Of a stretch of DNA of 64,000 nucleotides, positions 1 to 64,000 are shown piece after piece (the stretch's first letter is position 1; every line of letters starts with the position of its first letter). Both the position numbers and the translations under genes were made by a program. Location: NCBI RefSeq assembly GCF_000024625.1, contig NC_013407.1, positions 620,001-684,000 of the forward strand, in the 5' to 3' direction. Origin of the DNA: Methanocaldococcus vulcanius M7. Its GTDB lineage: Archaea; AGJL01; Methanococci; Methanococcales; Methanocaldococcaceae. The notes under the pieces were generated by a model, which was not told where the DNA came from, ran no database searches, and was given only the letters and a program-made list of their open reading frames with translations.

Positions 1-57
1 GGTCTTATCAGTAATTTTACCAAAAGCAGAGTCATCAATTAAAAAAGGAATTAACAT
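1..57 (-). CDS. N-terminus of an unidentified protein (partial)
   Basis: Only the first 19 codons are inside the window; the gene continues beyond the left edge. An ATG at 57-55 on the minus strand is preceded by a GGAG nine bases upstream, and the reading frame then stays open to the edge. The visible peptide begins MLIPFLIDDSAFGK. I do not recognise the family from so short a piece. The 196 bases to argC on its right are AT-rich and hold no other gene that I can see. Confidence 0.4.
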   Translation of the reverse strand, partial: MLIPFLIDDSAFGKITDKT

Positions 58-253
58 TGAATAATCTCCGTTTTTAATATTTATTTAAATTCCTCAACTT
101 TTAAATTTTTATAATTTTATATTATTTATTTTTTAATTACATATATTTGTATATACTTATACATAGATTTGAATATGAATATAAAAATTAAAATTATTAA
201 ATATAAAAATAACATCTCTAAAAAGGATATAGGTAAATCAATAAACAAGATAA

Positions 254-1276
254 TCATGGATTTAATCCAATATCTAATAAACCCTCTTCCTCTCTAAAAC
301 CGCACATAATATTCATGTTTTGGATAGCTTGTCCACTTGCCCCCTTTACCAAATTATCAATACAAGAAACCACCACAACCCTTCCATGACAATCAACTTC
401 AAAACCCCCAATATCACAAAAATTCGTCCCCCTAACATAAGTCAACCTCGGAATATCATCAGAGAATATTCTTACGAAAAACTCCCTTCCATAAAACTCG
501 TTATAAATATCAATTATGTCATTATCAGATATATCCTCAGTTAAAAATGCATGAGCAGTTGTTAATATTCCCCTTGTTATGGGAGCCAAATGAGGTGTAA
601 ACGAAACCTTCACCCTCCCGATCTTGTTTAACTCTTTTTCAATCTCAGGAGCATGCCTATGTTTTGTTATCTTGTAAGGCGTGATATTTTCATTCACATT
701 TGGAAAATGCGTTGTCTCAGTAGGATTAACTCCCGCTCCACTAACTCCTGTTTTAGAATCAAATATTACTCTCTCCTCTATCAAACCCTCTTTAACCAGA
801 GGAGCAATTGCTAAAATAGCTCCCGTTGGGAAACATCCGGGATTTGCTACAAGTTGAGCTTTTTTTATATTTTCTCGATTTAGTTCAGGAAGACCATATG
901 CAATCTTTACATCAGGCAAACCGACATGTTTAATATTATAATATTTTTCATACAAACTCAGATCTTCAAATCTATAATCTCCACTGAGATCTATTACTCT
1001 AACCCCCCTCTCCAAAAACTTAGGGACTACACTCATAGAAACGCCGTGCGGAGTTGCAGTAAAAACTATATCAGCATCGACTTTATCAACATCTCCAACA
1101 AAATAAAGTTCTTTATACTTATCAACACCCTTTAAATGAGGATGAACCTTAAAAACATGCTTTCCTGCTTCTCTTCGTGAGGTTATATAGCAAACATCAA
1201 CATCATCATGCCTCGCTAACAACCTTAATAACTCAGCCCCAGTATATCCCGTAGCACCAACTATCGCAACATCCAT
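254..1276 (-). CDS. argC: N-acetyl-gamma-glutamyl-phosphate reductase
   Basis: Catalyses the NADPH-dependent reduction of N-acetylglutamyl phosphate to the semialdehyde in arginine biosynthesis, in the cytoplasm. The N-terminal Rossmann motif [14 protein letters not shown] is followed by the catalytic cysteine in NPGCFPTGA (about residue 148) and a substrate-domain HRHAPEI motif. A longer frame starts at 1306, but the ATG at 1276 has GGTGA five bases upstream and begins directly with the Rossmann strand ([10 protein letters not shown]), so I chose it (340 aa, normal for the family). It stands alone, with no other arg gene nearby. Confidence 0.95.
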
Positions 1277-1386
1277 CAACATCACCAAGATCTTTTTTGT
1301 TATCATATTAAAATTATATCGAAAATGATAAATTAATTTAAAATCATGTCAAATAAAAATAAATTATTAAAAAAGTTATGAAATGT

Positions 1387-1668
1387 TTATCCTGCACCAC
1401 ATGCATCTCCTAAATCCATATCAATCAATTTTCCTTCCTCCAACTCTTCCTCCTCAATTTCTTTAACCGCCTCTTCAATCTCATCTCTCTTTTTAATTAC
1501 TTCCGATTTATCTATGACCCTTAAAAGATGAGGTCTATACATTAAATTATTATCTAAAACAACCCACACATCTCCATTTTCATCCTTTACAATATCAACA
1601 ACCCTACCCTTAGTCCCAGTGTTAATATATACAACATAATCTCCAACTTTTATATTAAGATCTTCCAT
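1387..1668 (-). CDS. DUF2098-type small protein
   Basis: A 93-aa acidic protein of unknown function that resembles the archaeal DUF2098 family. The first 55 residues form a small beta-rich domain (KVGDYVVYINTGTKGRVVDI, then WVVLDN and RPHLLRVID), similar in pattern to SH3/KOW-like barrels. A charged helix rich in E and K follows, and the tail ends in DACGAG. The start is well supported by GGTGG upstream. It could be divergent from, or weakly co-transcribed with, argC, from which it is separated by about 110 bases. No catalytic residues are evident. Confidence 0.7.
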   Translation of the reverse strand: MEDLNIKVGDYVVYINTGTKGRVVDIVKDENGDVWVVLDNNLMYRPHLLRVIDKSEVIKKRDEIEEAVKEIEEEELEEGKLIDMDLGDACGAG

Positions 1669-1799
1669 AATTTCACCACCTAACTTGATAAATAAACTCT
1701 TTGATCCTAACCCCTATTAATATCTTGCTTCCTTTCTTTCACCACTGCCTCATCTGCTCTGATAACGATAATCTTAACTTATTGCCAATAATTTTAAAA

Positions 1800-1970
1800 C
1801 CCGTCTTTTTTCCATTTAACTGGAAAATATTTATCTTTCGGTTGGAGTATTTGGCCTCTTTGTATATTGTTTGAAAAAATTATTATAAAACCTTGATATT
1901 AAGTTCTTTGCACGTGTAAGTATCATAATTATTACTTATATTTTTGAATTTTTTATTTTAGTTTGATTGT
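1800..1970 (+). promoter_or_regulatory. candidate rRNA operon promoter region
   Basis: The roughly 470 bases between the DUF2098 gene and the 16S gene hold no ORF that I trust. Several TATA-like boxes lie ahead of the rRNA leader: ATATTTAT near 1827-1834, TTATAAAA near 1883-1890, and CTTATATTT near 1935-1943. The last is closest to the archaeal consensus and would place the start near 1966. I cannot tell which one is used. Confidence 0.3.
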
Positions 1971-2032
1971 TTTTTTCCTAAAAACGTTTCAGTTGACAAG
2001 TTCTTCTTATTGGATGCACTTGAAGGTGCGTT

Positions 2033-2125
2033 CCCAATCCGAGAGGATTGGGACTAAGGCAAGCCCACGACTGGTGGTGAAACTCCACAGCAACCAGCCG
2101 CAAGAAAGGTTTATCCTTTCTTGCG
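2033..2125 (+). other. hairpins in the rRNA 5' leader
   Basis: Two perfect hairpins flank the 5' arm of the 16S processing stem. At 2033-2052, CCCAATCC and GGATTGGG close a GAGA tetraloop of the GNRA type. At 2099-2125 an 11-bp stem (CGCAAGAAAGG with its complement) closes a TTTAT loop just before the 16S 5' end. They are in the external transcribed spacer and probably guide folding or trimming of the precursor; that role is inferred. Confidence 0.65.
2059..2097 (+). other. pre-16S processing stem, 5' arm (bulge-helix-bulge)
   Basis: This arm pairs with 3630-3667 across the whole 16S gene. The outer helix is GCAAGCCCACGACTGG with its exact complement, and the inner helix CTCCACAGCAACCAG also pairs exactly. 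Between them a short GGTG/CACC helix is flanked by AAA bulges on opposite strands. This is the bulge-helix-bulge motif cut by the archaeal tRNA splicing endonuclease to release pre-16S rRNA, as is known for archaeal rRNA operons. Confidence 0.9.
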
Positions 2126-2142
2126 ACCGTATCTCCCACTTA

Positions 2143-3617
<1,475 letters not shown>

Positions 3618-3629
3618 GAGAAAAAAGAG

Positions 3630-3667
3630 CTGGTTGCTGTGGAGCACCAAACCAGTCGTGGGCTTGC
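3630..3667 (+). other. pre-16S processing stem, 3' arm (bulge-helix-bulge)
   Basis: Complement of the 5' arm at 2059-2097; it begins CTGGTTGCTGTGGAG and ends CGTGGGCTTGC. Cleavage in the two bulges would excise pre-16S and separate it from the tRNA-Ala that starts 16 bases further on. Confidence 0.88.
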
Positions 3668-3682
3668 CACATAGGCCAAAGT

Positions 3683-3755
3683 GGGCCCGTAGCTCAGCTG
3701 GGAGAGCGCCGGCCTTGCAAGCCGGAGGCCGTGGGTTCAAATCCCACCGGGTCCA
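3683..3755 (+). tRNA. tRNA-Ala (anticodon TGC)
   Basis: Full cloverleaf in the 16S-23S spacer. The acceptor stem GGGCCCG pairs with CGGGTCC and contains a G3:U70 pair, the classic alanine identity element. The anticodon stem CCGGC/GCCGG presents TGC, and the T arm is GTGGG-TTCAAAT-CCCAC. The discriminator base is A3755. CCA is not encoded, so it must be added after transcription. No intron is present. A tRNA-Ala in this spacer is common in euryarchaea. Confidence 0.97.
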
Positions 3756-3770
3756 CTAAAACACGTGCAG

Positions 3771-3794
3771 CCTGCAACTCCAAAGAGTTGCAGG
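3771..3794 (+). other. spacer hairpin between tRNA-Ala and 23S
   Basis: CCTGCAACTC pairs perfectly with GAGTTGCAGG around a CAAA loop. It sits in the transcribed spacer between the tRNA and the 23S processing stem and is probably a precursor-folding or processing element. Confidence 0.6.
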
Positions 3795-3817
3795 TGAAGG
3801 GCCTGACTAATGATGAG

Positions 3818-3841
3818 GGCCATGCATAGGTCTCCGCATCC
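3818..3841 (+). other. pre-23S processing stem, 5' arm
   Basis: This 24-base arm pairs with 6882-6905 at every position, with one G-U pair. Just inside it, GGTG (3843-3846) followed by an AAA bulge faces CACT followed by AAG at 6874-6880. That is a near-canonical bulge-helix-bulge, so the splicing endonuclease probably also excises pre-23S. Confidence 0.85.
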
Positions 3842-3849
3842 CGGTGAAA

Positions 3850-6875
<3,026 letters not shown>

Positions 6876-6881
6876 CTAAGC

Positions 6882-6905
6882 GGATGCGGAGGCCTATGCA
6901 TGGCC
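6882..6905 (+). other. pre-23S processing stem, 3' arm
   Basis: Complement of 3818-3841, located directly after the 23S gene. It closes the 23S precursor stem with the bulge-helix-bulge at its inner end. Beyond it there are about 140 AT-rich bases without 5S or tRNA sequence. Confidence 0.85.
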
Positions 6906-7043
6906 TAATTTGTAGGTTGAGGTTTATTTTTTATTATAGACATAAATATCCATAAATTTAAATATACTAACTTATAACCTGAAATAAATTTAAATAGTAA
7001 TGTGGTATCAAAGATATTCGGAATAATCTTTAAGGTTTGGAGT

Positions 7044-8477
7044 ATGGGGGTTTGTAGCTTAACGAGGAAAGATATTGAAGGTATTTTACATATCTTAGGA
7101 GGGATAACTCAAATAATCGGAATATTTACATTAATACCTTGTATTGTTGCATTTTATTTTAATGAAAACACAGTGTTGGATTTTTTGATTCCCGGTATTT
7201 GTTCTATCGTTTTAGGATCTCTTATAAAAAAATTTACTAAGCCAAAAAATTTAAAATTACATCAAACTATGGTTGCCTCTGCCCTATCTTGGTTAGTTGC
7301 TTCTTTTATTGGGGCAGTGCCTCTATATTTATCTATCCATTATTTTTCGTATGTTGATGCTGTTTATGAAAGTATGTCTGCATGGACAACAACTGGAATG
7401 ACGTTAATTCCAAATGTTGAAGTGTTGCCAAAATCTGTTCTATTTTGGAGGAGTTTTCAACAGTGGATTGGAGGAGTTGGAATATTGGTCTTATCAGCCC
7501 TTGTTTTAGCTCGGTCTGGAACTGTTGCTTATCTTTTATATGCCTCTGAGGCGAGACAGGAGCGAATTATGCCGAGTGCTATTGGAACAATAAAGACAAT
7601 TGTTTGGATATATGTGTTGTATACGATTTTAGGAGTTCTTTTATTATATGTTTCTGGTTTAAGTTTTTGGGAGGCAGTAAATTTAACTATGACTGGTATT
7701 TCTACTGGAGGGATGAGCATAAGCAATTACAGCTTTCCTTATAATGATTTTGCAAAGATCGTTATGATTGGAATAATGATGGTTGGAGGGGTTATGTCTT
7801 TTTCTATTCATCATAAGTTGTTAACTGGAAAGTATTTTAATGATATTCAAACGAAGTATGCATTGGTTGTGATAGCAATAATATCAGTTATTATTTCTTT
7901 TAAGGATCATATTCCATTTATTGATTCTTTATTTACTGTGGTTTCAGCAATGACTTCTACGGGGTTCACAACCATTAATGTTTCACTTTTATCGAATTTC
8001 TCTTTATTTTTGATAATTTTTTTAATGTTAATTGGTGGGGGTGCTGGAACAACCACTGGAGGGGTTAAGATAATTAGATTTTTAGTTATATTGAAGGCAC
8101 TTGTATATGAGATAAAAGAGGTTCTCTATCCAAAATCTGCTGTTATATATGAGCATCTTGAGGATATTGATTTGAATTATAAGATCATTAGAGAGGCATT
8201 TGTGGTCTTTTTCTTGTATTGTTTTTCTTCGTTTTTAGTGGCGTTGATTTTTATATATCTTGGTTATAAGCCGTATGATTCTATTTTTGATGCAGTTTCT
8301 TTTACATCAAATATTGGAATCTCTCTTGGTGTAGTGACGTTAAAGACCCCTGTTATTGGAAAGATCGCGGGTATTGTTGCTATGTGGATCGGTAGGTTAG
8401 AGATAATTCCTGTTTTGGTTTTGTTTGCAACTTTGTATTTGAAGATTCGTAGGATGTTGAGAAAGAATAAAAAGTGA
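7044..8477 (+). CDS. trkH: Trk-type potassium transporter, membrane subunit
   Basis: Integral membrane subunit of a K+ uptake system of the TrkH/KtrB superfamily. Four pore-loop repeats with the family's selectivity glycine are visible: SAWTTTGMT, TGISTGGMS, SAMTSTGFTT and SFTSNIGISLG, each between paired hydrophobic helices. GGGAGTTTGGVK after the third loop is also typical. The protein is about 477 aa from the ATG at 7044; an in-frame GTG at 7002 would add 14 residues but has no ribosome site. The regulatory TrkA subunit is not nearby, so it must be elsewhere. The gene is expressed towards the METTL5-like gene, with convergent ends. Confidence 0.88.
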   Translation: MGVCSLTRKDIEGILHILGGITQIIGIFTLIPCIVAFYFNENTVLDFLIPGICSIVLGSLIKKFTKPKNLKLHQTMVASALSWLVASFIGAVPLYLSIHYFSYVDAVYESMSAWTTTGMTLIPNVEVLPKSVLFWRSFQQWIGGVGILVLSALVLARSGTVAYLLYASEARQERIMPSAIGTIKTIVWIYVLYTILGVLLLYVSGLSFWEAVNLTMTGISTGGMSISNYSFPYNDFAKIVMIGIMMVGGVMSFSIHHKLLTGKYFNDIQTKYALVVIAIISVIISFKDHIPFIDSLFTVVSAMTSTGFTTINVSLLSNFSLFLIIFLMLIGGGAGTTTGGVKIIRFLVILKALVYEIKEVLYPKSAVIYEHLEDIDLNYKIIREAFVVFFLYCFSSFLVALIFIYLGYKPYDSIFDAVSFTSNIGISLGVVTLKTPVIGKIAGIVAMWIGRLEIIPVLVLFATLYLKIRRMLRKNKK

Positions 8478-8521
8478 ATTTATAATGAGAGAAATATAAA
8501 AGATGAATATATAAAAGTGGA

Positions 8522-9175
8522 TTAATCGTTGTCTTTGTTTTTGGATTTATTTTCTATTCTAAAAATTATAACCGGAATATTTACAACCTTTTTCTTATGA
8601 AAGGAATACGTTGCAGGAATTTTAAAACTTGCCTCGTATTCGTGGGTTATTTCTCCTCCTTTACTTTCTATATAATTTTTAATAAAGTTTTTAGTTGGTT
8701 TATTATGAATCGTGTAAACAACATCTCCTATTTCGAGGGCTTTGTCTACAAATATTCTATCTGCCTGTTTTTTCTGTGCTCCAAAAGGGGGGTTTTGGAT
8801 TATAATCTTTTTTAGATATTTATCTTCTTTTAATTTTTCATTTATGAATTGTCTATCGATCTCTCTTATATCTTTGCAGTAAAATTCAACATCAGCGTTT
8901 ACTTTTTTTGCGTTTTCTTTTGCCACTTTTATACTCTCTTTATCTATATCAATACCAATGGCTCTTTTTGCTCCGAGTAATTTGCTTCCGATTGCGAGTT
9001 TTCCAGTTCCACAGCCGAGGTCGATAACTACATTTCCGTAAAAGTCGTTTATTGCAAAGTATAATATATCTCCGGCAAGTTTTCCATCTATTGTATATTG
9101 CTCCAATTCAATTTTTGGATTTGGATGGCGTTTTAGAGAGTCGAGGATCATTTCTAAGTGTTTTCTTTTTAACAT
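8522..9175 (-). CDS. METTL5-like RNA/N6-adenine methyltransferase
   Basis: SAM-dependent methyltransferase of the COG2263 group, the archaeal relatives of human METTL5, which makes m6A in small-subunit rRNA. The SAM motif is VIDLGCGTGKLAIGS (about residues 49-63), the acidic SAM ligand lies in IGIDID, and the catalytic NPPFG motif at about 138-142 is the signature of N6-adenine methyltransferases. The 217-aa length fits. GGTGG precedes the ATG. The rRNA target is inferred from the family, not seen here. It is the only gene on its strand in this stretch and converges with the Trk gene. Confidence 0.85.
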   Translation of the reverse strand: MLKRKHLEMILDSLKRHPNPKIELEQYTIDGKLAGDILYFAINDFYGNVVIDLGCGTGKLAIGSKLLGAKRAIGIDIDKESIKVAKENAKKVNADVEFYCKDIREIDRQFINEKLKEDKYLKKIIIQNPPFGAQKKQADRIFVDKALEIGDVVYTIHNKPTKNFIKNYIESKGGEITHEYEASFKIPATYSFHKKKVVNIPVIIFRIENKSKNKDND

Positions 9176-9245
9176 AGTCCCACCTTTTAGGCGATTCTCG
9201 ATTTTTTATAGTTTTTATTTTTTTATTATCTTTTAAATTTGGTTT

Positions 9246-9303
9246 TAGTAAATTTTAAATATCAAAAGGTTAAGATAAAATCATCAGATAATTTATGAAT
9301 ATG
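9246..9303 (+). promoter_or_regulatory. upstream region shared with the 30-kb island
   Basis: This stretch aligns closely with 30070-30129, including a shared block around GGTTAAGATAAAA / AGTTAAGATAAAA and a TTTAAATAT element. Each copy lies ahead of genes of the same membrane-protein cluster. The likely explanation is that the promoter region was copied together with the two genes that follow. Confidence 0.5.
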
Positions 9304-9403
9304 CATCTATAAAAGGTAAATCATTTTGTTGTTTGTTGCCTTTGATAAAACAATAAATAAAAAATAGGCAAGATTAATAAACTTTTGTTCAAGGAGGGAG
9401 ATA

Positions 9404-9850
9404 ATGAGCAAAAATCTTTTAAATATTAAAAATGTTGGGATTTTTACAATAATTGGAATGATTTTTGGAGCTTTATTTGGGTATTTTTGTATGGTTTATT
9501 ATTTATTGTTCATAGATCCTTATTTAAAAATACCTAATAAATTTTATCCATTAAAATCATCTACTTTATTTTTATTTATATTTTTAATGATTTTTTTATT
9601 TGGTTTCTTTGGAGCATGCTTAGATGGTAATCCAAAAACTATCAAAGAATTTAAAATATCCACCATTTCCATAATTGTCGGAATATTTATATATTCCATA
9701 ATATTGTTAATTATTATATTAGTAAGTGGGGATGCACTATCTACATATATATCATATAAAAATCAAGGCGTATTATGGATAGGAGGGATAATTGTAATCC
9801 TTTGCAGTTATTTCCTTATCAAAAAATATTTATTTAAAGTATCTTGGTGA
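9404..9850 (+). CDS. small multi-pass membrane protein (copy A of duplicated pair)
   Basis: 148-aa protein of unknown function with about four hydrophobic segments: near residues 11-33, 54-72, 85-110 and 122-140. From codon 10 onward it is identical to the product of 32100-32549, and the DNA is identical as well. Only the first nine codons differ. A strong AGGAGGGAG ribosome site precedes the ATG. It is followed four bases after its stop by its partner gene at 9855, so the two are probably translated together. No named domain is recognised. Confidence 0.8.
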   Translation: MSKNLLNIKNVGIFTIIGMIFGALFGYFCMVYYLLFIDPYLKIPNKFYPLKSSTLFLFIFLMIFLFGFFGACLDGNPKTIKEFKISTISIIVGIFIYSIILLIIILVSGDALSTYISYKNQGVLWIGGIIVILCSYFLIKKYLFKVSW

Positions 9851-10338
9851 AATAATGTCCAATCCTCTAATTAAAAAAATTTTCATAGTAATTTTTCCAT
9901 TTATAATTTATTCTTTCTTAAATTTAATATTTTCCGTTAAAAATTTTGAATTAAATTATGAAATAGGTTCATTGTTTTTAGTTTGGTATTTGGGATATAT
10001 TGTTTTAATTTTTGATGATAATTTTAAAATAAAGTTGAAAAATTTAATGAGTTTGTTTCTATATTCCTTGTTTGTAATATCTTGGATTATCCTTTCATTA
10101 ATAATGCATCAGAATCCTGTATATGGATTTTTTGGAGAGTTCATAAATTATTGGTTATTCTTAACTATAATAATGATTTTAGCTTATTTCACTGTTTGGA
10201 GGGATAAAGAGAATGAAAATAATGCCCTTAAATTTGGATTGTTATTTTCAATTGTTTATTTGTTCATTCTTATACTCTTAAATTTAAATAACATATATAT
10301 TTGCAATTGGAGGAATTTTATTAATACTATTAATTAAA
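9430..10338 (+). repeat. 909-bp exact duplicate of 32129-33037
   Basis: The block covers nearly all of two adjacent genes and matches the copy 22.7 kb away with no difference that I could find, including silent positions. Similarity stops abruptly at both ends: before AAATGTTGGG on the left, and directly after the second gene's stop codon (AATTAAA) on the right. No terminal inverted repeats or target-site duplication are visible, so this looks like a segmental copy or gene conversion rather than a standard insertion sequence. Confidence 0.9.
9855..10337 (+). CDS. small multi-pass membrane protein (copy A, second gene)
   Basis: 160-aa protein of unknown function with about five hydrophobic stretches, a short acidic/basic loop (WRDKENENN) and a C-terminal NWRNFINTIN. 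It is identical in sequence to the protein at 32554-33036. The ribosome site GGTGA overlaps the end of the upstream gene, which suggests translational coupling. The pair seems to work as a unit, since both were duplicated together, but nothing shows what it does. Confidence 0.8.
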   Translation: MSNPLIKKIFIVIFPFIIYSFLNLIFSVKNFELNYEIGSLFLVWYLGYIVLIFDDNFKIKLKNLMSLFLYSLFVISWIILSLIMHQNPVYGFFGEFINYWLFLTIIMILAYFTVWRDKENENNALKFGLLFSIVYLFILILLNLNNIYICNWRNFINTIN

Positions 10339-10381
10339 ACTATCAATAATCAATTATAAGTTTCAAATATTCAAGTTGGCT

Positions 10382-10423
10382 ATCAGTTAATTTTAGTTAT
10401 TTAGTTAATAATTATTAACTGAT
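10382..10423. terminator. inverted repeat between convergent genes
   Basis: ATCAGTTAAT at 10382-10391 pairs with ATTAACTGAT at 10414-10423 around a 22-base AT-rich loop. It lies exactly between the stop of the membrane-protein pair and the stop codon of the aminotransferase on the other strand. It could act as a terminator in both directions; that is an inference from position. Confidence 0.4.
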
Positions 10424-11554
10424 TTAACTACCAAGGGTTGTCTTTATTATGTCTAATGCTTTTTCTATATCTTCATATTTTGTGGCATAGCTGAATCTGA
10501 TGTAGTTTTTTCCATTTTCTCCAAAGGCAATTCCGGGAACACATAGAACTTTATTTTCTATTAATTTTTTGGCAATTTCTGTTCCGTCTCCAAATTCTGA
10601 AACATCTGGAAAGATATAAAATGCACCTTCTGGTTTATTGACTTTAAAAATATCTTTTAGGCCTTTATAAATTAAATCCCTTCTTCTTTTAAATTCATCT
10701 ACCATTTCTTTAACACATTTTTGGTCTCCTTTGAGGGCAGATAAAGCTCCATACTGAGCAAAGGTTGTGGCACATGCGAAGCTGTATTGGTGTATTTTTA
10801 TCATATGATCGATTAAGTTTAACTCCTCATTTAGATTTTCTGAAACTGCTAAGTAGCCGAGTCGCCATCCTGTCATTGCGTAGGTTTTTGAAAATCCGTT
10901 GATCATTATGCATCTATCAGTAAATTGCATCGGAGTGTAATGTTTTTTTTCATATATGATTTTATCGTAAACTTCGTCTGAAAGGATAATCAAATTGTAG
11001 TCCTCTGCTATTTCTGCGAGGCCTTTTATTGTGTCTTTATCATAAACTTTTCCTGTTGGGTTTGAAGGGGTGTTTATCACTATCAATTTAGTTTTTTTTG
11101 TTATTAGGTTTTTAATATGTTCTAAATCGGGGTCGAAGTTTTCGTTTAATGGAGTGGTTTTAATTTTTCCTTCTGCGAATGCTGATAAGGAGTGATAGGA
11201 AACAAAGGATGGATCTGGAATTATTACATCATCTCCTCTATCTATTAATGTCATTATTGAAAGCATTAACGCTTCTGAAGCACCGCAGGTTATTATAACA
11301 TTGTCTTTGTCAATTTCTAAGTTATAGTCCTTTTTTATTTTATTTGCTATTTCTTCTCTAAGTTCTGGAATTCCATTGTTTGGAGAGTAGTGAGTTTTTC
11401 CTTCTTCAAGTGCTTTTTTGGCCCCTTCAATTATATGTTTTGGTGTTTTAAAGTCGGGTTCTCCTATACCAAGGTTTATACAATCTGAGGTAGCTAAGTT
11501 AAATATCTCTCTTATTGCCGAGGGTTTTATGTTTTTGCATCTATTACTTATCAC
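10424..11554 (-). CDS. class I aminotransferase (aspartate aminotransferase-like)
   Basis: PLP-dependent fold type I aminotransferase, 376 aa. The PLP lysine is K223 in NGFSKTYAMTGWRLGY; other landmarks are GASEAL for the cofactor phosphate, NTPSNPTG, SDEVYD and the C-terminal arginine in IRFSYA. It most resembles archaeal aspartate or branched aminotransferases of the AspC subgroup; the exact substrate cannot be read from sequence. It starts with GTG at 11554, supported by GGTGA four bases upstream. The UPF0179 gene lies 12 bases upstream on the same strand, so the two are probably co-transcribed. Confidence 0.88.
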   Translation of the reverse strand: MISNRCKNIKPSAIREIFNLATSDCINLGIGEPDFKTPKHIIEGAKKALEEGKTHYSPNNGIPELREEIANKIKKDYNLEIDKDNVIITCGASEALMLSIMTLIDRGDDVIIPDPSFVSYHSLSAFAEGKIKTTPLNENFDPDLEHIKNLITKKTKLIVINTPSNPTGKVYDKDTIKGLAEIAEDYNLIILSDEVYDKIIYEKKHYTPMQFTDRCIMINGFSKTYAMTGWRLGYLAVSENLNEELNLIDHMIKIHQYSFACATTFAQYGALSALKGDQKCVKEMVDEFKRRRDLIYKGLKDIFKVNKPEGAFYIFPDVSEFGDGTEIAKKLIENKVLCVPGIAFGENGKNYIRFSYATKYEDIEKALDIIKTTLGS

Positions 11555-11566
11555 GTTTTCACCTTA

Positions 11567-12025
11567 TTATTGCTCGTTTTCTACTATCTCTACTATTGCT
11601 TTTTTTAAGGATTTTCCTTTTGGACAGTTTATTTTTTCATTAATAACTTGCTTTATTTTGTATTTTTCTCCATCCTTTATTCCTTTTGGATTACAAAACG
11701 TATAGTATTCGCATTCAAAATTATCGCAGTTTATTGGGTGATGATTTAACACAACCCCTTCAAGTGCTTTTTTTGTGTCGATCATTATTGTTATATCTGA
11801 TAAAACTACTTCAACCACTTTTACTCCACCTTCGTGAACTGGGCATGGGTGGTTTGCTGATCTTACTGAGATGATCTTGTATTTTCTTCCGATCTCTAAA
11901 TTTCCGTGGCATAGTCGTTTAAATTTGCAGTTTTCACATTCCTCTATTTCTCCCAGGTAATAAAATTCTCCTCCAGTTTTTGCAAGTTTACTACCAATGA
12001 GTGTGATTTTGGTTTCTTTGCTCAT
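11567..12025 (-). CDS. UPF0179 family cysteine-rich protein
   Basis: 152-aa archaeal protein of unknown function, recognised as UPF0179. It has three cysteine groups, [22 protein letters not shown] and CPKGK, plus HPCPVHEGG. Together these could hold an iron-sulfur cluster or zinc, although no ligand set has been shown here. The first half repeats in the second (cluster, then a 'GxKYKI' strand and a long beta hairpin), which suggests an internal duplication. It precedes the aminotransferase gene with a 12-base gap. Confidence 0.8.
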
Positions 12026-12107
12026 ATTATCCCTAATTTTGTTATTATTTTTAATATTGTTTTTAATTTAGTTTAATTTAGTAAGATTTTTATTTTGGTT
12101 TGATTTT

Positions 12108-13463
12108 TTATTTTCTTTTATCGTTTTTAACTTTTATAAATTTGGAAGCCAACTCCAAATAATATCTTCCCAATTCTTCCCTAAAATAGTCCAAATCCAA
12201 ATATTTGGCTTTGTGGTCTTCTAAGTATATTGCTCTATCTCCTAAGGCAGTTAATAGGTCTAATGAACTTGTGACTATGATAAAAGCACTTTCTCCTAAT
12301 TTTTCTCTGTCTTCCATAATGATCTCTGCTAAGGATTTAACACCTTCAAACCACTTACTTAAAACTCCGCTAACTAATAAATTAACTGCTGAATTGTCTT
12401 CATCTATTAAAATTAGTTTGGTTTTGTTTGTTATTGCCCTTTGAATTTGATATGCCATATACATTGAGCCCGATGCAGTTCCATAGACCGCTTTAGGAGA
12501 ACCTTTAATTCCAGGAGGTAGTTTTTGAAAGAATAAACTTATATCTTGCCCGCTCATTTCCATACTTCCAGTTGATGCTTTTGATAAGCTTTTTGTAGTT
12601 ATTATGAATTCTCTTCCGTCTCCTATTAAATGATCGTCTCTTCCGCTATCTATCGCTTGTAGTAGTGTTGTCTTTCCTTGTGCATTTCTTCCAGTGATTA
12701 TAAATATCTCTTTTCGTTTTATTCCAAGTCCTTCTACTTTTTTTCCAAATTTTAGCTCTACTTTTATTGGTTCGAGTTCTTTTGGACATTCAAATGGTAT
12801 GTTAACTTCTTTAGGTCCTGCTATTCTGTAATGTCTCCTAACTTCTGTGTATTTTCTTGCTGGTTTTGAATTATTTGCAATAAAACAAACTAAATTGAGG
12901 TCATCTAATTTATCTCTTAAATATTTCTGGTTTATTATATTTTTAGCTTCTTCTATTAGTATGTCTATTTCTATTTTTTTAATAAATGCGTTTAGATCAT
13001 TGCAGAGTTCATTAATTTTACTAACGATCTCTGAGGGTTCTTTTTCTTTAAATATCATTCTAAGCATTAGGTATATTTTATCCTCTTTTATGTAGTTGTA
13101 TTTATCTACTTTCCAAAGATCGTATCCTATATTTAAGTCGCAGTTTACTACGGTTAGGGGCTCATATAATGCTTTATATATTCTACCAAAGTATCCTGCT
13201 AATGGGAGGAATCGTTTCTTTTTTATCATTTCTTTTTTTATTTCTTCAATAACTCTTTGTGTAGCTCCTTCTATTCCATCACTATACTCTTTAAGTTTTA
13301 AAAACTTTTCATTTTGGAAGAAAAAAGGTAAAACTACTTTTATATTACCATCTGGCTGTTTTACAGCGTAGTATACCTTGTTTTTGTTGCTTTTAGTCAG
13401 TAGGGCTGTGTTTAAAAATTTGTTCTTGTTTTGTAGTATTTTTATTATCTCATCGATTAACAT
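12108..13463 (-). CDS. predicted ATPase of the ABC class (COG3044-like)
   Basis: 451-aa cytoplasmic ATPase. Walker A is GRNAQGKTTLLQAI in the middle of the protein, followed by FITTKSLSKASTGSMEMSG, then TASGSMYMAYQIQ and a Walker B-like LILIDEDNSAVNLL. The 'DED.SA.N' pattern and the serine-rich loop mark the ABC_ATPase family (PF09818/COG3044) rather than transport ATPases. The N-terminal 200 residues form a separate domain. The biological role is unknown. It has its own start at ATG 13463 and is about 80 bases upstream of the UPF0179 gene. Confidence 0.8.
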   Translation of the reverse strand: MLIDEIIKILQNKNKFLNTALLTKSNKNKVYYAVKQPDGNIKVVLPFFFQNEKFLKLKEYSDGIEGATQRVIEEIKKEMIKKKRFLPLAGYFGRIYKALYEPLTVVNCDLNIGYDLWKVDKYNYIKEDKIYLMLRMIFKEKEPSEIVSKINELCNDLNAFIKKIEIDILIEEAKNIINQKYLRDKLDDLNLVCFIANNSKPARKYTEVRRHYRIAGPKEVNIPFECPKELEPIKVELKFGKKVEGLGIKRKEIFIITGRNAQGKTTLLQAIDSGRDDHLIGDGREFIITTKSLSKASTGSMEMSGQDISLFFQKLPPGIKGSPKAVYGTASGSMYMAYQIQRAITNKTKLILIDEDNSAVNLLVSGVLSKWFEGVKSLAEIIMEDREKLGESAFIIVTSSLDLLTALGDRAIYLEDHKAKYLDLDYFREELGRYYLELASKFIKVKNDKRK

Positions 13464-13723
13464 GGGTTATCCCTTCGCGTATTTATGGGCATTTATACAC
13501 AATCTTTTGTAAATTTAAATTTTTATGAATTTTAGTTGAATGGATTGTTTATAACTTAATATTTGTGGGTAGTTAATAATAATTAATAATTATAGGAGGT
13601 TAATAAACTAACGAAATCCTATTTAAAAAATTTAAAAAATAAAATAGAAATTCTAATATATTTTATGCAAATTAAAATTTATATGAGGATAGGAAAATAG
13701 AATCTCAGCGTAAGGAAATAAAA

Positions 13724-13796
13724 ATGCCCCTCAGCCAGTGCCGATTTCTTCATCCCGATAAGGTCAGTGGGGGTAACTTTCATCATTAGGGCGTTT
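13724..13796 (-). ncRNA. C/D box sRNA guiding 23S 2'-O-methylation
   Basis: Read on the minus strand: box C ATGATGA (13786-13780), a guide, box D' CTGA (13767-13764), seven bases, box C' GGATGA (13755-13750), a second guide, and box D CTGA (13734-13731), closed by a GCCC/GGGC stem. The D' guide pairs with 23S bases 5873-5882 (10 bp; predicted methyl at 5876) and the D guide with 5819-5829 (11 bp, one G-U; predicted methyl at 5823). Two matches in the same 23S domain and ideal box spacing make the call strong. L7Ae, Nop5 and fibrillarin would be the partners. Confidence 0.85.
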
Positions 13797-14156
13797 TTAA
13801 GTTTTTAAAATTTTGAAATGATTTTTTATTTGATCATTATTCTATCATTTTATTTTTTTTATTTTTTACTATATTTGTTTTTCTTTATTACCTTTATCTT
13901 TTATTTACTCCCAACCATAAATTTAAATTTTTTGAAATGGAGTTTTTATTAAATTTTGAAGGGGCAAGGTATAAATATATTTTAACCATAACTGTTCAGC
14001 GAAGGTTTCTTTAATTTAATTTTTTTTAAATTTTCTGAAAAAACAAAATAAAAATAAAAATAAGAAAGAAAAACGCAATTCATTATAATAACATAGTTAA
14101 ATTAATGAATAACATCAATAAACAATATTAAAAACAACTAATATAGGTCGGAGACG
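13797..14156. promoter_or_regulatory. AT-rich spacer with candidate promoter for the HD gene
   Basis: No ORF or structured RNA is apparent in these 360 bases. A TATA-like TATAAATATAT lies at 13970-13980, preceded by GGGGCAAGG, which would start transcription near 14000 and give a long leader. A second AT-rich box (TTATAATAA) near 14082 could be used instead. On the other strand the region must also hold the promoter of the C/D sRNA. The 260 bases on the left of the sRNA (13464-13723) contain nothing else that I can support. Confidence 0.3.
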
Positions 14157-15524
14157 ATGAAGGTGATCAGGGATTCTATTCATAAGGATATATATTTAGA
14201 AGATTACGAGTTGGAAGTTATAGATAGTAGTGAAATTCAGAGATTAAGAAACATAAAACAGACGGGTTTAACGTATTTAGTTTACCCCTCTGCAAATCAT
14301 ACAAGATTTGAGCATTCGTTGGGGACTATGTTTATCTCCTCTAAAATAGCAGAGAAGATAAATGCAGACAAAAAACTCGCAAGAATATCTGCTCTACTTC
14401 ACGATATTGGACACCCACCTTTTTCCCATACCTTGGAGATCTTTGGATATGATCATGAATATTTTGGAAAAAGAAAGATAAAAAAGATGGATCTTGTTAA
14501 TTTTTCAAGTAGTGAGGTAATTAAAACATTAAATAAAAAAAACTTAGAAGGGAAAATAATATCTGGGGATGTTGATGCGGATAGGATGGATTATCTGTTG
14601 AGAGATAGTTATCATACCGGAACTGCCTATGGAATGATCGACTTGCCAAGGATTTTAAGGGGGTTAACAACTTTTAAAAGTTTTAATAAGGTTAAGATTG
14701 GGGTGTTAAAGAAGGGAATTCAGGCAATTGAGTCATTATTGGTGGCAAGGCATCAGATGTATTCAGCCGTTTACATGCATCCTACGGTTAGGATTGCAGA
14801 TACGATGATGAAAAGAGCCGTTATGAAAGAAATTTTAGAAAAAAATCTTAATGTTGAAGATTTATCCCTTATGGATGATATTTCCCTTGTTTCTTTTCTT
14901 AGAATGTCAGAAAATTACTTAATGGAGAAAATAGATAGGAGAGATCTTTATAAGAATCTTATAACCTATGGGTATTCTGACTTAACTCCTGTAGAGAGGT
15001 GGATCTTTGCTAACTTGGATGAGAATCAAGTTTTGCAATTGGAGGAAAAATTTTATAATCATTTTGGTTGTGATGTGTTTTTAGATATTTGCTCAATTCC
15101 AAAAATGGAGGAGCATAATGTTTATATTGTTTCTAAGGAGGAAATTAGAAGATTGGATGAGGTTTCTCCAATAGCCAGAAGTTTGAAAATGGCAGAGATC
15201 CAACTATGGAATATTGCTCTCTATGCTCCAAGGGAGAATATAAAACATTTAAAAGAAAATGACGATGTTAAAAAGAAGATACATAAAATCTTAAAAGAAA
15301 TTGACTTTGAAATTAAAAGTAAATTGGTAGATATTTTAAGAGAGTATAAGAGTATTATTGGAAAAGGAAAATTTTTAGAAATTGCAAGAGAAAGAGGAAT
15401 ATCTCCAAAAGAGTTTTACGAAGAATTGCACAAGTTAATATTTTGTGGATTGATAAAAGAAAGGTTCAATGGACGGAAATATATTTATTCCCTCTCTAAT
15501 TCTATAAACTCTCATTATCTATAA
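14157..15524 (+). CDS. HD-domain phosphohydrolase (dNTPase/SAMHD1-like, COG1078)
   Basis: 455-aa metal-dependent phosphohydrolase. The HD signature is visible in order: RFEHSLG (H of the first motif), LLHDIGHPPFSHTLE (HD pair) and DVDADRMDYLLRDSYHTG (final D). This arrangement matches the COG1078 group, related to bacterial dGTPases and human SAMHD1; members act on nucleoside triphosphates, but the substrate here is not known. The C-terminal 150 residues are helical and probably for oligomerisation. GGAG precedes the ATG. The last 23 bases overlap the 3' end of the convergent secreted-protein gene. Confidence 0.85.
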   Translation: MKVIRDSIHKDIYLEDYELEVIDSSEIQRLRNIKQTGLTYLVYPSANHTRFEHSLGTMFISSKIAEKINADKKLARISALLHDIGHPPFSHTLEIFGYDHEYFGKRKIKKMDLVNFSSSEVIKTLNKKNLEGKIISGDVDADRMDYLLRDSYHTGTAYGMIDLPRILRGLTTFKSFNKVKIGVLKKGIQAIESLLVARHQMYSAVYMHPTVRIADTMMKRAVMKEILEKNLNVEDLSLMDDISLVSFLRMSENYLMEKIDRRDLYKNLITYGYSDLTPVERWIFANLDENQVLQLEEKFYNHFGCDVFLDICSIPKMEEHNVYIVSKEEIRRLDEVSPIARSLKMAEIQLWNIALYAPRENIKHLKENDDVKKKIHKILKEIDFEIKSKLVDILREYKSIIGKGKFLEIARERGISPKEFYEELHKLIFCGLIKERFNGRKYIYSLSNSINSHYL

Positions 15525-16617
15525 AAATTGTATCGTTTCCTTTTTCAAGTATGATGTTTAAAAGCACTTCCCTGCTTTTAATCCAAGATAGGTTTTCTAT
15601 ATTGAAAAATCCGCTGTCTGCGTTAATATCATATGGAATTCCTACCTTTTTTAAGGACTGCACCATAAATTTTGAAAATTTAATGTCCTCATCTATCGAT
15701 GATTGAATCTCCTTATCTTTTTTAGAGATCCAGTATGGTCTCCAAGCCCCCACCCATGTTGGGATTCTGGTTTTGTTAGACCAGTTTAATGCTAATTCTA
15801 TTGATTCATTTATGTATGTTGCATTATACGTGCCATGTTTTGGTCCTCCAGCATAGATGTGCCACTCTGCAAGAATATACCCATCATTAGATACGTTTAA
15901 ATATTTTAAATAAGATGGTTTAGAAACATGAGCAGGAGTTATTATAATAATTCTCTTGGGATCTATTTTTCTTATTTCAGATATTGTTCTGTTATAAACT
16001 TTGTTTAATACTTCTGGATGATCTTTTATTTTTCCACTGGATTCTATTAGAAGATCATAAGATAGCAAGTAAGAACTACCTTTAAAACACTCTGCTACTG
16101 TTTTCCACCACATTACAAAGTGATCTTGGGCCTCTATGCTTGTTGGATTATTCCTAAGTTCTGGGGCGGTGTATGTTATTATCGGAATAAGGCCTACTTT
16201 AAGACAGTCGTTAACGATCTCTTTTAGCTGAGTTAGAGCGGTTTTATTTGAAATGACATCTTGACTTACTCTAATCCTAACGTTGGAAAAGCCCTCTTCT
16301 TTAAAATATTCTGGAACAGAAACTCCTTTTGAACGCCAGTAGAAATAATATCTATGCACTCTTGGAAATGACATCCAGTCAACATCAATTCCCACGCCGA
16401 GGATCTTTTGGTATGTCTTGGCTGAGATGGAAACTTTATCTTTTGTGTTATTGACTGCGTTTATTGTCTCATTTTTGTTATTTTCATTATTATTTGTTTT
16501 ATTTGGCATTATAGGTTTGAGTTTATGAGTGTATGCTTCACTGTACTTATGATACGCTAAACCAACTCCAAAAGTCAATAACAACAAAAATATAAAGATA
16601 TATACAACTTTTTTCAT
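15502..16617 (-). CDS. secreted or membrane-anchored glycoside hydrolase-like protein
   Basis: 371-aa protein with an N-terminal hydrophobic segment (about residues 4-21) and an Asn/Lys-rich linker to about residue 65 that carries several N-x-S/T sites. The rest looks like a TIM-barrel glycosidase of the cellulase (GH5-like) type: an early VDWMSFPRVHRYYFYW, NVRIRV, LIESSG, then LAEWHIYAGG and WVGAWRPYW, where glutamates or tryptophans would line a sugar cleft. Family and substrate are uncertain. A strong GGAGG lies eight bases before the ATG. It might act on cell-surface glycans; that is inference. Confidence 0.6.
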   Translation of the reverse strand: MKKVVYIFIFLLLLTFGVGLAYHKYSEAYTHKLKPIMPNKTNNNENNKNETINAVNNTKDKVSISAKTYQKILGVGIDVDWMSFPRVHRYYFYWRSKGVSVPEYFKEEGFSNVRIRVSQDVISNKTALTQLKEIVNDCLKVGLIPIITYTAPELRNNPTSIEAQDHFVMWWKTVAECFKGSSYLLSYDLLIESSGKIKDHPEVLNKVYNRTISEIRKIDPKRIIIITPAHVSKPSYLKYLNVSNDGYILAEWHIYAGGPKHGTYNATYINESIELALNWSNKTRIPTWVGAWRPYWISKKDKEIQSSIDEDIKFSKFMVQSLKKVGIPYDINADSGFFNIENLSWIKSREVLLNIILEKGNDTIFIDNESL

Positions 16618-16936
16618 TTTTATACCTCCTTTTTTGAATCGTTTGGAGAGATAATTACCCTAATTAAGATCTTACTCTCTGATGTTTTTAAATTTTTTTA
16701 AAGTTCTTTTTATCGAATGTTGAAAGATTTCGAAGTAAAATTTAATAAATAAATAAAAAATAGACAAAATAATGGAAAAAGAAGTAGAATAAATCTAAAT
16801 CAAAATAAAATAATTGCAAAAAACGGAATAACTAAAAACAAATAAAAAATATAAATATAAAAAAGATAAAAGATGAAAAATAGAAAATAAAAAAAGAAAT
16901 TAAATTAAAATAAATTAATAAAAAATAGTAGATGTT
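16618..16936. other. AT-rich intergenic region, no gene seen
   Basis: About 320 bases dominated by A runs on the plus strand. It should carry the promoter of the secreted-protein gene (leftward) and the 3' end of bpsA. I see no ORF with a ribosome site, no GC-rich RNA and no clear repeat. Confidence 0.5.
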
Positions 16937-17989
16937 TTATGTTGTAGAGCTCTCAGCATCGTTGTATAGTTCATCTCCAATCTCTACCTCTTCTTCGAAA
17001 CCTCTACTATCTTTAAGTGTTTCTATTCTGAACATGTATGATTTATACCAAATATCCTCTGGTTTTTTCTTTATTGGAGAAAGATCCCATGCTCTTGTTT
17101 CTTCTTCATAGCCCCAATTTACGTAATGATTAAAGTTTCTTATTATATCGGTTATAACAACATTAAACTCATTTATTAAAGTTCTTTGAATTTCTCTCCA
17201 TTTGTCTAATGAACTCTCTCTCCTTGTGATTCCAAAGTAGCCAGCCCTTCTCTCTCCTTTTAATGCAGAAATCCCTCTACCAATAAATGTTTTTATCGCA
17301 TATACGGTTTCTGGAGGATCTGTTATAAATGTGTCAAATGCCTTGCTGTATTTATCCGGAAGTGGTTTTCTTAAATCTAATGTTATAACCTCTATATTTT
17401 CATAGTTTAGTTGTTTAGCAACGTCTTTTATAAAAGAGATTAATCTATCGTCAATATCCACAACAACAATCTTTTTAGGAAGTTTTGAAAGCATCAAAGC
17501 AATACTTGTTAGATCATCGTCTCCTAAAACGAGAACATCTTTATTGAATAGATCTCCTCTTGAGTTCATTAGAGCAATTCTTGAGATTGTGCACTCAGCC
17601 GTTACAAACCCCTGATCATATTCGTGTTTTGGCATTGGTCTATTTTTAACGATCTCTTTAAATTTTTCAAGTATATCTTGATAATTTTTTAAAGAAACAC
17701 CTCTGCCCTCACAGCATTCACAGATACTTTCTTCTCTTTTTCCAATTCCATATTCCTTTACAAGTTTATTTCCTTTTTCAGTTAATTTTATTCCCTCATC
17801 GATACTTACAATACCTTCTTCTTCCAACACTCTAATTATATCGGAAACGAGAGGTAGGGGCTCTTCACTGAGATCTACGATTTTCCAAAAATCTTCACTT
17901 GTTAATATTGAAGATAATACATTTTCAATTGATTTTTCATAAACTGGAATTTCTGATCTCGCCTTAACTTTTTCTAAAATATTTTCCAT
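16937..17989 (-). CDS. bpsA: N4-bis(aminopropyl)spermidine synthase
   Basis: Branched-chain polyamine synthase of the DUF43/COG1568 family. It transfers aminopropyl groups to spermidine to make quaternary branched polyamines, which stabilise nucleic acids in hyperthermophiles. The N-terminal winged-helix-like domain is followed by a CECC metal or disulfide motif, then the catalytic Rossmann domain with VLVLGDDDLTS and FDTFITDPPET, both typical of BpsA. Length 350 aa. Of two adjacent ATGs, the one at 17989 is better spaced from GGTGA. The acidic tail is probably disordered. It follows the PTPS homologue by only a few bases, so the two form an operon. Confidence 0.9.
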   Translation of the reverse strand: MENILEKVKARSEIPVYEKSIENVLSSILTSEDFWKIVDLSEEPLPLVSDIIRVLEEEGIVSIDEGIKLTEKGNKLVKEYGIGKREESICECCEGRGVSLKNYQDILEKFKEIVKNRPMPKHEYDQGFVTAECTISRIALMNSRGDLFNKDVLVLGDDDLTSIALMLSKLPKKIVVVDIDDRLISFIKDVAKQLNYENIEVITLDLRKPLPDKYSKAFDTFITDPPETVYAIKTFIGRGISALKGERRAGYFGITRRESSLDKWREIQRTLINEFNVVITDIIRNFNHYVNWGYEEETRAWDLSPIKKKPEDIWYKSYMFRIETLKDSRGFEEEVEIGDELYNDAESSTT

Positions 17990-17993
17990 CATC

Positions 17994-18500
17994 TCACCTC
18001 TCTTCTGTATATTCTTTTAAATATTTCCTATAACAAGCACCTTGCCCTATTCCTTCGTTGATAGAGACCTCTATCCAGATAATATTTGAAAAACCGAGGT
18101 TTTTTAATTTTTTTGAAATTTCATTGGTAAAATACTTAGCCAAGTCCTCAGCAGTTGTGGATGGGATAGGCAAAAGGATAACATCCTCAACAGGAATAGT
18201 GTATTCTTTATACTTATATTTAAAGTATAAGGTTTTATCTTTTAATTCGTAGTAAACTTTTTCGTGATTTTTTGGAAGGATGAGTTTGTGGTCTAATTTT
18301 TCACAGATCTCTTTTACAACCGTTTTAATGGTTTTAAAATCGCACACGAAATTAAACTCTCCGCATCTTTCTCCAAATATTCTAACGTCTACATAATATG
18401 AGTGTCCGTGTATTACTCCACAACTTGGATGTCCAAAGACAATATGGGCTGAAGAAAATCTCAACCCTGCATGAAGCCCGTTTAATTCTAACATCATCAT
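17994..18500 (-). CDS. 6-pyruvoyl-tetrahydropterin synthase / QueD family protein
   Basis: 168-aa T-fold enzyme. The zinc-binding histidines lie in FSSAHIVFG and IHGHSYYVDV, with the catalytic pair in CG (about residue 27) and LDHK. Glutamate in SINEG near the C-terminus anchors the pterin. Archaeal members work in 7-deazaguanine (QueD, for archaeosine) or in pterin synthesis; which applies here cannot be read directly. The ribosome site is GGTGA nine bases before the first of three ATGs. Immediately upstream of bpsA on the same strand, apparently co-transcribed. Confidence 0.82.
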   Translation of the reverse strand: MMMLELNGLHAGLRFSSAHIVFGHPSCGVIHGHSYYVDVRIFGERCGEFNFVCDFKTIKTVVKEICEKLDHKLILPKNHEKVYYELKDKTLYFKYKYKEYTIPVEDVILLPIPSTTAEDLAKYFTNEISKKLKNLGFSNIIWIEVSINEGIGQGACYRKYLKEYTEER

Positions 18501-18728
18501 ATTTTCACCGTTGTAATTTCCGAGATTTAACTTGAAGAAGGATTAAATCTTATGATTTTATACTAAATTTATTATGGCTGATGTTTATATTTACATATTG
18601 GAGTTATGATAACTATAATAATGACATTATTAATCCCGCTATCGATCATGAAATTTATACCCCAGAGATTTTTTATATGGGAAATAAAGCATAGGGGGAG
18701 TTAAATCATTTCTTTTAATGTTTTTTGA

Positions 18729-19220
18729 TTATTTAATTTTATTTTTTGATTTTTTTAAGTAATTTATCAACCCTTCAGCTTTTAGTATTTCTTTTTCTAT
18801 ACCTTTCGGAGTTTTACATTTTATTGTTTTGTTTTTATTTAAGATCTTGATTTCTTCATTATCTAAGTCGATTTCAACTATATCATTGTCTTCTAATTCG
18901 TCTGTATTTGCGATTATTGGAAATAGTCCAATGTTTATCGCATTTCTATAAAATATCCTTGCAAAACTTTTTGCTATAACTGCTTTAATGCCACAATACT
19001 TTATTGCTATAACCGCCTGTTCTCTACTTGAACCACAACCAAAGTTTTCCCCCGCAACAATGACATCTCCCTCTTTAACCTTTTTTGAAAACTCTTTATC
19101 AATTCCATACATACAATATCTCGCTAATTCATAAGGATCAGTTGTTCTTAAATAAGGTCCTGGGATTATTGCATCAGTATCAACATCATCCCCAAACTTA
19201 TGAACTCTTCCTCTAATCAT
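18729..19220 (-). CDS. hacB: methanogen homoaconitase small subunit
   Basis: 163-aa small (swivelling) subunit of the aconitase family. The N-terminal [16 protein letters not shown] holds the substrate-selecting loop: YLRT (residues 23-26). Published work on the M. jannaschii enzymes ties YLRT to homoaconitase and YLV(Y/M) to isopropylmalate isomerase, so I assign homoaconitase, which makes the 2-oxo acids for coenzyme [12 protein letters not shown] is the second conserved motif. The large subunit is not in the window. It stands alone, with GGTGA before the ATG. Confidence 0.85.
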
Positions 19221-19468
19221 ACTTTCACCTCGATTTAAAAAAGATTAAATGATTTTATAATAAAAAGGTTTATTATAAAAAAGTTGTTTTGAAGTTTTTT
19301 GGAAATATTAATTATGACTAAAACAGAATATACAAAATATTCTTTCGATATGTTTTATTGTATATTTAAAGTGTATTACTCATACTCTATTTTATATTTT
19401 AATTTTTATATTTTAATGTGTTGACCTTCAAAATTTCAGTCCTTGAACAAATAAAAGGAGTGGGGGAA

Positions 19469-20512
19469 TTATTGTTTAATTTCTGCAATTTTCTTTTTCA
19501 TTGGAGGAGTTAGTATTGGTTTCTCTGGAATCAATCCAGATGGTTTGTAGTATAGGATGAGGAGCATCAATACTCCAAAGAGCATATAGGACAACCATAC
19601 GGGCTCGAATGGAATATTTAGGGCATATTTTATATTATACTTGTAAATATCTAATAACACTTTAATAATAACATAGCATAAAACCCCTAACGCTACTCCT
19701 TTGTTATTCCCCTTTCCTCCAAGTAGAACCATTAGAAAAGGAAAGAATGTCCAGTCCACTCTTGTGAATGCATTTGCAATAATATTAACTGTATATAAAG
19801 AGTAGAGGACACCTGCTATTGCACCTATTGCGGATCCGATTGCCATTGTTTTTATTCTCAACATCATTATGTTTCTTCCAAATGCCCTTACAGTATTTTC
19901 ATTTTCTCTCATTGCCCTTAAAACCCTTCCGAATGGAGTATTTAACAACCTTTCAAAGAATAGGAATACCAAAAACGCAATTATTAAAACGATCCCTGCA
20001 AATACCTAGCCCCTATACTCTCCAGATACAAATGCTAAAATATCGGGGGTTGAGATACCATAATAACCACCAATTATATTCAAGTTGTATGTGCAGATTA
20101 AAAATACTGCCTCACTTATTGCGAGTAGTGTTATACCCAAATAATCCTCTTTCAATTTGGCACTTGGGAGAATAAATATCGCTCCAACAATAAGCCCAAG
20201 TATTGATGCTAAGATAATGGCTAAGATAAGTATTCCTATCCCTACAATCGGATGGGAAGCGATTATAGTGTTTATTGCTGATGTTGCATACGTGCTTCCT
20301 GTGATAAAATCTCCACTTGTTTTAAAATATAACATTAAAAGTCGATCCAATATTCCTCCTACAGCGATCGCTCCTACTAAAACAGAGAGGGCTTTACCAA
20401 AGTTTGGAATTCCTGCATATCCAAATTCCATATTTAAAGATAATGAGACAATATAGTAAAGCCCAAACCATAGAAGAATCATTGAGATGATGTCGAAACT
20501 CATAATTTTCAC
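19469..20512 (-). pseudogene. livM: branched-chain amino-acid ABC permease LivM, interrupted by in-frame TAG
   Basis: Second membrane subunit of the Liv transporter, about 347 codons with 8-9 hydrophobic helices. The reading frame is continuous from 20512 to 19469 except for one TAG at 20006-20008. The residues before it (FVSGEYRG) and after it (VFAGIVLIIAFLVFLFFERL) belong to the same permease. The EAA-like loop GRVLRAMRENENTVRAFGRN lies in the downstream part. Either the gene is broken, or one base is wrong, or the stop is read through. The other four transporter components look intact and lie directly upstream on the same strand. Confidence 0.85.
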
Positions 20513-20574
20513 CTCTTTTTGTTGAATTTAGTTTTTATATTATATTCATTAATAATTATCGATATTGATTATAA

Positions 20575-21486
20575 CTACTGGGAGAGTAATCTTTTTCTTA
20601 CTTTTTTCCAATCTACACCGGTAATTCCATATGGAGCAATTAATAAGGTTGCAATCATTATTATTAGCGAAACAACTTTTCCATAAACTAAGAATCCAGC
20701 TCCGAATGCCATTGCTAAATAATATGTTATCAAGCTCTCGGATATTCCAATTATGTAGCCCCCTATTAAAGCTCCACTTATATGTCTAAGCCCTCCAACT
20801 ATACTCGCAGCAAATATTGAGATTATGATAAGGTCTCCTGTGGCTGGAACTATTTCTTGCATAAAAGGCAATAGTCCTCCTGCAACTCCCGCTAATGCTC
20901 CTGATAGTATCCAAGAGAATAATCTTGTTTTTTCTACATCAATTCCCATGGTTTGAGCCAGTGAAGGATTTTCCATCGATGCCCTTAATGCAATACCAAA
21001 CTTTGTTTTGTAGAGGAGGAGATACAGTCCAAAAAGTAAGAGAATAACAACTAACGTTGACACAAATAGTATTCCTCTAAATCCAAAAATTGAAAAATCC
21101 AAATTAGCAAAGACAAATTTTGCCTGTGTAGATCCAACAATTTGACTTAGAACTTCGGAGTATGCCCCAATAACTCCAAGTAATATTAAATCAATAGCCA
21201 AAGTTGCAATCATCAACATCTCAACAGATGCATTTCTTTTTATAAGAGGTTTTAAAGCTAAGTAGGTTAGTAAACCAACAATTGCTCCAACAATAAATAA
21301 AACAGGTAGAGATAAGTATGGACATATTCCAAACAATTTTAATAGTGTTAATGCCACATAACTTCCAACTATCGCATAACTTCCCTGAGCAAAGTTTGGG
21401 ACATTTGTGGTTATATATGTTAGAGTTAAACCAAGTGCCAATAAAACCAAAAGGTTAGAATATATAATCGCTCCTTCTATGATCAT
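20575..21486 (-). CDS. livH: branched-chain amino-acid ABC permease LivH
   Basis: Membrane permease, about 303 aa with roughly eight hydrophobic helices. Typical LivH features are NVPNFAQGSYAIVGSYVA near the N-terminus and the cytoplasmic coupling loop KFGIALRASMENPSLAQTMGIDVEKT, which contacts the ATPase (shown here in part: ALRASMENPSLAQTMGI). An upstream GTG at 21495 is possible, but the ATG at 21486 is spaced correctly from GGTGA. It imports leucine/isoleucine/valine or related compounds together with LivM, LivG, LivF and the binding proteins. The genes are on one strand with small gaps. Confidence 0.9.
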   Translation of the reverse strand: MIIEGAIIYSNLLVLLALGLTLTYITTNVPNFAQGSYAIVGSYVALTLLKLFGICPYLSLPVLFIVGAIVGLLTYLALKPLIKRNASVEMLMIATLAIDLILLGVIGAYSEVLSQIVGSTQAKFVFANLDFSIFGFRGILFVSTLVVILLLFGLYLLLYKTKFGIALRASMENPSLAQTMGIDVEKTRLFSWILSGALAGVAGGLLPFMQEIVPATGDLIIISIFAASIVGGLRHISGALIGGYIIGISESLITYYLAMAFGAGFLVYGKVVSLIIMIATLLIAPYGITGVDWKKVRKRLLSQ

Positions 21487-21595
21487 GCTTCTCACCCTAC
21501 AAAATCAATTTTTGATAAAAATTGCCAAACTGATAGTAATCGATTAAATATAGTTAATATTATATTACTTTACAGACCAATCTGAATTTTAAATT

Positions 21596-22309
21596 TTAAA
21601 GGGCAGTTATTCCTAACGAATATTCCTTAAACTTCTCATGATTTAAGAGTTCCTCAGCCGTTCCTTCAAATGCCACTTTTCCGCTAACAAACATATACCC
21701 ATTGTCGCTGATCTCTAATGCTCTCTTTGCATTCTGTTCAACAAGTAAGATTGTAAGGCCAAACTCATCCCTCATTTCAACGATTTTTCCAAATATCACT
21801 TCTGCAAGTTTTGGAGAAAGTTGTGCAGTTGGTTCATCTAACATCAAAACCTCAGCATCTCTTACCAATGCCATTCCCATTGCTAAAAATTGTCTTTGCC
21901 CTCCACTCAACGTTCCTGCTTTTCTTTTTAGAATGTCTTTAAGCTCGGGAAATACATTTAAAGCAATTTCTATTCTCTCTCTGACTTTATCCTTATCTAA
22001 AACATATCCAGCAATTTTTAGATTTTCCTCAACGGTTAGATCTGCAAAAACATTATTTGTTTGTGGCAAATAAGCAATTTTCATTCTTGCCTTTTGATGT
22101 GGTGGAACATAAGCGATATTTTTATTATTGAAAATTATCTCTCCAGAGTATATGTTAGTTAATCCAAATAGTGTTTTTAGAAACGTTGATTTTCCACTTC
22201 CATTCGGACCGACAACAGTTGTTATTTTACCCTTTTCCACTTTTGCGTTCACATCAAACAATATTTGCAGTTTTCCATACCCTGCGTTTAAATTTTTTAT
22301 TTTTATCAT
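21596..22309 (-). CDS. livF: branched-chain amino-acid ABC transporter ATPase LivF
   Basis: 237-aa nucleotide-binding subunit. Walker [10 protein letters not shown] (about residues 33-41), Q-loop LPQTNN, signature LSGGQRQ, Walker B VLMLDEP and the H-loop region LLVEQNA are all intact. LivF-type ATPases are slightly shorter than LivG and end soon after the H-loop helix, as here. GGTGA lies five bases before the ATG. It powers transport by dimerising with LivG. Confidence 0.92.
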
Positions 22310-22413
22310 AAACCATCACCAGCCCATAATCGTTTAATGTGTTCAAAATTTATTAAAAGTAGAATTTGCGAATAGTTAAGAAATTTTAAAATTTATCAGC
22401 ACTCAAAAACTCG

Positions 22414-23175
22414 CTAATCTCCAATGTAGATCTCAACAACCTTAGGATCTGAGAGGACTTTTTTGATCTCCTCTTCTCCTCTACCTTCTGCAATGATCTG
22501 CCCGTTAAACATAACGTATAAATGATCTATATATTTTAAAACAATATCTAACCTATGCTCAACAATTAAAAATGTTATCCCTCTTGCTTTTAATTCAAGA
22601 ACATGATTAAATATATCGTGGGCTAAACCCGGGGCAACCCCTGCTATTGGCTCATCCATAACGATCATTTTAGGATTGGTCATTAAAGCCCTCCCAATCT
22701 CAACAAGTTTCATCTGACCTCCACTTAACTCCCCTGCTTTTCTATCATAGAGATGAGATAATTTCAAAAACTTCAATATCTTGAAGGCCTTCTCTACCAT
22801 TTCCTCCTCTTTTGGAATCCATTTTTTATAAAATAAAGCAGTCGTTGGCTTTTCTCCTGGATTTATATCTCCTATTAAGAGGTTTTCCAACACAGTCATC
22901 TCTTTTAAAGGTTGGGGCGTTTGAAAAGTTCTAACTAATCCATAATGATAGAGTTCCTCTGGCTCTTTGTTTGTTATATCTTTATTTGCAAAGTAAACCT
23001 TTCCCTCGTCCGCCTTTAAAAATCCAGTGATTACATTGATCAGTGTTGACTTACCGCTTCCATTTGGCCCTATAATCAAAGTTATATCCCCTTCATTTAC
23101 ACTTATTGAAACCCCATCTAACGCCTTAAATTCCCCAAAATATTTTACAATATTATCTGTTCTCAAAATCTCCAT
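22414..23175 (-). CDS. livG: branched-chain amino-acid ABC transporter ATPase LivG
   Basis: 253-aa nucleotide-binding subunit. Walker A is GPNGSGKST, the signature LSGGQMK, Walker B MIVMDEP and the H-loop LIVEHRLD. The insertion after the Q-loop (VRTFQTPQPLKEMTVLENLL) is characteristic of LivG. A longer frame from 23229 adds a hydrophobic 18-residue extension foreign to the family; the ATG at 23175 follows GAGGGATAAG and starts at MEILRTDNIVKYFG, so it is preferred. Confidence 0.92.
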   Translation of the reverse strand: MEILRTDNIVKYFGEFKALDGVSISVNEGDITLIIGPNGSGKSTLINVITGFLKADEGKVYFANKDITNKEPEELYHYGLVRTFQTPQPLKEMTVLENLLIGDINPGEKPTTALFYKKWIPKEEEMVEKAFKILKFLKLSHLYDRKAGELSGGQMKLVEIGRALMTNPKMIVMDEPIAGVAPGLAHDIFNHVLELKARGITFLIVEHRLDIVLKYIDHLYVMFNGQIIAEGRGEEEIKKVLSDPKVVEIYIGD

Positions 23176-23272
23176 CTTATCCCTCAAAAAAATGATAAAT
23201 ATTAAAAATATGATTAAACAAAAAACCAATTTAAAAGTTTTAAAAAGAGTTATTTAAAGTTTTGGGATTAGG

Positions 23273-24571
23273 TTATTTCAGCCACTTTATCTGCCCTGTT
23301 TTATAGTCCCAGATTCCAACTAACTTCCATCCATCCTTCGTTACTGCGTGAATTCCATAGTTTCCACTTGCCCTATCGTTCCACTCGTTTAAGTATATAT
23401 CTCCGGTAACGGGTTTAACTCCGAATTGTCCTTCTGAGTATTTGACAGTGTTTTCTTTTATTAGTTTTGATAAGAGATCTGCGTTGTATTTTCCTCCTGT
23501 CTCATTCAACATCTGAGCGTAGGAAATAGCTCCAACCCAGATGGAATCGTAAGCAATTAAAGCGTATTGTCTTGGTCTTTTACCATATCCCATTTTTTCG
23601 TATTCCTCTGCCAATTTTTTTGCTTCATCACTTACTCCATAGAACTCAGTTGAATATAGCCCAACTTTTTCTGCCTTGTCTTTTGCTTCACTAACGACCT
23701 TCTCACTATCTACAATTCCATCAGATCCAAACCATTTGACATTTAATAATGGAGAATTATCGCTTATTTGAGATAACAAGGTTGCAATTTCATCAAATCC
23801 GATTGCTAAAACTGCGGTTGTTTTTGGATCTTTTCCAGATATTTTATTTTCAAGCATCTGTATGTATGGGCTCCAATCTGATGGCTCTGGTGTACTTGGA
23901 TATTCAACTTCTCCTATTACAGTTATTCCCTCTTTTTTCAGATTTTGGACTGCTGCGGTTTCTAAACCTCTACCCCATGCATCTCCTCTGTATATAACAA
24001 CCACATTCTTTATTCCCATGTCCTTTATCTCTCCAGCAATTGCTTTTGCTTGGAAGTTGTCTGTTGGAACGAATCTAAATACGTATTTTTTCTGTTCTGG
24101 ACTTGTGAATCCAAGCATCTGAGGAGGAGCTGTTGAACTTGGAGAGATTATGATCATTCCATTGGAGTTAATATAGTCCTTTATGTTTTTAACTTCTGCA
24201 CTTGATGTAGGGCCAATAATTAAGTTTATACCCATTGCGTTGAAAGATTGAACTTTCTGTAAGCAGATTGAAGGATTGCTTTGGGTATCTTCAATATAAA
24301 CTTTAATTGAGTAAGGAATTCCTTTTTCTTTAAAGTAGTTGTTTATATCATTCTGAGCCACTTTTAGGGTGTTTGCAATATCTGTTCCGTCAGATGACAG
24401 AGGTCCAGAGAGATCTGTTAAAACTCCAACTTTTATTACATTTTCATTTTGGGTAGGTTCGCTTGTTGTTGTAGTTGAAGTGTTCGTTGTGCCTGATTTT
24501 TCAGTACAGCCGGCTAAAAAGATTGATGATACCAAAAGTAGTGAGAGCAAAATTATCCATGTCTTTTTCAC
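23273..24571 (-). CDS. livK: branched-chain amino-acid binding lipoprotein (LivK type, copy 1)
   Basis: 432-aa extracellular solute-binding protein of the periplasmic-binding family 6 (Leu/Ile/Val type). It has a lipobox, VSSIFLAGC, with cysteine 22 expected to be lipid-modified, then a Ser/Thr-rich linker and a two-lobe domain beginning IKVGVLTDLSGPLSSDG. Motifs FLGPTSSAEV-like, SPSSTAPPQML and VIYRGDAWG are shared with its neighbour. It is the donor of substrate to LivHMGF. It lies at the head of the liv operon, about 100 bases before livG; parts of its DNA are almost identical to copy 2. Confidence 0.9.
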   Translation of the reverse strand: MKKTWIILLSLLLVSSIFLAGCTEKSGTTNTSTTTTSEPTQNENVIKVGVLTDLSGPLSSDGTDIANTLKVAQNDINNYFKEKGIPYSIKVYIEDTQSNPSICLQKVQSFNAMGINLIIGPTSSAEVKNIKDYINSNGMIIISPSSTAPPQMLGFTSPEQKKYVFRFVPTDNFQAKAIAGEIKDMGIKNVVVIYRGDAWGRGLETAAVQNLKKEGITVIGEVEYPSTPEPSDWSPYIQMLENKISGKDPKTTAVLAIGFDEIATLLSQISDNSPLLNVKWFGSDGIVDSEKVVSEAKDKAEKVGLYSTEFYGVSDEAKKLAEEYEKMGYGKRPRQYALIAYDSIWVGAISYAQMLNETGGKYNADLLSKLIKENTVKYSEGQFGVKPVTGDIYLNEWNDRASGNYGIHAVTKDGWKLVGIWDYKTGQIKWLK

Positions 24572-24756
24572 GTTCTCACCCCTACTAATGGAGGAAAGTA
24601 TTTTCCGACCATATTATATTTTTATTATATATTAAAAGTTTTCGCTTAATTATGGAATTAATTTTTTAAATCAACAAATGTATTATATTAATATTAAATG
24701 CATGGATGTAAAATTTAAAATTAAATCGAAAAATTAAATTTTTAAATTATGGAACT

Positions 24757-26001
24757 TTATTCTTTCCACGTGATGTTTCCGGTTCTTGAATCCCAGATTC
24801 CAACTAACTTCCATCCATCTTTTGTTACGGCGAAGATTCCATAGTTCCCGCTTGCTCTATCGTTCCACTCGTTCAGTTTTATATAACCAGTAACGGGTTT
24901 AACTCCGAATTGTCCTTCTGAATATTTAACAGTGTTTTCTTTTATCAGTTTTGATAAGAGATCTGCGTTGTATTTTCCTCCCGTCTCATTCAACATCTGA
25001 GCATAGGAAATAGCTCCAACCCAAAATGCATCATACACGTTTAAAGCATATTGATCTGGCTCTCCATAGCCCCTCTTTTTAAATTCTTCTTTTAACTTTT
25101 CAGCTTCGCTTGTTTCTGACTGGAACATTGTTGAATATAGCTTAACTTTCTCTGCTTTATCTTTTGCTTCTTCAATAACCTTCTTACTATTTGCTGTTCC
25201 ATCACACCCAATCCAGATATGATTTAACAGTGGAGAGTTGTCATCCATTTGAGATAACAAAGTTGCAACTTCCTCATAACCAATAAATATTATTCCAGTG
25301 TCATTTCCTTTTCCAGTGATTTTATTTGTGGCTGTTTGAATTATTGGACTCCAATCCCCGATATTAGGATCGTATGGGATTTCAGCAACAACATCTATAC
25401 CATTTTTCTTTAACTTCTCTATTGTTGCTTTTTCTAAACCATCTCCCCATGCATCGTCCCTATATATTACAACCACATTTCTTAAACCGAGTTGTTTAGC
25501 CAAGTCCCCAATAGCATTTCCTTGGAAGTTGTCTGTTGGAACGAATCTAAATACGTATTTTTTCTGTTCTGGACTTGTGAATCCAAGCATTTGAGGAGGA
25601 GCTGTTGAACTTGGAGAGATTATAACAAGTTTGTTTGAGTTTACAAATCCCTTGATGTTTTTAACTTCTCCGCTTGCCATAGGGCCCAAAAAGAAGTTTA
25701 TCCCTTGAGCGTGGAGTGCTTGGACTTTTTGAAGACAAATATTTGGATCTGCCTTTGTATCTTCAACATAAAGTTCAACTTTATAAGGAATTCCCTTCTC
25801 TTTGAAGTAGTTGTTTATATTTTCTTCGGCAATTTCACATATGTGCTTTTCATTATTTCCATAAGTTGCTAAACTACCTGAGAGATCAACGAGTAATCCC
25901 ACTTTAATCGTATTGTTTGACTCCTGACTTTGCGTGCAACCGGCTAAAAAGATTGCTGAAACCAGAATCGCCCCCAACAGAAGGGCTACTGTTTTTTTAA
26001 T
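24757..26001 (-). CDS. livK: branched-chain amino-acid binding lipoprotein (LivK type, copy 2), probable AUU start
   Basis: 414-aa paralogue of copy 1, with the same family-6 fold (IKVGLLVDLSGSLATYG) and lipobox SAIFLAGC. The ordinary starts allow only a TTG at 25977, which would remove the positively charged start of the signal peptide. Eight codons upstream an ATT at 26001 sits three bases after GGTGAT and would yield a normal lipoprotein signal, (M)KKTVALLLGAILVSAIFLAGC (split: KKTVALLLGAILVSAI then FLAGC). A stop codon lies just upstream and no ATG, GTG or TTG comes between, so AUU initiation is the best reading. Confidence 0.82.
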   Translation of the reverse strand: MKKTVALLLGAILVSAIFLAGCTQSQESNNTIKVGLLVDLSGSLATYGNNEKHICEIAEENINNYFKEKGIPYKVELYVEDTKADPNICLQKVQALHAQGINFFLGPMASGEVKNIKGFVNSNKLVIISPSSTAPPQMLGFTSPEQKKYVFRFVPTDNFQGNAIGDLAKQLGLRNVVVIYRDDAWGDGLEKATIEKLKKNGIDVVAEIPYDPNIGDWSPIIQTATNKITGKGNDTGIIFIGYEEVATLLSQMDDNSPLLNHIWIGCDGTANSKKVIEEAKDKAEKVKLYSTMFQSETSEAEKLKEEFKKRGYGEPDQYALNVYDAFWVGAISYAQMLNETGGKYNADLLSKLIKENTVKYSEGQFGVKPVTGYIKLNEWNDRASGNYGIFAVTKDGWKLVGIWDSRTGNITWKE

Positions 26002-26248
26002 GGTATCACCTCAAAAAATTGTAGCAATTCACTTTTTATGAAATAAATAATATTTAAGATTTTCGAGATGATTTTATTTTAATTATCTATTATCGTTTTT
26101 AATACCTCATTGACGAAAATATTAAAAACGAAATCTAAAAAACTTTATTAATACAAAATTAAATATTAAATATATAATGTAGATATTGTAAAATTGATAA
26201 TAAAAATATAAAAATTTAAAAAAATTGATAATAATCCAACGTGAGAAA

Positions 26249-26671
26249 ATGAAAGAAAGAACCTTCGTAGCTTTAAAGCCAGATGCCGTAAAAAGAAAAT
26301 TAGTGGGGAAACTTATTGAAAGATTCGAAAATAAAGGTTTTGAGATTATTGCAATGAAAATGGTAAAATTAAATAGGGAAATGGCAGAGAAATACTATGA
26401 AGAGCATAAAGGAAAGGATTTTTTTGAAAATTTAGTAAAATTCATGACTTCTGGAAGGATCGTCGCTATGGTGGTGGAGGGGGAGAACGCAATAACTGCT
26501 GTAAGAAAAATGATTGGAAAAACAAACCCTATCGAAGCGGAACCCGGAACTATAAGAGGAGATTTTGCTACAAAAACTCCTGAAAATGTTATTCATGCAT
26601 CCGACTCAAAAGAAAGTGCCGAAAGAGAAATAAAGTTGTTCTTTAAAGAAGAGGAGATATTTAGCGAATAA
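26249..26671 (+). CDS. ndk: nucleoside diphosphate kinase
   Basis: 140-aa cytoplasmic enzyme that balances nucleoside di- and triphosphates by way of a phosphohistidine. The nucleotide-binding KPDAVKR starts the protein and the catalytic histidine is in NVIHASDS near residue 116; GTIRGDFA is also conserved. The ATG at 26249 follows GTGAG; a TTG eight codons earlier is less likely. It is divergent from livK copy 2 and stands ahead of purL, with 260 AT-rich bases between. Confidence 0.95.
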   Translation: MKERTFVALKPDAVKRKLVGKLIERFENKGFEIIAMKMVKLNREMAEKYYEEHKGKDFFENLVKFMTSGRIVAMVVEGENAITAVRKMIGKTNPIEAEPGTIRGDFATKTPENVIHASDSKESAEREIKLFFKEEEIFSE

Positions 26672-26931
26672 TTTATTTGATATTTTAAATATTTATTTGA
26701 TTGTCATTTTTATCTTTTATTTTTCTATTTTTCATCATGTTTTTTTATTTCTTTTATATATAGTGAGAATATCAAAGCATATACAAAAAATTTAACTCAA
26801 TTTTAAATGTAGGTAAATAAATTCATGCTACCAAAAAATTTATATTAACTCAATACTCTTTTTAATTTTAACTTAAAACTTAAATTTTAATTTTAATTTA
26901 ACCTAATTTAAAAATCTGATAAGGTGTAATT

Positions 26932-29133
26932 ATGGACGAGAACGATATAAAATATATAGAAAATACCTTAGGAAGAAAATTAAACGATATAGAGTTAGCA
27001 ATGTTTGAAAACTTATGGAGTGAGCATTGTGCTTACAGAACATCAAAAAAACTCTTAAGAATGTTTGCTAAAACAGTAAATGAAAAAACATCAAAAAACA
27101 TAGTTGTTGGAATTGGAGATGATGCTGCCATAATTAGGTTAAAAGACGATATTTGCTTAGCAATAGCCATGGAAAGCCACAACCACCCTTCATATATAGA
27201 TCCCTACAACGGAGCAGCCACAGGAGTTGGAGGGATCGTTAGAGATGTCTTGTCAATGGGAGCTAAGCCAATTGCATTATTAGATCCTCTAAGATTTGGA
27301 GACATATTTGGAAAAGAAGGAGATAAAGTTAGATGGTTAATTGATGGGGTTGTGAGAGGAATTGGGGACTATGGAAATAGGATTGGAGTTCCAACGGTTG
27401 GAGGAGAATGTGAGTTTGATAGTTCTTTTGATTATAACAACTTGGTTAATGTTGTATGTGTCGGTTTAGTTAAGGAGAATGAAATAATAACAGGTAAGGC
27501 AAAAGAGCCAGGTCTATCTTTAATATTGGTTGGATCAACAGGAAGGGATGGAATAGGCGGAGCTTCATTTGCATCAAAAGACCTAACTGAGGAAAGTGAG
27601 GAAGATAGACCAAGTGTCCAAGTTGGAGATGCATTCTCTGAAAAATGTTTAATTGACGCTGTTTTAGAGGCAGTAAAAACAGGTAAAGTTAAGGCAATGA
27701 AGGATTTGGGAGCTGCAGGACTTTCGGGGGCTTCATCTGAGATGTGTTATGGAGGAGGAGTTGGTTGTGAGCTTTACTTAGAAAATGTAATATTGAGAGA
27801 GCCACTAACTCCATATGAGATAATGATTTCTGAAAGTCAGGAGAGAATGTTATTGGCTGTTGAACCGGGAAGTGAAGAAGAGATAATTGAGATATTTAAA
27901 AAATATGAGTTGCCTGCCTCAGTTATTGGTAAAACAATTAAAGAGAAAAAGATTATTGCAAAATATAACGAAGAGGAGGTCGTTAATTTACCACTTGACT
28001 TATTATGTGAAGCTCCTTTATATGATAGAGAAGCAAAAGAGGACTTAAAAGAAAAAGAAGATGATAAAGAAAAAATAAAAATGCCAGAGGACTTAAATGC
28101 AGTATTACTAAAACTCTTAGAAAGCCCAAATATTTGCTCAAAAGAATGGATTTATCAGCAGTATGATCACGAAGTCCAAATAAGAACTATCATAAAACCA
28201 GGAAAAGATGCAGCTGTTTTAAGGATACTTGAAACATATCCTACCGGTATTGCCTTAACAACCGATTGTAATTCGAGATATTGTAAATTAAACCCTTATG
28301 TAGGGGCTTTAAATGCTGTTGCTGAGGCAGTGCGAAATTTGGCAACAGTCGGAGCTGAACCAATGGCTATGCTCGATAACTTAAACTTTGGAAATCCTGA
28401 GAGGGCAGAGAGATTTTGGCAGTTGGCAGAGTGTATAAAGGGCTTAGCAGATGCCGCTGAATTTTTCGAGATTCCAGTTGTTGGAGGAAATGTAAGTTTA
28501 TACAATGAAACAGTTATTGAAGGAAAGGAATTTCCAATAAACCCAACTCCTGCGATATTTGTATTAGGTAAGGTCGAGGATGTTGAAAAAGTTCCTGGAG
28601 TTTTAGGTAATAAAATTAAAGATGGAGATGTATTAATAATTACAAATGAAACAAGAGATGAGATGGGTGGAAGCGAATACTATAAAGTTATACACAATAC
28701 CGAAGAGGGAATAGTTCCAAGAGTTGATTTAGAGAAGGAGAAAAAGATCTATAAAGAAATTAGAGAGATCATAAAAGAGGGATTGGTTAGTGAAGCGGTG
28801 GATTGCTCAAGAGGAGGTTTGGCAATAGCTTTGGCTAAAATGGCAGTTTTAAACAATATTGGCTTAGATGTGGATTTAACTTCATATAATAAAAATAATT
28901 TAAGAGATGATGTCTTATTGTTTTCAGAAACCTCTGGAAGAATAATTTTGGCAGTTAGAGAGGAGAATAAAGATAAAGTGTTAAATAAGTTAAGCTCTGC
29001 TCACGTAATTGGAAAAGTAGGTGGAAATAGGTTAAAAATAAAAGTTAATGGGAGAGGTATTATTGATTTAGATGTTAATACCATGAAAAAAAGATATTAT
29101 GAGGCGTTTCCAAAGATGATGGGAGAACTTTAA
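26932..29133 (+). CDS. purL: phosphoribosylformylglycinamidine synthase subunit PurL
   Basis: 733-aa small-type PurL, the ATP-dependent synthetase part of the FGAM synthase that also needs PurQ (glutaminase) and PurS, neither of which is in the window. It converts FGAR to FGAM in purine synthesis. Two homologous halves are visible, each with the AIRS-like fold: [19 protein letters not shown] and [15 protein letters not shown] in the first, [10 protein letters not shown] and [11 protein letters not shown] in the second. Length is typical for archaea. The ATG is preceded by a weak GGTG. Confidence 0.95.
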
Positions 29134-29171
29134 ATTTCTCTAATTTTTAATTTTTTAAATTTGGTGATAAC

Positions 29172-29900
29172 ATGAATTTTGAGGATGAAAATGACTTATT
29201 TAAGAAAGCACTGGAAGAGAAAGAGAAAGGAAATTATGATGATGCCATTTATTATTTAGATTGGGCGTCTCTTATAGCTTTTGCTAAAGGGAATCTACGA
29301 AAGATTAAAGAAATCGAGGAAATACTTTCTGAATTGGAAGGAAAAACTGATTATTTAAGTTTATATGCCAGTTTTTTTATTAAAATAACCAATTTGATGA
29401 TTAAAAAAGAAAAACTCTCAGATAATATAATTGATGAATTTTTTGAAATGGTAGTGGAAGGTATTGAAGAAACAAAGCCGGAAATTAAATTTGCAATAAT
29501 GTCTCTAAAAAGAATAGTTAATTACATGGAGTCGATGAATCAAACAGCTCCTGACTGGGTTTATGAATGGATTAAAGATAGAGAGGAGATGATTAAAGAA
29601 ATAGAGAAATTTAACCCAGAAAAAGATAAGGTTTTAATCCAATCTAAGGATTTTAAAAAAGGTTTTGTTATGGGAACTTTTGTGGGAGGAGAGTTGGACA
29701 AATCAAAAATGAAAATTGTTAAAAGAGCTAAAATGGAGTTTGGAATCATAGAGGTTGATGGGGCAGTTATAGAAATTCCTTTAATGGCAATGAACTTTAC
29801 TGGGGGAGTTTTTACAGCTAAGGGAGTAAAAAATGAAGAACATTTAAAAAAGATAATAAAAACTATTGAAGATTTGATGATAGATGTCTATTTCTATTAA
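29172..29900 (+). CDS. unknown protein with TPR-like N-terminus
   Basis: 242-aa soluble protein that I do not recognise. The N-terminal 40 residues (ALEEKEKGNYDDAIYYLDWA) read like one TPR helix pair; a helical middle follows, then a basic beta-rich C-terminal domain (KKGFVMGTFVGGELD, EVDGAVIEIPLMAMNF). GGTGA precedes the ATG, and the gene follows purL by 38 bases, so it may be in the same transcript. A decayed copy of this gene, missing about 290 bases from the middle and the 3' part, lies at 33888-34024, on the other side of the accessory island. Confidence 0.7.
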   Translation: MNFEDENDLFKKALEEKEKGNYDDAIYYLDWASLIAFAKGNLRKIKEIEEILSELEGKTDYLSLYASFFIKITNLMIKKEKLSDNIIDEFFEMVVEGIEETKPEIKFAIMSLKRIVNYMESMNQTAPDWVYEWIKDREEMIKEIEKFNPEKDKVLIQSKDFKKGFVMGTFVGGELDKSKMKIVKRAKMEFGIIEVDGAVIEIPLMAMNFTGGVFTAKGVKNEEHLKKIIKTIEDLMIDVYFY

Positions 29901-30027
29901 AAAAATACCGTTATTTGGTTATATTTTGTTAATTTAATTCATAACAACTTAATTGATTATTTATTTTTAATTTTTTAAACTCTTTACTATTTTATCTTAT
30001 TGAGAACTTTAATATCTCTCTTTTTAT

Positions 30028-30082
30028 ACTTTACTAAGTTGTTTATGGATGTTGCAAAAAAAAAACACTACTTAGTAAGGTT
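30028..30082. repeat. inverted repeat TTACTAAG / CTTAGTAA
   Basis: ACTTTACTAAG at 30028-30038 and CTTAGTAAGGT at 30071-30081 are inverted copies (one mismatch) separated by 32 bases that include an A run. The right arm merges into the upstream region shared with the 9.2-kb locus. It could be an operator, a weak hairpin or the trace of an insertion boundary. The rest of 29901-30069 is AT-rich without a gene. Confidence 0.4.
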
Positions 30083-30130
30083 TAAATATTAAAAAGTTAA
30101 GATAAAACTATCAAAGGATTGATAAATATA
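30070..30130 (+). promoter_or_regulatory. promoter region of the membrane-protein island
   Basis: Related in sequence to 9246-9303, with a common TTAAGATAAAA block. A TATA-like TAAATATA at 30123-30130 would start transcription about 25 bases on, near 30152, just before the K-turn hairpin. Confidence 0.45.
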
Positions 30131-30148
30131 ACTTTACAAAGGTAAAGT
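30131..30148 (+). other. seven-base-pair hairpin upstream of K-turn
   Basis: ACTTTAC and GTAAAGT pair perfectly around AAAG. If transcription starts near 30152 this hairpin would be outside the message and might be a protein-binding palindrome; if transcription starts earlier it is part of the leader. Confidence 0.4.
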
Positions 30149-30158
30149 AAAAAATAGC

Positions 30159-30191
30159 TGGCGATGATGCCTCAGTATAGAGGCGGAGCCA
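30159..30191 (+). promoter_or_regulatory. kink-turn hairpin in the 5' leader (L7Ae site)
   Basis: The sequence fits the kink-turn consensus exactly. The outer stem is TGGC/GCCA, followed by a three-base bulge GAT and tandem G-A pairs from GA (30166-30167) and GA (30186-30187), then a T-G wobble and the inner stem GCCTC/GAGGC with loop AGTATA. K-turns in archaea are bound by ribosomal protein L7Ae, which also represses some messages through leader K-turns. This one lies 35 bases ahead of the start codon of the secreted protein, so regulation or assembly as a separate small RNA are both possible. Confidence 0.65.
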
Positions 30192-30225
30192 AATAAAGCC
30201 CAACTACCAAATAAAGAGGGGTATT

Positions 30226-30951
30226 ATGAAACTATGGAGCAAAGGAATATTTAAAATTTTTGCCTTAGTGGCTATGCTATGCGTTGTAGGGAGCGTTTTT
30301 GCTACATCAACAAGTTTGTCAGAGAATATATCTAAAATACCGAATAATAAAAAAATTCCTTTACGAGGAGGAGCAGGTTTAGGGACGATTATGGATTCCA
30401 CACTTTCAGGAAGTGGAGTAATTTCCTGTAAAACAATAGATATTGGAAAATACCTTTCAAAAATATCTAACGATAATATTATATTAAAATATAGATGGAT
30501 TAGATTATATAAAGTTAAACATAACGGTGAAGGAAACTTAAATGTTTATGTGTATAAAGTGCCATGGGGAAACTATGATATAATAACCATTTTCCCAAAA
30601 GATATGACAGTATATCCTGAAAAAGCCACGGGTGCAAAATATATAGGATCATGGAATTATTATACTGGCAATTCAGTTCAAAGCTATCACTTCTGTAAAG
30701 ATAGATGGTTTGTTTGGTCAGTTCATTTAAAAGTGCCACTAAAATTCAACGCAGGTTATGGAAAACATGGAATATTAATTCTTGGAGGAAGTAGTTCTGT
30801 AATGGATAAGATTATTGGCTATTCAGGAATAGAGACTTTATTTAAAAAAGCCGTAGAGCGTTTTGCTATAAGTAGTAATGAAATTGGCATAATATTTGTA
30901 GCGATTTCTACAGGAGCAAATGTCGATATTATTGGATTTAATGAAGTATAA
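30226..30951 (+). CDS. secreted protein of unknown function
   Basis: 241 aa with a clear signal peptide: a basic start (MKLWSKGIFK), a hydrophobic core and a likely cleavage after VVGSVFA. The mature part is beta-rich with many aromatics (WIRLYKV, YKVPWGNYDI, SWNYYTG), two cysteines that could pair, and a glycine-rich ILGGSSS stretch. No domain recognised. It is the first gene of the island, behind the K-turn leader, and starts with GAGGGG before the ATG. It may be exported to act with the small membrane proteins encoded downstream; that is only a neighbourhood guess. Confidence 0.7.
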   Translation: MKLWSKGIFKIFALVAMLCVVGSVFATSTSLSENISKIPNNKKIPLRGGAGLGTIMDSTLSGSGVISCKTIDIGKYLSKISNDNIILKYRWIRLYKVKHNGEGNLNVYVYKVPWGNYDIITIFPKDMTVYPEKATGAKYIGSWNYYTGNSVQSYHFCKDRWFVWSVHLKVPLKFNAGYGKHGILILGGSSSVMDKIIGYSGIETLFKKAVERFAISSNEIGIIFVAISTGANVDIIGFNEV

Positions 30952-31005
30952 TTCTTTTTAATTTTAACATTATTCTTTTTTAATATTATTTTGGTGGTGA
31001 AATCT

Positions 31006-31443
31006 ATGTTAAATGAAATAAAACAACACTTAAAATGCATAAAATCAACTTTAAAATTTATTGGAAGCACCATTTCATTTATTGGAGTTATATATTACGC
31101 CTGTGGTTATGGTTCTTCTTATTTTTCTAAGGGAGTTTATTCCATACTGTATGAAGCTGTTGGTATATTAATTGGATGGTTTATACTATTTTTGCTTATA
31201 AGTATTGGAACTTATTTTAAAAATAAAGAAAGAAAAAAAGAGGTTGTAAATTCTTTAATAATAGCGTGGTTGTTCGTAATGATCCCAATTGTTGTCATGT
31301 CATTATCTACCGCTCTTTTAGTAATTGGTGATTATCTAATTGGAAAAAGTAATCCACTACTTGTGTTTTTCATAAAAATAACTGCCATATTTTTGATATT
31401 ATTATCATATACAACAGTATTGTGTATAAATTTTAAAAAATGA
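31006..31443 (+). CDS. small multi-pass membrane protein
   Basis: 145 aa with about four hydrophobic helices (residues about 18-36, 44-66, 85-110 and 120-140) and a charged loop KNKERKKE. Function unknown. A frame starting at TTG 30991 would be longer, but GGTGGTGA is positioned for the ATG at 31006. Part of a co-directional run of small membrane proteins with gaps of 25-135 bases. Confidence 0.65.
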   Translation: MLNEIKQHLKCIKSTLKFIGSTISFIGVIYYACGYGSSYFSKGVYSILYEAVGILIGWFILFLLISIGTYFKNKERKKEVVNSLIIAWLFVMIPIVVMSLSTALLVIGDYLIGKSNPLLVFFIKITAIFLILLSYTTVLCINFKK

Positions 31444-31467
31444 TTTTAGATTTAAAATGGTGGTAAT

Positions 31468-31965
31468 ATGAATAATCACATAATAAAATATATATTAATT
31501 GGATGGTTGATTACCTTTTTATTTTACTTACCACGACTTTTAGCTTTATTATTTTTCTGGCAGGGTTCATTTAATCCCTATTGGATTATCTTAATTATAT
31601 TATTGATGAGTTTTGTAAAATCTATTGTGTATTTTGGGATTATTGCTTTATTTTTGTTATTATTTAAAAAATTGCTTAAGTTAGACATAAAAAATATTTA
31701 TAAAAAGATAGTAATATCGTTTATACCATTGAGCATCGTAGGACTAACTATCTTTATCATAAGAATAATAAATTATTCATTTATCCCTCAAATAACACCA
31801 TATAGAATGGTTTTTGAGCAACTATTTATTTTGTTCGGATTAATTTATTGCTATTATTTATTGGGAAAAAATATCAATACAGACGTTAAAAATTTTAAAA
31901 TATCTTACTTATTATGTGGAGTTTTATTTATTATAATGTGGATTATTTTCCCATTTCCATTTTAG
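31468..31965 (+). CDS. multi-pass membrane protein
   Basis: 165 aa with about five hydrophobic helices and a basic cytoplasmic loop (KKLLKLDIKNIYKK). Organisation resembles small Yip1-like proteins, but similarity is too vague to name it. GGTGGTAAT precedes the ATG. It follows the preceding gene by 24 bases. The 134 bases after it are AT-rich and may hold a second promoter for the next genes. Confidence 0.65.
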   Translation: MNNHIIKYILIGWLITFLFYLPRLLALLFFWQGSFNPYWIILIILLMSFVKSIVYFGIIALFLLLFKKLLKLDIKNIYKKIVISFIPLSIVGLTIFIIRIINYSFIPQITPYRMVFEQLFILFGLIYCYYLLGKNINTDVKNFKISYLLCGVLFIIMWIIFPFPF

Positions 31966-32099
31966 ATAATTCTTAGCATAATAATTTATCTTCTATTTAC
32001 ATTTGTGAATTCTTTAGGATTCTTCTATTTAAGATTAATGGGAAAATTTAAACTACTTAATTATTGTCAAGAGTTAAAAATTCAATATTTGGTGATATA

Positions 32100-32549
32100 A
32101 TGAATAAAAAATCATTAAAATTACTTAGAAATGTTGGGATTTTTACAATAATTGGAATGATTTTTGGAGCTTTATTTGGGTATTTTTGTATGGTTTATTA
32201 TTTATTGTTCATAGATCCTTATTTAAAAATACCTAATAAATTTTATCCATTAAAATCATCTACTTTATTTTTATTTATATTTTTAATGATTTTTTTATTT
32301 GGTTTCTTTGGAGCATGCTTAGATGGTAATCCAAAAACTATCAAAGAATTTAAAATATCCACCATTTCCATAATTGTCGGAATATTTATATATTCCATAA
32401 TATTGTTAATTATTATATTAGTAAGTGGGGATGCACTATCTACATATATATCATATAAAAATCAAGGCGTATTATGGATAGGAGGGATAATTGTAATCCT
32501 TTGCAGTTATTTCCTTATCAAAAAATATTTATTTAAAGTATCTTGGTGA
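32100..32549 (+). CDS. small multi-pass membrane protein (copy B of duplicated pair)
   Basis: 149 aa. From codon 11 it equals the protein at 9404-9850; only the start (MNKKSLKLLR) differs. A frame opening at TTG 32064 exists, but GGTGAT six bases upstream of the ATG at 32100 decides the start. Being embedded in a larger cluster with relatives, this copy is more likely the source and the 9.4-kb copy the derivative. Confidence 0.8.
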   Translation: MNKKSLKLLRNVGIFTIIGMIFGALFGYFCMVYYLLFIDPYLKIPNKFYPLKSSTLFLFIFLMIFLFGFFGACLDGNPKTIKEFKISTISIIVGIFIYSIILLIIILVSGDALSTYISYKNQGVLWIGGIIVILCSYFLIKKYLFKVSW

Positions 32550-33037
32550 AATAATGTCCAATCCTCTAATTAAAAAAATTTTCATAGTAATTTTTCCATT
32601 TATAATTTATTCTTTCTTAAATTTAATATTTTCCGTTAAAAATTTTGAATTAAATTATGAAATAGGTTCATTGTTTTTAGTTTGGTATTTGGGATATATT
32701 GTTTTAATTTTTGATGATAATTTTAAAATAAAGTTGAAAAATTTAATGAGTTTGTTTCTATATTCCTTGTTTGTAATATCTTGGATTATCCTTTCATTAA
32801 TAATGCATCAGAATCCTGTATATGGATTTTTTGGAGAGTTCATAAATTATTGGTTATTCTTAACTATAATAATGATTTTAGCTTATTTCACTGTTTGGAG
32901 GGATAAAGAGAATGAAAATAATGCCCTTAAATTTGGATTGTTATTTTCAATTGTTTATTTGTTCATTCTTATACTCTTAAATTTAAATAACATATATATT
33001 TGCAATTGGAGGAATTTTATTAATACTATTAATTAAA
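32129..33037 (+). repeat. 909-bp exact duplicate of 9430-10338
   Basis: Second copy of the two-gene block, same orientation. The identity covers coding and silent positions and the four-base junction between the two genes, and ends at the stop codon of the second gene. Confidence 0.9.
32554..33036 (+). CDS. small multi-pass membrane protein (copy B, second gene)
   Basis: 160 aa, identical to the product of 9855-10337. Its ribosome site GGTGA lies within the end of the preceding gene. In this location it is followed 17 bases later by another membrane-protein gene (frameshifted), whereas the 9.4-kb copy is followed by an aminotransferase on the other strand. Confidence 0.8.
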   Translation: MSNPLIKKIFIVIFPFIIYSFLNLIFSVKNFELNYEIGSLFLVWYLGYIVLIFDDNFKIKLKNLMSLFLYSLFVISWIILSLIMHQNPVYGFFGEFINYWLFLTIIMILAYFTVWRDKENENNALKFGLLFSIVYLFILILLNLNNIYICNWRNFINTIN

Positions 33038-33053
33038 TTTTTGCGGTGATAAT

Positions 33054-33519
33054 ATGAATCAAAATGAAATCAAACAATATAAAATAAAAAAATTAAAAAA
33101 TAGAAGATTAGGTTTATTAATTGGGGCTTTTATTTGGTTTTTTTATTTTAGTATTAAACGCTATTATTGGTTCTATGATTTCTTCAACAATTAATAGTTC
33201 AATTACTTATGCAATTGGTTATCTATGTTATGTTATTATCATACTTTTATTTTCAACATGTATATTAATTGGGATTTATTTTTTTAATAGGGATAGTTTA
33301 ATGGTAAAGAAATTGTTAAAAATAGATGTTATTTGGCTATTTACAGGAATTATATTGGCAATTATTGAAGTTACATTAAATCAAAACTATCATGCATATA
33401 ATGAATACTTGCCTTGGGAGATTTATATGCTTAGATTGATGATTATATATATGCTTATAGATAAAATAGCCGATGATAATGAAAAGATATTTGAATGGAA
33501 ATTTAAAAGTAAATGGTGA
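33054..33519 (+). pseudogene. small membrane protein gene with a one-base frameshift
   Basis: An ATG at 33054 with GGTGAT upstream opens a basic N-terminus (MNQNEIKQYKIKKLKNRRLG), but that frame stops near 33200. The frame one base over continues to 33519 with hydrophobic helices (LLFGFFILVLNAIIGSMIS). Removing one G from the GGGG run at 33123-33126 joins the two into one protein of about 154 aa. So either a G was gained by slippage, or a sequencing error is present, or frameshifting occurs. An internal TTG at 33121 could still produce the last 132 residues. Confidence 0.7.
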
Positions 33520-33523
33520 AAAA

Positions 33524-33898
33524 ATGGATACAAAAGCAGAAAATATTGTTGCTTCATTATCTTACCTCTCAACGTTTATTTTATTGTTTGTAGTGCCGTT
33601 GTTGTTTTTAATTATATTTAATAAAAATGGATTCATTAAATTTCATTCTTTACAGGCCTTATTATTGGTTGTAATCTATTTACTGGTTGGAACCGGAATT
33701 GCCACAATATATCTTTACTTTGGATTATATCTCATGTATTCCACGCCACCACTGCTTGATAATGCATTTTATTGCTTTTTAATAGTTTGGCTTATTGTAT
33801 ATGTTATATTGTGCATTGTCGGAGCTTACAAAGCATCTGGTGGAGAAAAATTTAAACTGCCAATAATTGGAAATATTGCTGGGAGGATGATAACATGA
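33524..33898 (+). CDS. DUF4870-like membrane protein
   Basis: 124 aa with three to four helices. The pattern NIVASLSYLSTFILLFVVPL, IKFHSLQALLL and the C-terminal AYKASGGEKFKLPIIGNIAG is typical of the DUF4870/TIC20-like family of small membrane proteins, whose function is unknown. A longer frame from 33473 overlaps the preceding gene; GGTGA before the ATG at 33524 fixes the start. Its stop codon overlaps the ATG of the gene remnant that follows. Confidence 0.7.
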   Translation: MDTKAENIVASLSYLSTFILLFVVPLLFLIIFNKNGFIKFHSLQALLLVVIYLLVGTGIATIYLYFGLYLMYSTPPLLDNAFYCFLIVWLIVYVILCIVGAYKASGGEKFKLPIIGNIAGRMIT

Positions 33899-34024
33899 AT
33901 TTTGAGGATGAAAATGACTTATTTAAGAAAGCACTGGAAGAAATATATCTCTAAAAAAATAGTTAATTACATGGGAGTCGATGAATCAAACAACCTATAA
34001 CAGAGTTTATGAATGGATTAAAAA
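33888..34024 (+). pseudogene. remnant of a second copy of the 29172 gene
   Basis: Starting at TGATAACATGAATTTTGAGG, the first 53 bases repeat 29165-29217 exactly. About 290 bases are then missing. The next 80 bases follow the parent gene (around 29503-29575) with several changes and small indels, which destroy the frame (ATATATCTCTAA ends it after a few codons). The rest of the gene is absent. It lies between the island and the korA gene on the other strand. Confidence 0.85.
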
Positions 34025-34037
34025 AACTTAAAAACAT

Positions 34038-35138
34038 CTATTGGCCTAAAACTGCCATTTCTAATTCTTCGGGTCTGTGTAGTTCTCCTCCAATCTTATC
34101 TACCAAAATAACCTCAGATCTTTTACAAACTCTTTCAACTTCATAGTATATCTGTCCTAAATTCATTTCTGGAACAACGACTTTATCTGCTTTAATCTTT
34201 TTTAGAAGTTCATCAGGGAATGGATAAACAGTTATTAATCTTATGTATCCAACATCCAAGCCCTTTTCTCTTAAATTTCTAACTGCATGTTTTACAGTTC
34301 TTGAAGGAGATCCATAACATACAAACATTATTTCCGCATCCAAGTTCTCTCCTTCCCATCTAATAATATTTTCCTTATTTTTTCTTATCTTATTAACTAT
34401 TCTTCTAACTAACTTGTTGTGTGTTTGAGCGGAAACATCAGGATAGCCCTTTTCATCATGAGTTAATCCAGTTATGTGGACATTATATCCTTCTCCAAAA
34501 ACAGGCATTTCGGGAATTAACTTGTCGAAAGGATATGGCTTTTTACATGGCTTTTCATTTGGTGTTTTTCTATTAACAACTTCAATGTTATCGTGTAATA
34601 TGACTTTCTCTCTCATATGTCCGACGATCTCATCTGCCATCACAAAAACTGGAATTCTATACTGCTCAGCATAATTAAATGCCATTATTGTAAAATCATA
34701 CATCTCTTGAACTGAACTTGGAGATAATGCAATAACTTCATAATCCCCATGACTTCCCCATCTACACTGCATCATATCTCCCTGACTCGCGGAGGTTGGT
34801 TGTCCAGTTGAAGGACCCCCTCTTTGAATATCAACAATAACGCAGGGGGTTTCAGTCATATATGCGAATCCGATATTTTCCTGCATTAAACTAAATCCTG
34901 GGCCTGAGGTTGCGGTCATTGCTTTTAAACCACCCCAACTTGCCCCAATAACCGCAGCAATACTTCCTAACTCATCCTCCATTTGTATGTAATATCCGCC
35001 AACTTTTGGTAGTTCTCTTGACATTGCCTCCGCTATTTCAGTAGATGGAGTTATAGGATAGCCAGCAAAAAATCTACATCCTGCTTTTATTGCTCCTTTT
35101 GCACATGCCTGATTTCCCTGGATAAAGTCCACTTTCAT
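34038..35138 (-). CDS. korA: 2-oxoglutarate:ferredoxin oxidoreductase alpha subunit
   Basis: 366-aa alpha subunit of a 2-oxoacid:ferredoxin oxidoreductase. The motif GYPITPSTEIAE and the domain order (pyrimidine-binding domain, then GDMMQCRWGSHGDYEV, then the C-terminal domain with VCYGSPSRTVKHAVRNL) match KorA. In methanogens it makes 2-oxoglutarate from succinyl-CoA with reduced ferredoxin, in an incomplete reductive TCA path. The thiamine-binding beta subunit is encoded elsewhere. GGTGAT six bases before the ATG at 35138 fixes the start over an upstream ATG at 35159. It converges with the island. Confidence 0.88.
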   Translation of the reverse strand: MKVDFIQGNQACAKGAIKAGCRFFAGYPITPSTEIAEAMSRELPKVGGYYIQMEDELGSIAAVIGASWGGLKAMTATSGPGFSLMQENIGFAYMTETPCVIVDIQRGGPSTGQPTSASQGDMMQCRWGSHGDYEVIALSPSSVQEMYDFTIMAFNYAEQYRIPVFVMADEIVGHMREKVILHDNIEVVNRKTPNEKPCKKPYPFDKLIPEMPVFGEGYNVHITGLTHDEKGYPDVSAQTHNKLVRRIVNKIRKNKENIIRWEGENLDAEIMFVCYGSPSRTVKHAVRNLREKGLDVGYIRLITVYPFPDELLKKIKADKVVVPEMNLGQIYYEVERVCKRSEVILVDKIGGELHRPEELEMAVLGQ

Positions 35139-35323
35139 AATCTTATCACCTTTTTTCACGTTTAGTTATTATTGTTTTTTGATTTGGTTATTTTTAGTAT
35201 TGATTTTTTATCTGGTTTAATATTTTGCATAACACATGATCTCTTAAAGGACTAAAAATTATATATTTAGGTGGATAAAAATACTCTATCCATTTATCCC
35301 TATAACCTCAAATATTCATTAGT

Positions 35324-37234
35324 TTAATTACTAATTTCTTTTAATTTTTTTCTTAAAATTTCATTAACTAACTTTCCATCTGCCTTTCCTCTTAATTTTG
35401 CCATACATCTACCCATTAAAAATCCATAGGCCTTTTCTCCTTTTTCTTTAACCACATTTAAATGTTCTTTAATTATATCTTCAATGATCTTTTCGACTTC
35501 TTCTTTTGATAAACCCTTCAATCCTTTAATCTCTAATATCTCATCTATACTTTTATCTGGAAACTCACAAAAGCCCTTTAAGACCTCAACAATTCCCTCT
35601 TTTGCTAATTTTCCTTCAGATAATGCTTTAAAGGTTTCTTCTAAATGTTTGTCCTTCAATTTGTCAATATCATAACCCTCTCTTTTTATTTCCTTCAATG
35701 TTCCTTCCAACGTTGTAGCAATTAAGATCGGCTTAATGTTCTTAAATTTCTTGCAGAGTTCTTCAAATAAATCAACATAATAACTCAAAACCATTTTTCT
35801 TGCTAATTCATCATTTAATTTATACTCCTTCTTAAACCTCTCAAACTTCTCTTCTGGAAGTTCTGGCAGATTATTTTTAATTTCTTCAATAAACTCCTTC
35901 TTTATGGTTATTGGAGGAATATCTGTCTCTGGATACATTCTTGCAGCTCCGGGCAGAGGTCTTAAATAGGCAGTGTTTCCATCCTCTAACGCTTTCCTTG
36001 TTTCCTCTGGAACTCCTACTAATGCCTCCTTAGCCCTCTCTATAACTGCCTCTAATGCTTTATCTACCTTACTCTCTTCATCTGCAACGATAATTACAGC
36101 ATCATTTTCCTCTGCATTAACAAACTCTCTAAGTTTTTTAACATCCTCCTCTGTAATGCCATATTTTGGCAACTCATCAGTGTGGAAAAGCCCTCCAACA
36201 CCAGCTATAACTTTGGCTCTATCTGAAAACTCTGTTCCCAATCTTCTTCCTGGTTGGATCTCTCTTCCAACTAAACCAGCAAAGCCCTTTAATAAAACTG
36301 CTTTAACTTTTCCATTCTTTTTCTTTAAAGCATTTTGTATGATTTTTGATTTGCAGTCCTTAAATATCTCGCTGACATCAAATATTTTCTCAATAACCTC
36401 AGCATTTCTCTTTCTTAATTCATCTCTAATTTTTAATAAGTTTATCTGCCTTATAACTTCATTTTCAACAACTTTTTCAATTAAGTCCAAATTCTGAACT
36501 CCTTTAACTTCTATTCTTGCCCCATCTTTAATTGATATGTTTATATCTTGTCTTATTGTCCCTAAACCTCTCTTAACTTTTCCAGTAGCCCTTAATATCT
36601 CCCCAATCCTTCTCGCTGCCTCTTTTGCCATTTTTGGGGTTTTTATATCTGGAGCGGTTGAGACCTCGACTAACGGAATTCCTAATCTATCTAAATTATA
36701 AACAACTGCATCTCCTCTCTCCTCTATTTTTCTCGCAGCATCCTCCTCTAAACATAAGCTTGTTATTCCTACTTTTCCTTCAGATGTTTCTATAAACCCA
36801 TCTCTTGCCAGATATATAGTTCTTTGAAATCCTGATGTGTTAGAGCCATCGATAACGATCTTTCTCATTGTATATGCAACATCAACAACCTTCATATTCA
36901 TTAATAAAGCAACTTCTAACGCTATCTTTAATGCCTCTTCACTTGGTGGATGAGGGGGTTCTTCATCCAACTCAACTAAGCAAGTTGTGTCGTTATAAAA
37001 TTGGTAGATGAATTTTTTCCCCTTCCTTGCTTCTATTAAAGCCGCTCTATCAACTTCTCCCATCTCACTTAATGAAGGTCTTAAAACTCTTATGATTTCT
37101 CCATCTGGCTCATCATCTCTTAAAATTGTAGGACAGTGGCAGAATAACTTTCTTTTTGTATTTAACTGTTGATGAATTTCTAATCCAACTTTTAAACCAA
37201 CTTTTTCATAATCAATTTCATAATCAATCTTCAT
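35324..37234 (-). CDS. gatE: glutamyl-tRNA(Gln) amidotransferase subunit E
   Basis: 636-aa tRNA-binding and kinase subunit of the archaeal GatDE, which turns Glu-tRNA(Gln) into Gln-tRNA(Gln). The start KVGLKVGLEIHQQLNT is diagnostic of the GatB/GatE family; GGLFHTDELPKYGI and RPLPGAARMYPETDIPP belong to the GatE-specific AspRS-like insertion, and the C-terminal helical and YqeY-like domains bind tRNA. GGTGAT precedes the ATG. Its partner gatD is on the same strand but separated by two foreign-looking genes. Confidence 0.95.
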   Translation of the reverse strand: MKIDYEIDYEKVGLKVGLEIHQQLNTKRKLFCHCPTILRDDEPDGEIIRVLRPSLSEMGEVDRAALIEARKGKKFIYQFYNDTTCLVELDEEPPHPPSEEALKIALEVALLMNMKVVDVAYTMRKIVIDGSNTSGFQRTIYLARDGFIETSEGKVGITSLCLEEDAARKIEERGDAVVYNLDRLGIPLVEVSTAPDIKTPKMAKEAARRIGEILRATGKVKRGLGTIRQDINISIKDGARIEVKGVQNLDLIEKVVENEVIRQINLLKIRDELRKRNAEVIEKIFDVSEIFKDCKSKIIQNALKKKNGKVKAVLLKGFAGLVGREIQPGRRLGTEFSDRAKVIAGVGGLFHTDELPKYGITEEDVKKLREFVNAEENDAVIIVADEESKVDKALEAVIERAKEALVGVPEETRKALEDGNTAYLRPLPGAARMYPETDIPPITIKKEFIEEIKNNLPELPEEKFERFKKEYKLNDELARKMVLSYYVDLFEELCKKFKNIKPILIATTLEGTLKEIKREGYDIDKLKDKHLEETFKALSEGKLAKEGIVEVLKGFCEFPDKSIDEILEIKGLKGLSKEEVEKIIEDIIKEHLNVVKEKGEKAYGFLMGRCMAKLRGKADGKLVNEILRKKLKEISN

Positions 37235-37247
37235 CTTATCACCATAT

Positions 37248-37958
37248 TTAGATTTTTGAAAATAAATCTAACGTCCCAAATTCTTTTATATAATAATCAT
37301 CTATTTCATTAAAAGACATTAAAAGACAATCAAAAACTATAGAATTGTTCAATATTCTATTAAACTCATTGGTAATTGCTTTTTTTATCTTGTCATATAC
37401 CGATTTTTCATTAATTTTTAAATAATCCAACACCTCAAGAGATGCTAAAATGTCCTCTACACTACAAAATTCAATATCGACTAAAAGTATGAAATAGACC
37501 TTAATATTTTTCTGGAAGTTAATTATATCATTTCTTTTAATTCTGACTTCTTCATTTAGTTTATTTACATACTTACTCCTCATTAAAATTTGAATAAGCT
37601 GAATGCTATCAAATGCTTTTCCAAATAGATTAAAGTTATTAAATATCTCGTCAATATTCTTATCAATCTCCTTATCGGTTAAATTCTCATTTATCCTATG
37701 ATTAATACTTTCTTTAAGCTTTTTTACTTCAATAAGATCGATTCTTTCATTTTCCTTAATTATTATTAGGGCATCAGATGATTGAAATTTTCCCAAATTG
37801 TGGTCATTACATATTTTTTCTTTTGCTTTATCGAAATCAATAATTTTTAATTTTGAGTTGCATTTTGATTCTATGGTATTCAATTCCACAATCTTAAAAT
37901 ATCCCAACGTAATTCCACAGAAATATATCTTCTTTAAGGTTTCTTTTGCATCCCCCAT
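37248..37958 (-). CDS. putative PD-(D/E)XK nuclease-like partner of the ATPase
   Basis: 236-aa protein without a family name that I can give. A possible restriction-endonuclease-like core is visible: D62 in SSDALIII, then a strand with E77-V-K79 in IDLIEVKKL, which is the D...ExK spacing. The rest is helical and Lys/Asn-rich. It starts 25 bases inside the ATPase gene, so the two are translationally coupled and likely form a complex, with the ATPase as sensor or motor and this protein as effector. Low similarity to neighbours and insertion between gatD and gatE suggest horizontal gain. Confidence 0.55.
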   Translation of the reverse strand: MGDAKETLKKIYFCGITLGYFKIVELNTIESKCNSKLKIIDFDKAKEKICNDHNLGKFQSSDALIIIKENERIDLIEVKKLKESINHRINENLTDKEIDKNIDEIFNNFNLFGKAFDSIQLIQILMRSKYVNKLNEEVRIKRNDIINFQKNIKVYFILLVDIEFCSVEDILASLEVLDYLKINEKSVYDKIKKAITNEFNRILNNSIVFDCLLMSFNEIDDYYIKEFGTLDLFSKI

Positions 37959-39337
37959 ACTATCTCCCTAAGTGGTTGAGATAATGTTCTAAAGATTTTA
38001 TTTATCTCTTCATCTACATTTCTGATTACAATATTATCATTCTCTTTCTCTGCTAAGTAGAACCTTGATATGTCAATAATCCCCTCTTCTATTGCAAAAT
38101 ATTTCAGTGCTTGAATCATATATGGGCTATGTGAGGAGACAATAACCGGAATTCCATATTTCGCCATTTTTACAAGAACATGGGCATATTTAACCTGCCA
38201 TTTTGGATGTAAATGGACTTCTGGCTCATCAATGATTAATAGTATATTTTTATCCAAATAATCAGATTTTGCCAATAGTTGCAAAATCCCAAAAGATTTT
38301 ATTCCACTTGCAATATTTACTGACCTAACTCTAATTTTTTCTTTATCCAATCCCTTGGAATATACGAAATCTTCGTAAGATTCTAAATAATCTACACTTC
38401 CCTCAATTATTGATGAAATTTCTTTGATAATTTTATATTTCATTTTGTTATTGTCTTCATCCAATAAACTTGGTTTATTTTCGAATTTTGCACTCTTCAA
38501 TTTTGCAATTAAATCAAGTATATGAAATGGCATGGCATCTACTTTATAATCCCAAATATTCACCATGTCTAAAATCCTATGAATGTGTAAAATTGTAGGA
38601 CTTTCAATATATACTACGTCATCGTAAAATATTCCAAACTCTATAACATTAGAATCCAATTTAAAATGTTTTATTTTATTTTTATGTAAGGATATGTCCA
38701 TTATTTTTTCATGCCCTCCATATATTTTAATATATGATTTATCAGTATTCTTTTTTGACAATTCTCCATAAAATTCTGACTTTACAATCTTATTAAACGC
38801 TTTTTTTATCATTTCATCTTTTGTGAATTTTTTATTAATAATATTCTCAATTTCATTAAATATTTCAATAAATCTAAATTTATCATTTGAGTGGAGATTT
38901 AAACTCAAAATATTATCTTTTAAGCGATTGATAAAGGATTTTAAATCTTCATCATCATAAGTGCTATACTGTATATTATCTGACTTTATGTTTGCTTTGA
39001 TTTTTTTTAAATAGTCGATACACTCATTAAACTCCCTTTTAAGTTTTAATATTTTATATCTATCGCTCTCATTAAGTTTTCTTTGATACTTACTATAAAA
39101 ATAACTCATATGATATTTTATACTCATTAATGCTTTAATAATCTCTTTAATTTTATCCATTTCTCCAATTTCTAAATCCTTCTCATATCTCCCTATTGAT
39201 TTTATTATTGAATATAATAATTTTCCAACAGTGCTTTTACCTCTATCATTTTCACCAGCTATAACGGTTAAACCTCCAAATTCAACTTTTGCATAATCAA
39301 TAATTCCAATATTTTTTATTTCAATGGTGTATTGCAT
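37934..39337 (-). CDS. OLD/AAA_21-type ATPase (putative defence protein)
   Basis: 467-aa ABC-like ATPase of the kind found in many antiphage systems. Walker A is GENDRGKST (G28 to T36), the signature helix region is NIASGIKSFGILQ, Walker B ILLIIDEPEVHLHP (D370, E371) and the H-loop VSSHSPYM. Between them lies a long coiled-coil-like helical insert (about residues 50-160). No TOPRIM domain follows, so it is not a full OLD nuclease; the overlapping downstream gene could supply that activity. A strong GGAGGT lies before the ATG. Alternative: a chromosomal SMC-like protein of unrelated function. Confidence 0.75.
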   Translation of the reverse strand: MQYTIEIKNIGIIDYAKVEFGGLTVIAGENDRGKSTVGKLLYSIIKSIGRYEKDLEIGEMDKIKEIIKALMSIKYHMSYFYSKYQRKLNESDRYKILKLKREFNECIDYLKKIKANIKSDNIQYSTYDDEDLKSFINRLKDNILSLNLHSNDKFRFIEIFNEIENIINKKFTKDEMIKKAFNKIVKSEFYGELSKKNTDKSYIKIYGGHEKIMDISLHKNKIKHFKLDSNVIEFGIFYDDVVYIESPTILHIHRILDMVNIWDYKVDAMPFHILDLIAKLKSAKFENKPSLLDEDNNKMKYKIIKEISSIIEGSVDYLESYEDFVYSKGLDKEKIRVRSVNIASGIKSFGILQLLAKSDYLDKNILLIIDEPEVHLHPKWQVKYAHVLVKMAKYGIPVIVSSHSPYMIQALKYFAIEEGIIDISRFYLAEKENDNIVIRNVDEEINKIFRTLSQPLREIVWGMQKKP

Positions 39338-39342
39338 AATTA

Positions 39343-39441
39343 TTACCTCCTAAATACCAGAGTTCTTTCAACATCCTCTTTCTTAAATCTTCCATATAAT
39401 TTAATAACACTAATTTTTCTTTCAATTTCTTTTTTTATTTT
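39343..39441 (-). pseudogene. possible C-terminal remnant of a small gene
   Basis: One frame reads KKEIERKISVIKLYGRFKK then EDVERTLVFRR and a double stop that overlaps the ribosome site of the ATPase gene. It looks like the end of a small basic/acidic protein, but a stop codon lies just upstream and no start is available. A fragment IDISDEDLEYI in another frame at about 39467-39500 may be the displaced N-terminus. A decayed antitoxin-like gene is one possibility. Confidence 0.3.
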
Positions 39442-39507
39442 TTAGTAATTTTTTCTATATATCTCAAATATATTCTAAATCCTCATCTGAAATATCAATT
39501 TTTATAA

Positions 39508-40770
39508 TTAATATGCATCAAATCTACTTCTATATTCAATCTCCCCAACCAAATCCTTATTAATTAGTTTTTTAACCTCTTCCACATCATAATTTCCTAA
39601 AAGATACATCAACTTAACCAATGCAACTTCTGGGGGCATATCTTCACAACCAATAACTCCTATTTTCTGCAATTCCCTACCGTTTGAATAGACGTTCATA
39701 TTTACTCTTCCATTGATTGTTTGGGTAGTCATTACAACTATTACTCCTTTATCAATTGCATACTTTATATCCTCAAATATATACTCTGGAGCATGCCCCA
39801 AACCAGTTCCCTCTAAAACAATTCCTTTATAGCCGTTATCAACATAGTATTTTATAATCTCTCCATCCATCCCGGGGTAAATTTTTATTAGGGCTACTTT
39901 TTCCTCTAAGTTTGTGTTTATCTCAACTTTTCTGCTATTATCTGATTTTTCAACCTCTTGCAAGTAAATAACTTCTTTTGTAAATGGATTTATCTTAGCC
40001 ACTGGAATATTATTTATTGATTTAAATGCATCTCTTCTTGATGAATGGCATTTCCTAACCTTAACTCCTTTATGTAGATAGCAGAATGTATCTCCACTCT
40101 CTCCATGCATAACTACATAAACTCCTATAATCGGCTCTCTCGCAGCCAAAACAGCACTTATTAAATTGAGGGCGGCATCTGATGAGGGTCTATCGCTACT
40201 TCTCTGAGCTCCAACCAAGATTATCGGAACATCTGCCTTAACCATAAATGAGAGTGCTGAGGCGGTATATCCCATAGTGTCTGTTCCGTGGGCTATAACA
40301 ACACCATCAGCTCCCTCTTCTACCTCTTTTTTTATCTCTTCAGCAATCTTTTTCCAATACTCTGGTTTCATATTTTCGCTTAGTATGTTCATTATTGCTC
40401 TTCCTTTTATGTTGGCAATGTCCAAAAGTTCTGGAACAGCCCTAATTAAATCATCTGCTGTGAAAGAGGGATGAACTGCTCCTGTCTTATAATCAACTTT
40501 TGAAGCAACAGTTCCTCCGGTTGATAGGATAGAGATCGTTTTTAATTTTTCATTCTTTTTAATGTTTAATGGTGGAAGTTCATACTTTGGCTTTTCTCCT
40601 TTGGCAATGATTTCAATGTTTTTTATATTTTCTTTTAATATCCCCACGTTGTAGCCGTTGTCCATTTTTATTGTAATTATTTCTTCTTCTGTTGAAGGGA
40701 GTAGAATTCCTTTAAAAACACCTTTTTTGGTTTCTACTTTTATAATATCTCCGATATTTGCTTCTATCAT
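39508..40770 (-). CDS. gatD: glutamyl-tRNA(Gln) amidotransferase subunit D
   Basis: 420-aa asparaginase-like subunit of GatDE that releases ammonia from an amide donor for the transamidation. An N-terminal beta-barrel ([19 protein letters not shown]) precedes the amidase domain: the nucleophile threonine in [10 protein letters not shown] and the second catalytic group in [14 protein letters not shown]. The ATG at 40770 is well spaced from GGTGG; one four codons upstream is less likely. Same strand as gatE, about 2.3 kb upstream. Confidence 0.95.
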
Positions 40771-41042
40771 TATTACCACCATTATAGATTTTAATATTTA
40801 GTTAATCCTATTTTTCGATTATTTTTAATTATTTTTGATATTGTTTGAATTTAATGTTTTTCAATGTTTTATGTTTTTTGTTGAATTTTTTTCTTTTTCT
40901 TAGGTTTATTGATGGTTTTATTTAATTGCATAGTTGTTCGGTTTCAGCTTTATTTTATTATTCTTATTCTGTTTTTGTTGAAGAAGTACTAAACATAAAA
41001 ATATCTTAAAATATATAAAAAATATGAATAACAAAAAATAGG

Positions 41043-41684
41043 TTATTTAACTATCTCAATGCCCCTATTTACGATCTTAAATTCTAATTTTTCCTCTCCA
41101 GCATATAGATGTTTCTCTAAAATCGCAATTCTGGTTTTTTCGAGTTTTTCTAACCTTATTATACATTTACTCCAGTATTCTAATAATCTTCCACCTGATG
41201 CCTCAAATCCATTCACAGTTTCTTTAACTTGGTTTGTTATAATTACCGCTAAATTCTTTGTTTTTGCCAATTTTAATAATGTTTTAACTTGATTTCCAAG
41301 CATTTTATTAAGAAGTATGTTTTTATTTGCTTCGTCGCTTAGTTCTAACTTGTAAAGTGAGGTTATATTATCTACAACTATTAAATTCACATTATTCGCG
41401 ATTAGAGGAATTTCTTTTTGAATTATATTATTCTGCTCATAAAAATCAAAGACATTGTATATGATCATATTTTCAAGAATGTTTTTGTAATTTTCAGGAG
41501 CCAGTTGTTTGATTCGCTCTATCGACATTCCTCCTTCAGTATCTAAGTATATAACTTTACCTCCTTGATTTATCGAGTTTATTGTATTAATTAAACAGAT
41601 ATTTGTCTTTCCAACGCCCGGAGGGCCATATATTTGTGTGATCATTCCTTTGTTTGCATTTCCAAGTAGTATATCTTTTAGCAT
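41043..41684 (-). CDS. radB: DNA repair and recombination protein RadB
   Basis: 213-aa RecA-fold protein, an archaeal RadA paralogue without the N-terminal DNA-binding domain. Walker A is GPPGVGKTN (about residues 20-28), Walker B LIVVDNITS, and the loop IITNQVKE is typical of Rad51/RadA proteins. RadB assists RadA in homologous recombination and binds DNA. GGGGAT precedes the ATG. It is the last gene of a likely three-gene transcript with the protease gene and pyrF (gaps 18 and about 80 bases). Confidence 0.92.
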   Translation of the reverse strand: MLKDILLGNANKGMITQIYGPPGVGKTNICLINTINSINQGGKVIYLDTEGGMSIERIKQLAPENYKNILENMIIYNVFDFYEQNNIIQKEIPLIANNVNLIVVDNITSLYKLELSDEANKNILLNKMLGNQVKTLLKLAKTKNLAVIITNQVKETVNGFEASGGRLLEYWSKCIIRLEKLEKTRIAILEKHLYAGEEKLEFKIVNRGIEIVK

Positions 41685-41702
41685 TGAAGATCCCCTATTT
41701 CA

Positions 41703-42179
41703 TCATTTTTTAATCTCTTCTAAGATCATGGCAATTGCTTTATCTACGGATTTTTCGACTTCTTTTGAAAGTCCGGGTTTTATATAGGGCATGGTGAAGT
41801 TTTTTCCCTGACATCCAATAACTACAACCTCTATTCCATTATCATGAAGATCTTTAAGAAATGGGGCAAGTGGGACGTTATGGGCATCGAAAGTGTATTT
41901 TTTGATATTCGGTAGTTCTTCAATTGGTATCTTTTTTACTGTTCCAGGTTTTAATCCAAAATCGATGGCATCCACTACTATAACCTTTTTTATATCCTCA
42001 TCTACAAGTGTCATTAGATAGTAAGCTCCACTGGCTCCTGCATCTATCACTTCTACATTTTCAGGTAGGGAGAGTTTTTCCAATCTGCTAATAACTTCGC
42101 ATCCAAAGCCATCATCCCCAAATAACAGATTTCCGCAACCTACTACAAGTATCTCTCTCTTATTCTTCTCACTTTTCAT
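41703..42179 (-). CDS. frhD: coenzyme F420-reducing hydrogenase maturation protease
   Basis: 158-aa endopeptidase of the HyaD/HycI family that removes the C-terminal extension of a [NiFe] hydrogenase large subunit after nickel insertion. Ligands to nickel are expected at E/D in GCGNLLFGDDGFG, D in VIDAG and H in FDAHNVPL. The family members closest to this are FrcD/FrhD. A substrate could be FrhA, or VhcA, whose 30-residue tail is encoded at 57201-57290 in this window. Start choice between ATGs at 42188 and 42179 is uncertain. Confidence 0.85.
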   Translation of the reverse strand: MKSEKNKREILVVGCGNLLFGDDGFGCEVISRLEKLSLPENVEVIDAGASGAYYLMTLVDEDIKKVIVVDAIDFGLKPGTVKKIPIEELPNIKKYTFDAHNVPLAPFLKDLHDNGIEVVVIGCQGKNFTMPYIKPGLSKEVEKSVDKAIAMILEEIKK

Positions 42180-42260
42180 AGAAATCATCCCTTATGTTTT
42201 TATTTTTAATTTTTTAGTTATATTATTTTTATTTTTTGTAGTATATTGTTTTATTTTGCT

Positions 42261-42905
42261 TTAAATGTTTTTTATTTGTTCTTTAAATTTTTTTGCAGCA
42301 TTTTTAGGATCTTCTGCTTGGTAAATTGCTCTTCCAACAATCACGTAGTCATCTTCTCCAAGTTCGTTTAAAATATCTTCTATTTTACCACCTTGAGCTC
42401 CAACGCCGGGGGTTATTATCGGCAAGTTTGCAATATTTTTTAATCTTTTTAGTCGTTGAGGTCTTGTTGATGGGACAACTATTGCATCCACTTCAAGTTT
42501 TTTGGCCATTTCTGCCAATTCCTCTGCTATGGGTTGTATAAACTTTAAAGCCCCTGGATGGCTCATTTCTGTAACCATTATTACCTTTTTATTAAGATTT
42601 TTAGCAACGTCTTTAACTGCTTTAACTGAATCTTCTCCTACAAAACCGTGAACTATTATCCCATCAGCGTATTTTAGAGTTATTTTAGCAATTTTTTCAT
42701 TTGTTGAGGGAATATCTGCAACTTTAAAATCAGCTATAACTTCTTTATCACATATGTCTTTTATTTTCTTTATAACATCTAAACCGCACGCTAAAACCAG
42801 AGGATAGCCGATTTTCACTGCATCTATGTAGTCATTCACTTCTTCAATTATTTTTAATGCCTTATTCTCATCAAGGACATCGAGGGCAAGCATTAATTTA
42901 GCCAT
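42261..42905 (-). CDS. pyrF: orotidine 5'-phosphate decarboxylase
   Basis: 214-aa TIM-barrel enzyme making UMP from OMP. The catalytic D-K-x-x-D set lies in IADFKVADIPST, with ALDVLD and VKIGYPL for the ribose/phosphate site and the phosphate-gripper VTPGVG region (IITPGVGAQGG), followed by VGRAIYQA. Length is normal. First gene of the transcript that continues to the hydrogenase protease and radB. Confidence 0.95.
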   Translation of the reverse strand: MAKLMLALDVLDENKALKIIEEVNDYIDAVKIGYPLVLACGLDVIKKIKDICDKEVIADFKVADIPSTNEKIAKITLKYADGIIVHGFVGEDSVKAVKDVAKNLNKKVIMVTEMSHPGALKFIQPIAEELAEMAKKLEVDAIVVPSTRPQRLKRLKNIANLPIITPGVGAQGGKIEDILNELGEDDYVIVGRAIYQAEDPKNAAKKFKEQIKNI

Positions 42906-43171
42906 TTTATCTCCCTATTTATTTGTTTTTTCTTTTTATTTTTTATTTTTTTGTTTTCTTTATTTTTTTTGTATTTTTTGATCTGTCTTCACTGATCTTT
43001 TTAATTTACTGTCTATTTGATATGTTGCTATATTGTTTTTTTATTGCATTTAATTGTTATCTATTGCCATTAAAAATTTAAAAAATTTTAAATATACGTT
43101 TAAGATAACTTTAATATAACTTAAACTAAAATTTAAATTAAAATAGATTAAAACAGAGGGTAGTGAATATT

Positions 43172-43615
43172 ATGTCCTTAGAAAAAAAGATAGAACTTTT
43201 AAAAAAGATACGTGAATTTTTGATTCTAAATTTGGAGATAAAAAAGTTGATGAAGGAGTTAGATGTTGATGAAGAAGTATATAATGCGTATGATAAGGTA
43301 GTAGATATATTAAGATCTCCAAATATAAAACTTTATAGGATGTATTATGATGCAGTAAAAGAGATGTTCTATGAAGAGTATGGAAAAAAGAGAAAGGAGA
43401 TTGAGTGGTATCCAACAATCGACTATAAAAAATGTAAAAATTGTGGGAAGTGTATAAATTTCTGTCCGAGAGGAGTTTATGACATAGAAAATGATAAAGT
43501 TGTGGTAAAATATCCTTTTAGTTGTATAATTAACTGTAATGCCTGTGCTACAATGTGTTGTGAAAATAATGCAATTATCTTCCCTAATAAAAAAATTCCA
43601 GTTAAAGAATCTTAA
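43172..43615 (+). CDS. 2[4Fe-4S] ferredoxin-domain protein with helical N-terminus
   Basis: 147 aa. Residues 1-80 are helical and charged; the C-terminal domain binds two [4Fe-4S] clusters through CKNCGKCINFCP and CIINCNACATMC. Likely an electron carrier or subunit of a larger enzyme; the helical part could be for docking. The second motif has a CIINC spacing rather than the usual CxxC, which is unusual. The ATG at 43172 is preceded by GGTAGTGA. It is divergent from pyrF. Confidence 0.75.
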   Translation: MSLEKKIELLKKIREFLILNLEIKKLMKELDVDEEVYNAYDKVVDILRSPNIKLYRMYYDAVKEMFYEEYGKKRKEIEWYPTIDYKKCKNCGKCINFCPRGVYDIENDKVVVKYPFSCIINCNACATMCCENNAIIFPNKKIPVKES

Positions 43616-43727
43616 ATAAATCCAAATAAAAACTAAAAACCCAATAAAATAAATAAAATAAAAATAAATTAGAATTAAACAACAAATAGTTAAAAGAAAA
43701 ACAAGGAAATGGTAAAAAATAAAAAAT

Positions 43728-44513
43728 TTATAATTCAAGTTCATCCTGTTTTATTAGTGCTTCAATCACGCTTCTTTTAACTGCTTTTGCAATCATCTCC
43801 CCGATCTTTGTATGCCCTCCTGTGTAGCTTACTTTTTTTCCAAAACCTTTAACAACTATGGTATTATCAGTTCCCGTCCCCGTTGCTTGGAGTTCTGGAT
43901 GTTTTGTGCTTCTTATATCCAATTCTTGAAAAGCATTTGTTTTTGCTTCTGTTATTGTGATTATTGCCCTTGCCATTGCTCCATCTGTTAAGTCAGCGTT
44001 GGTAATTAAGATAATATTAACTGTTCCAACTTCTTCTTTTGGAACTAACTTTCCATCAACAATTTTGTATGTTTTAAGGTCTTTTTCGATGTAATCTGCC
44101 TCTTCATCTCCCAATCTAACTGCGTTGTATTTCGCTCCTGCTGTTGTAAATGCAACAACATAAAACTCGTCAAATTCCTCTTTTGCCACTGCAAGGTTAT
44201 CCATATCCGCTCCAGTGGATAACAAAGCAATATCTTCCTTTTTAATTCCTATTTTTTCTAATACCTGTTTTTCATAGTCCTTGTAGTTGTGAACTTTGTC
44301 CCAAAAGGGAACTGGTATTGAATGATTTCCGACATACTTAACTTCTTTAAACCCTTCTCTTGTAGATAACACTCTCCTCTTCTTTTCAAACTCTATCACA
44401 AGTGTCTTTGTATTTTCTACTTCTCCATCGATCTCTACGGTGTGGGGTATTTTGTAAGCAAACCAATCATCCATTTTTAAGACATCTTCCACAACTTTAC
44501 CATTTTTTAGCAT
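43728..44513 (-). CDS. cbiZ: adenosylcobinamide amidohydrolase
   Basis: 261-aa archaeal enzyme for corrinoid salvage: it hydrolyses adenosylcobinamide to adenosylcobyric acid, which returns to cobamide synthesis. Family landmarks: ALLSTGADMDNLAV, FTTAGAKYNAVRLGD, ITNADLTDGAMARAIITITE (read in parts) and ATGTGTDNTIVV. It begins five bases after the TIM-barrel gene, so the two are probably translated from one message. Another cobamide gene, cbiG, lies 2 kb to the right. Confidence 0.9.
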   Translation of the reverse strand: MLKNGKVVEDVLKMDDWFAYKIPHTVEIDGEVENTKTLVIEFEKKRRVLSTREGFKEVKYVGNHSIPVPFWDKVHNYKDYEKQVLEKIGIKKEDIALLSTGADMDNLAVAKEEFDEFYVVAFTTAGAKYNAVRLGDEEADYIEKDLKTYKIVDGKLVPKEEVGTVNIILITNADLTDGAMARAIITITEAKTNAFQELDIRSTKHPELQATGTGTDNTIVVKGFGKKVSYTGGHTKIGEMIAKAVKRSVIEALIKQDELEL

Positions 44514-44517
44514 GTTA

Positions 44518-45273
44518 TTACCCTAAAATATTTTTTAAATTTTTAATGCACTCATCTAAATCATTTATACTCTTTTTTTGCAGTTCTATCATTTTTATTG
44601 CCTTTAACTTTTTCAGTTCTTCGCTAAATTCATTAAAATTAATTTTTCCTTTCCCAATACATAAATGTTCGTCAAAATTTCCGTTGTTATCGTGTATATG
44701 TATATGAGCAATTTTATCCTTTAAATCTAAAAATTTTGAGATGTTTTTATTTAAAAAAGCGTGCCCTATGTCAAGTGTTATTTTTAACTCTTCTAAATTT
44801 TCGATTATCTTTTTATCGGGCTCTCTGAACATGAACATATCATAGGATGGCATATTTTCAATGGTTATCTGAACTCCAAAGTTTTCTTGTAGTTTATTTA
44901 ATTCTTTCAAGCTTTTTATTAAAGAGACGAGTGATTTTTCGTAATCGTGCTTAAACACGCAATATCCAGGATGTAATACAACAACCTTTGCATCAACTTT
45001 TACAGCATACTCTAATATATCTTTAACATATTCCAAACTTGTATTTCTTATCTTTTCTCGATATGAAGATAGGTTTAAGTCGGTTATTGGGCAGTGTAGT
45101 GTATATGTTAAGTTATATGACATTGCAGTTTCTGCATTTCCATCTTCCATTATGTTTAAATTTCCATCACATACTAATTCAACATACTTAACCTTTTTTT
45201 CTAAGTGGTTTAACGCTTCAGATAGCGATTTTTCTGTATCTAAAAACAAACTTGAAGAAACACCGATTTTCAT
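44518..45273 (-). CDS. TIM-barrel sugar isomerase/AP-endonuclease-like protein
   Basis: 251-aa protein of the xylose isomerase-like TIM barrel group (COG1082). Metal-binding candidates are H in VVLHPGYC, E in ITIENMPS, D/H in LDIGHAF and H in AHIHIHDN. Function unknown; sugar isomerases, epimerases and nucleases share this fold. GGTGAT precedes the ATG. Genes for cbiZ and this protein are adjacent, which could mean a role in the corrinoid nucleotide loop or sugar, but that is only contextual. Confidence 0.7.
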   Translation of the reverse strand: MKIGVSSSLFLDTEKSLSEALNHLEKKVKYVELVCDGNLNIMEDGNAETAMSYNLTYTLHCPITDLNLSSYREKIRNTSLEYVKDILEYAVKVDAKVVVLHPGYCVFKHDYEKSLVSLIKSLKELNKLQENFGVQITIENMPSYDMFMFREPDKKIIENLEELKITLDIGHAFLNKNISKFLDLKDKIAHIHIHDNNGNFDEHLCIGKGKINFNEFSEELKKLKAIKMIELQKKSINDLDECIKNLKNILG

Positions 45274-45300
45274 TCAGATCACCATTAGTTGTCGCTAAGG

Positions 45301-45333
45301 AAGCTTCGGGCTTTAGCTCGGAGAGGAATTCAG
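45301..45333 (+). mobile_element. IS200/IS605-like right-end signature (isolated)
   Basis: A hairpin CTTCGGGCT-TT-AGCTCGGAG is followed by AGGAATTCAG. The arrangement (terminal hairpin, GGAGAGGA, then TCAn) is what is seen at the right ends of many archaeal IS605-family elements and at the 3' end of TnpB omega RNAs. It shares 20 of 27 bases with 45522-45548. There is no transposase ORF and little room for a left end, so it is probably a relic. Confidence 0.5.
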
Positions 45334-45355
45334 ATGAAAACCTAACGGTTTTCAT
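45334..45355 (+). other. perfect hairpin after the first IS-like end
   Basis: ATGAAAACC pairs exactly with GGTTTTCAT around a TAAC loop, directly after the TCAG terminus. It may be a terminator or part of an element end; the sequence on its far side (ATTCTCCTC) is partly complementary to GAGAGGAAT before it. Confidence 0.5.
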
Positions 45356-45403
45356 TATTCTCCTCGCTACGCTCGAAGATAGGGGAGGCGGGCGGAGATA
45401 AGG

Positions 45404-45412
45404 TTTATATAT
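45404..45412 (+). promoter_or_regulatory. TATA box of the 45.4-kb RNA
   Basis: TTTATATAT preceded by GGAGATAAGG matches the archaeal BRE-TATA arrangement. A start about 25 bases downstream, near 45433, coincides with the point where GC-rich structured sequence begins. Confidence 0.6.
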
Positions 45413-45433
45413 TCAAATTGGCTTATTATTTAT

Positions 45434-45548
45434 CGAGGCGGTCTGATCCCGCCCAATGAGCTGAACCTGCCCGATGACTCCTCGGCGACGAGGATGAGAG
45501 GGTGTTCCCAGTGGGAACCTCCACCCTTTAGGGCGGAGAGGAGGTCAG
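45434..45548 (+). ncRNA. structured RNA with omega-RNA-like 3' end
   Basis: A GC-rich stretch of about 115 bases in AT-rich surroundings, with its own TATA box. Hairpins in order: GGCGG/CCGCC (45437-45453); TCCTCG/CGAGGA with GCGA tetraloop (45479-45494); GTTCCC/GGGAAC (45504-45518); and CCxCCC-TTTA-GGGCGG (45521-45536), then single-stranded AGAGGAGGTCAG. The end resembles TnpB omega RNAs of IS605 elements, but no tnpB is present. The following bases, where a guide would be, are antisense to the end of the CheF-like gene. It could instead be an unrelated small RNA. Confidence 0.55.
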
Positions 45549-46303
45549 CGATCTTGCAGGTAGCGTAATATCCCAACGTGTTGGCAGTTTAGTAAAGTTA
45601 TCATGTATCTTAATAAAAATAACTTAACCTTTTTATCTTTTGTGCATAGATATGATAAAATTTTCCTCTTGTCTTTTATTTGAAGTATCTGCAAGACCGG
45701 CTTTATCTCTCCGTCTATTTCCATCTCCTCTATCTCAACGTCTTTTATATTGCAAAAAACCTCATATATTTTCTCTTCTCTACCTTTCTTTACTTTAACT
45801 GCTAATATTCTCTCTATTCTAACAACAAATTCTTCTTTTATTCTTTTCTCTATAAAGGTTAAATAACCATCTTCCCATGATTTAGTTTCATTATTTTTAA
45901 CATCATAAAGGATTTTTGCCTCTTTCTCGTTAAGTAGGATGTAGAATAACTTCCTTAGAAAGTTATCTATTGGGGCTTTTCCATATATTGACGTTTCAGG
46001 AGCAAATCCAATAATCACTTCTCCATTACCTTCTATTTTAACAACTAAGGATGAGTGGTATTTAATATCCTCTAATGTAGCTTTTGCAATGTCAAGAACC
46101 TTTTTTGGTAATTCAACACCTACATCTATAATATCTTCGATCTTAACCTCAATCTTTTTATCCACAAATTCAAATATTACTTTGTCTGTGTATAGGATTA
46201 TCTCTAATTTCTCCCATTTTATCATTGGTCTTTCCAATATCTTTGGAGTGATTAAAACCCCTTTTCCTGAAAATCTTCCAAATTCCCTGTTTTCTGGTTC
46301 CAT
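45545..46303 (-). CDS. CheF-like (DUF439) protein, perhaps shortened at the C-terminus
   Basis: 252-aa soluble protein resembling archaeal taxis protein CheF, which links the chemotaxis proteins to the archaellum switch: [29 protein letters not shown], a beta-rich pleckstrin-like core and a basic C-terminal helical segment (winged-helix-like). No other che gene is near, so a taxis role is uncertain. Its stop codon TGA is the complement of the terminal TCA of the omega-RNA-like element, which suggests that the element replaced the original end. GGGGGAGGGG precedes the ATG. Confidence 0.55.
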
Positions 46304-46528
46304 AACCCCTCCCCCAACTAAGATTTTATGATAAAATTAAATTGAGTTTCTAATTTTTATTATTCTCTTTCTATTACCTTTTGAGAACTTTAACTTGTAA
46401 TGTTAAATATACCGATTCATTTGAGGTTTCTCAAAATGTCCTTATTATATTAACTTAATGCCATAATTTAATAACTTTTCGATTTTTTTCTAAACATTAT
46501 TCCACATTATTAAAATATTAAGCAAATA

Positions 46529-47506
46529 TTAACCAGAATTTTCAACAGAAATCGCAACAGTAGTCCCATCTTTTTTAAATTTTCTTAAAATTAGATCTAT
46601 ATTGCCAATATCAACATTTGCAAGTTTTTTCACAGCTAAGATCGATACTGGCTCAGAGACCCCATAAACGCCCAAATGTTCAAAGACAAAATTAGATCGT
46701 TCAATATTCAGATCTTCTTTTTTATACAATTCGTTGATTTCATCCTTTTTAAAAATAAATAGTGGTTTTTTAAATTTTTTAACCGTTTCTACAATCCCTT
46801 TTTCCTCTTTTTTATCTTCAACGGTAGCAAATGCATCAACTCTCCATGTAGGAATTCCTCTTAAATAAAGTGCCTTTTTCACTGCCCAAAAAACTTTATA
46901 TCTTTTAATCCCCTTTCTTGCTCCCAGCCCAACACATAATTTCAAAGGTTTTAATTTTATTGAATCATCTATTAAAACAAACTCCTCATCGTGATATTTA
47001 ATCAAATATCCGGGAATATCTTTTATTTTCCAAGTATTTGGTAAGGTTAATGAAACGTCTTCCTCTAAAATTTTTTTATTTATTTTTAAAATATCTTTTC
47101 TTTTTGGTATTTCAAGAAATAACATTTTTGAAAGCTCATCTATCCCTATCTTTCCACTAACGTCAGTTGCAGTTGTATAAACTACTTTTCCATTTATCTC
47201 CTTTGCTATGAGTTTTGAAAAGTAATTTCCTCCTCCTAAATGATTGGATAGTATGGGAATAATTTCTTTTTTTTCATTACATACAATTACAAAGGGATCT
47301 TTGAATTTATCTTTTTTTATTTTGTCGATATATTTCCTTAAAACAATTCCCATTGCACATATAAAAATAAATCCTTCATCCTCTCTTTCTAAACTAAAAT
47401 TTTTTATATTTATTGCCTTACATTCATATTGGTAGTATTTAAGAGCGTTTTCTATCTCGTTGGAAATTTTTTTCCCACTTTTTGTAATGTATATAATTTT
47501 TATCAT
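46529..47506 (-). CDS. cbiG: cobalt-precorrin-5A hydrolase
   Basis: 325-aa enzyme of anaerobic cobamide synthesis that opens the lactone ring and releases acetaldehyde. N-terminal part: FIFICAMGIVLRKY and LSNHLGGGN; C-terminal CbiG/CobE domain: CVGLGARKGIKR and HLGVYGVSEPVSIL. Both domains are present in one chain and length is typical. It stands alone between the CheF-like gene and a small membrane-protein gene on the other strand. Confidence 0.9.
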   Translation of the reverse strand: MIKIIYITKSGKKISNEIENALKYYQYECKAINIKNFSLEREDEGFIFICAMGIVLRKYIDKIKKDKFKDPFVIVCNEKKEIIPILSNHLGGGNYFSKLIAKEINGKVVYTTATDVSGKIGIDELSKMLFLEIPKRKDILKINKKILEEDVSLTLPNTWKIKDIPGYLIKYHDEEFVLIDDSIKLKPLKLCVGLGARKGIKRYKVFWAVKKALYLRGIPTWRVDAFATVEDKKEEKGIVETVKKFKKPLFIFKKDEINELYKKEDLNIERSNFVFEHLGVYGVSEPVSILAVKKLANVDIGNIDLILRKFKKDGTTVAISVENSG

Positions 47507-47648
47507 TTTTGCCCCTCAATAAAGTTTTTATCTATGATGATCGTTAATTTAATATTAATTAATATTAACCAGATTAGTTAATAAAAGTTAATAAAATTAA
47601 TATTATTAGCTCAATTTTATATAGCAAATAATTATTTGGGTGAGGTAA

Positions 47649-47888
47649 ATGTGGCTGAGCCATTTGATCTTATTAATCTTGCTGATCGTGGTTGTGATTT
47701 TGATTTTAAAGCTAACATTTAAAATAATAAAATATTTAGCAGTAAATACAATCGTTGGTTTAATACTTATTGGCCTATTAAACTTTCTTGGAATAACGCA
47801 TATTCAATTAAACTTGTTAAATTTGCTAATTATTGCAATTGGAGGTGTTGTTGGAGTTTTTTTCCTGATTTTACTATCATTTATTTAA
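47649..47888 (+). CDS. small BofA-like membrane protein
   Basis: 79 aa with two or three hydrophobic helices. KLTFKIIKYLAVNTIVGLIL, NFLGI and the final IAIGGVVGVFFLILLSF resemble the BofA/SigmaK-inhibitor family, small membrane proteins also found in archaea with unknown function. GGTGAGGTAA lies just before the ATG. It is followed 38 bases later by the FmdE-like gene on the same strand. Confidence 0.65.
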   Translation: MWLSHLILLILLIVVVILILKLTFKIIKYLAVNTIVGLILIGLLNFLGITHIQLNLLNLLIIAIGGVVGVFFLILLSFI

Positions 47889-47925
47889 TTTTATTTATTA
47901 AGATATAAAAAATTGGTGAGAGATT

Positions 47926-48570
47926 ATGATTAAAGATATTAAAAAATATGAGGAGTTTGAACAACTTAAAGATGTTGTAAAATTTCATGGGCATTTATGC
48001 TTTGGTATCGCACTTGGATACCGAGTTGCAAAATGTGCAAACAAGTATTTTAGGAGAGATATTGACGAGGATTTGGTAGCGATAGTTGGAAATAACTCTT
48101 GCAGTGTTGATGCAATACAGTTTCTTTTAGGTTGCACATTTGGAAAGGGAAATCTTATCCATAAGGATTATGGAAAGCATGTATATGTTTTTTATTCGAG
48201 AAATTATAAAAAAGCCCTTCGAATTTCAGTTAAAGGAGATTTATTTGAATATGTAAATTCGTTAGCTGAGGACTTTGAAAACTATAAGAAATCATTAAAG
48301 GAAGAGAATAAAAATGAAGAAGAAGTGAAAGAAAGATTAAAGCAATATTCGAAAGAATTAAGAGAAAAAATTATTGATAAGGTATTAAAAACCCCTGAGA
48401 AAGAATTACTGAATTTAGAGTGGATAGATATAAACCCACCAAAAAAAGCAAAAATATACAAGTCGATAAAATGTGAAGAATGTGGAGAGTATTTTATGGA
48501 GATAAAAGGAAGAGTTGCCAATGGAAAAATCGTTTGTAAAGAATGTTTTGAGAGATTGATTAACGAGTAG
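47926..48570 (+). CDS. FmdE-family protein with zinc-ribbon tail
   Basis: 214-aa relative of formylmethanofuran dehydrogenase subunit E. The FmdE motif FHGHLCFGIALGYR and NNSCSVDAIQFLLGCTFGKGN carry Cys/His metal ligands; a charged helical linker leads to a zinc ribbon, CEECGEYFMEI ... CKECFERL. Proteins of this type bind metal and may deliver molybdenum or tungsten cofactors or act as subunits; the role here is not established. The tungsten/molybdenum enzymes FwdB and Fdh-like proteins are encoded within 6 kb. Confidence 0.82.
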   Translation: MIKDIKKYEEFEQLKDVVKFHGHLCFGIALGYRVAKCANKYFRRDIDEDLVAIVGNNSCSVDAIQFLLGCTFGKGNLIHKDYGKHVYVFYSRNYKKALRISVKGDLFEYVNSLAEDFENYKKSLKEENKNEEEVKERLKQYSKELREKIIDKVLKTPEKELLNLEWIDINPPKKAKIYKSIKCEECGEYFMEIKGRVANGKIVCKECFERLINE

Positions 48571-48734
48571 TTTGATGAGTTGTTTTAATTTTTTTATTTT
48601 TTTATTTAATTTTTATTTTTATTTTGTATCAATTCTGTATAAACATTTGTATATTTCAATATACTAATCCTGATATTGGCAATTAGAACATCTAATAACA
48701 TACATACTCATTAAAATTTCTTAACAAAAAATTT

Positions 48735-48773
48735 AAATCCACATAGTTAGAATCTCTACCGTAGTATGGATTT
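48735..48773. repeat. inverted repeat AAATCCA/TGGATTT, CRISPR-repeat-like
   Basis: A 7-bp inverted repeat with the interior GTTAGAATCTCTACCGTAG (48746-48764). The pattern (GTT, AAT, a short GC core, ATGGATTT) recalls thermophile CRISPR repeats. Only one copy is in the window, so it is not an array. It lies in 270 bases of otherwise featureless AT-rich spacer ahead of the activase. Confidence 0.25.
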
Positions 48774-48844
48774 TAAAATAATAATAGATCTTAATACCCA
48801 AGTATCCTCTGAAAATTAATACAAAAATAAAAACAGATGATAAA

Positions 48845-49576
48845 ATGAAGTTGGGAATAGATGTTGGATCTACAACGACAAAAATGGTTTTAATGGAAGA
48901 TAAAAAAATCGTTTGGTATAAAATAGAGAATATAGGAGTTGTAATAGATGAAAACACATTATTAGAAATGATTAATGAACTTGAAAACACATATCCAATA
49001 GAAAAGATCGTGGCTACTGGATACGGAAGGCATAAAATAAGCTTTGCAGATAACGTTGTTCCGGAAGTTATCGCTCTGGGAAAGGGGGCTAATTATTTTT
49101 TTAGTGAAGCAGATGGAGTTTTAGACATTGGAGGGCAAGATACAAAGGTTTTAAAAATTGGTAAAGATGGAAAAGTGTTGGATTTTATTTTATCAGATAA
49201 ATGTGCTGCTGGAACTGGGAAATTTTTAGAAAAAGCAATAGATATATTAAACATCAATAGAAACGAGATTAACAAATATAAATCAGAAAATATCGCTAAA
49301 ATTTCCTCAATGTGTGCTGTTTTTGCTGAAAGTGAGATTATAAGCTTGTTATCAAAAAAAGTTCCTAAGGAAGATATTCTAATGGGGGTCTATGATAGTA
49401 TAGTAAATAGGGTAGTTCCGATGATCAACAAACTTAATGTCCAAAATCTTGTATTTAGTGGAGGAGTTGCAAAAAATAAAGTATTGACTGAAATGCTCGA
49501 AAAAAAACTAAATAAAAAACTTCTAATACCTGAAGAGCCACAGATTGTTTGTTGTGTTGGTGCTCTATTAAAATAA
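48845..49576 (+). CDS. 2-hydroxyacyl-CoA dehydratase activase-like ATPase
   Basis: 243-aa actin-fold (ASKHA) ATPase of the BadF/HgdC family, a homodimer sharing one [4Fe-4S] cluster. It uses ATP to push an electron to very low potential for a partner enzyme. Phosphate loops GIDVGSTTTK and DIGGQDTK are visible; the cluster cysteines are in KCAAGTGKFLE and ISSMCAVFAESEI. FSGGVAKN near the end completes the nucleotide site. The likely partner is the HgdB-like protein encoded at 60407-61525. Confidence 0.88.
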   Translation: MKLGIDVGSTTTKMVLMEDKKIVWYKIENIGVVIDENTLLEMINELENTYPIEKIVATGYGRHKISFADNVVPEVIALGKGANYFFSEADGVLDIGGQDTKVLKIGKDGKVLDFILSDKCAAGTGKFLEKAIDILNINRNEINKYKSENIAKISSMCAVFAESEIISLLSKKVPKEDILMGVYDSIVNRVVPMINKLNVQNLVFSGGVAKNKVLTEMLEKKLNKKLLIPEEPQIVCCVGALLK

Positions 49577-49690
49577 TTGAAATAAAAAATAAATAAAAAA
49601 TAATTATTAATTAAGATTTTTAGTTAAAATTAGGTGGTAAGATTAATGATAAAATTAACCAATATATAATATATAATATATTTTTTATAA

Positions 49691-50839
49691 TTATTTTTCG
49701 AAATCAAAGAGAGGAGGAATCTTATCATCAACTCCCGGCACGTATCCAAAAACATCTCTAACTTTCAACTGCATTCTATGGAAGATATATGCAAGAGGAA
49801 TATCCATGGGGCAGACATCTTCACACTGACCACAATTTATACAACTTTGAGAAACGTGGCTCAATCTAATTCCCTGAAACATAAGCGGATCTGGAGGGAT
49901 TTTTCCTTTTTCATCAACATAATCCTTTTCCAATCTACAATCTTCACAGAAACAGAGTGGACAAATATCTCTACAACCATAGCATTTTATACATCTGTTC
50001 CAATATTTCTTCCACTCTTCCAAAGATGGAAAATTATCCTCTAAATGTATTTTCTGGAATTTTTTAGCCAACTTTATCATTGAATTTTCGATCTTTTCTC
50101 TTATCTTTATAGCTCTCTCGGAAGGTTCTTTAACTTCTATATAACCCTCTTTTTTAGCATTTTCAATCAACTCTTTTCCTCTCTCAGAGCAAATTTCAAC
50201 AAATGTCCATCCCTCTTCAGCCCCCCAATTTCCACAAGCAATATCTGCCATTCTCGGAACCATAACTTCACATCTTTGACAACTTTTTCTCCTACCAAAT
50301 CCTCTCTCCTCTAATTCATCTATCTTTATCGCTTTATGCTCTCCGTTTTTTAATTTAATTATAAACTTTCCCTTATCTATTTCTTCTTTAACCACATCAA
50401 AGGGATCTACTTTATAGAACAACTCTATCATCTTCATTGCAGTTATTGGGCTTATAGTCCCTCCACAGTTTAATCCCAGCATATAAATGTTGTTAAGATC
50501 GACTTGATTTAGTTTTGAAAGTTCTTTTAATGCCATAGCATCGCAGGGTTTCGTTGGAACTGCAATTTTCATATCTCTTAAATATTTGCTTATTAATTTT
50601 CCAAAGTTTACAGGAGAGCAGTGTAAAGAACCAGCAGTGTTAAGTAGTTCTTTTGAATCGGTTATAAGTTCTGGAACTCCATCATAAATATCTTCTCCTC
50701 TTTTTAACGCTAAAACACCGTCCACTATATTTTCTTCAAGAAGATACTTAAATAGGGAGGTTATTGCCCCTCCACATTCTGCTCTTTTTAAGATCTCTTT
50801 GTCAGTAGATCTAACCAATAAATATTTCACATTGATCAC
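49691..50839 (-). CDS. fdhB: formate dehydrogenase beta subunit-like protein
   Basis: 382-aa iron-sulfur flavoprotein of the FdhB/FrhB family that exchanges electrons with F420 or with the Hdr complex. It has an N-terminal AECGGAITSLFKYLL, a flavin region PTKPCDAMALKEL, LGLNCGGT, a cysteine group CQRCEVMVPRMADI and, unusually late in the chain, two [4Fe-4S] motifs: CIKCYGCRDICPLCFC and CINCGQCEDVCP. Two bases separate it from the FdhA-like gene, so they are co-translated. In other methanogens FdhAB can replace hydrogenase as electron donor to HdrABC. Confidence 0.85.
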   Translation of the reverse strand: MINVKYLLVRSTDKEILKRAECGGAITSLFKYLLEENIVDGVLALKRGEDIYDGVPELITDSKELLNTAGSLHCSPVNFGKLISKYLRDMKIAVPTKPCDAMALKELSKLNQVDLNNIYMLGLNCGGTISPITAMKMIELFYKVDPFDVVKEEIDKGKFIIKLKNGEHKAIKIDELEERGFGRRKSCQRCEVMVPRMADIACGNWGAEEGWTFVEICSERGKELIENAKKEGYIEVKEPSERAIKIREKIENSMIKLAKKFQKIHLEDNFPSLEEWKKYWNRCIKCYGCRDICPLCFCEDCRLEKDYVDEKGKIPPDPLMFQGIRLSHVSQSCINCGQCEDVCPMDIPLAYIFHRMQLKVRDVFGYVPGVDDKIPPLFDFEK

Positions 50840-50840
50840 C

Positions 50841-51977
50841 TCAATTTAGATCTTTAAGATAGTTCATAACCTCTTTATGCAATTCATCGAATGATTCAAA
50901 CCCTAAGTTGATATTTAGTTTTTCAGCCAGTTTTTTTATTATTTTCCAATCTTCTAATGCCTTATGTTGTGGATCAACTGCTTTTTTTATGTGTTGTATC
51001 TTTTTTTCAAAGTTTGTAAATGTTCCGTCTTTCTCAGCCCAGCATTTTGTTGGAAGAACAACATCTGCGAGATCTGCTGTTTCTGTGAATATAACATCTT
51101 GGACAACTAAAAAGTCAACGTCTTTTAAAATATTTTTATTAACAAGAGCAGGATTTTCTCCTACAATATATAAAAACTCTGAATCTTTTAATAAGTTGAA
51201 ATATTCTTCTCTGTTTAATGCAGGAATGTTGAGAAGGGTTGCACCAACAGTGTTGCAGTGTTTAGCCACTGGCAAGATCTTGAAATTTTTAAATTTGTTA
51301 TTCTTGAATTTGTCAGTGTCAATTGGTGCATTGATTATGATTAGATCATCTTTAAAATCGTTTAAGTCAATATCTGAATAATCATCAACTTTTATGAATT
51401 TGTCGGCATTTAGTTTTAAAATCTCCCTTTCTTCAGTATTAAAAATCGTTATCTTAGCCCCTTTATCTTTTGCTTTAATTACTTTCCTTCCGATTAACGC
51501 ATGTTCGGAAAACACATCTCCAATAATCACAATATTCTTTGCATCTTCAATACCTCCACTGATCGAGATCTCTGCGTAATCAACTTTTGGAGAGTTGCAT
51601 ATGCAGTGTCCAATTTTAGCTTTTAATCCATCAGCCAGTTTTTTTAACGCATAGTTATCTTCATTAGTGCATTTCCCTGAAGCAATGAAGGTTATCTCAT
51701 CCCCATTATATTTTTTTAAATGAGAGGCAATATAATTTAGCGCTTCTTCCCAGCTAACTTCAACAAAGGCACCATTTTTCTTAATTAATGGATTTTTTAA
51801 TCTTTTTTCATGATTTATTATTTTGTAGCAAGTTCTACCATTAAGACAGTTTTTTCCTTCGTTTATTGGATGTCTTTTGTTAGGATAAACCCCCAAAACT
51901 TTATCGTCTTTAACTATAAGTCCAACTCCACAGCCGACACTGCAATTTGGACAAATTGTGTTAATTATTTTCATCAT
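50841..51977 (-). CDS. short FdhA-like molybdopterin protein
   Basis: 378-aa molybdopterin oxidoreductase-like protein, roughly half the size of normal FdhA (about 680 aa). The N-terminal cluster motif [12 protein letters not shown] with a later C is intact, followed by [13 protein letters not shown] and MGD-binding segments ([28 protein letters not shown]). The C-terminal cap domain is absent. The active-site equivalent reads CNSP, where FdhA has Cys/Sec-His-Ser-Pro, so the proton-accepting histidine is an asparagine. Formate oxidation is therefore doubtful; it may transfer electrons or act on something else. It overlaps the upstream gene by four bases. Confidence 0.75.
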
Positions 51978-52342
51978 CTCACCGAATTTAAAATTTTTTG
52001 TTCCATTTTAGTGTCTAAATTACTTATTTCTTCCAACGATGTTGAGTAGGTTTTAGTTATCCCAAGGATCTCCATCATCACAGTTAAAATATGCTTAAAC
52101 ATCACTTTTAATATCTTATCAGAGAGATTAACGGGCTTTTCATATATTATCTCAACGTATCCTTCTGCTGTGAATAAGATCGGGAAATTTTTTATCTCTA
52201 TTAAACAAAAATACTTGTAAAAGTTAACATCCACCATCTCACACTCAATATTCCAATCAATATTCATCTCAACTTTTTTATTTTTTGGATTATCCTCTGG
52301 TCTTACCAAGTTTATTTTTTTAACGCTAAGTTTCAACTCCAT
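51974..52342 (-). CDS. small protein of unknown function (weakly SecB-like)
   Basis: 122 aa with beta strands [33 protein letters not shown] and a C-terminal helix. The strand order and the 'F.I.I.G' type pattern recall SecB-like chaperones, but this is weak. Its stop overlaps the start of the FdhA-like gene (ATGA), so it is translated with it and might be a chaperone for that protein. Start at ATG 52342 is chosen because the longer frame from 52393 has no ribosome site. Confidence 0.5.
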
Positions 52343-52498
52343 TCTACGCACCAAAAAAACTTTCCTACATTTAATATCACCTCCACTTTTCATATATAAT
52401 ATTTACTACTTAATCAAAATTATTATTACGATAATAATATAAAATTACAAAAAGTATTACCAAGATGTAAAAAATAAAAATTTTGGATAAATTATAAA

Positions 52499-53803
52499 CT
52501 ACATCTCCCTAATCTTCTTTATAATCCTCTCTAAAATCTCCCTATCTGGCAGAACTCCATCAGGAGGATCCATAATCTTTTTCAGATGAACTGGAACTCC
52601 ATCCATCCTATAAGCGGTTCCATCCGTCTCAACCCCAGCAATTGCAGGAGGAAGGATTATATTTGAGATCTCAGCAGTTGCAGAGTTATGTGGCTCTATA
52701 CAGATCAGCGGGATCTTTGCCATATAGTCAACTGCCTTCTGTGGGAAATGAGCCCCAGGATCAGATGCAATATTTAACATAACATCTGCCTCTCCTCTCA
52801 TCAAAATATCGGTTATACTTGTATCTCCCGGGTTAAATCGTGGATAGCCCCTTGAAAAATCTACACATAAAGGAAATCCAGTAATCCATGTGCAAACTTG
52901 GTTAAATCCATTTACGTTGTAGTGTCCTCTCATTGGCATTAGTCCGAATTTTGTGTATGCGTTTAAATCAATAACCAACTGAATAGCGTTATCAATATTC
53001 CTATGCTTACATCCTGATTGAGTCATTCCCATTCCAAAAAATAACTCTCCAAATTGAGCATTTTTACAAACTTCTACTGCTTCGTATATTAAGTCAGCTG
53101 GAACGCCAGCAACTTTATCCACTTGCAATTCAAAGCCCTTTAATACAGCCCTCATTGCACTAACCAACTCATAATCCTTATGTGGCTCAACTTGTAAGTG
53201 AATATCAGCCAACTTTGCAGTATCTGTTTCCCTTGGATCAACAACAATCAAAGTCCTATCCTCTCTCCCCCTCTCTCTGAAAAATCCTCTCGCAAATATT
53301 GAATACCTACTCATATGCCTTGGGTGGGCATGCATTGGATTAGAACCCCAAAAGATAACAACATCAGCTCTATTTTTAACCTCTCCTAATGTGCAAATTG
53401 GATAACCAACATCTTGCAATGCCCAGACACTTGGTCCATGACAAACTTCTGCTGTATTACTTACAATTCCTCCTATAAGTTCCGCTAATTCGATACCACA
53501 AGCATGTGCATGGCATTCAGTTGCGGAGAATCCATATATTAATGGAAGAGTCGATTCAGCTAACAATCTTGCTGTCTCTTCTATTGCTGTATCGTAATCA
53601 ACTTTTTTAAAATCATCTTTTTTATTTTCTCTCATCAATGGTTCTGTGTATCTAACAGCCCCTTCAAAATGCATAAATTTAGCGTTTCCAATCCTACACG
53701 CGTGTCTTGTTCCTACGATATGTCCATCATCATCCAAGATAATTACAATATCATCACATAAAGTTCCGCAGAATGGACAGACAACATTTTTTATCTCCTT
53801 CAT
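52499..53803 (-). CDS. fwdB: tungsten formylmethanofuran dehydrogenase subunit B
   Basis: 434-aa catalytic subunit that reduces CO2 to formate using a tungsten-bispyranopterin and one [4Fe-4S] cluster. The cluster motif CPFCGTLCDD is at the N-terminus; the metal-coordinating residue is cysteine in AEVCHGPS, so this is not the selenocysteine form. IFWGSNPMHAHPRHMSRY and the MGD region are intact. Other Fwd subunits are not in the window. It follows hdrA by about 140 bases on the same strand. The ATG at 53803 follows GGTGA. Confidence 0.93.
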   Translation of the reverse strand: MKEIKNVVCPFCGTLCDDIVIILDDDGHIVGTRHACRIGNAKFMHFEGAVRYTEPLMRENKKDDFKKVDYDTAIEETARLLAESTLPLIYGFSATECHAHACGIELAELIGGIVSNTAEVCHGPSVWALQDVGYPICTLGEVKNRADVVIFWGSNPMHAHPRHMSRYSIFARGFFRERGREDRTLIVVDPRETDTAKLADIHLQVEPHKDYELVSAMRAVLKGFELQVDKVAGVPADLIYEAVEVCKNAQFGELFFGMGMTQSGCKHRNIDNAIQLVIDLNAYTKFGLMPMRGHYNVNGFNQVCTWITGFPLCVDFSRGYPRFNPGDTSITDILMRGEADVMLNIASDPGAHFPQKAVDYMAKIPLICIEPHNSATAEISNIILPPAIAGVETDGTAYRMDGVPVHLKKIMDPPDGVLPDREILERIIKKIREM

Positions 53804-53941
53804 TGTTTCACCTTTCATTTTCATTTGAGTAAATAACCCTAATCAATAAATTATCAATAAATTGGATAACTTGAAATTGGATATAAGGGAAAGAGATAAT
53901 AAAACAAAGTAAGAAAATGAATTAAGATAGAAAGGGAAAAA

Positions 53942-55906
53942 TTATGCAGGATCTTTAAATGCTCCCTCAATTTGCTTATAGAGTTGTATTGTTTTGAAGT
54001 GATTCTGCTCTAACGCACCACTTGGGCATCCAGCAACGCAAGTTCCACATCCTTTACATAATGCCGCAATGACATCACAAACCAACTTTCCGTCCTCTTC
54101 AATTAATCTCGGAGCTCCATAAGGACACTGCTTAACGCAAACCCCACAACCCCCACATATTTCTTTATTTACAGTTGCGACAATTGGTTCCACTTCAACT
54201 TCTCCCTTAGATAATGGAATAGCCGCTCTTGACGCTGCTGCGGAGCCCTGGGCTACGGATGCAGGAATATCTTTAGGACCTTGGCAAGCTCCTGCTAAAT
54301 AAACACCATCTGTTGCTGTATCAACTGGCCTTAATTTTGGATGTGCCTCCATGAAAAACTGATCTGGTGTTCTTGAAATGCCTAAGATTCTCTGAATTTG
54401 ATCTGCTGATTTTGTTGGAATCATTCCAACTGATAAAACAACTAAATCATATTCTTTTTCTATAATTTCTCCTAATAATGTGTCTTCTGCTCTAATAATA
54501 AGATTTTTTGTCTTTGGATCTTCTAATATCTCAGCAGGCCTTCCTCTTATGAATGTAATTCCATACTGCTTGGAACTTCTTTCATAGAACTCCTCATAAC
54601 CTTTACTAAATGCCCTTATATCCATATAGTAGATGTCAATATCTGTCTCTGGAGCTTTTTCTTTAATTAATTGCGAGTTTTTCATGGCATACATACAGCA
54701 AACGTTAGAGCAATACCTATTCCCAACTTTTGCATCTCTTGAACCAACACATTGGATAAAAGCTATCCTTTTTGGTTTTTTTCCATCGCTCAATCTGATA
54801 ACTTTTCCACCTGTTGGTCCTGAGGCGTTTATCATTCTTTCCAATTCAAGGGCAGTTATAACGTTATCATAAACTCCATAGCCGTACTCTTCTCTAACCG
54901 TTGGATCAAATGGATCGTATCCGATAGCACAGATTATCGTTCCAACTTCAACGTCAATAAACTCCGGTTTTTGATCGTAGTCGATCGCATTTGGACCGCA
55001 AACTTTGGCACATAAACCACAGTCAATACAGTGTTCTTTGTCTATTGTATATTTTGATGGAACTGCCTGTGGAAATGGTTTATATATTGCTTTTCTCATT
55101 CCCAAACCCATATCAAACTCGTTGGGGACTTCTATTGGGCAAACCTCAGCACACTGCCCACAACCGGTGCATTTTGTTTCATCAATATATCTCGGTTTTT
55201 TCATGATTTTGACTTTAAAGTTTCCAATGTATCCTTGGACATCTACAACTTCTGAGTAGGCATAGAGTTTAACATTTGGATGTTTTGCAACATCAACCAT
55301 CTTAGGGGCTAATATACAGATAGAGCAGTCATTAGTTGGAAATGTTTTATCTAATTGAGCCATCCTTCCTCCGACGGAAGGGGATTTTTCGACCAATATT
55401 GTTTCAAATCCCATATCTCCTAAATCCAAAGCTGCCTGAATTCCTGCTACCCCTCCTCCTATAACCAAAGCCCTCTTTGTAACTCCTACCTTAATAAATT
55501 CTAACGGCTCCAATAATCTTGCCTTAGCAACAGCCATTCTAACTAAGTCCTTTGCCTTTTCTGTTGCCTTTTCTGGCTCGTGCATATGAACCCATGAGCA
55601 GTGCTCTCGTATATTTGCAAACTCGAATAAGAATGGGTTCAATCCTGCCTCTGCAACACATCTCCTAAATGTTGGCTCATGTAATCTTGGAGAGCACGCA
55701 GCAACAACAACTCTGTTTAAGTTATATTCCTTAATATCTCTTTTAATCATCTCTTGTCCGGGATCTGCACACATATATTTATAGTCCCTTGCAACTACAA
55801 CATTTTTTAATGTTTTAGCAAATTCTGCCACTGCTTTACAATCTACAACTCCTCCGATATTAACTCCACAGTGGCACACATAAACACCGATCCTTGGTTC
55901 TTCCAT
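53942..55906 (-). CDS. hdrA: heterodisulfide reductase subunit A
   Basis: 654-aa FAD and iron-sulfur protein, the electron-bifurcating core of HdrABC. Order of domains: N-terminal CHCGVNIGG and a conserved [11 protein letters not shown] fold [18 protein letters not shown]; two ferredoxin motifs [12 protein letters not shown] and [12 protein letters not shown]; second half of the thioredoxin-reductase fold; and C-terminal [12 protein letters not shown] and [20 protein letters not shown] contains cysteine where some relatives have selenocysteine. It lies between the polyferredoxin gene and fwdB on one strand. GGTGAT precedes the ATG. HdrB and HdrC are encoded elsewhere. Confidence 0.95.
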
Positions 55907-56022
55907 AATATCACCTTTAATATACTAATTAGATTTTCTAATAAGGTAAGGTGTAAAATTTGAAGCAAAATTTTAACTTGAAAAAACACATCTATTTTTT
56001 CTTTATTTTTTCTTTTCTTTTT

Positions 56023-57198
56023 TTATTTTAGTTGGAGTATTTTTTTCTCTTTTTTTTCTTTTTCTGCTATGCTTAGGCAGAGTAGGCACATTACGCAGTA
56101 TCCTTTTAGTGGTAGTTTGCCTCTTGATAGTCGTAGTGTTTTCATTGGGCAGACTTCTACGCATTTTCCACATTTATCACACAAGTATGGGCTGAATTCG
56201 ATTCTGTTGTATTCTTTTCCGTTGTGTTCTATTTTACCAAGTTTTAGAGCTCCTGTTGGGCATGCGACGGTGCAAGCTCCGCAGACGATGCACATTCTTA
56301 CTTCTCTTTTCTCTTCATCAACGATGATTGCTTCTGTTGGACAGACGGAGGCACATTTTTTCAATACGTCAAAGTCCTCTTCTACGATGACTAAACCCTC
56401 GTCAGTTATTGGGTGTGGGGAGCTTAGTTTAACCTCTAAATCTAAAGCATTAACTGGGCAGGTGTTAACGCAGAGTTTACAGGCGGGGCATGATTTTGGT
56501 GGCACTACGATCATGTTGTTTTCATCAACTTTGATCATATCTCCTGGGCAGATTTCGACGCATTTTAAGCAGTAAACGCATTTTTCTGCATCAACTTCGA
56601 ATTTTTTAACCTCTTTCCTCCTTTTTTTAGGAATCTTTCCAGCCACGAAAATTGCATTCCACGGACACGTTTGAGCGCAAATACTACAATAAACACACTT
56701 ACTCTTATCAATAACCGCCTTACCATCCTCTAACGTTATAGCTCCTACAGGACACTCAGGAACACAAACTCCACAACCCACACAATCATCAGTAACGACA
56801 ATTGGTTCTTTTGGAGCTTTAACTTCCTTCTTCGGTTTATCAATCACTCCAGGTATTGAGATGATCTCTATTGGGCAGACGTCAATACACTTCTGACAAA
56901 GAACACAATGCCCCTTCGAGTAAGGGAAAGTATCATCAACCCTCTTTATACCAATAGGGCAAGCATTAGCACAAGCCCCACACTTTTCACACTTATGAGC
57001 CAAATAATTAACCCTCTTCAACTTCTTCCCATTAACCTCAATCTCTTCTTCCATCAAAGCCCCAGTCGGACAAACCATAACACACTCCATACACAAATCA
57101 CAAACCCTAAAACTATCTATATCAATCGCCCCAGTAGGACACTCCGCCTGACAAGCATAACAAACCAAACAAACATCCCTCTGAATCACTATGCTCAT
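56023..57198 (-). CDS. vhcB: polyferredoxin of the F420-non-reducing hydrogenase
   Basis: 391 aa built from about six tandem ferredoxin domains; some ten complete CxxCxxCxxxCP motifs are visible ([12 protein letters not shown] to [12 protein letters not shown]), plus two partial ones (CASVCP and CVMCLLC). It is thought to carry electrons from the hydrogenase or Hdr to Fwd. Two bases after vhcA. The coding strand changes composition abruptly: the first half uses G/T-ending codons (GGG, TTG, TGT) and the second, from about 56600 downward, A/C-ending codons (CTA, GGC, TGC). Confidence 0.93.
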
Positions 57199-57200
57199 AA

Positions 57201-58637
57201 CTATCCCACTATCTTTTTTGATATTTTATTATTTTTATTTTGAATGATTTCTAAGGTTAGTTTATCCTCATTGTTAGTTTTTTTACCAATTATATGAGTT
57301 GCACAGGATAAACAAGGGTCATAAGCCCTAATAACCATCTCCATATAATTTAAAACATTTGGTTTTGCATCTTCTGGATTTTTGATATATTTTTCAGCTA
57401 CTTTTCTTACTCCAATGTCCATGGCAGGGTTGTTTTGCACTGTTGCAACTATTAAATTAACGTCTGTTATTATCCCCTGCTCATCTGTCTTGAAGTGATG
57501 AATAAGGGTTCCTCTTGGTGCTTCTACACAACCAACACCTTCTCCTGTTATTTCATTTGGCTCAGCTCTGATGTCTGTATCAACGATCTTATCGTTTTCT
57601 AAAAGTTCTTTTACTTTTTCTGCGGAAGAGAGGATTTCAATTAATCTTGCATAGTTAAATAAGATAGGATAGTGGCACGGTTTTCCAAACGTGTCAATAA
57701 ACTCTTTATAATATTTCTGTGCCAATGGAGTTGCCATTTTATCTGAAACATTCAATCTTGATAAGCTATTTACTCGATATATTCCATCTTCTGGACCTTT
57801 ATCTTTTAAATATGGGAATTTTAAGTAGGAATATGGTCTAACTTCTTCAGCAATATATTGTAAATAATCTTTTGGATTGAATTCATATTCTACTTTTCCT
57901 TTAGGATTTACAACTCTTAACATTCCATCGTAGAGTTCATGAGTTCCTTTATTTACCATTCCCATGTGATAGGACTCAAAGTAGCCAATATCTAACAGGT
58001 TGTTTTCTTTTATATTTTCAATCAGTTTTTTTCCAATTTCAATGGACTTTTCCGCCAATTCGATAGCCCGATCTGACAGTTTTAATAGTTTATCCCTTTC
58101 TTCTTCTGTAAGTGGTTTTGACTGTCCTCCAACAACTGCTGTGGCAGGGTGAATTGCTCTTCCTCCAACGGTTTTGACTATTGTCTGCCCTATTTTTCTT
58201 AGTTCTATTGCCTCTTTTACAACTTCTGGATGTTCTTTTGCTATTCCCAAGATATTTCTTTTTAGAATATCATCCGTAGTTGGAAACATCAAGTCGGGGG
58301 CTGCTAAGAAATAAAAGTGTAAAGCATGGCTGTGTATGGTTGCTCCTTGATGCATTAAATTTCTTAGAAGTTCTGCTGTTTCTGGAATTTTTACATTGAA
58401 TATCATGTCAACTGCCTTAGCACTTGCCAAATGATGAGATACTTGGCAAATACCGCAAATTCTTGGTGTATAGATCGGTGCATCCTCTATGTATCTTCCT
58501 TCTAAAAATTTTTCAAAGCCCCTAACTTCAACAACGTGAAAATGAACTTTATCCAAGTTTCCATTTTCATCGAAGGAGATCGTTATCTTTCCATGTCCTT
58601 CAACTCTTGTAATTGGCTCAACACTCAACTTTACCAT
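57201..58637 (-). CDS. vhcA: F420-non-reducing [NiFe] hydrogenase large subunit
   Basis: 478-aa nickel-bearing subunit. The two nickel-ligand pairs are [10 protein letters not shown] near residue 60 and DPCLSCATH near the end, both with cysteine. A tail of about 30 residues (from IIGKKTNN) follows the final histidine and must be clipped by a maturation protease such as the one at 41703. The large subunit is in one piece, unlike Vhu, in which the last part is a separate selenopeptide. That makes this the Vhc type. It oxidises H2 for the bifurcating Hdr complex. Confidence 0.94.
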
Positions 58638-58664
58638 CATATCACCAAATCACTACCTTGAATA

Positions 58665-59564
58665 TCACTTGATCTTACCGGGTATTAAAGCACTTGGAAG
58701 TGTAAATTTGTAAAAACTCCCGATCTTGTCTTTTATTGAGTTTGGAAGTATTGTTGGATCGGTTTCTTTATCTTTATTCACTCCAAAGTCAGAACATAGG
58801 GCAGAGATCATCTTAGCCCCCTGATCTGTAACAACATCTGTCGCTCCATTGCAACCACTACATGGAACCCCTACTCTCGGACATGCAGCGTTGCATCCTG
58901 CTCTTGTTGCAACACCTAAGCAAAGATACCCCTGCTCTAAAAGACATCTTTCTGGATCTGGCTTTCCTTCGAATTTCCTTTTTATCTTTTCTATTGAAAT
59001 TCCCTCATTGCTTTTCTTTCTTGGACACTCTTCACATAGATTTTTCTTTGGGAGTTCTGGTTTTTTACCTTCCAATAATGCACTTAAAACCTTTGCTGTG
59101 AGTTCTGGATCTGGAGGACAACCTGGGATGAAGTAATCAACATCTATAACCTCTGAAAGGGGCTTAACTCTTGATGTTAGTGGAGGAACTTCTTCATTAG
59201 GAATGATTCCTTCATCATTCTTTGTTGATAGGGTTGATTTATACACTTTTTCTAAAATTTCATCTTTTGAGTATAAATTTCCAAGTCCTGGAACTCCTCC
59301 AAACACTGCACAGGTTCCAAAGGCAATGACTATTTTTGCCTTTTTTCTCATCTCTTTTGCGATTTCTTCGTTTTCTTTATTTCTTATTCCTCCCTCTATC
59401 AATGCAATATCAATATCATTCGGAATCTCTTTAACATCCATCAATACTGGGCAATGGACAAGTTCTACCTTTTTTAAGAGAGTTAATAACTCTTCATGTA
59501 GGTCTAATAAGCTTATATGGCATCCAGAACAACATCCAAGCCATGTAGTAGCTAATTTTAACAT
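58665..59564 (-). CDS. vhcG: F420-non-reducing hydrogenase small subunit
   Basis: 299 aa with three iron-sulfur clusters that lead electrons from VhcA to VhcD. The proximal cluster motif is at the N-terminus (WLGCCSGCH) with FGTCAVFGG and PGCPPDPE; the C-terminal cysteines ([36 protein letters not shown]) bind the other two. No Tat signal, so it is cytoplasmic. Gaps to vhcA and vhcD are 27 and 99 bases. Confidence 0.94.
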
Positions 59565-59663
59565 TTAACCACCATTTTTTAGTTGGTTCAATTAATTTAT
59601 TAACTTAATTAATTAAATTAATCCATTAATTATAATTTTTAAGTTTTAGTTTTAACTCTTTTG

Positions 59664-60083
59664 TTATTCCTTTAATTTTTCATTTAATTTTAAGGGTCCA
59701 AGGGATTTTATTGTGTTGTGGAACTCAATCATGGTTTTTTGGAATTTCTCTCCTTCTGAAGCAGAGATCCATTCAAATCTAAATCTTTCTGGCTCAATTC
59801 CAAACTCTGGCAATAGTTGCTTTAAAAAAATAGCTCTTCTTTGCCATTTGTAGTTTCCAGCATCGTAGTGGCAGTCCCCTAAGTGGCAACCGCCAACAAA
59901 AACGCCATCTGCTCCCTCTTTAAATGCTTTTAAAATAAGTGAGGGCTCGATTCTTCCAGAGCACATAACCCTTATTATTCTTATACTTGGAGGATACTGC
60001 ATTCTCCCTACTCCTGCTGTATCTGCTCCTCCATAGGTGCACCAATTGCAACAAAATCCAATAATTTTCGGTTCCCATTCCAT
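59664..60083 (-). CDS. vhcD: F420-non-reducing hydrogenase delta subunit
   Basis: 139-aa [2Fe-2S] protein that connects the hydrogenase to HdrA. The cluster ligands are in [17 protein letters not shown] and [10 protein letters not shown]; all are cysteine here, whereas the Vhu form can carry selenocysteine. The ATG at 60083 follows AGGTGA; a longer frame from 60128 is hydrophobic and lacks support. First gene of the vhcDGAB-hdrA-fwdB run. Confidence 0.92.
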
Positions 60084-60406
60084 CCTTTCACCTATTAAAA
60101 AAACTAATATATACATTTCAATTTCCAATAAGTGTTTTTATTATCTACTATTTAAAAAATTCCATTTGATTTCAAATAGAAAATCTTATAAATGATATTA
60201 GTAAATCTTATATTGTATTTCCATATGATTGAACATATAAATTTATGGTATAAAATTTTGTTATAACTTCTTCCCAATTAAGATTTTAAAAATAATATTT
60301 TTATGGTCAAAACACTATCCTTTTAATGAGTTCTCAGAAATTAAGTGAGATAATATTAAAAAAACTAATACCTAACATACCGATTAAAAACATTAATGGT
60401 GAGAAG
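60084..60406. promoter_or_regulatory. divergent promoter region between vhcD and the HgdB-like gene
   Basis: 323 AT-rich bases without a gene. A TATA-like TGTATATATT (minus strand, about 60105-60114) with GAAATTGAAA just upstream faces vhcD. The palindrome ATTTGA-TT-TCAAAT at 60164-60177 lies in the middle and could be an operator. Candidates for the other direction are less clear. Confidence 0.35.
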
Positions 60407-61525
60407 ATGAAGACACAGGCAATTGAAAAGTTAATGCAAAAATTTGCAAATAGAAAAGAACAGCTCTACAAGCAAAAAGAAGAAGGAAGAAAGGTCTTTG
60501 GAATGTTTTGTGCATATGTTCCAATAGAAATTATTTTAGCAGGAAATGCGATTCCAGTCGGTTTATGTGGAGGAAAAAATGATACAATTCCAATAGCAGA
60601 AGAAGACCTACCAAGAAACCTCTGCCCTTTAATAAAATCATCTTATGGTTTTAAAAAAGCAAAAACCTGCCCTTACTTTGAGGCCTCTGATATAGTTATT
60701 GGAGAAACTACCTGTGAGGGAAAGAAGAAGATGTTTGAATTGATGGAAAATTTAGTTCCTATGCATGTAATGCACCTCCCTCATATGAAAGACGATGCCT
60801 CTTTAGAAATCTGGATTAAAGAAGTTGAAAAATTAAAGGAGTTGGTTGAAAAAGAAACAGGAAATAAGATAACTGAAGAAAAATTAAAAGAGATGGTTGA
60901 TAAGGTAAATAAAATTAGAGAACTGTTTTATAAACTCTACGAGTTAAGAAGGGCTAAGCCAGCCCCTATTAAAGGTTTAGATGTTTTAAAACTTTTCCAA
61001 TTTGCTTACTTATTGGATGTTGATGATACAATTGAGGTTTTAGAGGACTTAATTAAAGAGTTAGAGGAGAGAGTTAAAAAAGGAGAGGGTTATGAAGGTA
61101 AAAGGATCTTAATAACTGGATGTCCGATGGTTGCAGGAAACAATAAGATTGTCGAGATAATTGAAGAGGTTGGTGGAATAGTTGTAGGAGAAGAGAGTTG
61201 CACGGGAACAAGATTCTTTGAAAATTATGTTGAAGGTTATAGTATAGAGGATATTGCAAAAAGATACTTTAAAATCCCCTGTGCTTGTAGATTCAAAAAT
61301 GATGAAAGAATCGAGAATATAAAGAGATTGGTTAAGGACTTGGATGTTGACGGGGTTGTTTACTACACTTTACAGTATTGCCATACATTCAACGTTGAGG
61401 GAGCTAAGGTAGAGGAGGCCTTAAAAGAGGGGGGTATTCCAGTCATAAGAATTGAAACTGACTACTCTGAGAGCGATAAAGAGCAATTAAAGACAAGATT
61501 GGAGGCATTTATTGAGATGATTTAA
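60407..61525 (+). CDS. HgdB-family [4Fe-4S]/double-cubane-type reductase
   Basis: 372-aa relative of the 2-hydroxyacyl-CoA dehydratase beta subunit. Cysteines suited for cluster binding are in [37 protein letters not shown] and PCACRF, with [14 protein letters not shown] near the end. With the activase at 48845 it would form an ATP-driven low-potential reductase; single-subunit homologues without the alpha partner resemble the double-cubane proteins reported from anaerobes. Physiological substrate unknown. GGTGA before the ATG at 60407 fixes the start against a longer frame from 60326. Confidence 0.8.
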
Positions 61526-61691
61526 GTTTTTGATTAGTCCTTAAACACACCTTAGTATTAGTAAAATTATATTTTCATATTTAATAATTTTTTTAAATAT
61601 TTTGTATAGGGGTTTTTTGTCCCGAGGTTATTATCTTTTCTAATATGCAATTTTATATATTTTAATTTCAATTAGTTAGTTATGTGATAGC

Positions 61692-62384
61692 ATGATTGCA
61701 ATTTGCATGCGTTATAAGGATAAATCCACCTTTCAAGATAAATTTAAAAATAAACTGGTGGATTGGGGACTACATTTCTACCCGAAAATTGTAAAAGAGA
61801 AAAATATCATTGGTTATCACGCTCCAATTTTAAATTTAGATAAAAAAGATAGTGTTTTTATATTAAAGAATATTATTCAGACCATAGATGGGTGTGGTTA
61901 TTTAACAGTCCATTTACATAATGGAAAGAATAAAACAGTTAATAGGGACGATTTAATTGAAAATTTATCCATTGTTAATGATTTTGCAGATAAAAAAGGA
62001 ATAAAGCTATGTATTGAAAATCTAAGAAAGGGATTTTCTTCAAATCCCGATAACCTAATAGATATTGCTGATGAGGTAGATTGTCATATAACATACGATG
62101 TAGGGCATATCCCTTACAACAAAAGATTAGAATTTTTGGAGATCTGTTCAGATAGGATTTATAACGCCCATATCTACGAGATAGAAATTAATGGGAAACA
62201 CCTTCCTCCAAAAGATTTAAAAAATTTAAGGCCAATACTTGACGAACTTTTAAATATTAAGTGCAAATTGTTCTTAATTGAGTTAATGGAGATTGAATCG
62301 ATTTTAAAAACTGAAAAGATGTTAATTGATTACTTTAATAGTGTCGATAACCACAACTTTTCTAATAAGGACTACAAAATTTAA
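61692..62384 (+). CDS. TIM-barrel protein (AP-endonuclease/sugar isomerase fold)
   Basis: 230-aa protein of the xylose isomerase-like superfamily. YLTVHLHNGK, LCIENLRK, TYDVGHIPY and NAHIYEIEINGKHLPP mark the metal site expected for this fold. Unknown substrate. It precedes the PP-loop gene by about 50 bases on the same strand, which suggests joint function. A second member of the same fold is encoded next to cbiZ at 44518. Confidence 0.7.
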   Translation: MIAICMRYKDKSTFQDKFKNKLVDWGLHFYPKIVKEKNIIGYHAPILNLDKKDSVFILKNIIQTIDGCGYLTVHLHNGKNKTVNRDDLIENLSIVNDFADKKGIKLCIENLRKGFSSNPDNLIDIADEVDCHITYDVGHIPYNKRLEFLEICSDRIYNAHIYEIEINGKHLPPKDLKNLRPILDELLNIKCKLFLIELMEIESILKTEKMLIDYFNSVDNHNFSNKDYKI

Positions 62385-62437
62385 GAGGAGACATTCCTCC
62401 ATTTAACAAAGATAACAATATATTAAAGGGTGAGATT

Positions 62438-63274
62438 GTGATTTTTAATGATTTAAATGGAAATTTAAACTTTATAGATTTTAAGAAGTCATTTAACACT
62501 CTGGATCTTTCAGAGGATACTTTAAAGATCTTAGAGGAAAATGGTATAAAACAGAAAGATATTGCTGTTGGAGAGTTTTCCGGAAGAGATAGTGTGGCAG
62601 CAATAATAAAGGCAGTTGAAGATGGAAATCAGGTTATTTTACCAATAGTTGCATTCACGGGAACCGATTATGGGAATATTAATATTTTTTATAAAAATTG
62701 GGAAATTACAAATAAAAGAATGAAGGAAATTTCAAAAGATAGTATTTTATTGCCTTTACATTTTATATTCGAACCAAAACTTTGGAATGCCCTAAATGGA
62801 CGATGGGTAGTTCTATTATTCAAAAAATATGGCTATTATAGCCCATGTATAGGATGCCATGCATATTTAAGAATAATAAGGATTCCAACTGCAAAACACC
62901 TCGGGAGTAAGATAATTAGTGGAGAGCGACTTCATCATAACGGAGATTTTAAAATTGACCAAATTGAAGAAGTTTTAAATGCTTATGAAAGAATTTGCAG
63001 GGAGTTTAACGTTGATTTACTTTTACCAGTTAGAGACATAAAAGAAGGAAAAAAGATCAAAGAGATCATTGGAGATGAATGGGAACAGGGAGAGAAACAA
63101 TTTTCATGCGTGTTCAGTGGCAACTATCGAGACAAGGAAGGAAAAGTGATATTTGAAAAGGAAAAAATAGAAGATATGCTTAACAATTATATCCTTCCCG
63201 CATCTATTGAAATACTAAAAAAGGGATATGAAGGGAATTTTAACTACTTAAACATCGTTAAACAGATAATTTGA
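62438..63274 (+). CDS. PP-loop ATPase-like protein
   Basis: 278-aa protein. The pyrophosphate-loop motif appears as GEFSGRDSVAAI (SGGxDS variant, residues about 47-58), as in adenine-nucleotide alpha hydrolases that activate substrates by adenylation, for instance in tRNA thiolation. CIGCHAYLR and the basic PTAKHLGSKIISGERLHH follow. Substrate unknown; the two cysteines could carry sulfur. It starts with GTG at 62438, preceded by GGTGA. Confidence 0.7.
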   Translation: MIFNDLNGNLNFIDFKKSFNTLDLSEDTLKILEENGIKQKDIAVGEFSGRDSVAAIIKAVEDGNQVILPIVAFTGTDYGNINIFYKNWEITNKRMKEISKDSILLPLHFIFEPKLWNALNGRWVVLLFKKYGYYSPCIGCHAYLRIIRIPTAKHLGSKIISGERLHHNGDFKIDQIEEVLNAYERICREFNVDLLLPVRDIKEGKKIKEIIGDEWEQGEKQFSCVFSGNYRDKEGKVIFEKEKIEDMLNNYILPASIEILKKGYEGNFNYLNIVKQII

Positions 63275-63544
63275 TAATTTAAATTATTAATTAAATAATT
63301 AATCGGCATAACTATAAAAGTAGGAAAAACGGAAACATAGAATTAATAAGATACAACACCAAATTCTTTTAGTTTATTGTTAAATAACGTAGGTAATCAA
63401 CAAAAATGCAATCTTTGAATTTATTTTAAATTAATTAACATATACATGTTATTTTCAATTTTTCATTTAATTAGTTTTAATTACTTCAAACTTATCCACA
63501 TCCGAATTTAATCAAATTATTAATCAAATTAATCCAGGGATACA

Positions 63545-64000
63545 ATGAGAGCGATTATAATACTATTAGATGGATTAGGAGACAGATCTTCTGAAATTTT
63601 AAATAATAAAACCCCTTTACAGTATGCTAAGACACCAAATCTTGATACACTCTCTAAAAAAGGAATGTGTGGGTTGTTAACTCCCTACAAGGAAGGGATC
63701 CCCTTAGGAACAGAAGTTGCTCATTTCCTACTGTGGGGGTATTCGCTACATGAATTTCCAGGAAGAGGAGTTATAGAGGCCTTAGGAGAGAATATCGAGA
63801 TAGAGAATAATGCAATATATTTAAGGGCATCATTGGGCTTTGTGAAAAAAGATGATAAGGGATTTTTGGTAGTAGATAGAAGAACGAAAGATATAGATAA
63901 AGAAGAAATAGAAAAACTCATTAAAGAATTACCGACTTGTATAGATGGGTATGAGTTTGAACTATTTTACTCTTTTGATGTTCACTTTATATTAAAAATA
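63545..64000 (+). CDS. apgM: cofactor-independent phosphoglycerate mutase, archaeal type (partial)
   Basis: The first 152 codons are visible; the gene runs off the right end. LLDGLGDRS is the N-terminal metal motif of aPGAM, and PLGTEVAHFLLWGY and EFPGRGVIEALG correspond to the family's 'GSDVAHL..GYDP' and 'GRGP.EA' motifs, with T and E replacing S and D. It interconverts 3- and 2-phosphoglycerate in gluconeogenesis and glycolysis. The start ATG at 63545 follows a weak site. About 270 AT-rich bases separate it from the PP-loop gene. Confidence 0.85.
   Translation, partial: MRAIIILLDGLGDRSSEILNNKTPLQYAKTPNLDTLSKKGMCGLLTPYKEGIPLGTEVAHFLLWGYSLHEFPGRGVIEALGENIEIENNAIYLRASLGFVKKDDKGFLVVDRRTKDIDKEEIEKLIKELPTCIDGYEFELFYSFDVHFILKI

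Follow-up and report, generated by a model that had tools for sequence, protein, structure and literature searches.

What does a genome gain, if anything, from an RNA gene that has its own promoter and ends in a hairpin typical of transposon right ends, but has no tnpB gene beside it? Such a gene lies in the window, the stretch of 64,000 nucleotides analysed here, which belongs to a Methanocaldococcus-type genome (G000, 1.76 Mb) and includes an archaeal rRNA operon. A sequence-only reading of the window had described a TATA box, four hairpins and the end CTTTAGGGCGGAGAGGAGGTCAG, all of which we found in the sequence at the same places, and had proposed an omega-like RNA without a nuclease, with its guide after position 45548. 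That proposal gains support from exact element ends, empty sites in relatives, linkage to tnpB, BLAST matches and the fold. In Methanocaldococcus and its relatives, this RNA, HgcC, is very probably the omega RNA of an IS200/IS605-type transposon that carries tnpB, and the window copy would be a nuclease-less derivative of it.

HgcC is a conserved RNA with an omega-RNA-like fold

Positions 45435-45557 matched the Rfam family HgcC (RF00062) over its full length (1-130) at 99.7 bits, the gathering cut-off of the covariance model being 50 bits, and copies above this cut-off were also present in congeners. HgcC was first found in AT-rich hyperthermophiles, and its function has been described as 'unresolved' (PMC5732400). 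The open-licence literature on the family links it to transposase genes, with sense transcription of HgcC1-3 from inside transposase genes in T. kodakarensis and antisense transcription from transposase genes in P. furiosus (PMC4247193), and mentions no link to TnpB guides; the northern evidence of Klein 2002 is taken here as reported in PMC4247193. No paper naming both HgcC and TnpB was found in the open-licence literature, and an earlier identification elsewhere is possible. A match to a different known RNA family had been named beforehand as an argument against an omega-like RNA; the match exists, but the difference is one of name only, as HgcC itself appears to be an omega RNA.

The scaffold of 114 nt (45435-45548, plus strand) is preceded on the same strand by an archaeal TATA box (TTTATATAT, 45404-45412), which is kept in copies across the genus and also sits between tnpB and HgcC in autonomous elements. 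The start predicted from this box falls near 45434, the first base of the structured RNA. With its own promoter, HgcC could be made without being cut from a tnpB mRNA.

On the plus strand, the scaffold comprises stem 1 (45437-45453, with the loop CUGAUC at 45443-45448 and compensatory changes in two of its five pairs), hairpin 2 (45469-45503; a stem, an internal loop and a GCGA-capped stem) and hairpin 3 (45504-45518), both of the latter drawn from the structure alignment, followed by the right-end hairpin with a UUUA loop (45519-45538; compensatory changes in three of eight pairs, 87-92% identity to plasmid TnpB right ends) and the terminal GGTCAG (45543-45548). In the window, the 22-mer CTTTAGGGCGGAGAGGAGGTCA is found a single time, and none of 100 shuffles contained it, even with up to 3 mismatches allowed. 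Across 17 aligned sequences, the proposed structure was paired in 96.6% of cells, and nine pairs had changed on both sides, more than in any of 500 shuffles or any slid control. RNAalifold, unprompted, paired the stem-1 loop CUGACC with the terminal GGUCAG; this predicted pseudoknot was paired in 97.9% of cells of the 17 sequences and is nearly invariant, without covariation, while stem 1 does covary.

This architecture could be compared with that of TnpB omega RNAs (reRNA; ISDra2, SisTnpB1 and the haloarchaeal sotRNAs), which share with HgcC a scaffold of ~116 nt, stem 1, a right-end hairpin with a UUUA loop and a terminal motif behind it, a 3′ end at the right end of the element and a target beside the TAM, and which have the features predicted for HgcC of a pseudoknot between the stem-1 loop and the 3′ end and a flank-derived guide. 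In the ISDra2 omega RNA, the scaffold measures 116 nt and has a 5′ stem 1, the loop of which forms a pseudoknot with positions -6 to -2, while the UUUA tetraloop occupies -20 to -17 (PMC10097598); HgcC copies are 114-116 nt long, with the same 5′ stem, predicted loop-to-end pairing at -6 to -1 and, in the window, UUUA at -22 to -19. Beyond the right-end hairpin, HgcC does not resemble characterised omega RNAs in sequence. At this hairpin, Rfam gave a weak match to sot0042 (E 1.3), which taken alone is at chance level but hints at the same class of RNA.

Ends, target and empty sites of the window element

The RNA of about 115 bases that had been proposed is present, but it is not the unit: the unit is a non-autonomous IS200/IS605-type element of 266 bp (45283-45548, plus strand), which a search for further copies recovered five times, nearly identical, in the same genome, plus related partial types. 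HgcC scored above the cut-off in five copies in this genome, in addition to several weak ones. Once oriented, the copies have their left and right ends in common and differ in their flanks. In the close relative G008, 97% identical at the locus, the site is uninterrupted and reads ATCAC/CGATCTTG, with neither the element nor a target duplication. The junction is CATTCAGATCAC/CGATCTTGAAGGTAGCG in G008 and CATTCAGATCAC/CATTAG...GGTCAG/CGATCTTGCAGGTAGCG in the window, and the element therefore spans 45283-45548 and was inserted without duplicating its target. Like that of the window element, empty sites were found at single-base precision for four further insertions of the own genome (empty in G008), for the HgcC copy of G004, which we take to be M. 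jannaschii (empty in G007 and G001), and for two transposons carrying both tnpB and HgcC. An empty counterpart was also found for one G007 copy.

Either TCAC or TTAC stands directly 5′ of nearly all elements. In the window, the TCAC target/TAM motif at the left junction (45279-45282, plus strand), identified from the empty site of G008, is the complement of the Shine-Dalgarno GTGA of a xylose-isomerase-like TIM-barrel gene (PF01261; 44518-45273, minus strand), whose Shine-Dalgarno abuts the left end of the element and remains intact (GGTGA) despite the insertion. On the other side, cheF (PF04283; 45545-46303, minus strand) takes its stop codon TGA from the right end, having had it from TCAC in the empty site and having it now from the right-end TCA. 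Of 14 insertions at TCAC, 10 lay near start codons of divergent genes, compared with 30% of the TCAC sites of the window (p = 0.0015), because TCAC is the complement of the Shine-Dalgarno.

The window element thus follows the IS200/IS605 rule of precise insertion 3′ of a short target, with TCAC on its left, no duplication, and bases after 45548 that match the target beside the motif. The scaffold of HgcC ends at the right end of the element and the predicted guide is flanking DNA: this putative guide, 16-20 nt of host sequence (45549-45568, plus strand), has one mismatch in 20 to the empty target site, and the same order of TCAC and guide recurs in the empty sites of relatives with 0-2 mismatches in 20. 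For one Sulfolobus TnpB, the TAM corresponds to the left-end motif and the guide to the right flank (PMC10640517), which is the arrangement seen for HgcC elements. Separately, the 10-mer GCAGGTAGCG was observed both at 45556-45565 and at the resident tnpB element (near 560-575 of L022, minus strand). In both cases it lies ~10 nt beyond the right end, in flanks that are otherwise unrelated, which could reflect chance or conversion.

At the other end, the stretch 45307-45333, previously read as a second terminus, turned out to be the left-end hairpin of the element (45304-45323, plus strand, slightly eroded in this copy) and not an RNA end, as the same hairpin occurs in the intact tnpA+tnpB IS605 element of G007 and in all sister elements. 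The left-end region also contains a short palindrome, ATGAAAACCTAACGGTTTTCAT (45334-45355, no strand assigned), common to type A and type B elements. When both end hairpins of the window copy were folded as single-stranded DNA, no signal exceeded that of shuffled sequences.

The predicted transcript overlaps the 3′ end of cheF in antisense and has its own promoter, as would be expected of a host regulatory RNA or another housekeeping RNA for which the transposon is merely the carrier. Nevertheless, each copy faces a different gene, which largely rules out a host regulator; HgcC is absent from most of the Methanococcales genomes searched, and its ends coincide exactly with those of the transposon. 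A host role is therefore highly improbable, and the earlier suggestion of recruitment as a regulator found no support, the antisense overlap being a by-product of the landing site.

Non-autonomous IS200/IS605 elements of the MITE/PATE type likewise keep both ends, contain no coding gene, cause no target duplication and use a TYAC target, whereas the window element additionally retains a complete guide-RNA gene with its promoter. Several other derivatives were observed. Near C1:573.7 kb of the own genome (L014), the left end is fused to the right end in an element of 51 bp, with a probable empty site in G008. A second non-autonomous type of roughly 340-373 bp (L024, C1:989.4 kb; L007, C1:841.5 kb; L008, C1:23.8 kb), with near-identical copies in G007 (L048, L050 and L052), has the left end of HgcC elements and a different core. 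Its 3′ ~110 nt are similar to the end of the resident canonical tnpB, as in an omega RNA of the canonical kind that stands alone. In G007 (L039 and L044) and G033 (L134), HgcC copies were seen that lack the usual left end.

Kinship with tnpA- and tnpB-bearing IS605 elements

Against 72,556 plasmids and 50,697 phages, BLAST matches of the window element were limited to the 35-39 bases of its right end and all lay at tnpB 3′ ends, including those of ISSis2 (92%), S. solfataricus pMGB1, ISDka2, an Acidianus virus and Azotobacter. The right-end hairpin is common to ISSis2, ISDka2 and the canonical element of the own genome, which contains an open tnpB frame of 405 aa (PF07282), ends in ...CTCCACCCTTTAGGGCGGAGAGTGTCA and has the same right-end hairpin as the window, ...CTCCACCCTTTAGGGCGGAGAGGAGGTCA. 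The resident tnpA is broken by three TAG stops, and an intact tnpA was present only in G007, in a tnpA+tnpB element that has its left end in common with HgcC elements. Subterminal hairpins and ends are thus held in common with a tnpA-encoding IS605 member, the left end with the G007 element.

The genome search for tnpB that the sequence-only reading had called for returned the canonical gene, which has its own 3′ omega RNA, and a second, distant tnpB-like gene (C1:359 kb), around which no element with HgcC-type ends was found; no HgcC-linked TnpB was found in this genome. The resident IS605 (L022, C1:46.5-49.5 kb) appears to split a methyltransferase-like gene, the upstream ORF being fused to the tnpA remnant and another ORF lying downstream. 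The distant tnpB-like family, of 439-456 aa, was seen in L023 and L055 (4605-5924); several congeners repeat a 37-bp sequence located around its 3′ end, and one copy in G008 directly adjoins an HgcC element.

HgcC lies divergently beside tnpB in congeners

In G001, G011 and G008, HgcC is contained in a transposon of 1345-1378 bp (~1.37 kb) that carries tnpB. Between the left end and HgcC, the strand opposite to HgcC carries the tnpB gene (358-371 aa); the two genes diverge from adjacent starts, and the 3′ end of HgcC is the right end of the transposon. The TnpBs show 55-56% identity to the first of them, with D179, E265 and D350 invariant. HgcC-linked TnpB contains PF07282 and PF01385 and gave sequence matches to TnpB/Cas12f structures in the PDB, and the N-terminal lobe of its model matches the lobe of ISDra2 TnpB (8ex9, TM 0.69 by target) in a model of pLDDT 55 overall, in which this lobe is well modelled and the remainder poor. 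The gene has the RuvC D-E-D triad, the Cas12f1-like TNB domain and the WED/REC lobe of a TnpB. These three were the only full-length divergent tnpB-HgcC units found, two of them in MAGs; in a fourth unit (G032), tnpB is 5′-truncated, towards HgcC. A scan of genome contigs gave nothing beyond two MAG records already known, and in the viral contigs neither a relative of HgcC-linked TnpB nor the RNA end pattern was found. An inverted repeat, GTCGTAAT...ATTACGAC, possibly an operator, was noted between the divergent tnpB and HgcC promoters (L054, about 2643-2665; L055, about 3312-3335).

In known TnpB systems, the omega RNA overlaps the 3′ end of tnpB (PMC12558985). HgcC, in contrast, is encoded on the opposite strand, on the 5′ side of tnpB and from its own promoter, and without the sense overlap it is classed as a variant rather than a standard omega RNA; the window element further differs from omega RNA loci in having no tnpB inside it. 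The divergent pair of tnpB and HgcC recalls CRISPR-Cas12, in which effector and guide are encoded by separate genes. One chromosomal site is occupied by a 1366-bp form with tnpB and HgcC in G011 and by a 259-bp form with HgcC only in G006, indicating that an element can become non-autonomous by losing tnpB from its interior while HgcC is kept.

We propose that the full transposon would run from TYAC through the left-end hairpin, tnpB (toward the left end), the divergent promoters and HgcC (toward the right end) to GGTCAG and the host DNA behind it. The HgcC transcript would begin at its own TATA promoter and continue through the right end into host DNA, the first 16-20 nt of which would be the guide. 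The most likely role of HgcC is to direct the divergently encoded TnpB to the empty site, that is, TCAC followed by the guide sequence, in the manner of omega RNAs; given this match, a loaded TnpB would cut element-free chromosomes and thereby favour retention of the transposon. The window copy would have lost tnpB while retaining the two ends, the promoter and the RNA, and its move would have been recent and presumably due to a Y1 TnpA in trans; for this copy we infer expression, TnpB loading, cutting and mobilisation by TnpA.

Present role of the nuclease-less copies

The chances are about even that the RNA core of the window copy is now DNA baggage in its own genome, where MITE ends would suffice for a TnpA in trans and HgcC would program nothing; this possibility bears on what the copy does today and does not conflict with an origin of HgcC as an omega RNA. 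The cognate TnpB is missing from the genome, RNA core divergence among the five own copies is 2.4% and spacer divergence 1.8%, and an 18-nt core deletion is common to two own copies, both nonetheless mobile. A core no better conserved than the spacer, together with this deletion, suggests that HgcC may be a mere passenger here. However, the window copy keeps every helix, with the pseudoknot kept through a G-U pair, and HgcC copies persist in several genomes without a linked tnpB.

It is conceivable, though rather doubtful, that a TnpB acting in trans, either the resident canonical one (C1:47 kb) or a passing cognate, loads stand-alone HgcC and brings about homing or retention. The open 405-aa frame of the resident TnpB, the right-end hairpin in which its element ends, and the fact that non-autonomous elements of types A and B have amplified recently are consistent with this, but the scaffolds differ outside that hairpin, and a TnpB is usually specific for its own scaffold. 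Equally tentatively, stand-alone HgcC elements might be guide-armed MITEs, their sole cargo being a guide gene that programs a TnpB in trans, with their own empty sites being cut. The nuclease-less element would then gain homing or retention, and the divergent tnpB-HgcC unit would have been the enabling step, by which the guide was freed from the tnpB mRNA. Stand-alone IscB omega RNAs (HEARO) are also guide RNA loci without a nuclease, although they belong to the IscB/Cas9 lineage, with another RNA and another nuclease.

Implications

The reading of HgcC as the omega RNA of an IS200/IS605-type transposon proposes a function for an archaeal RNA family that has lacked one since 2002. It also describes a TnpB lineage in which the guide RNA gene is divergent and has a promoter of its own. 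Should the thermophilic TnpB prove active, its guide of about 115 nt would be separate by nature. Furthermore, the nuclease-free copies that keep their guide gene raise the question of whether guide RNAs may spread as mobile elements themselves.
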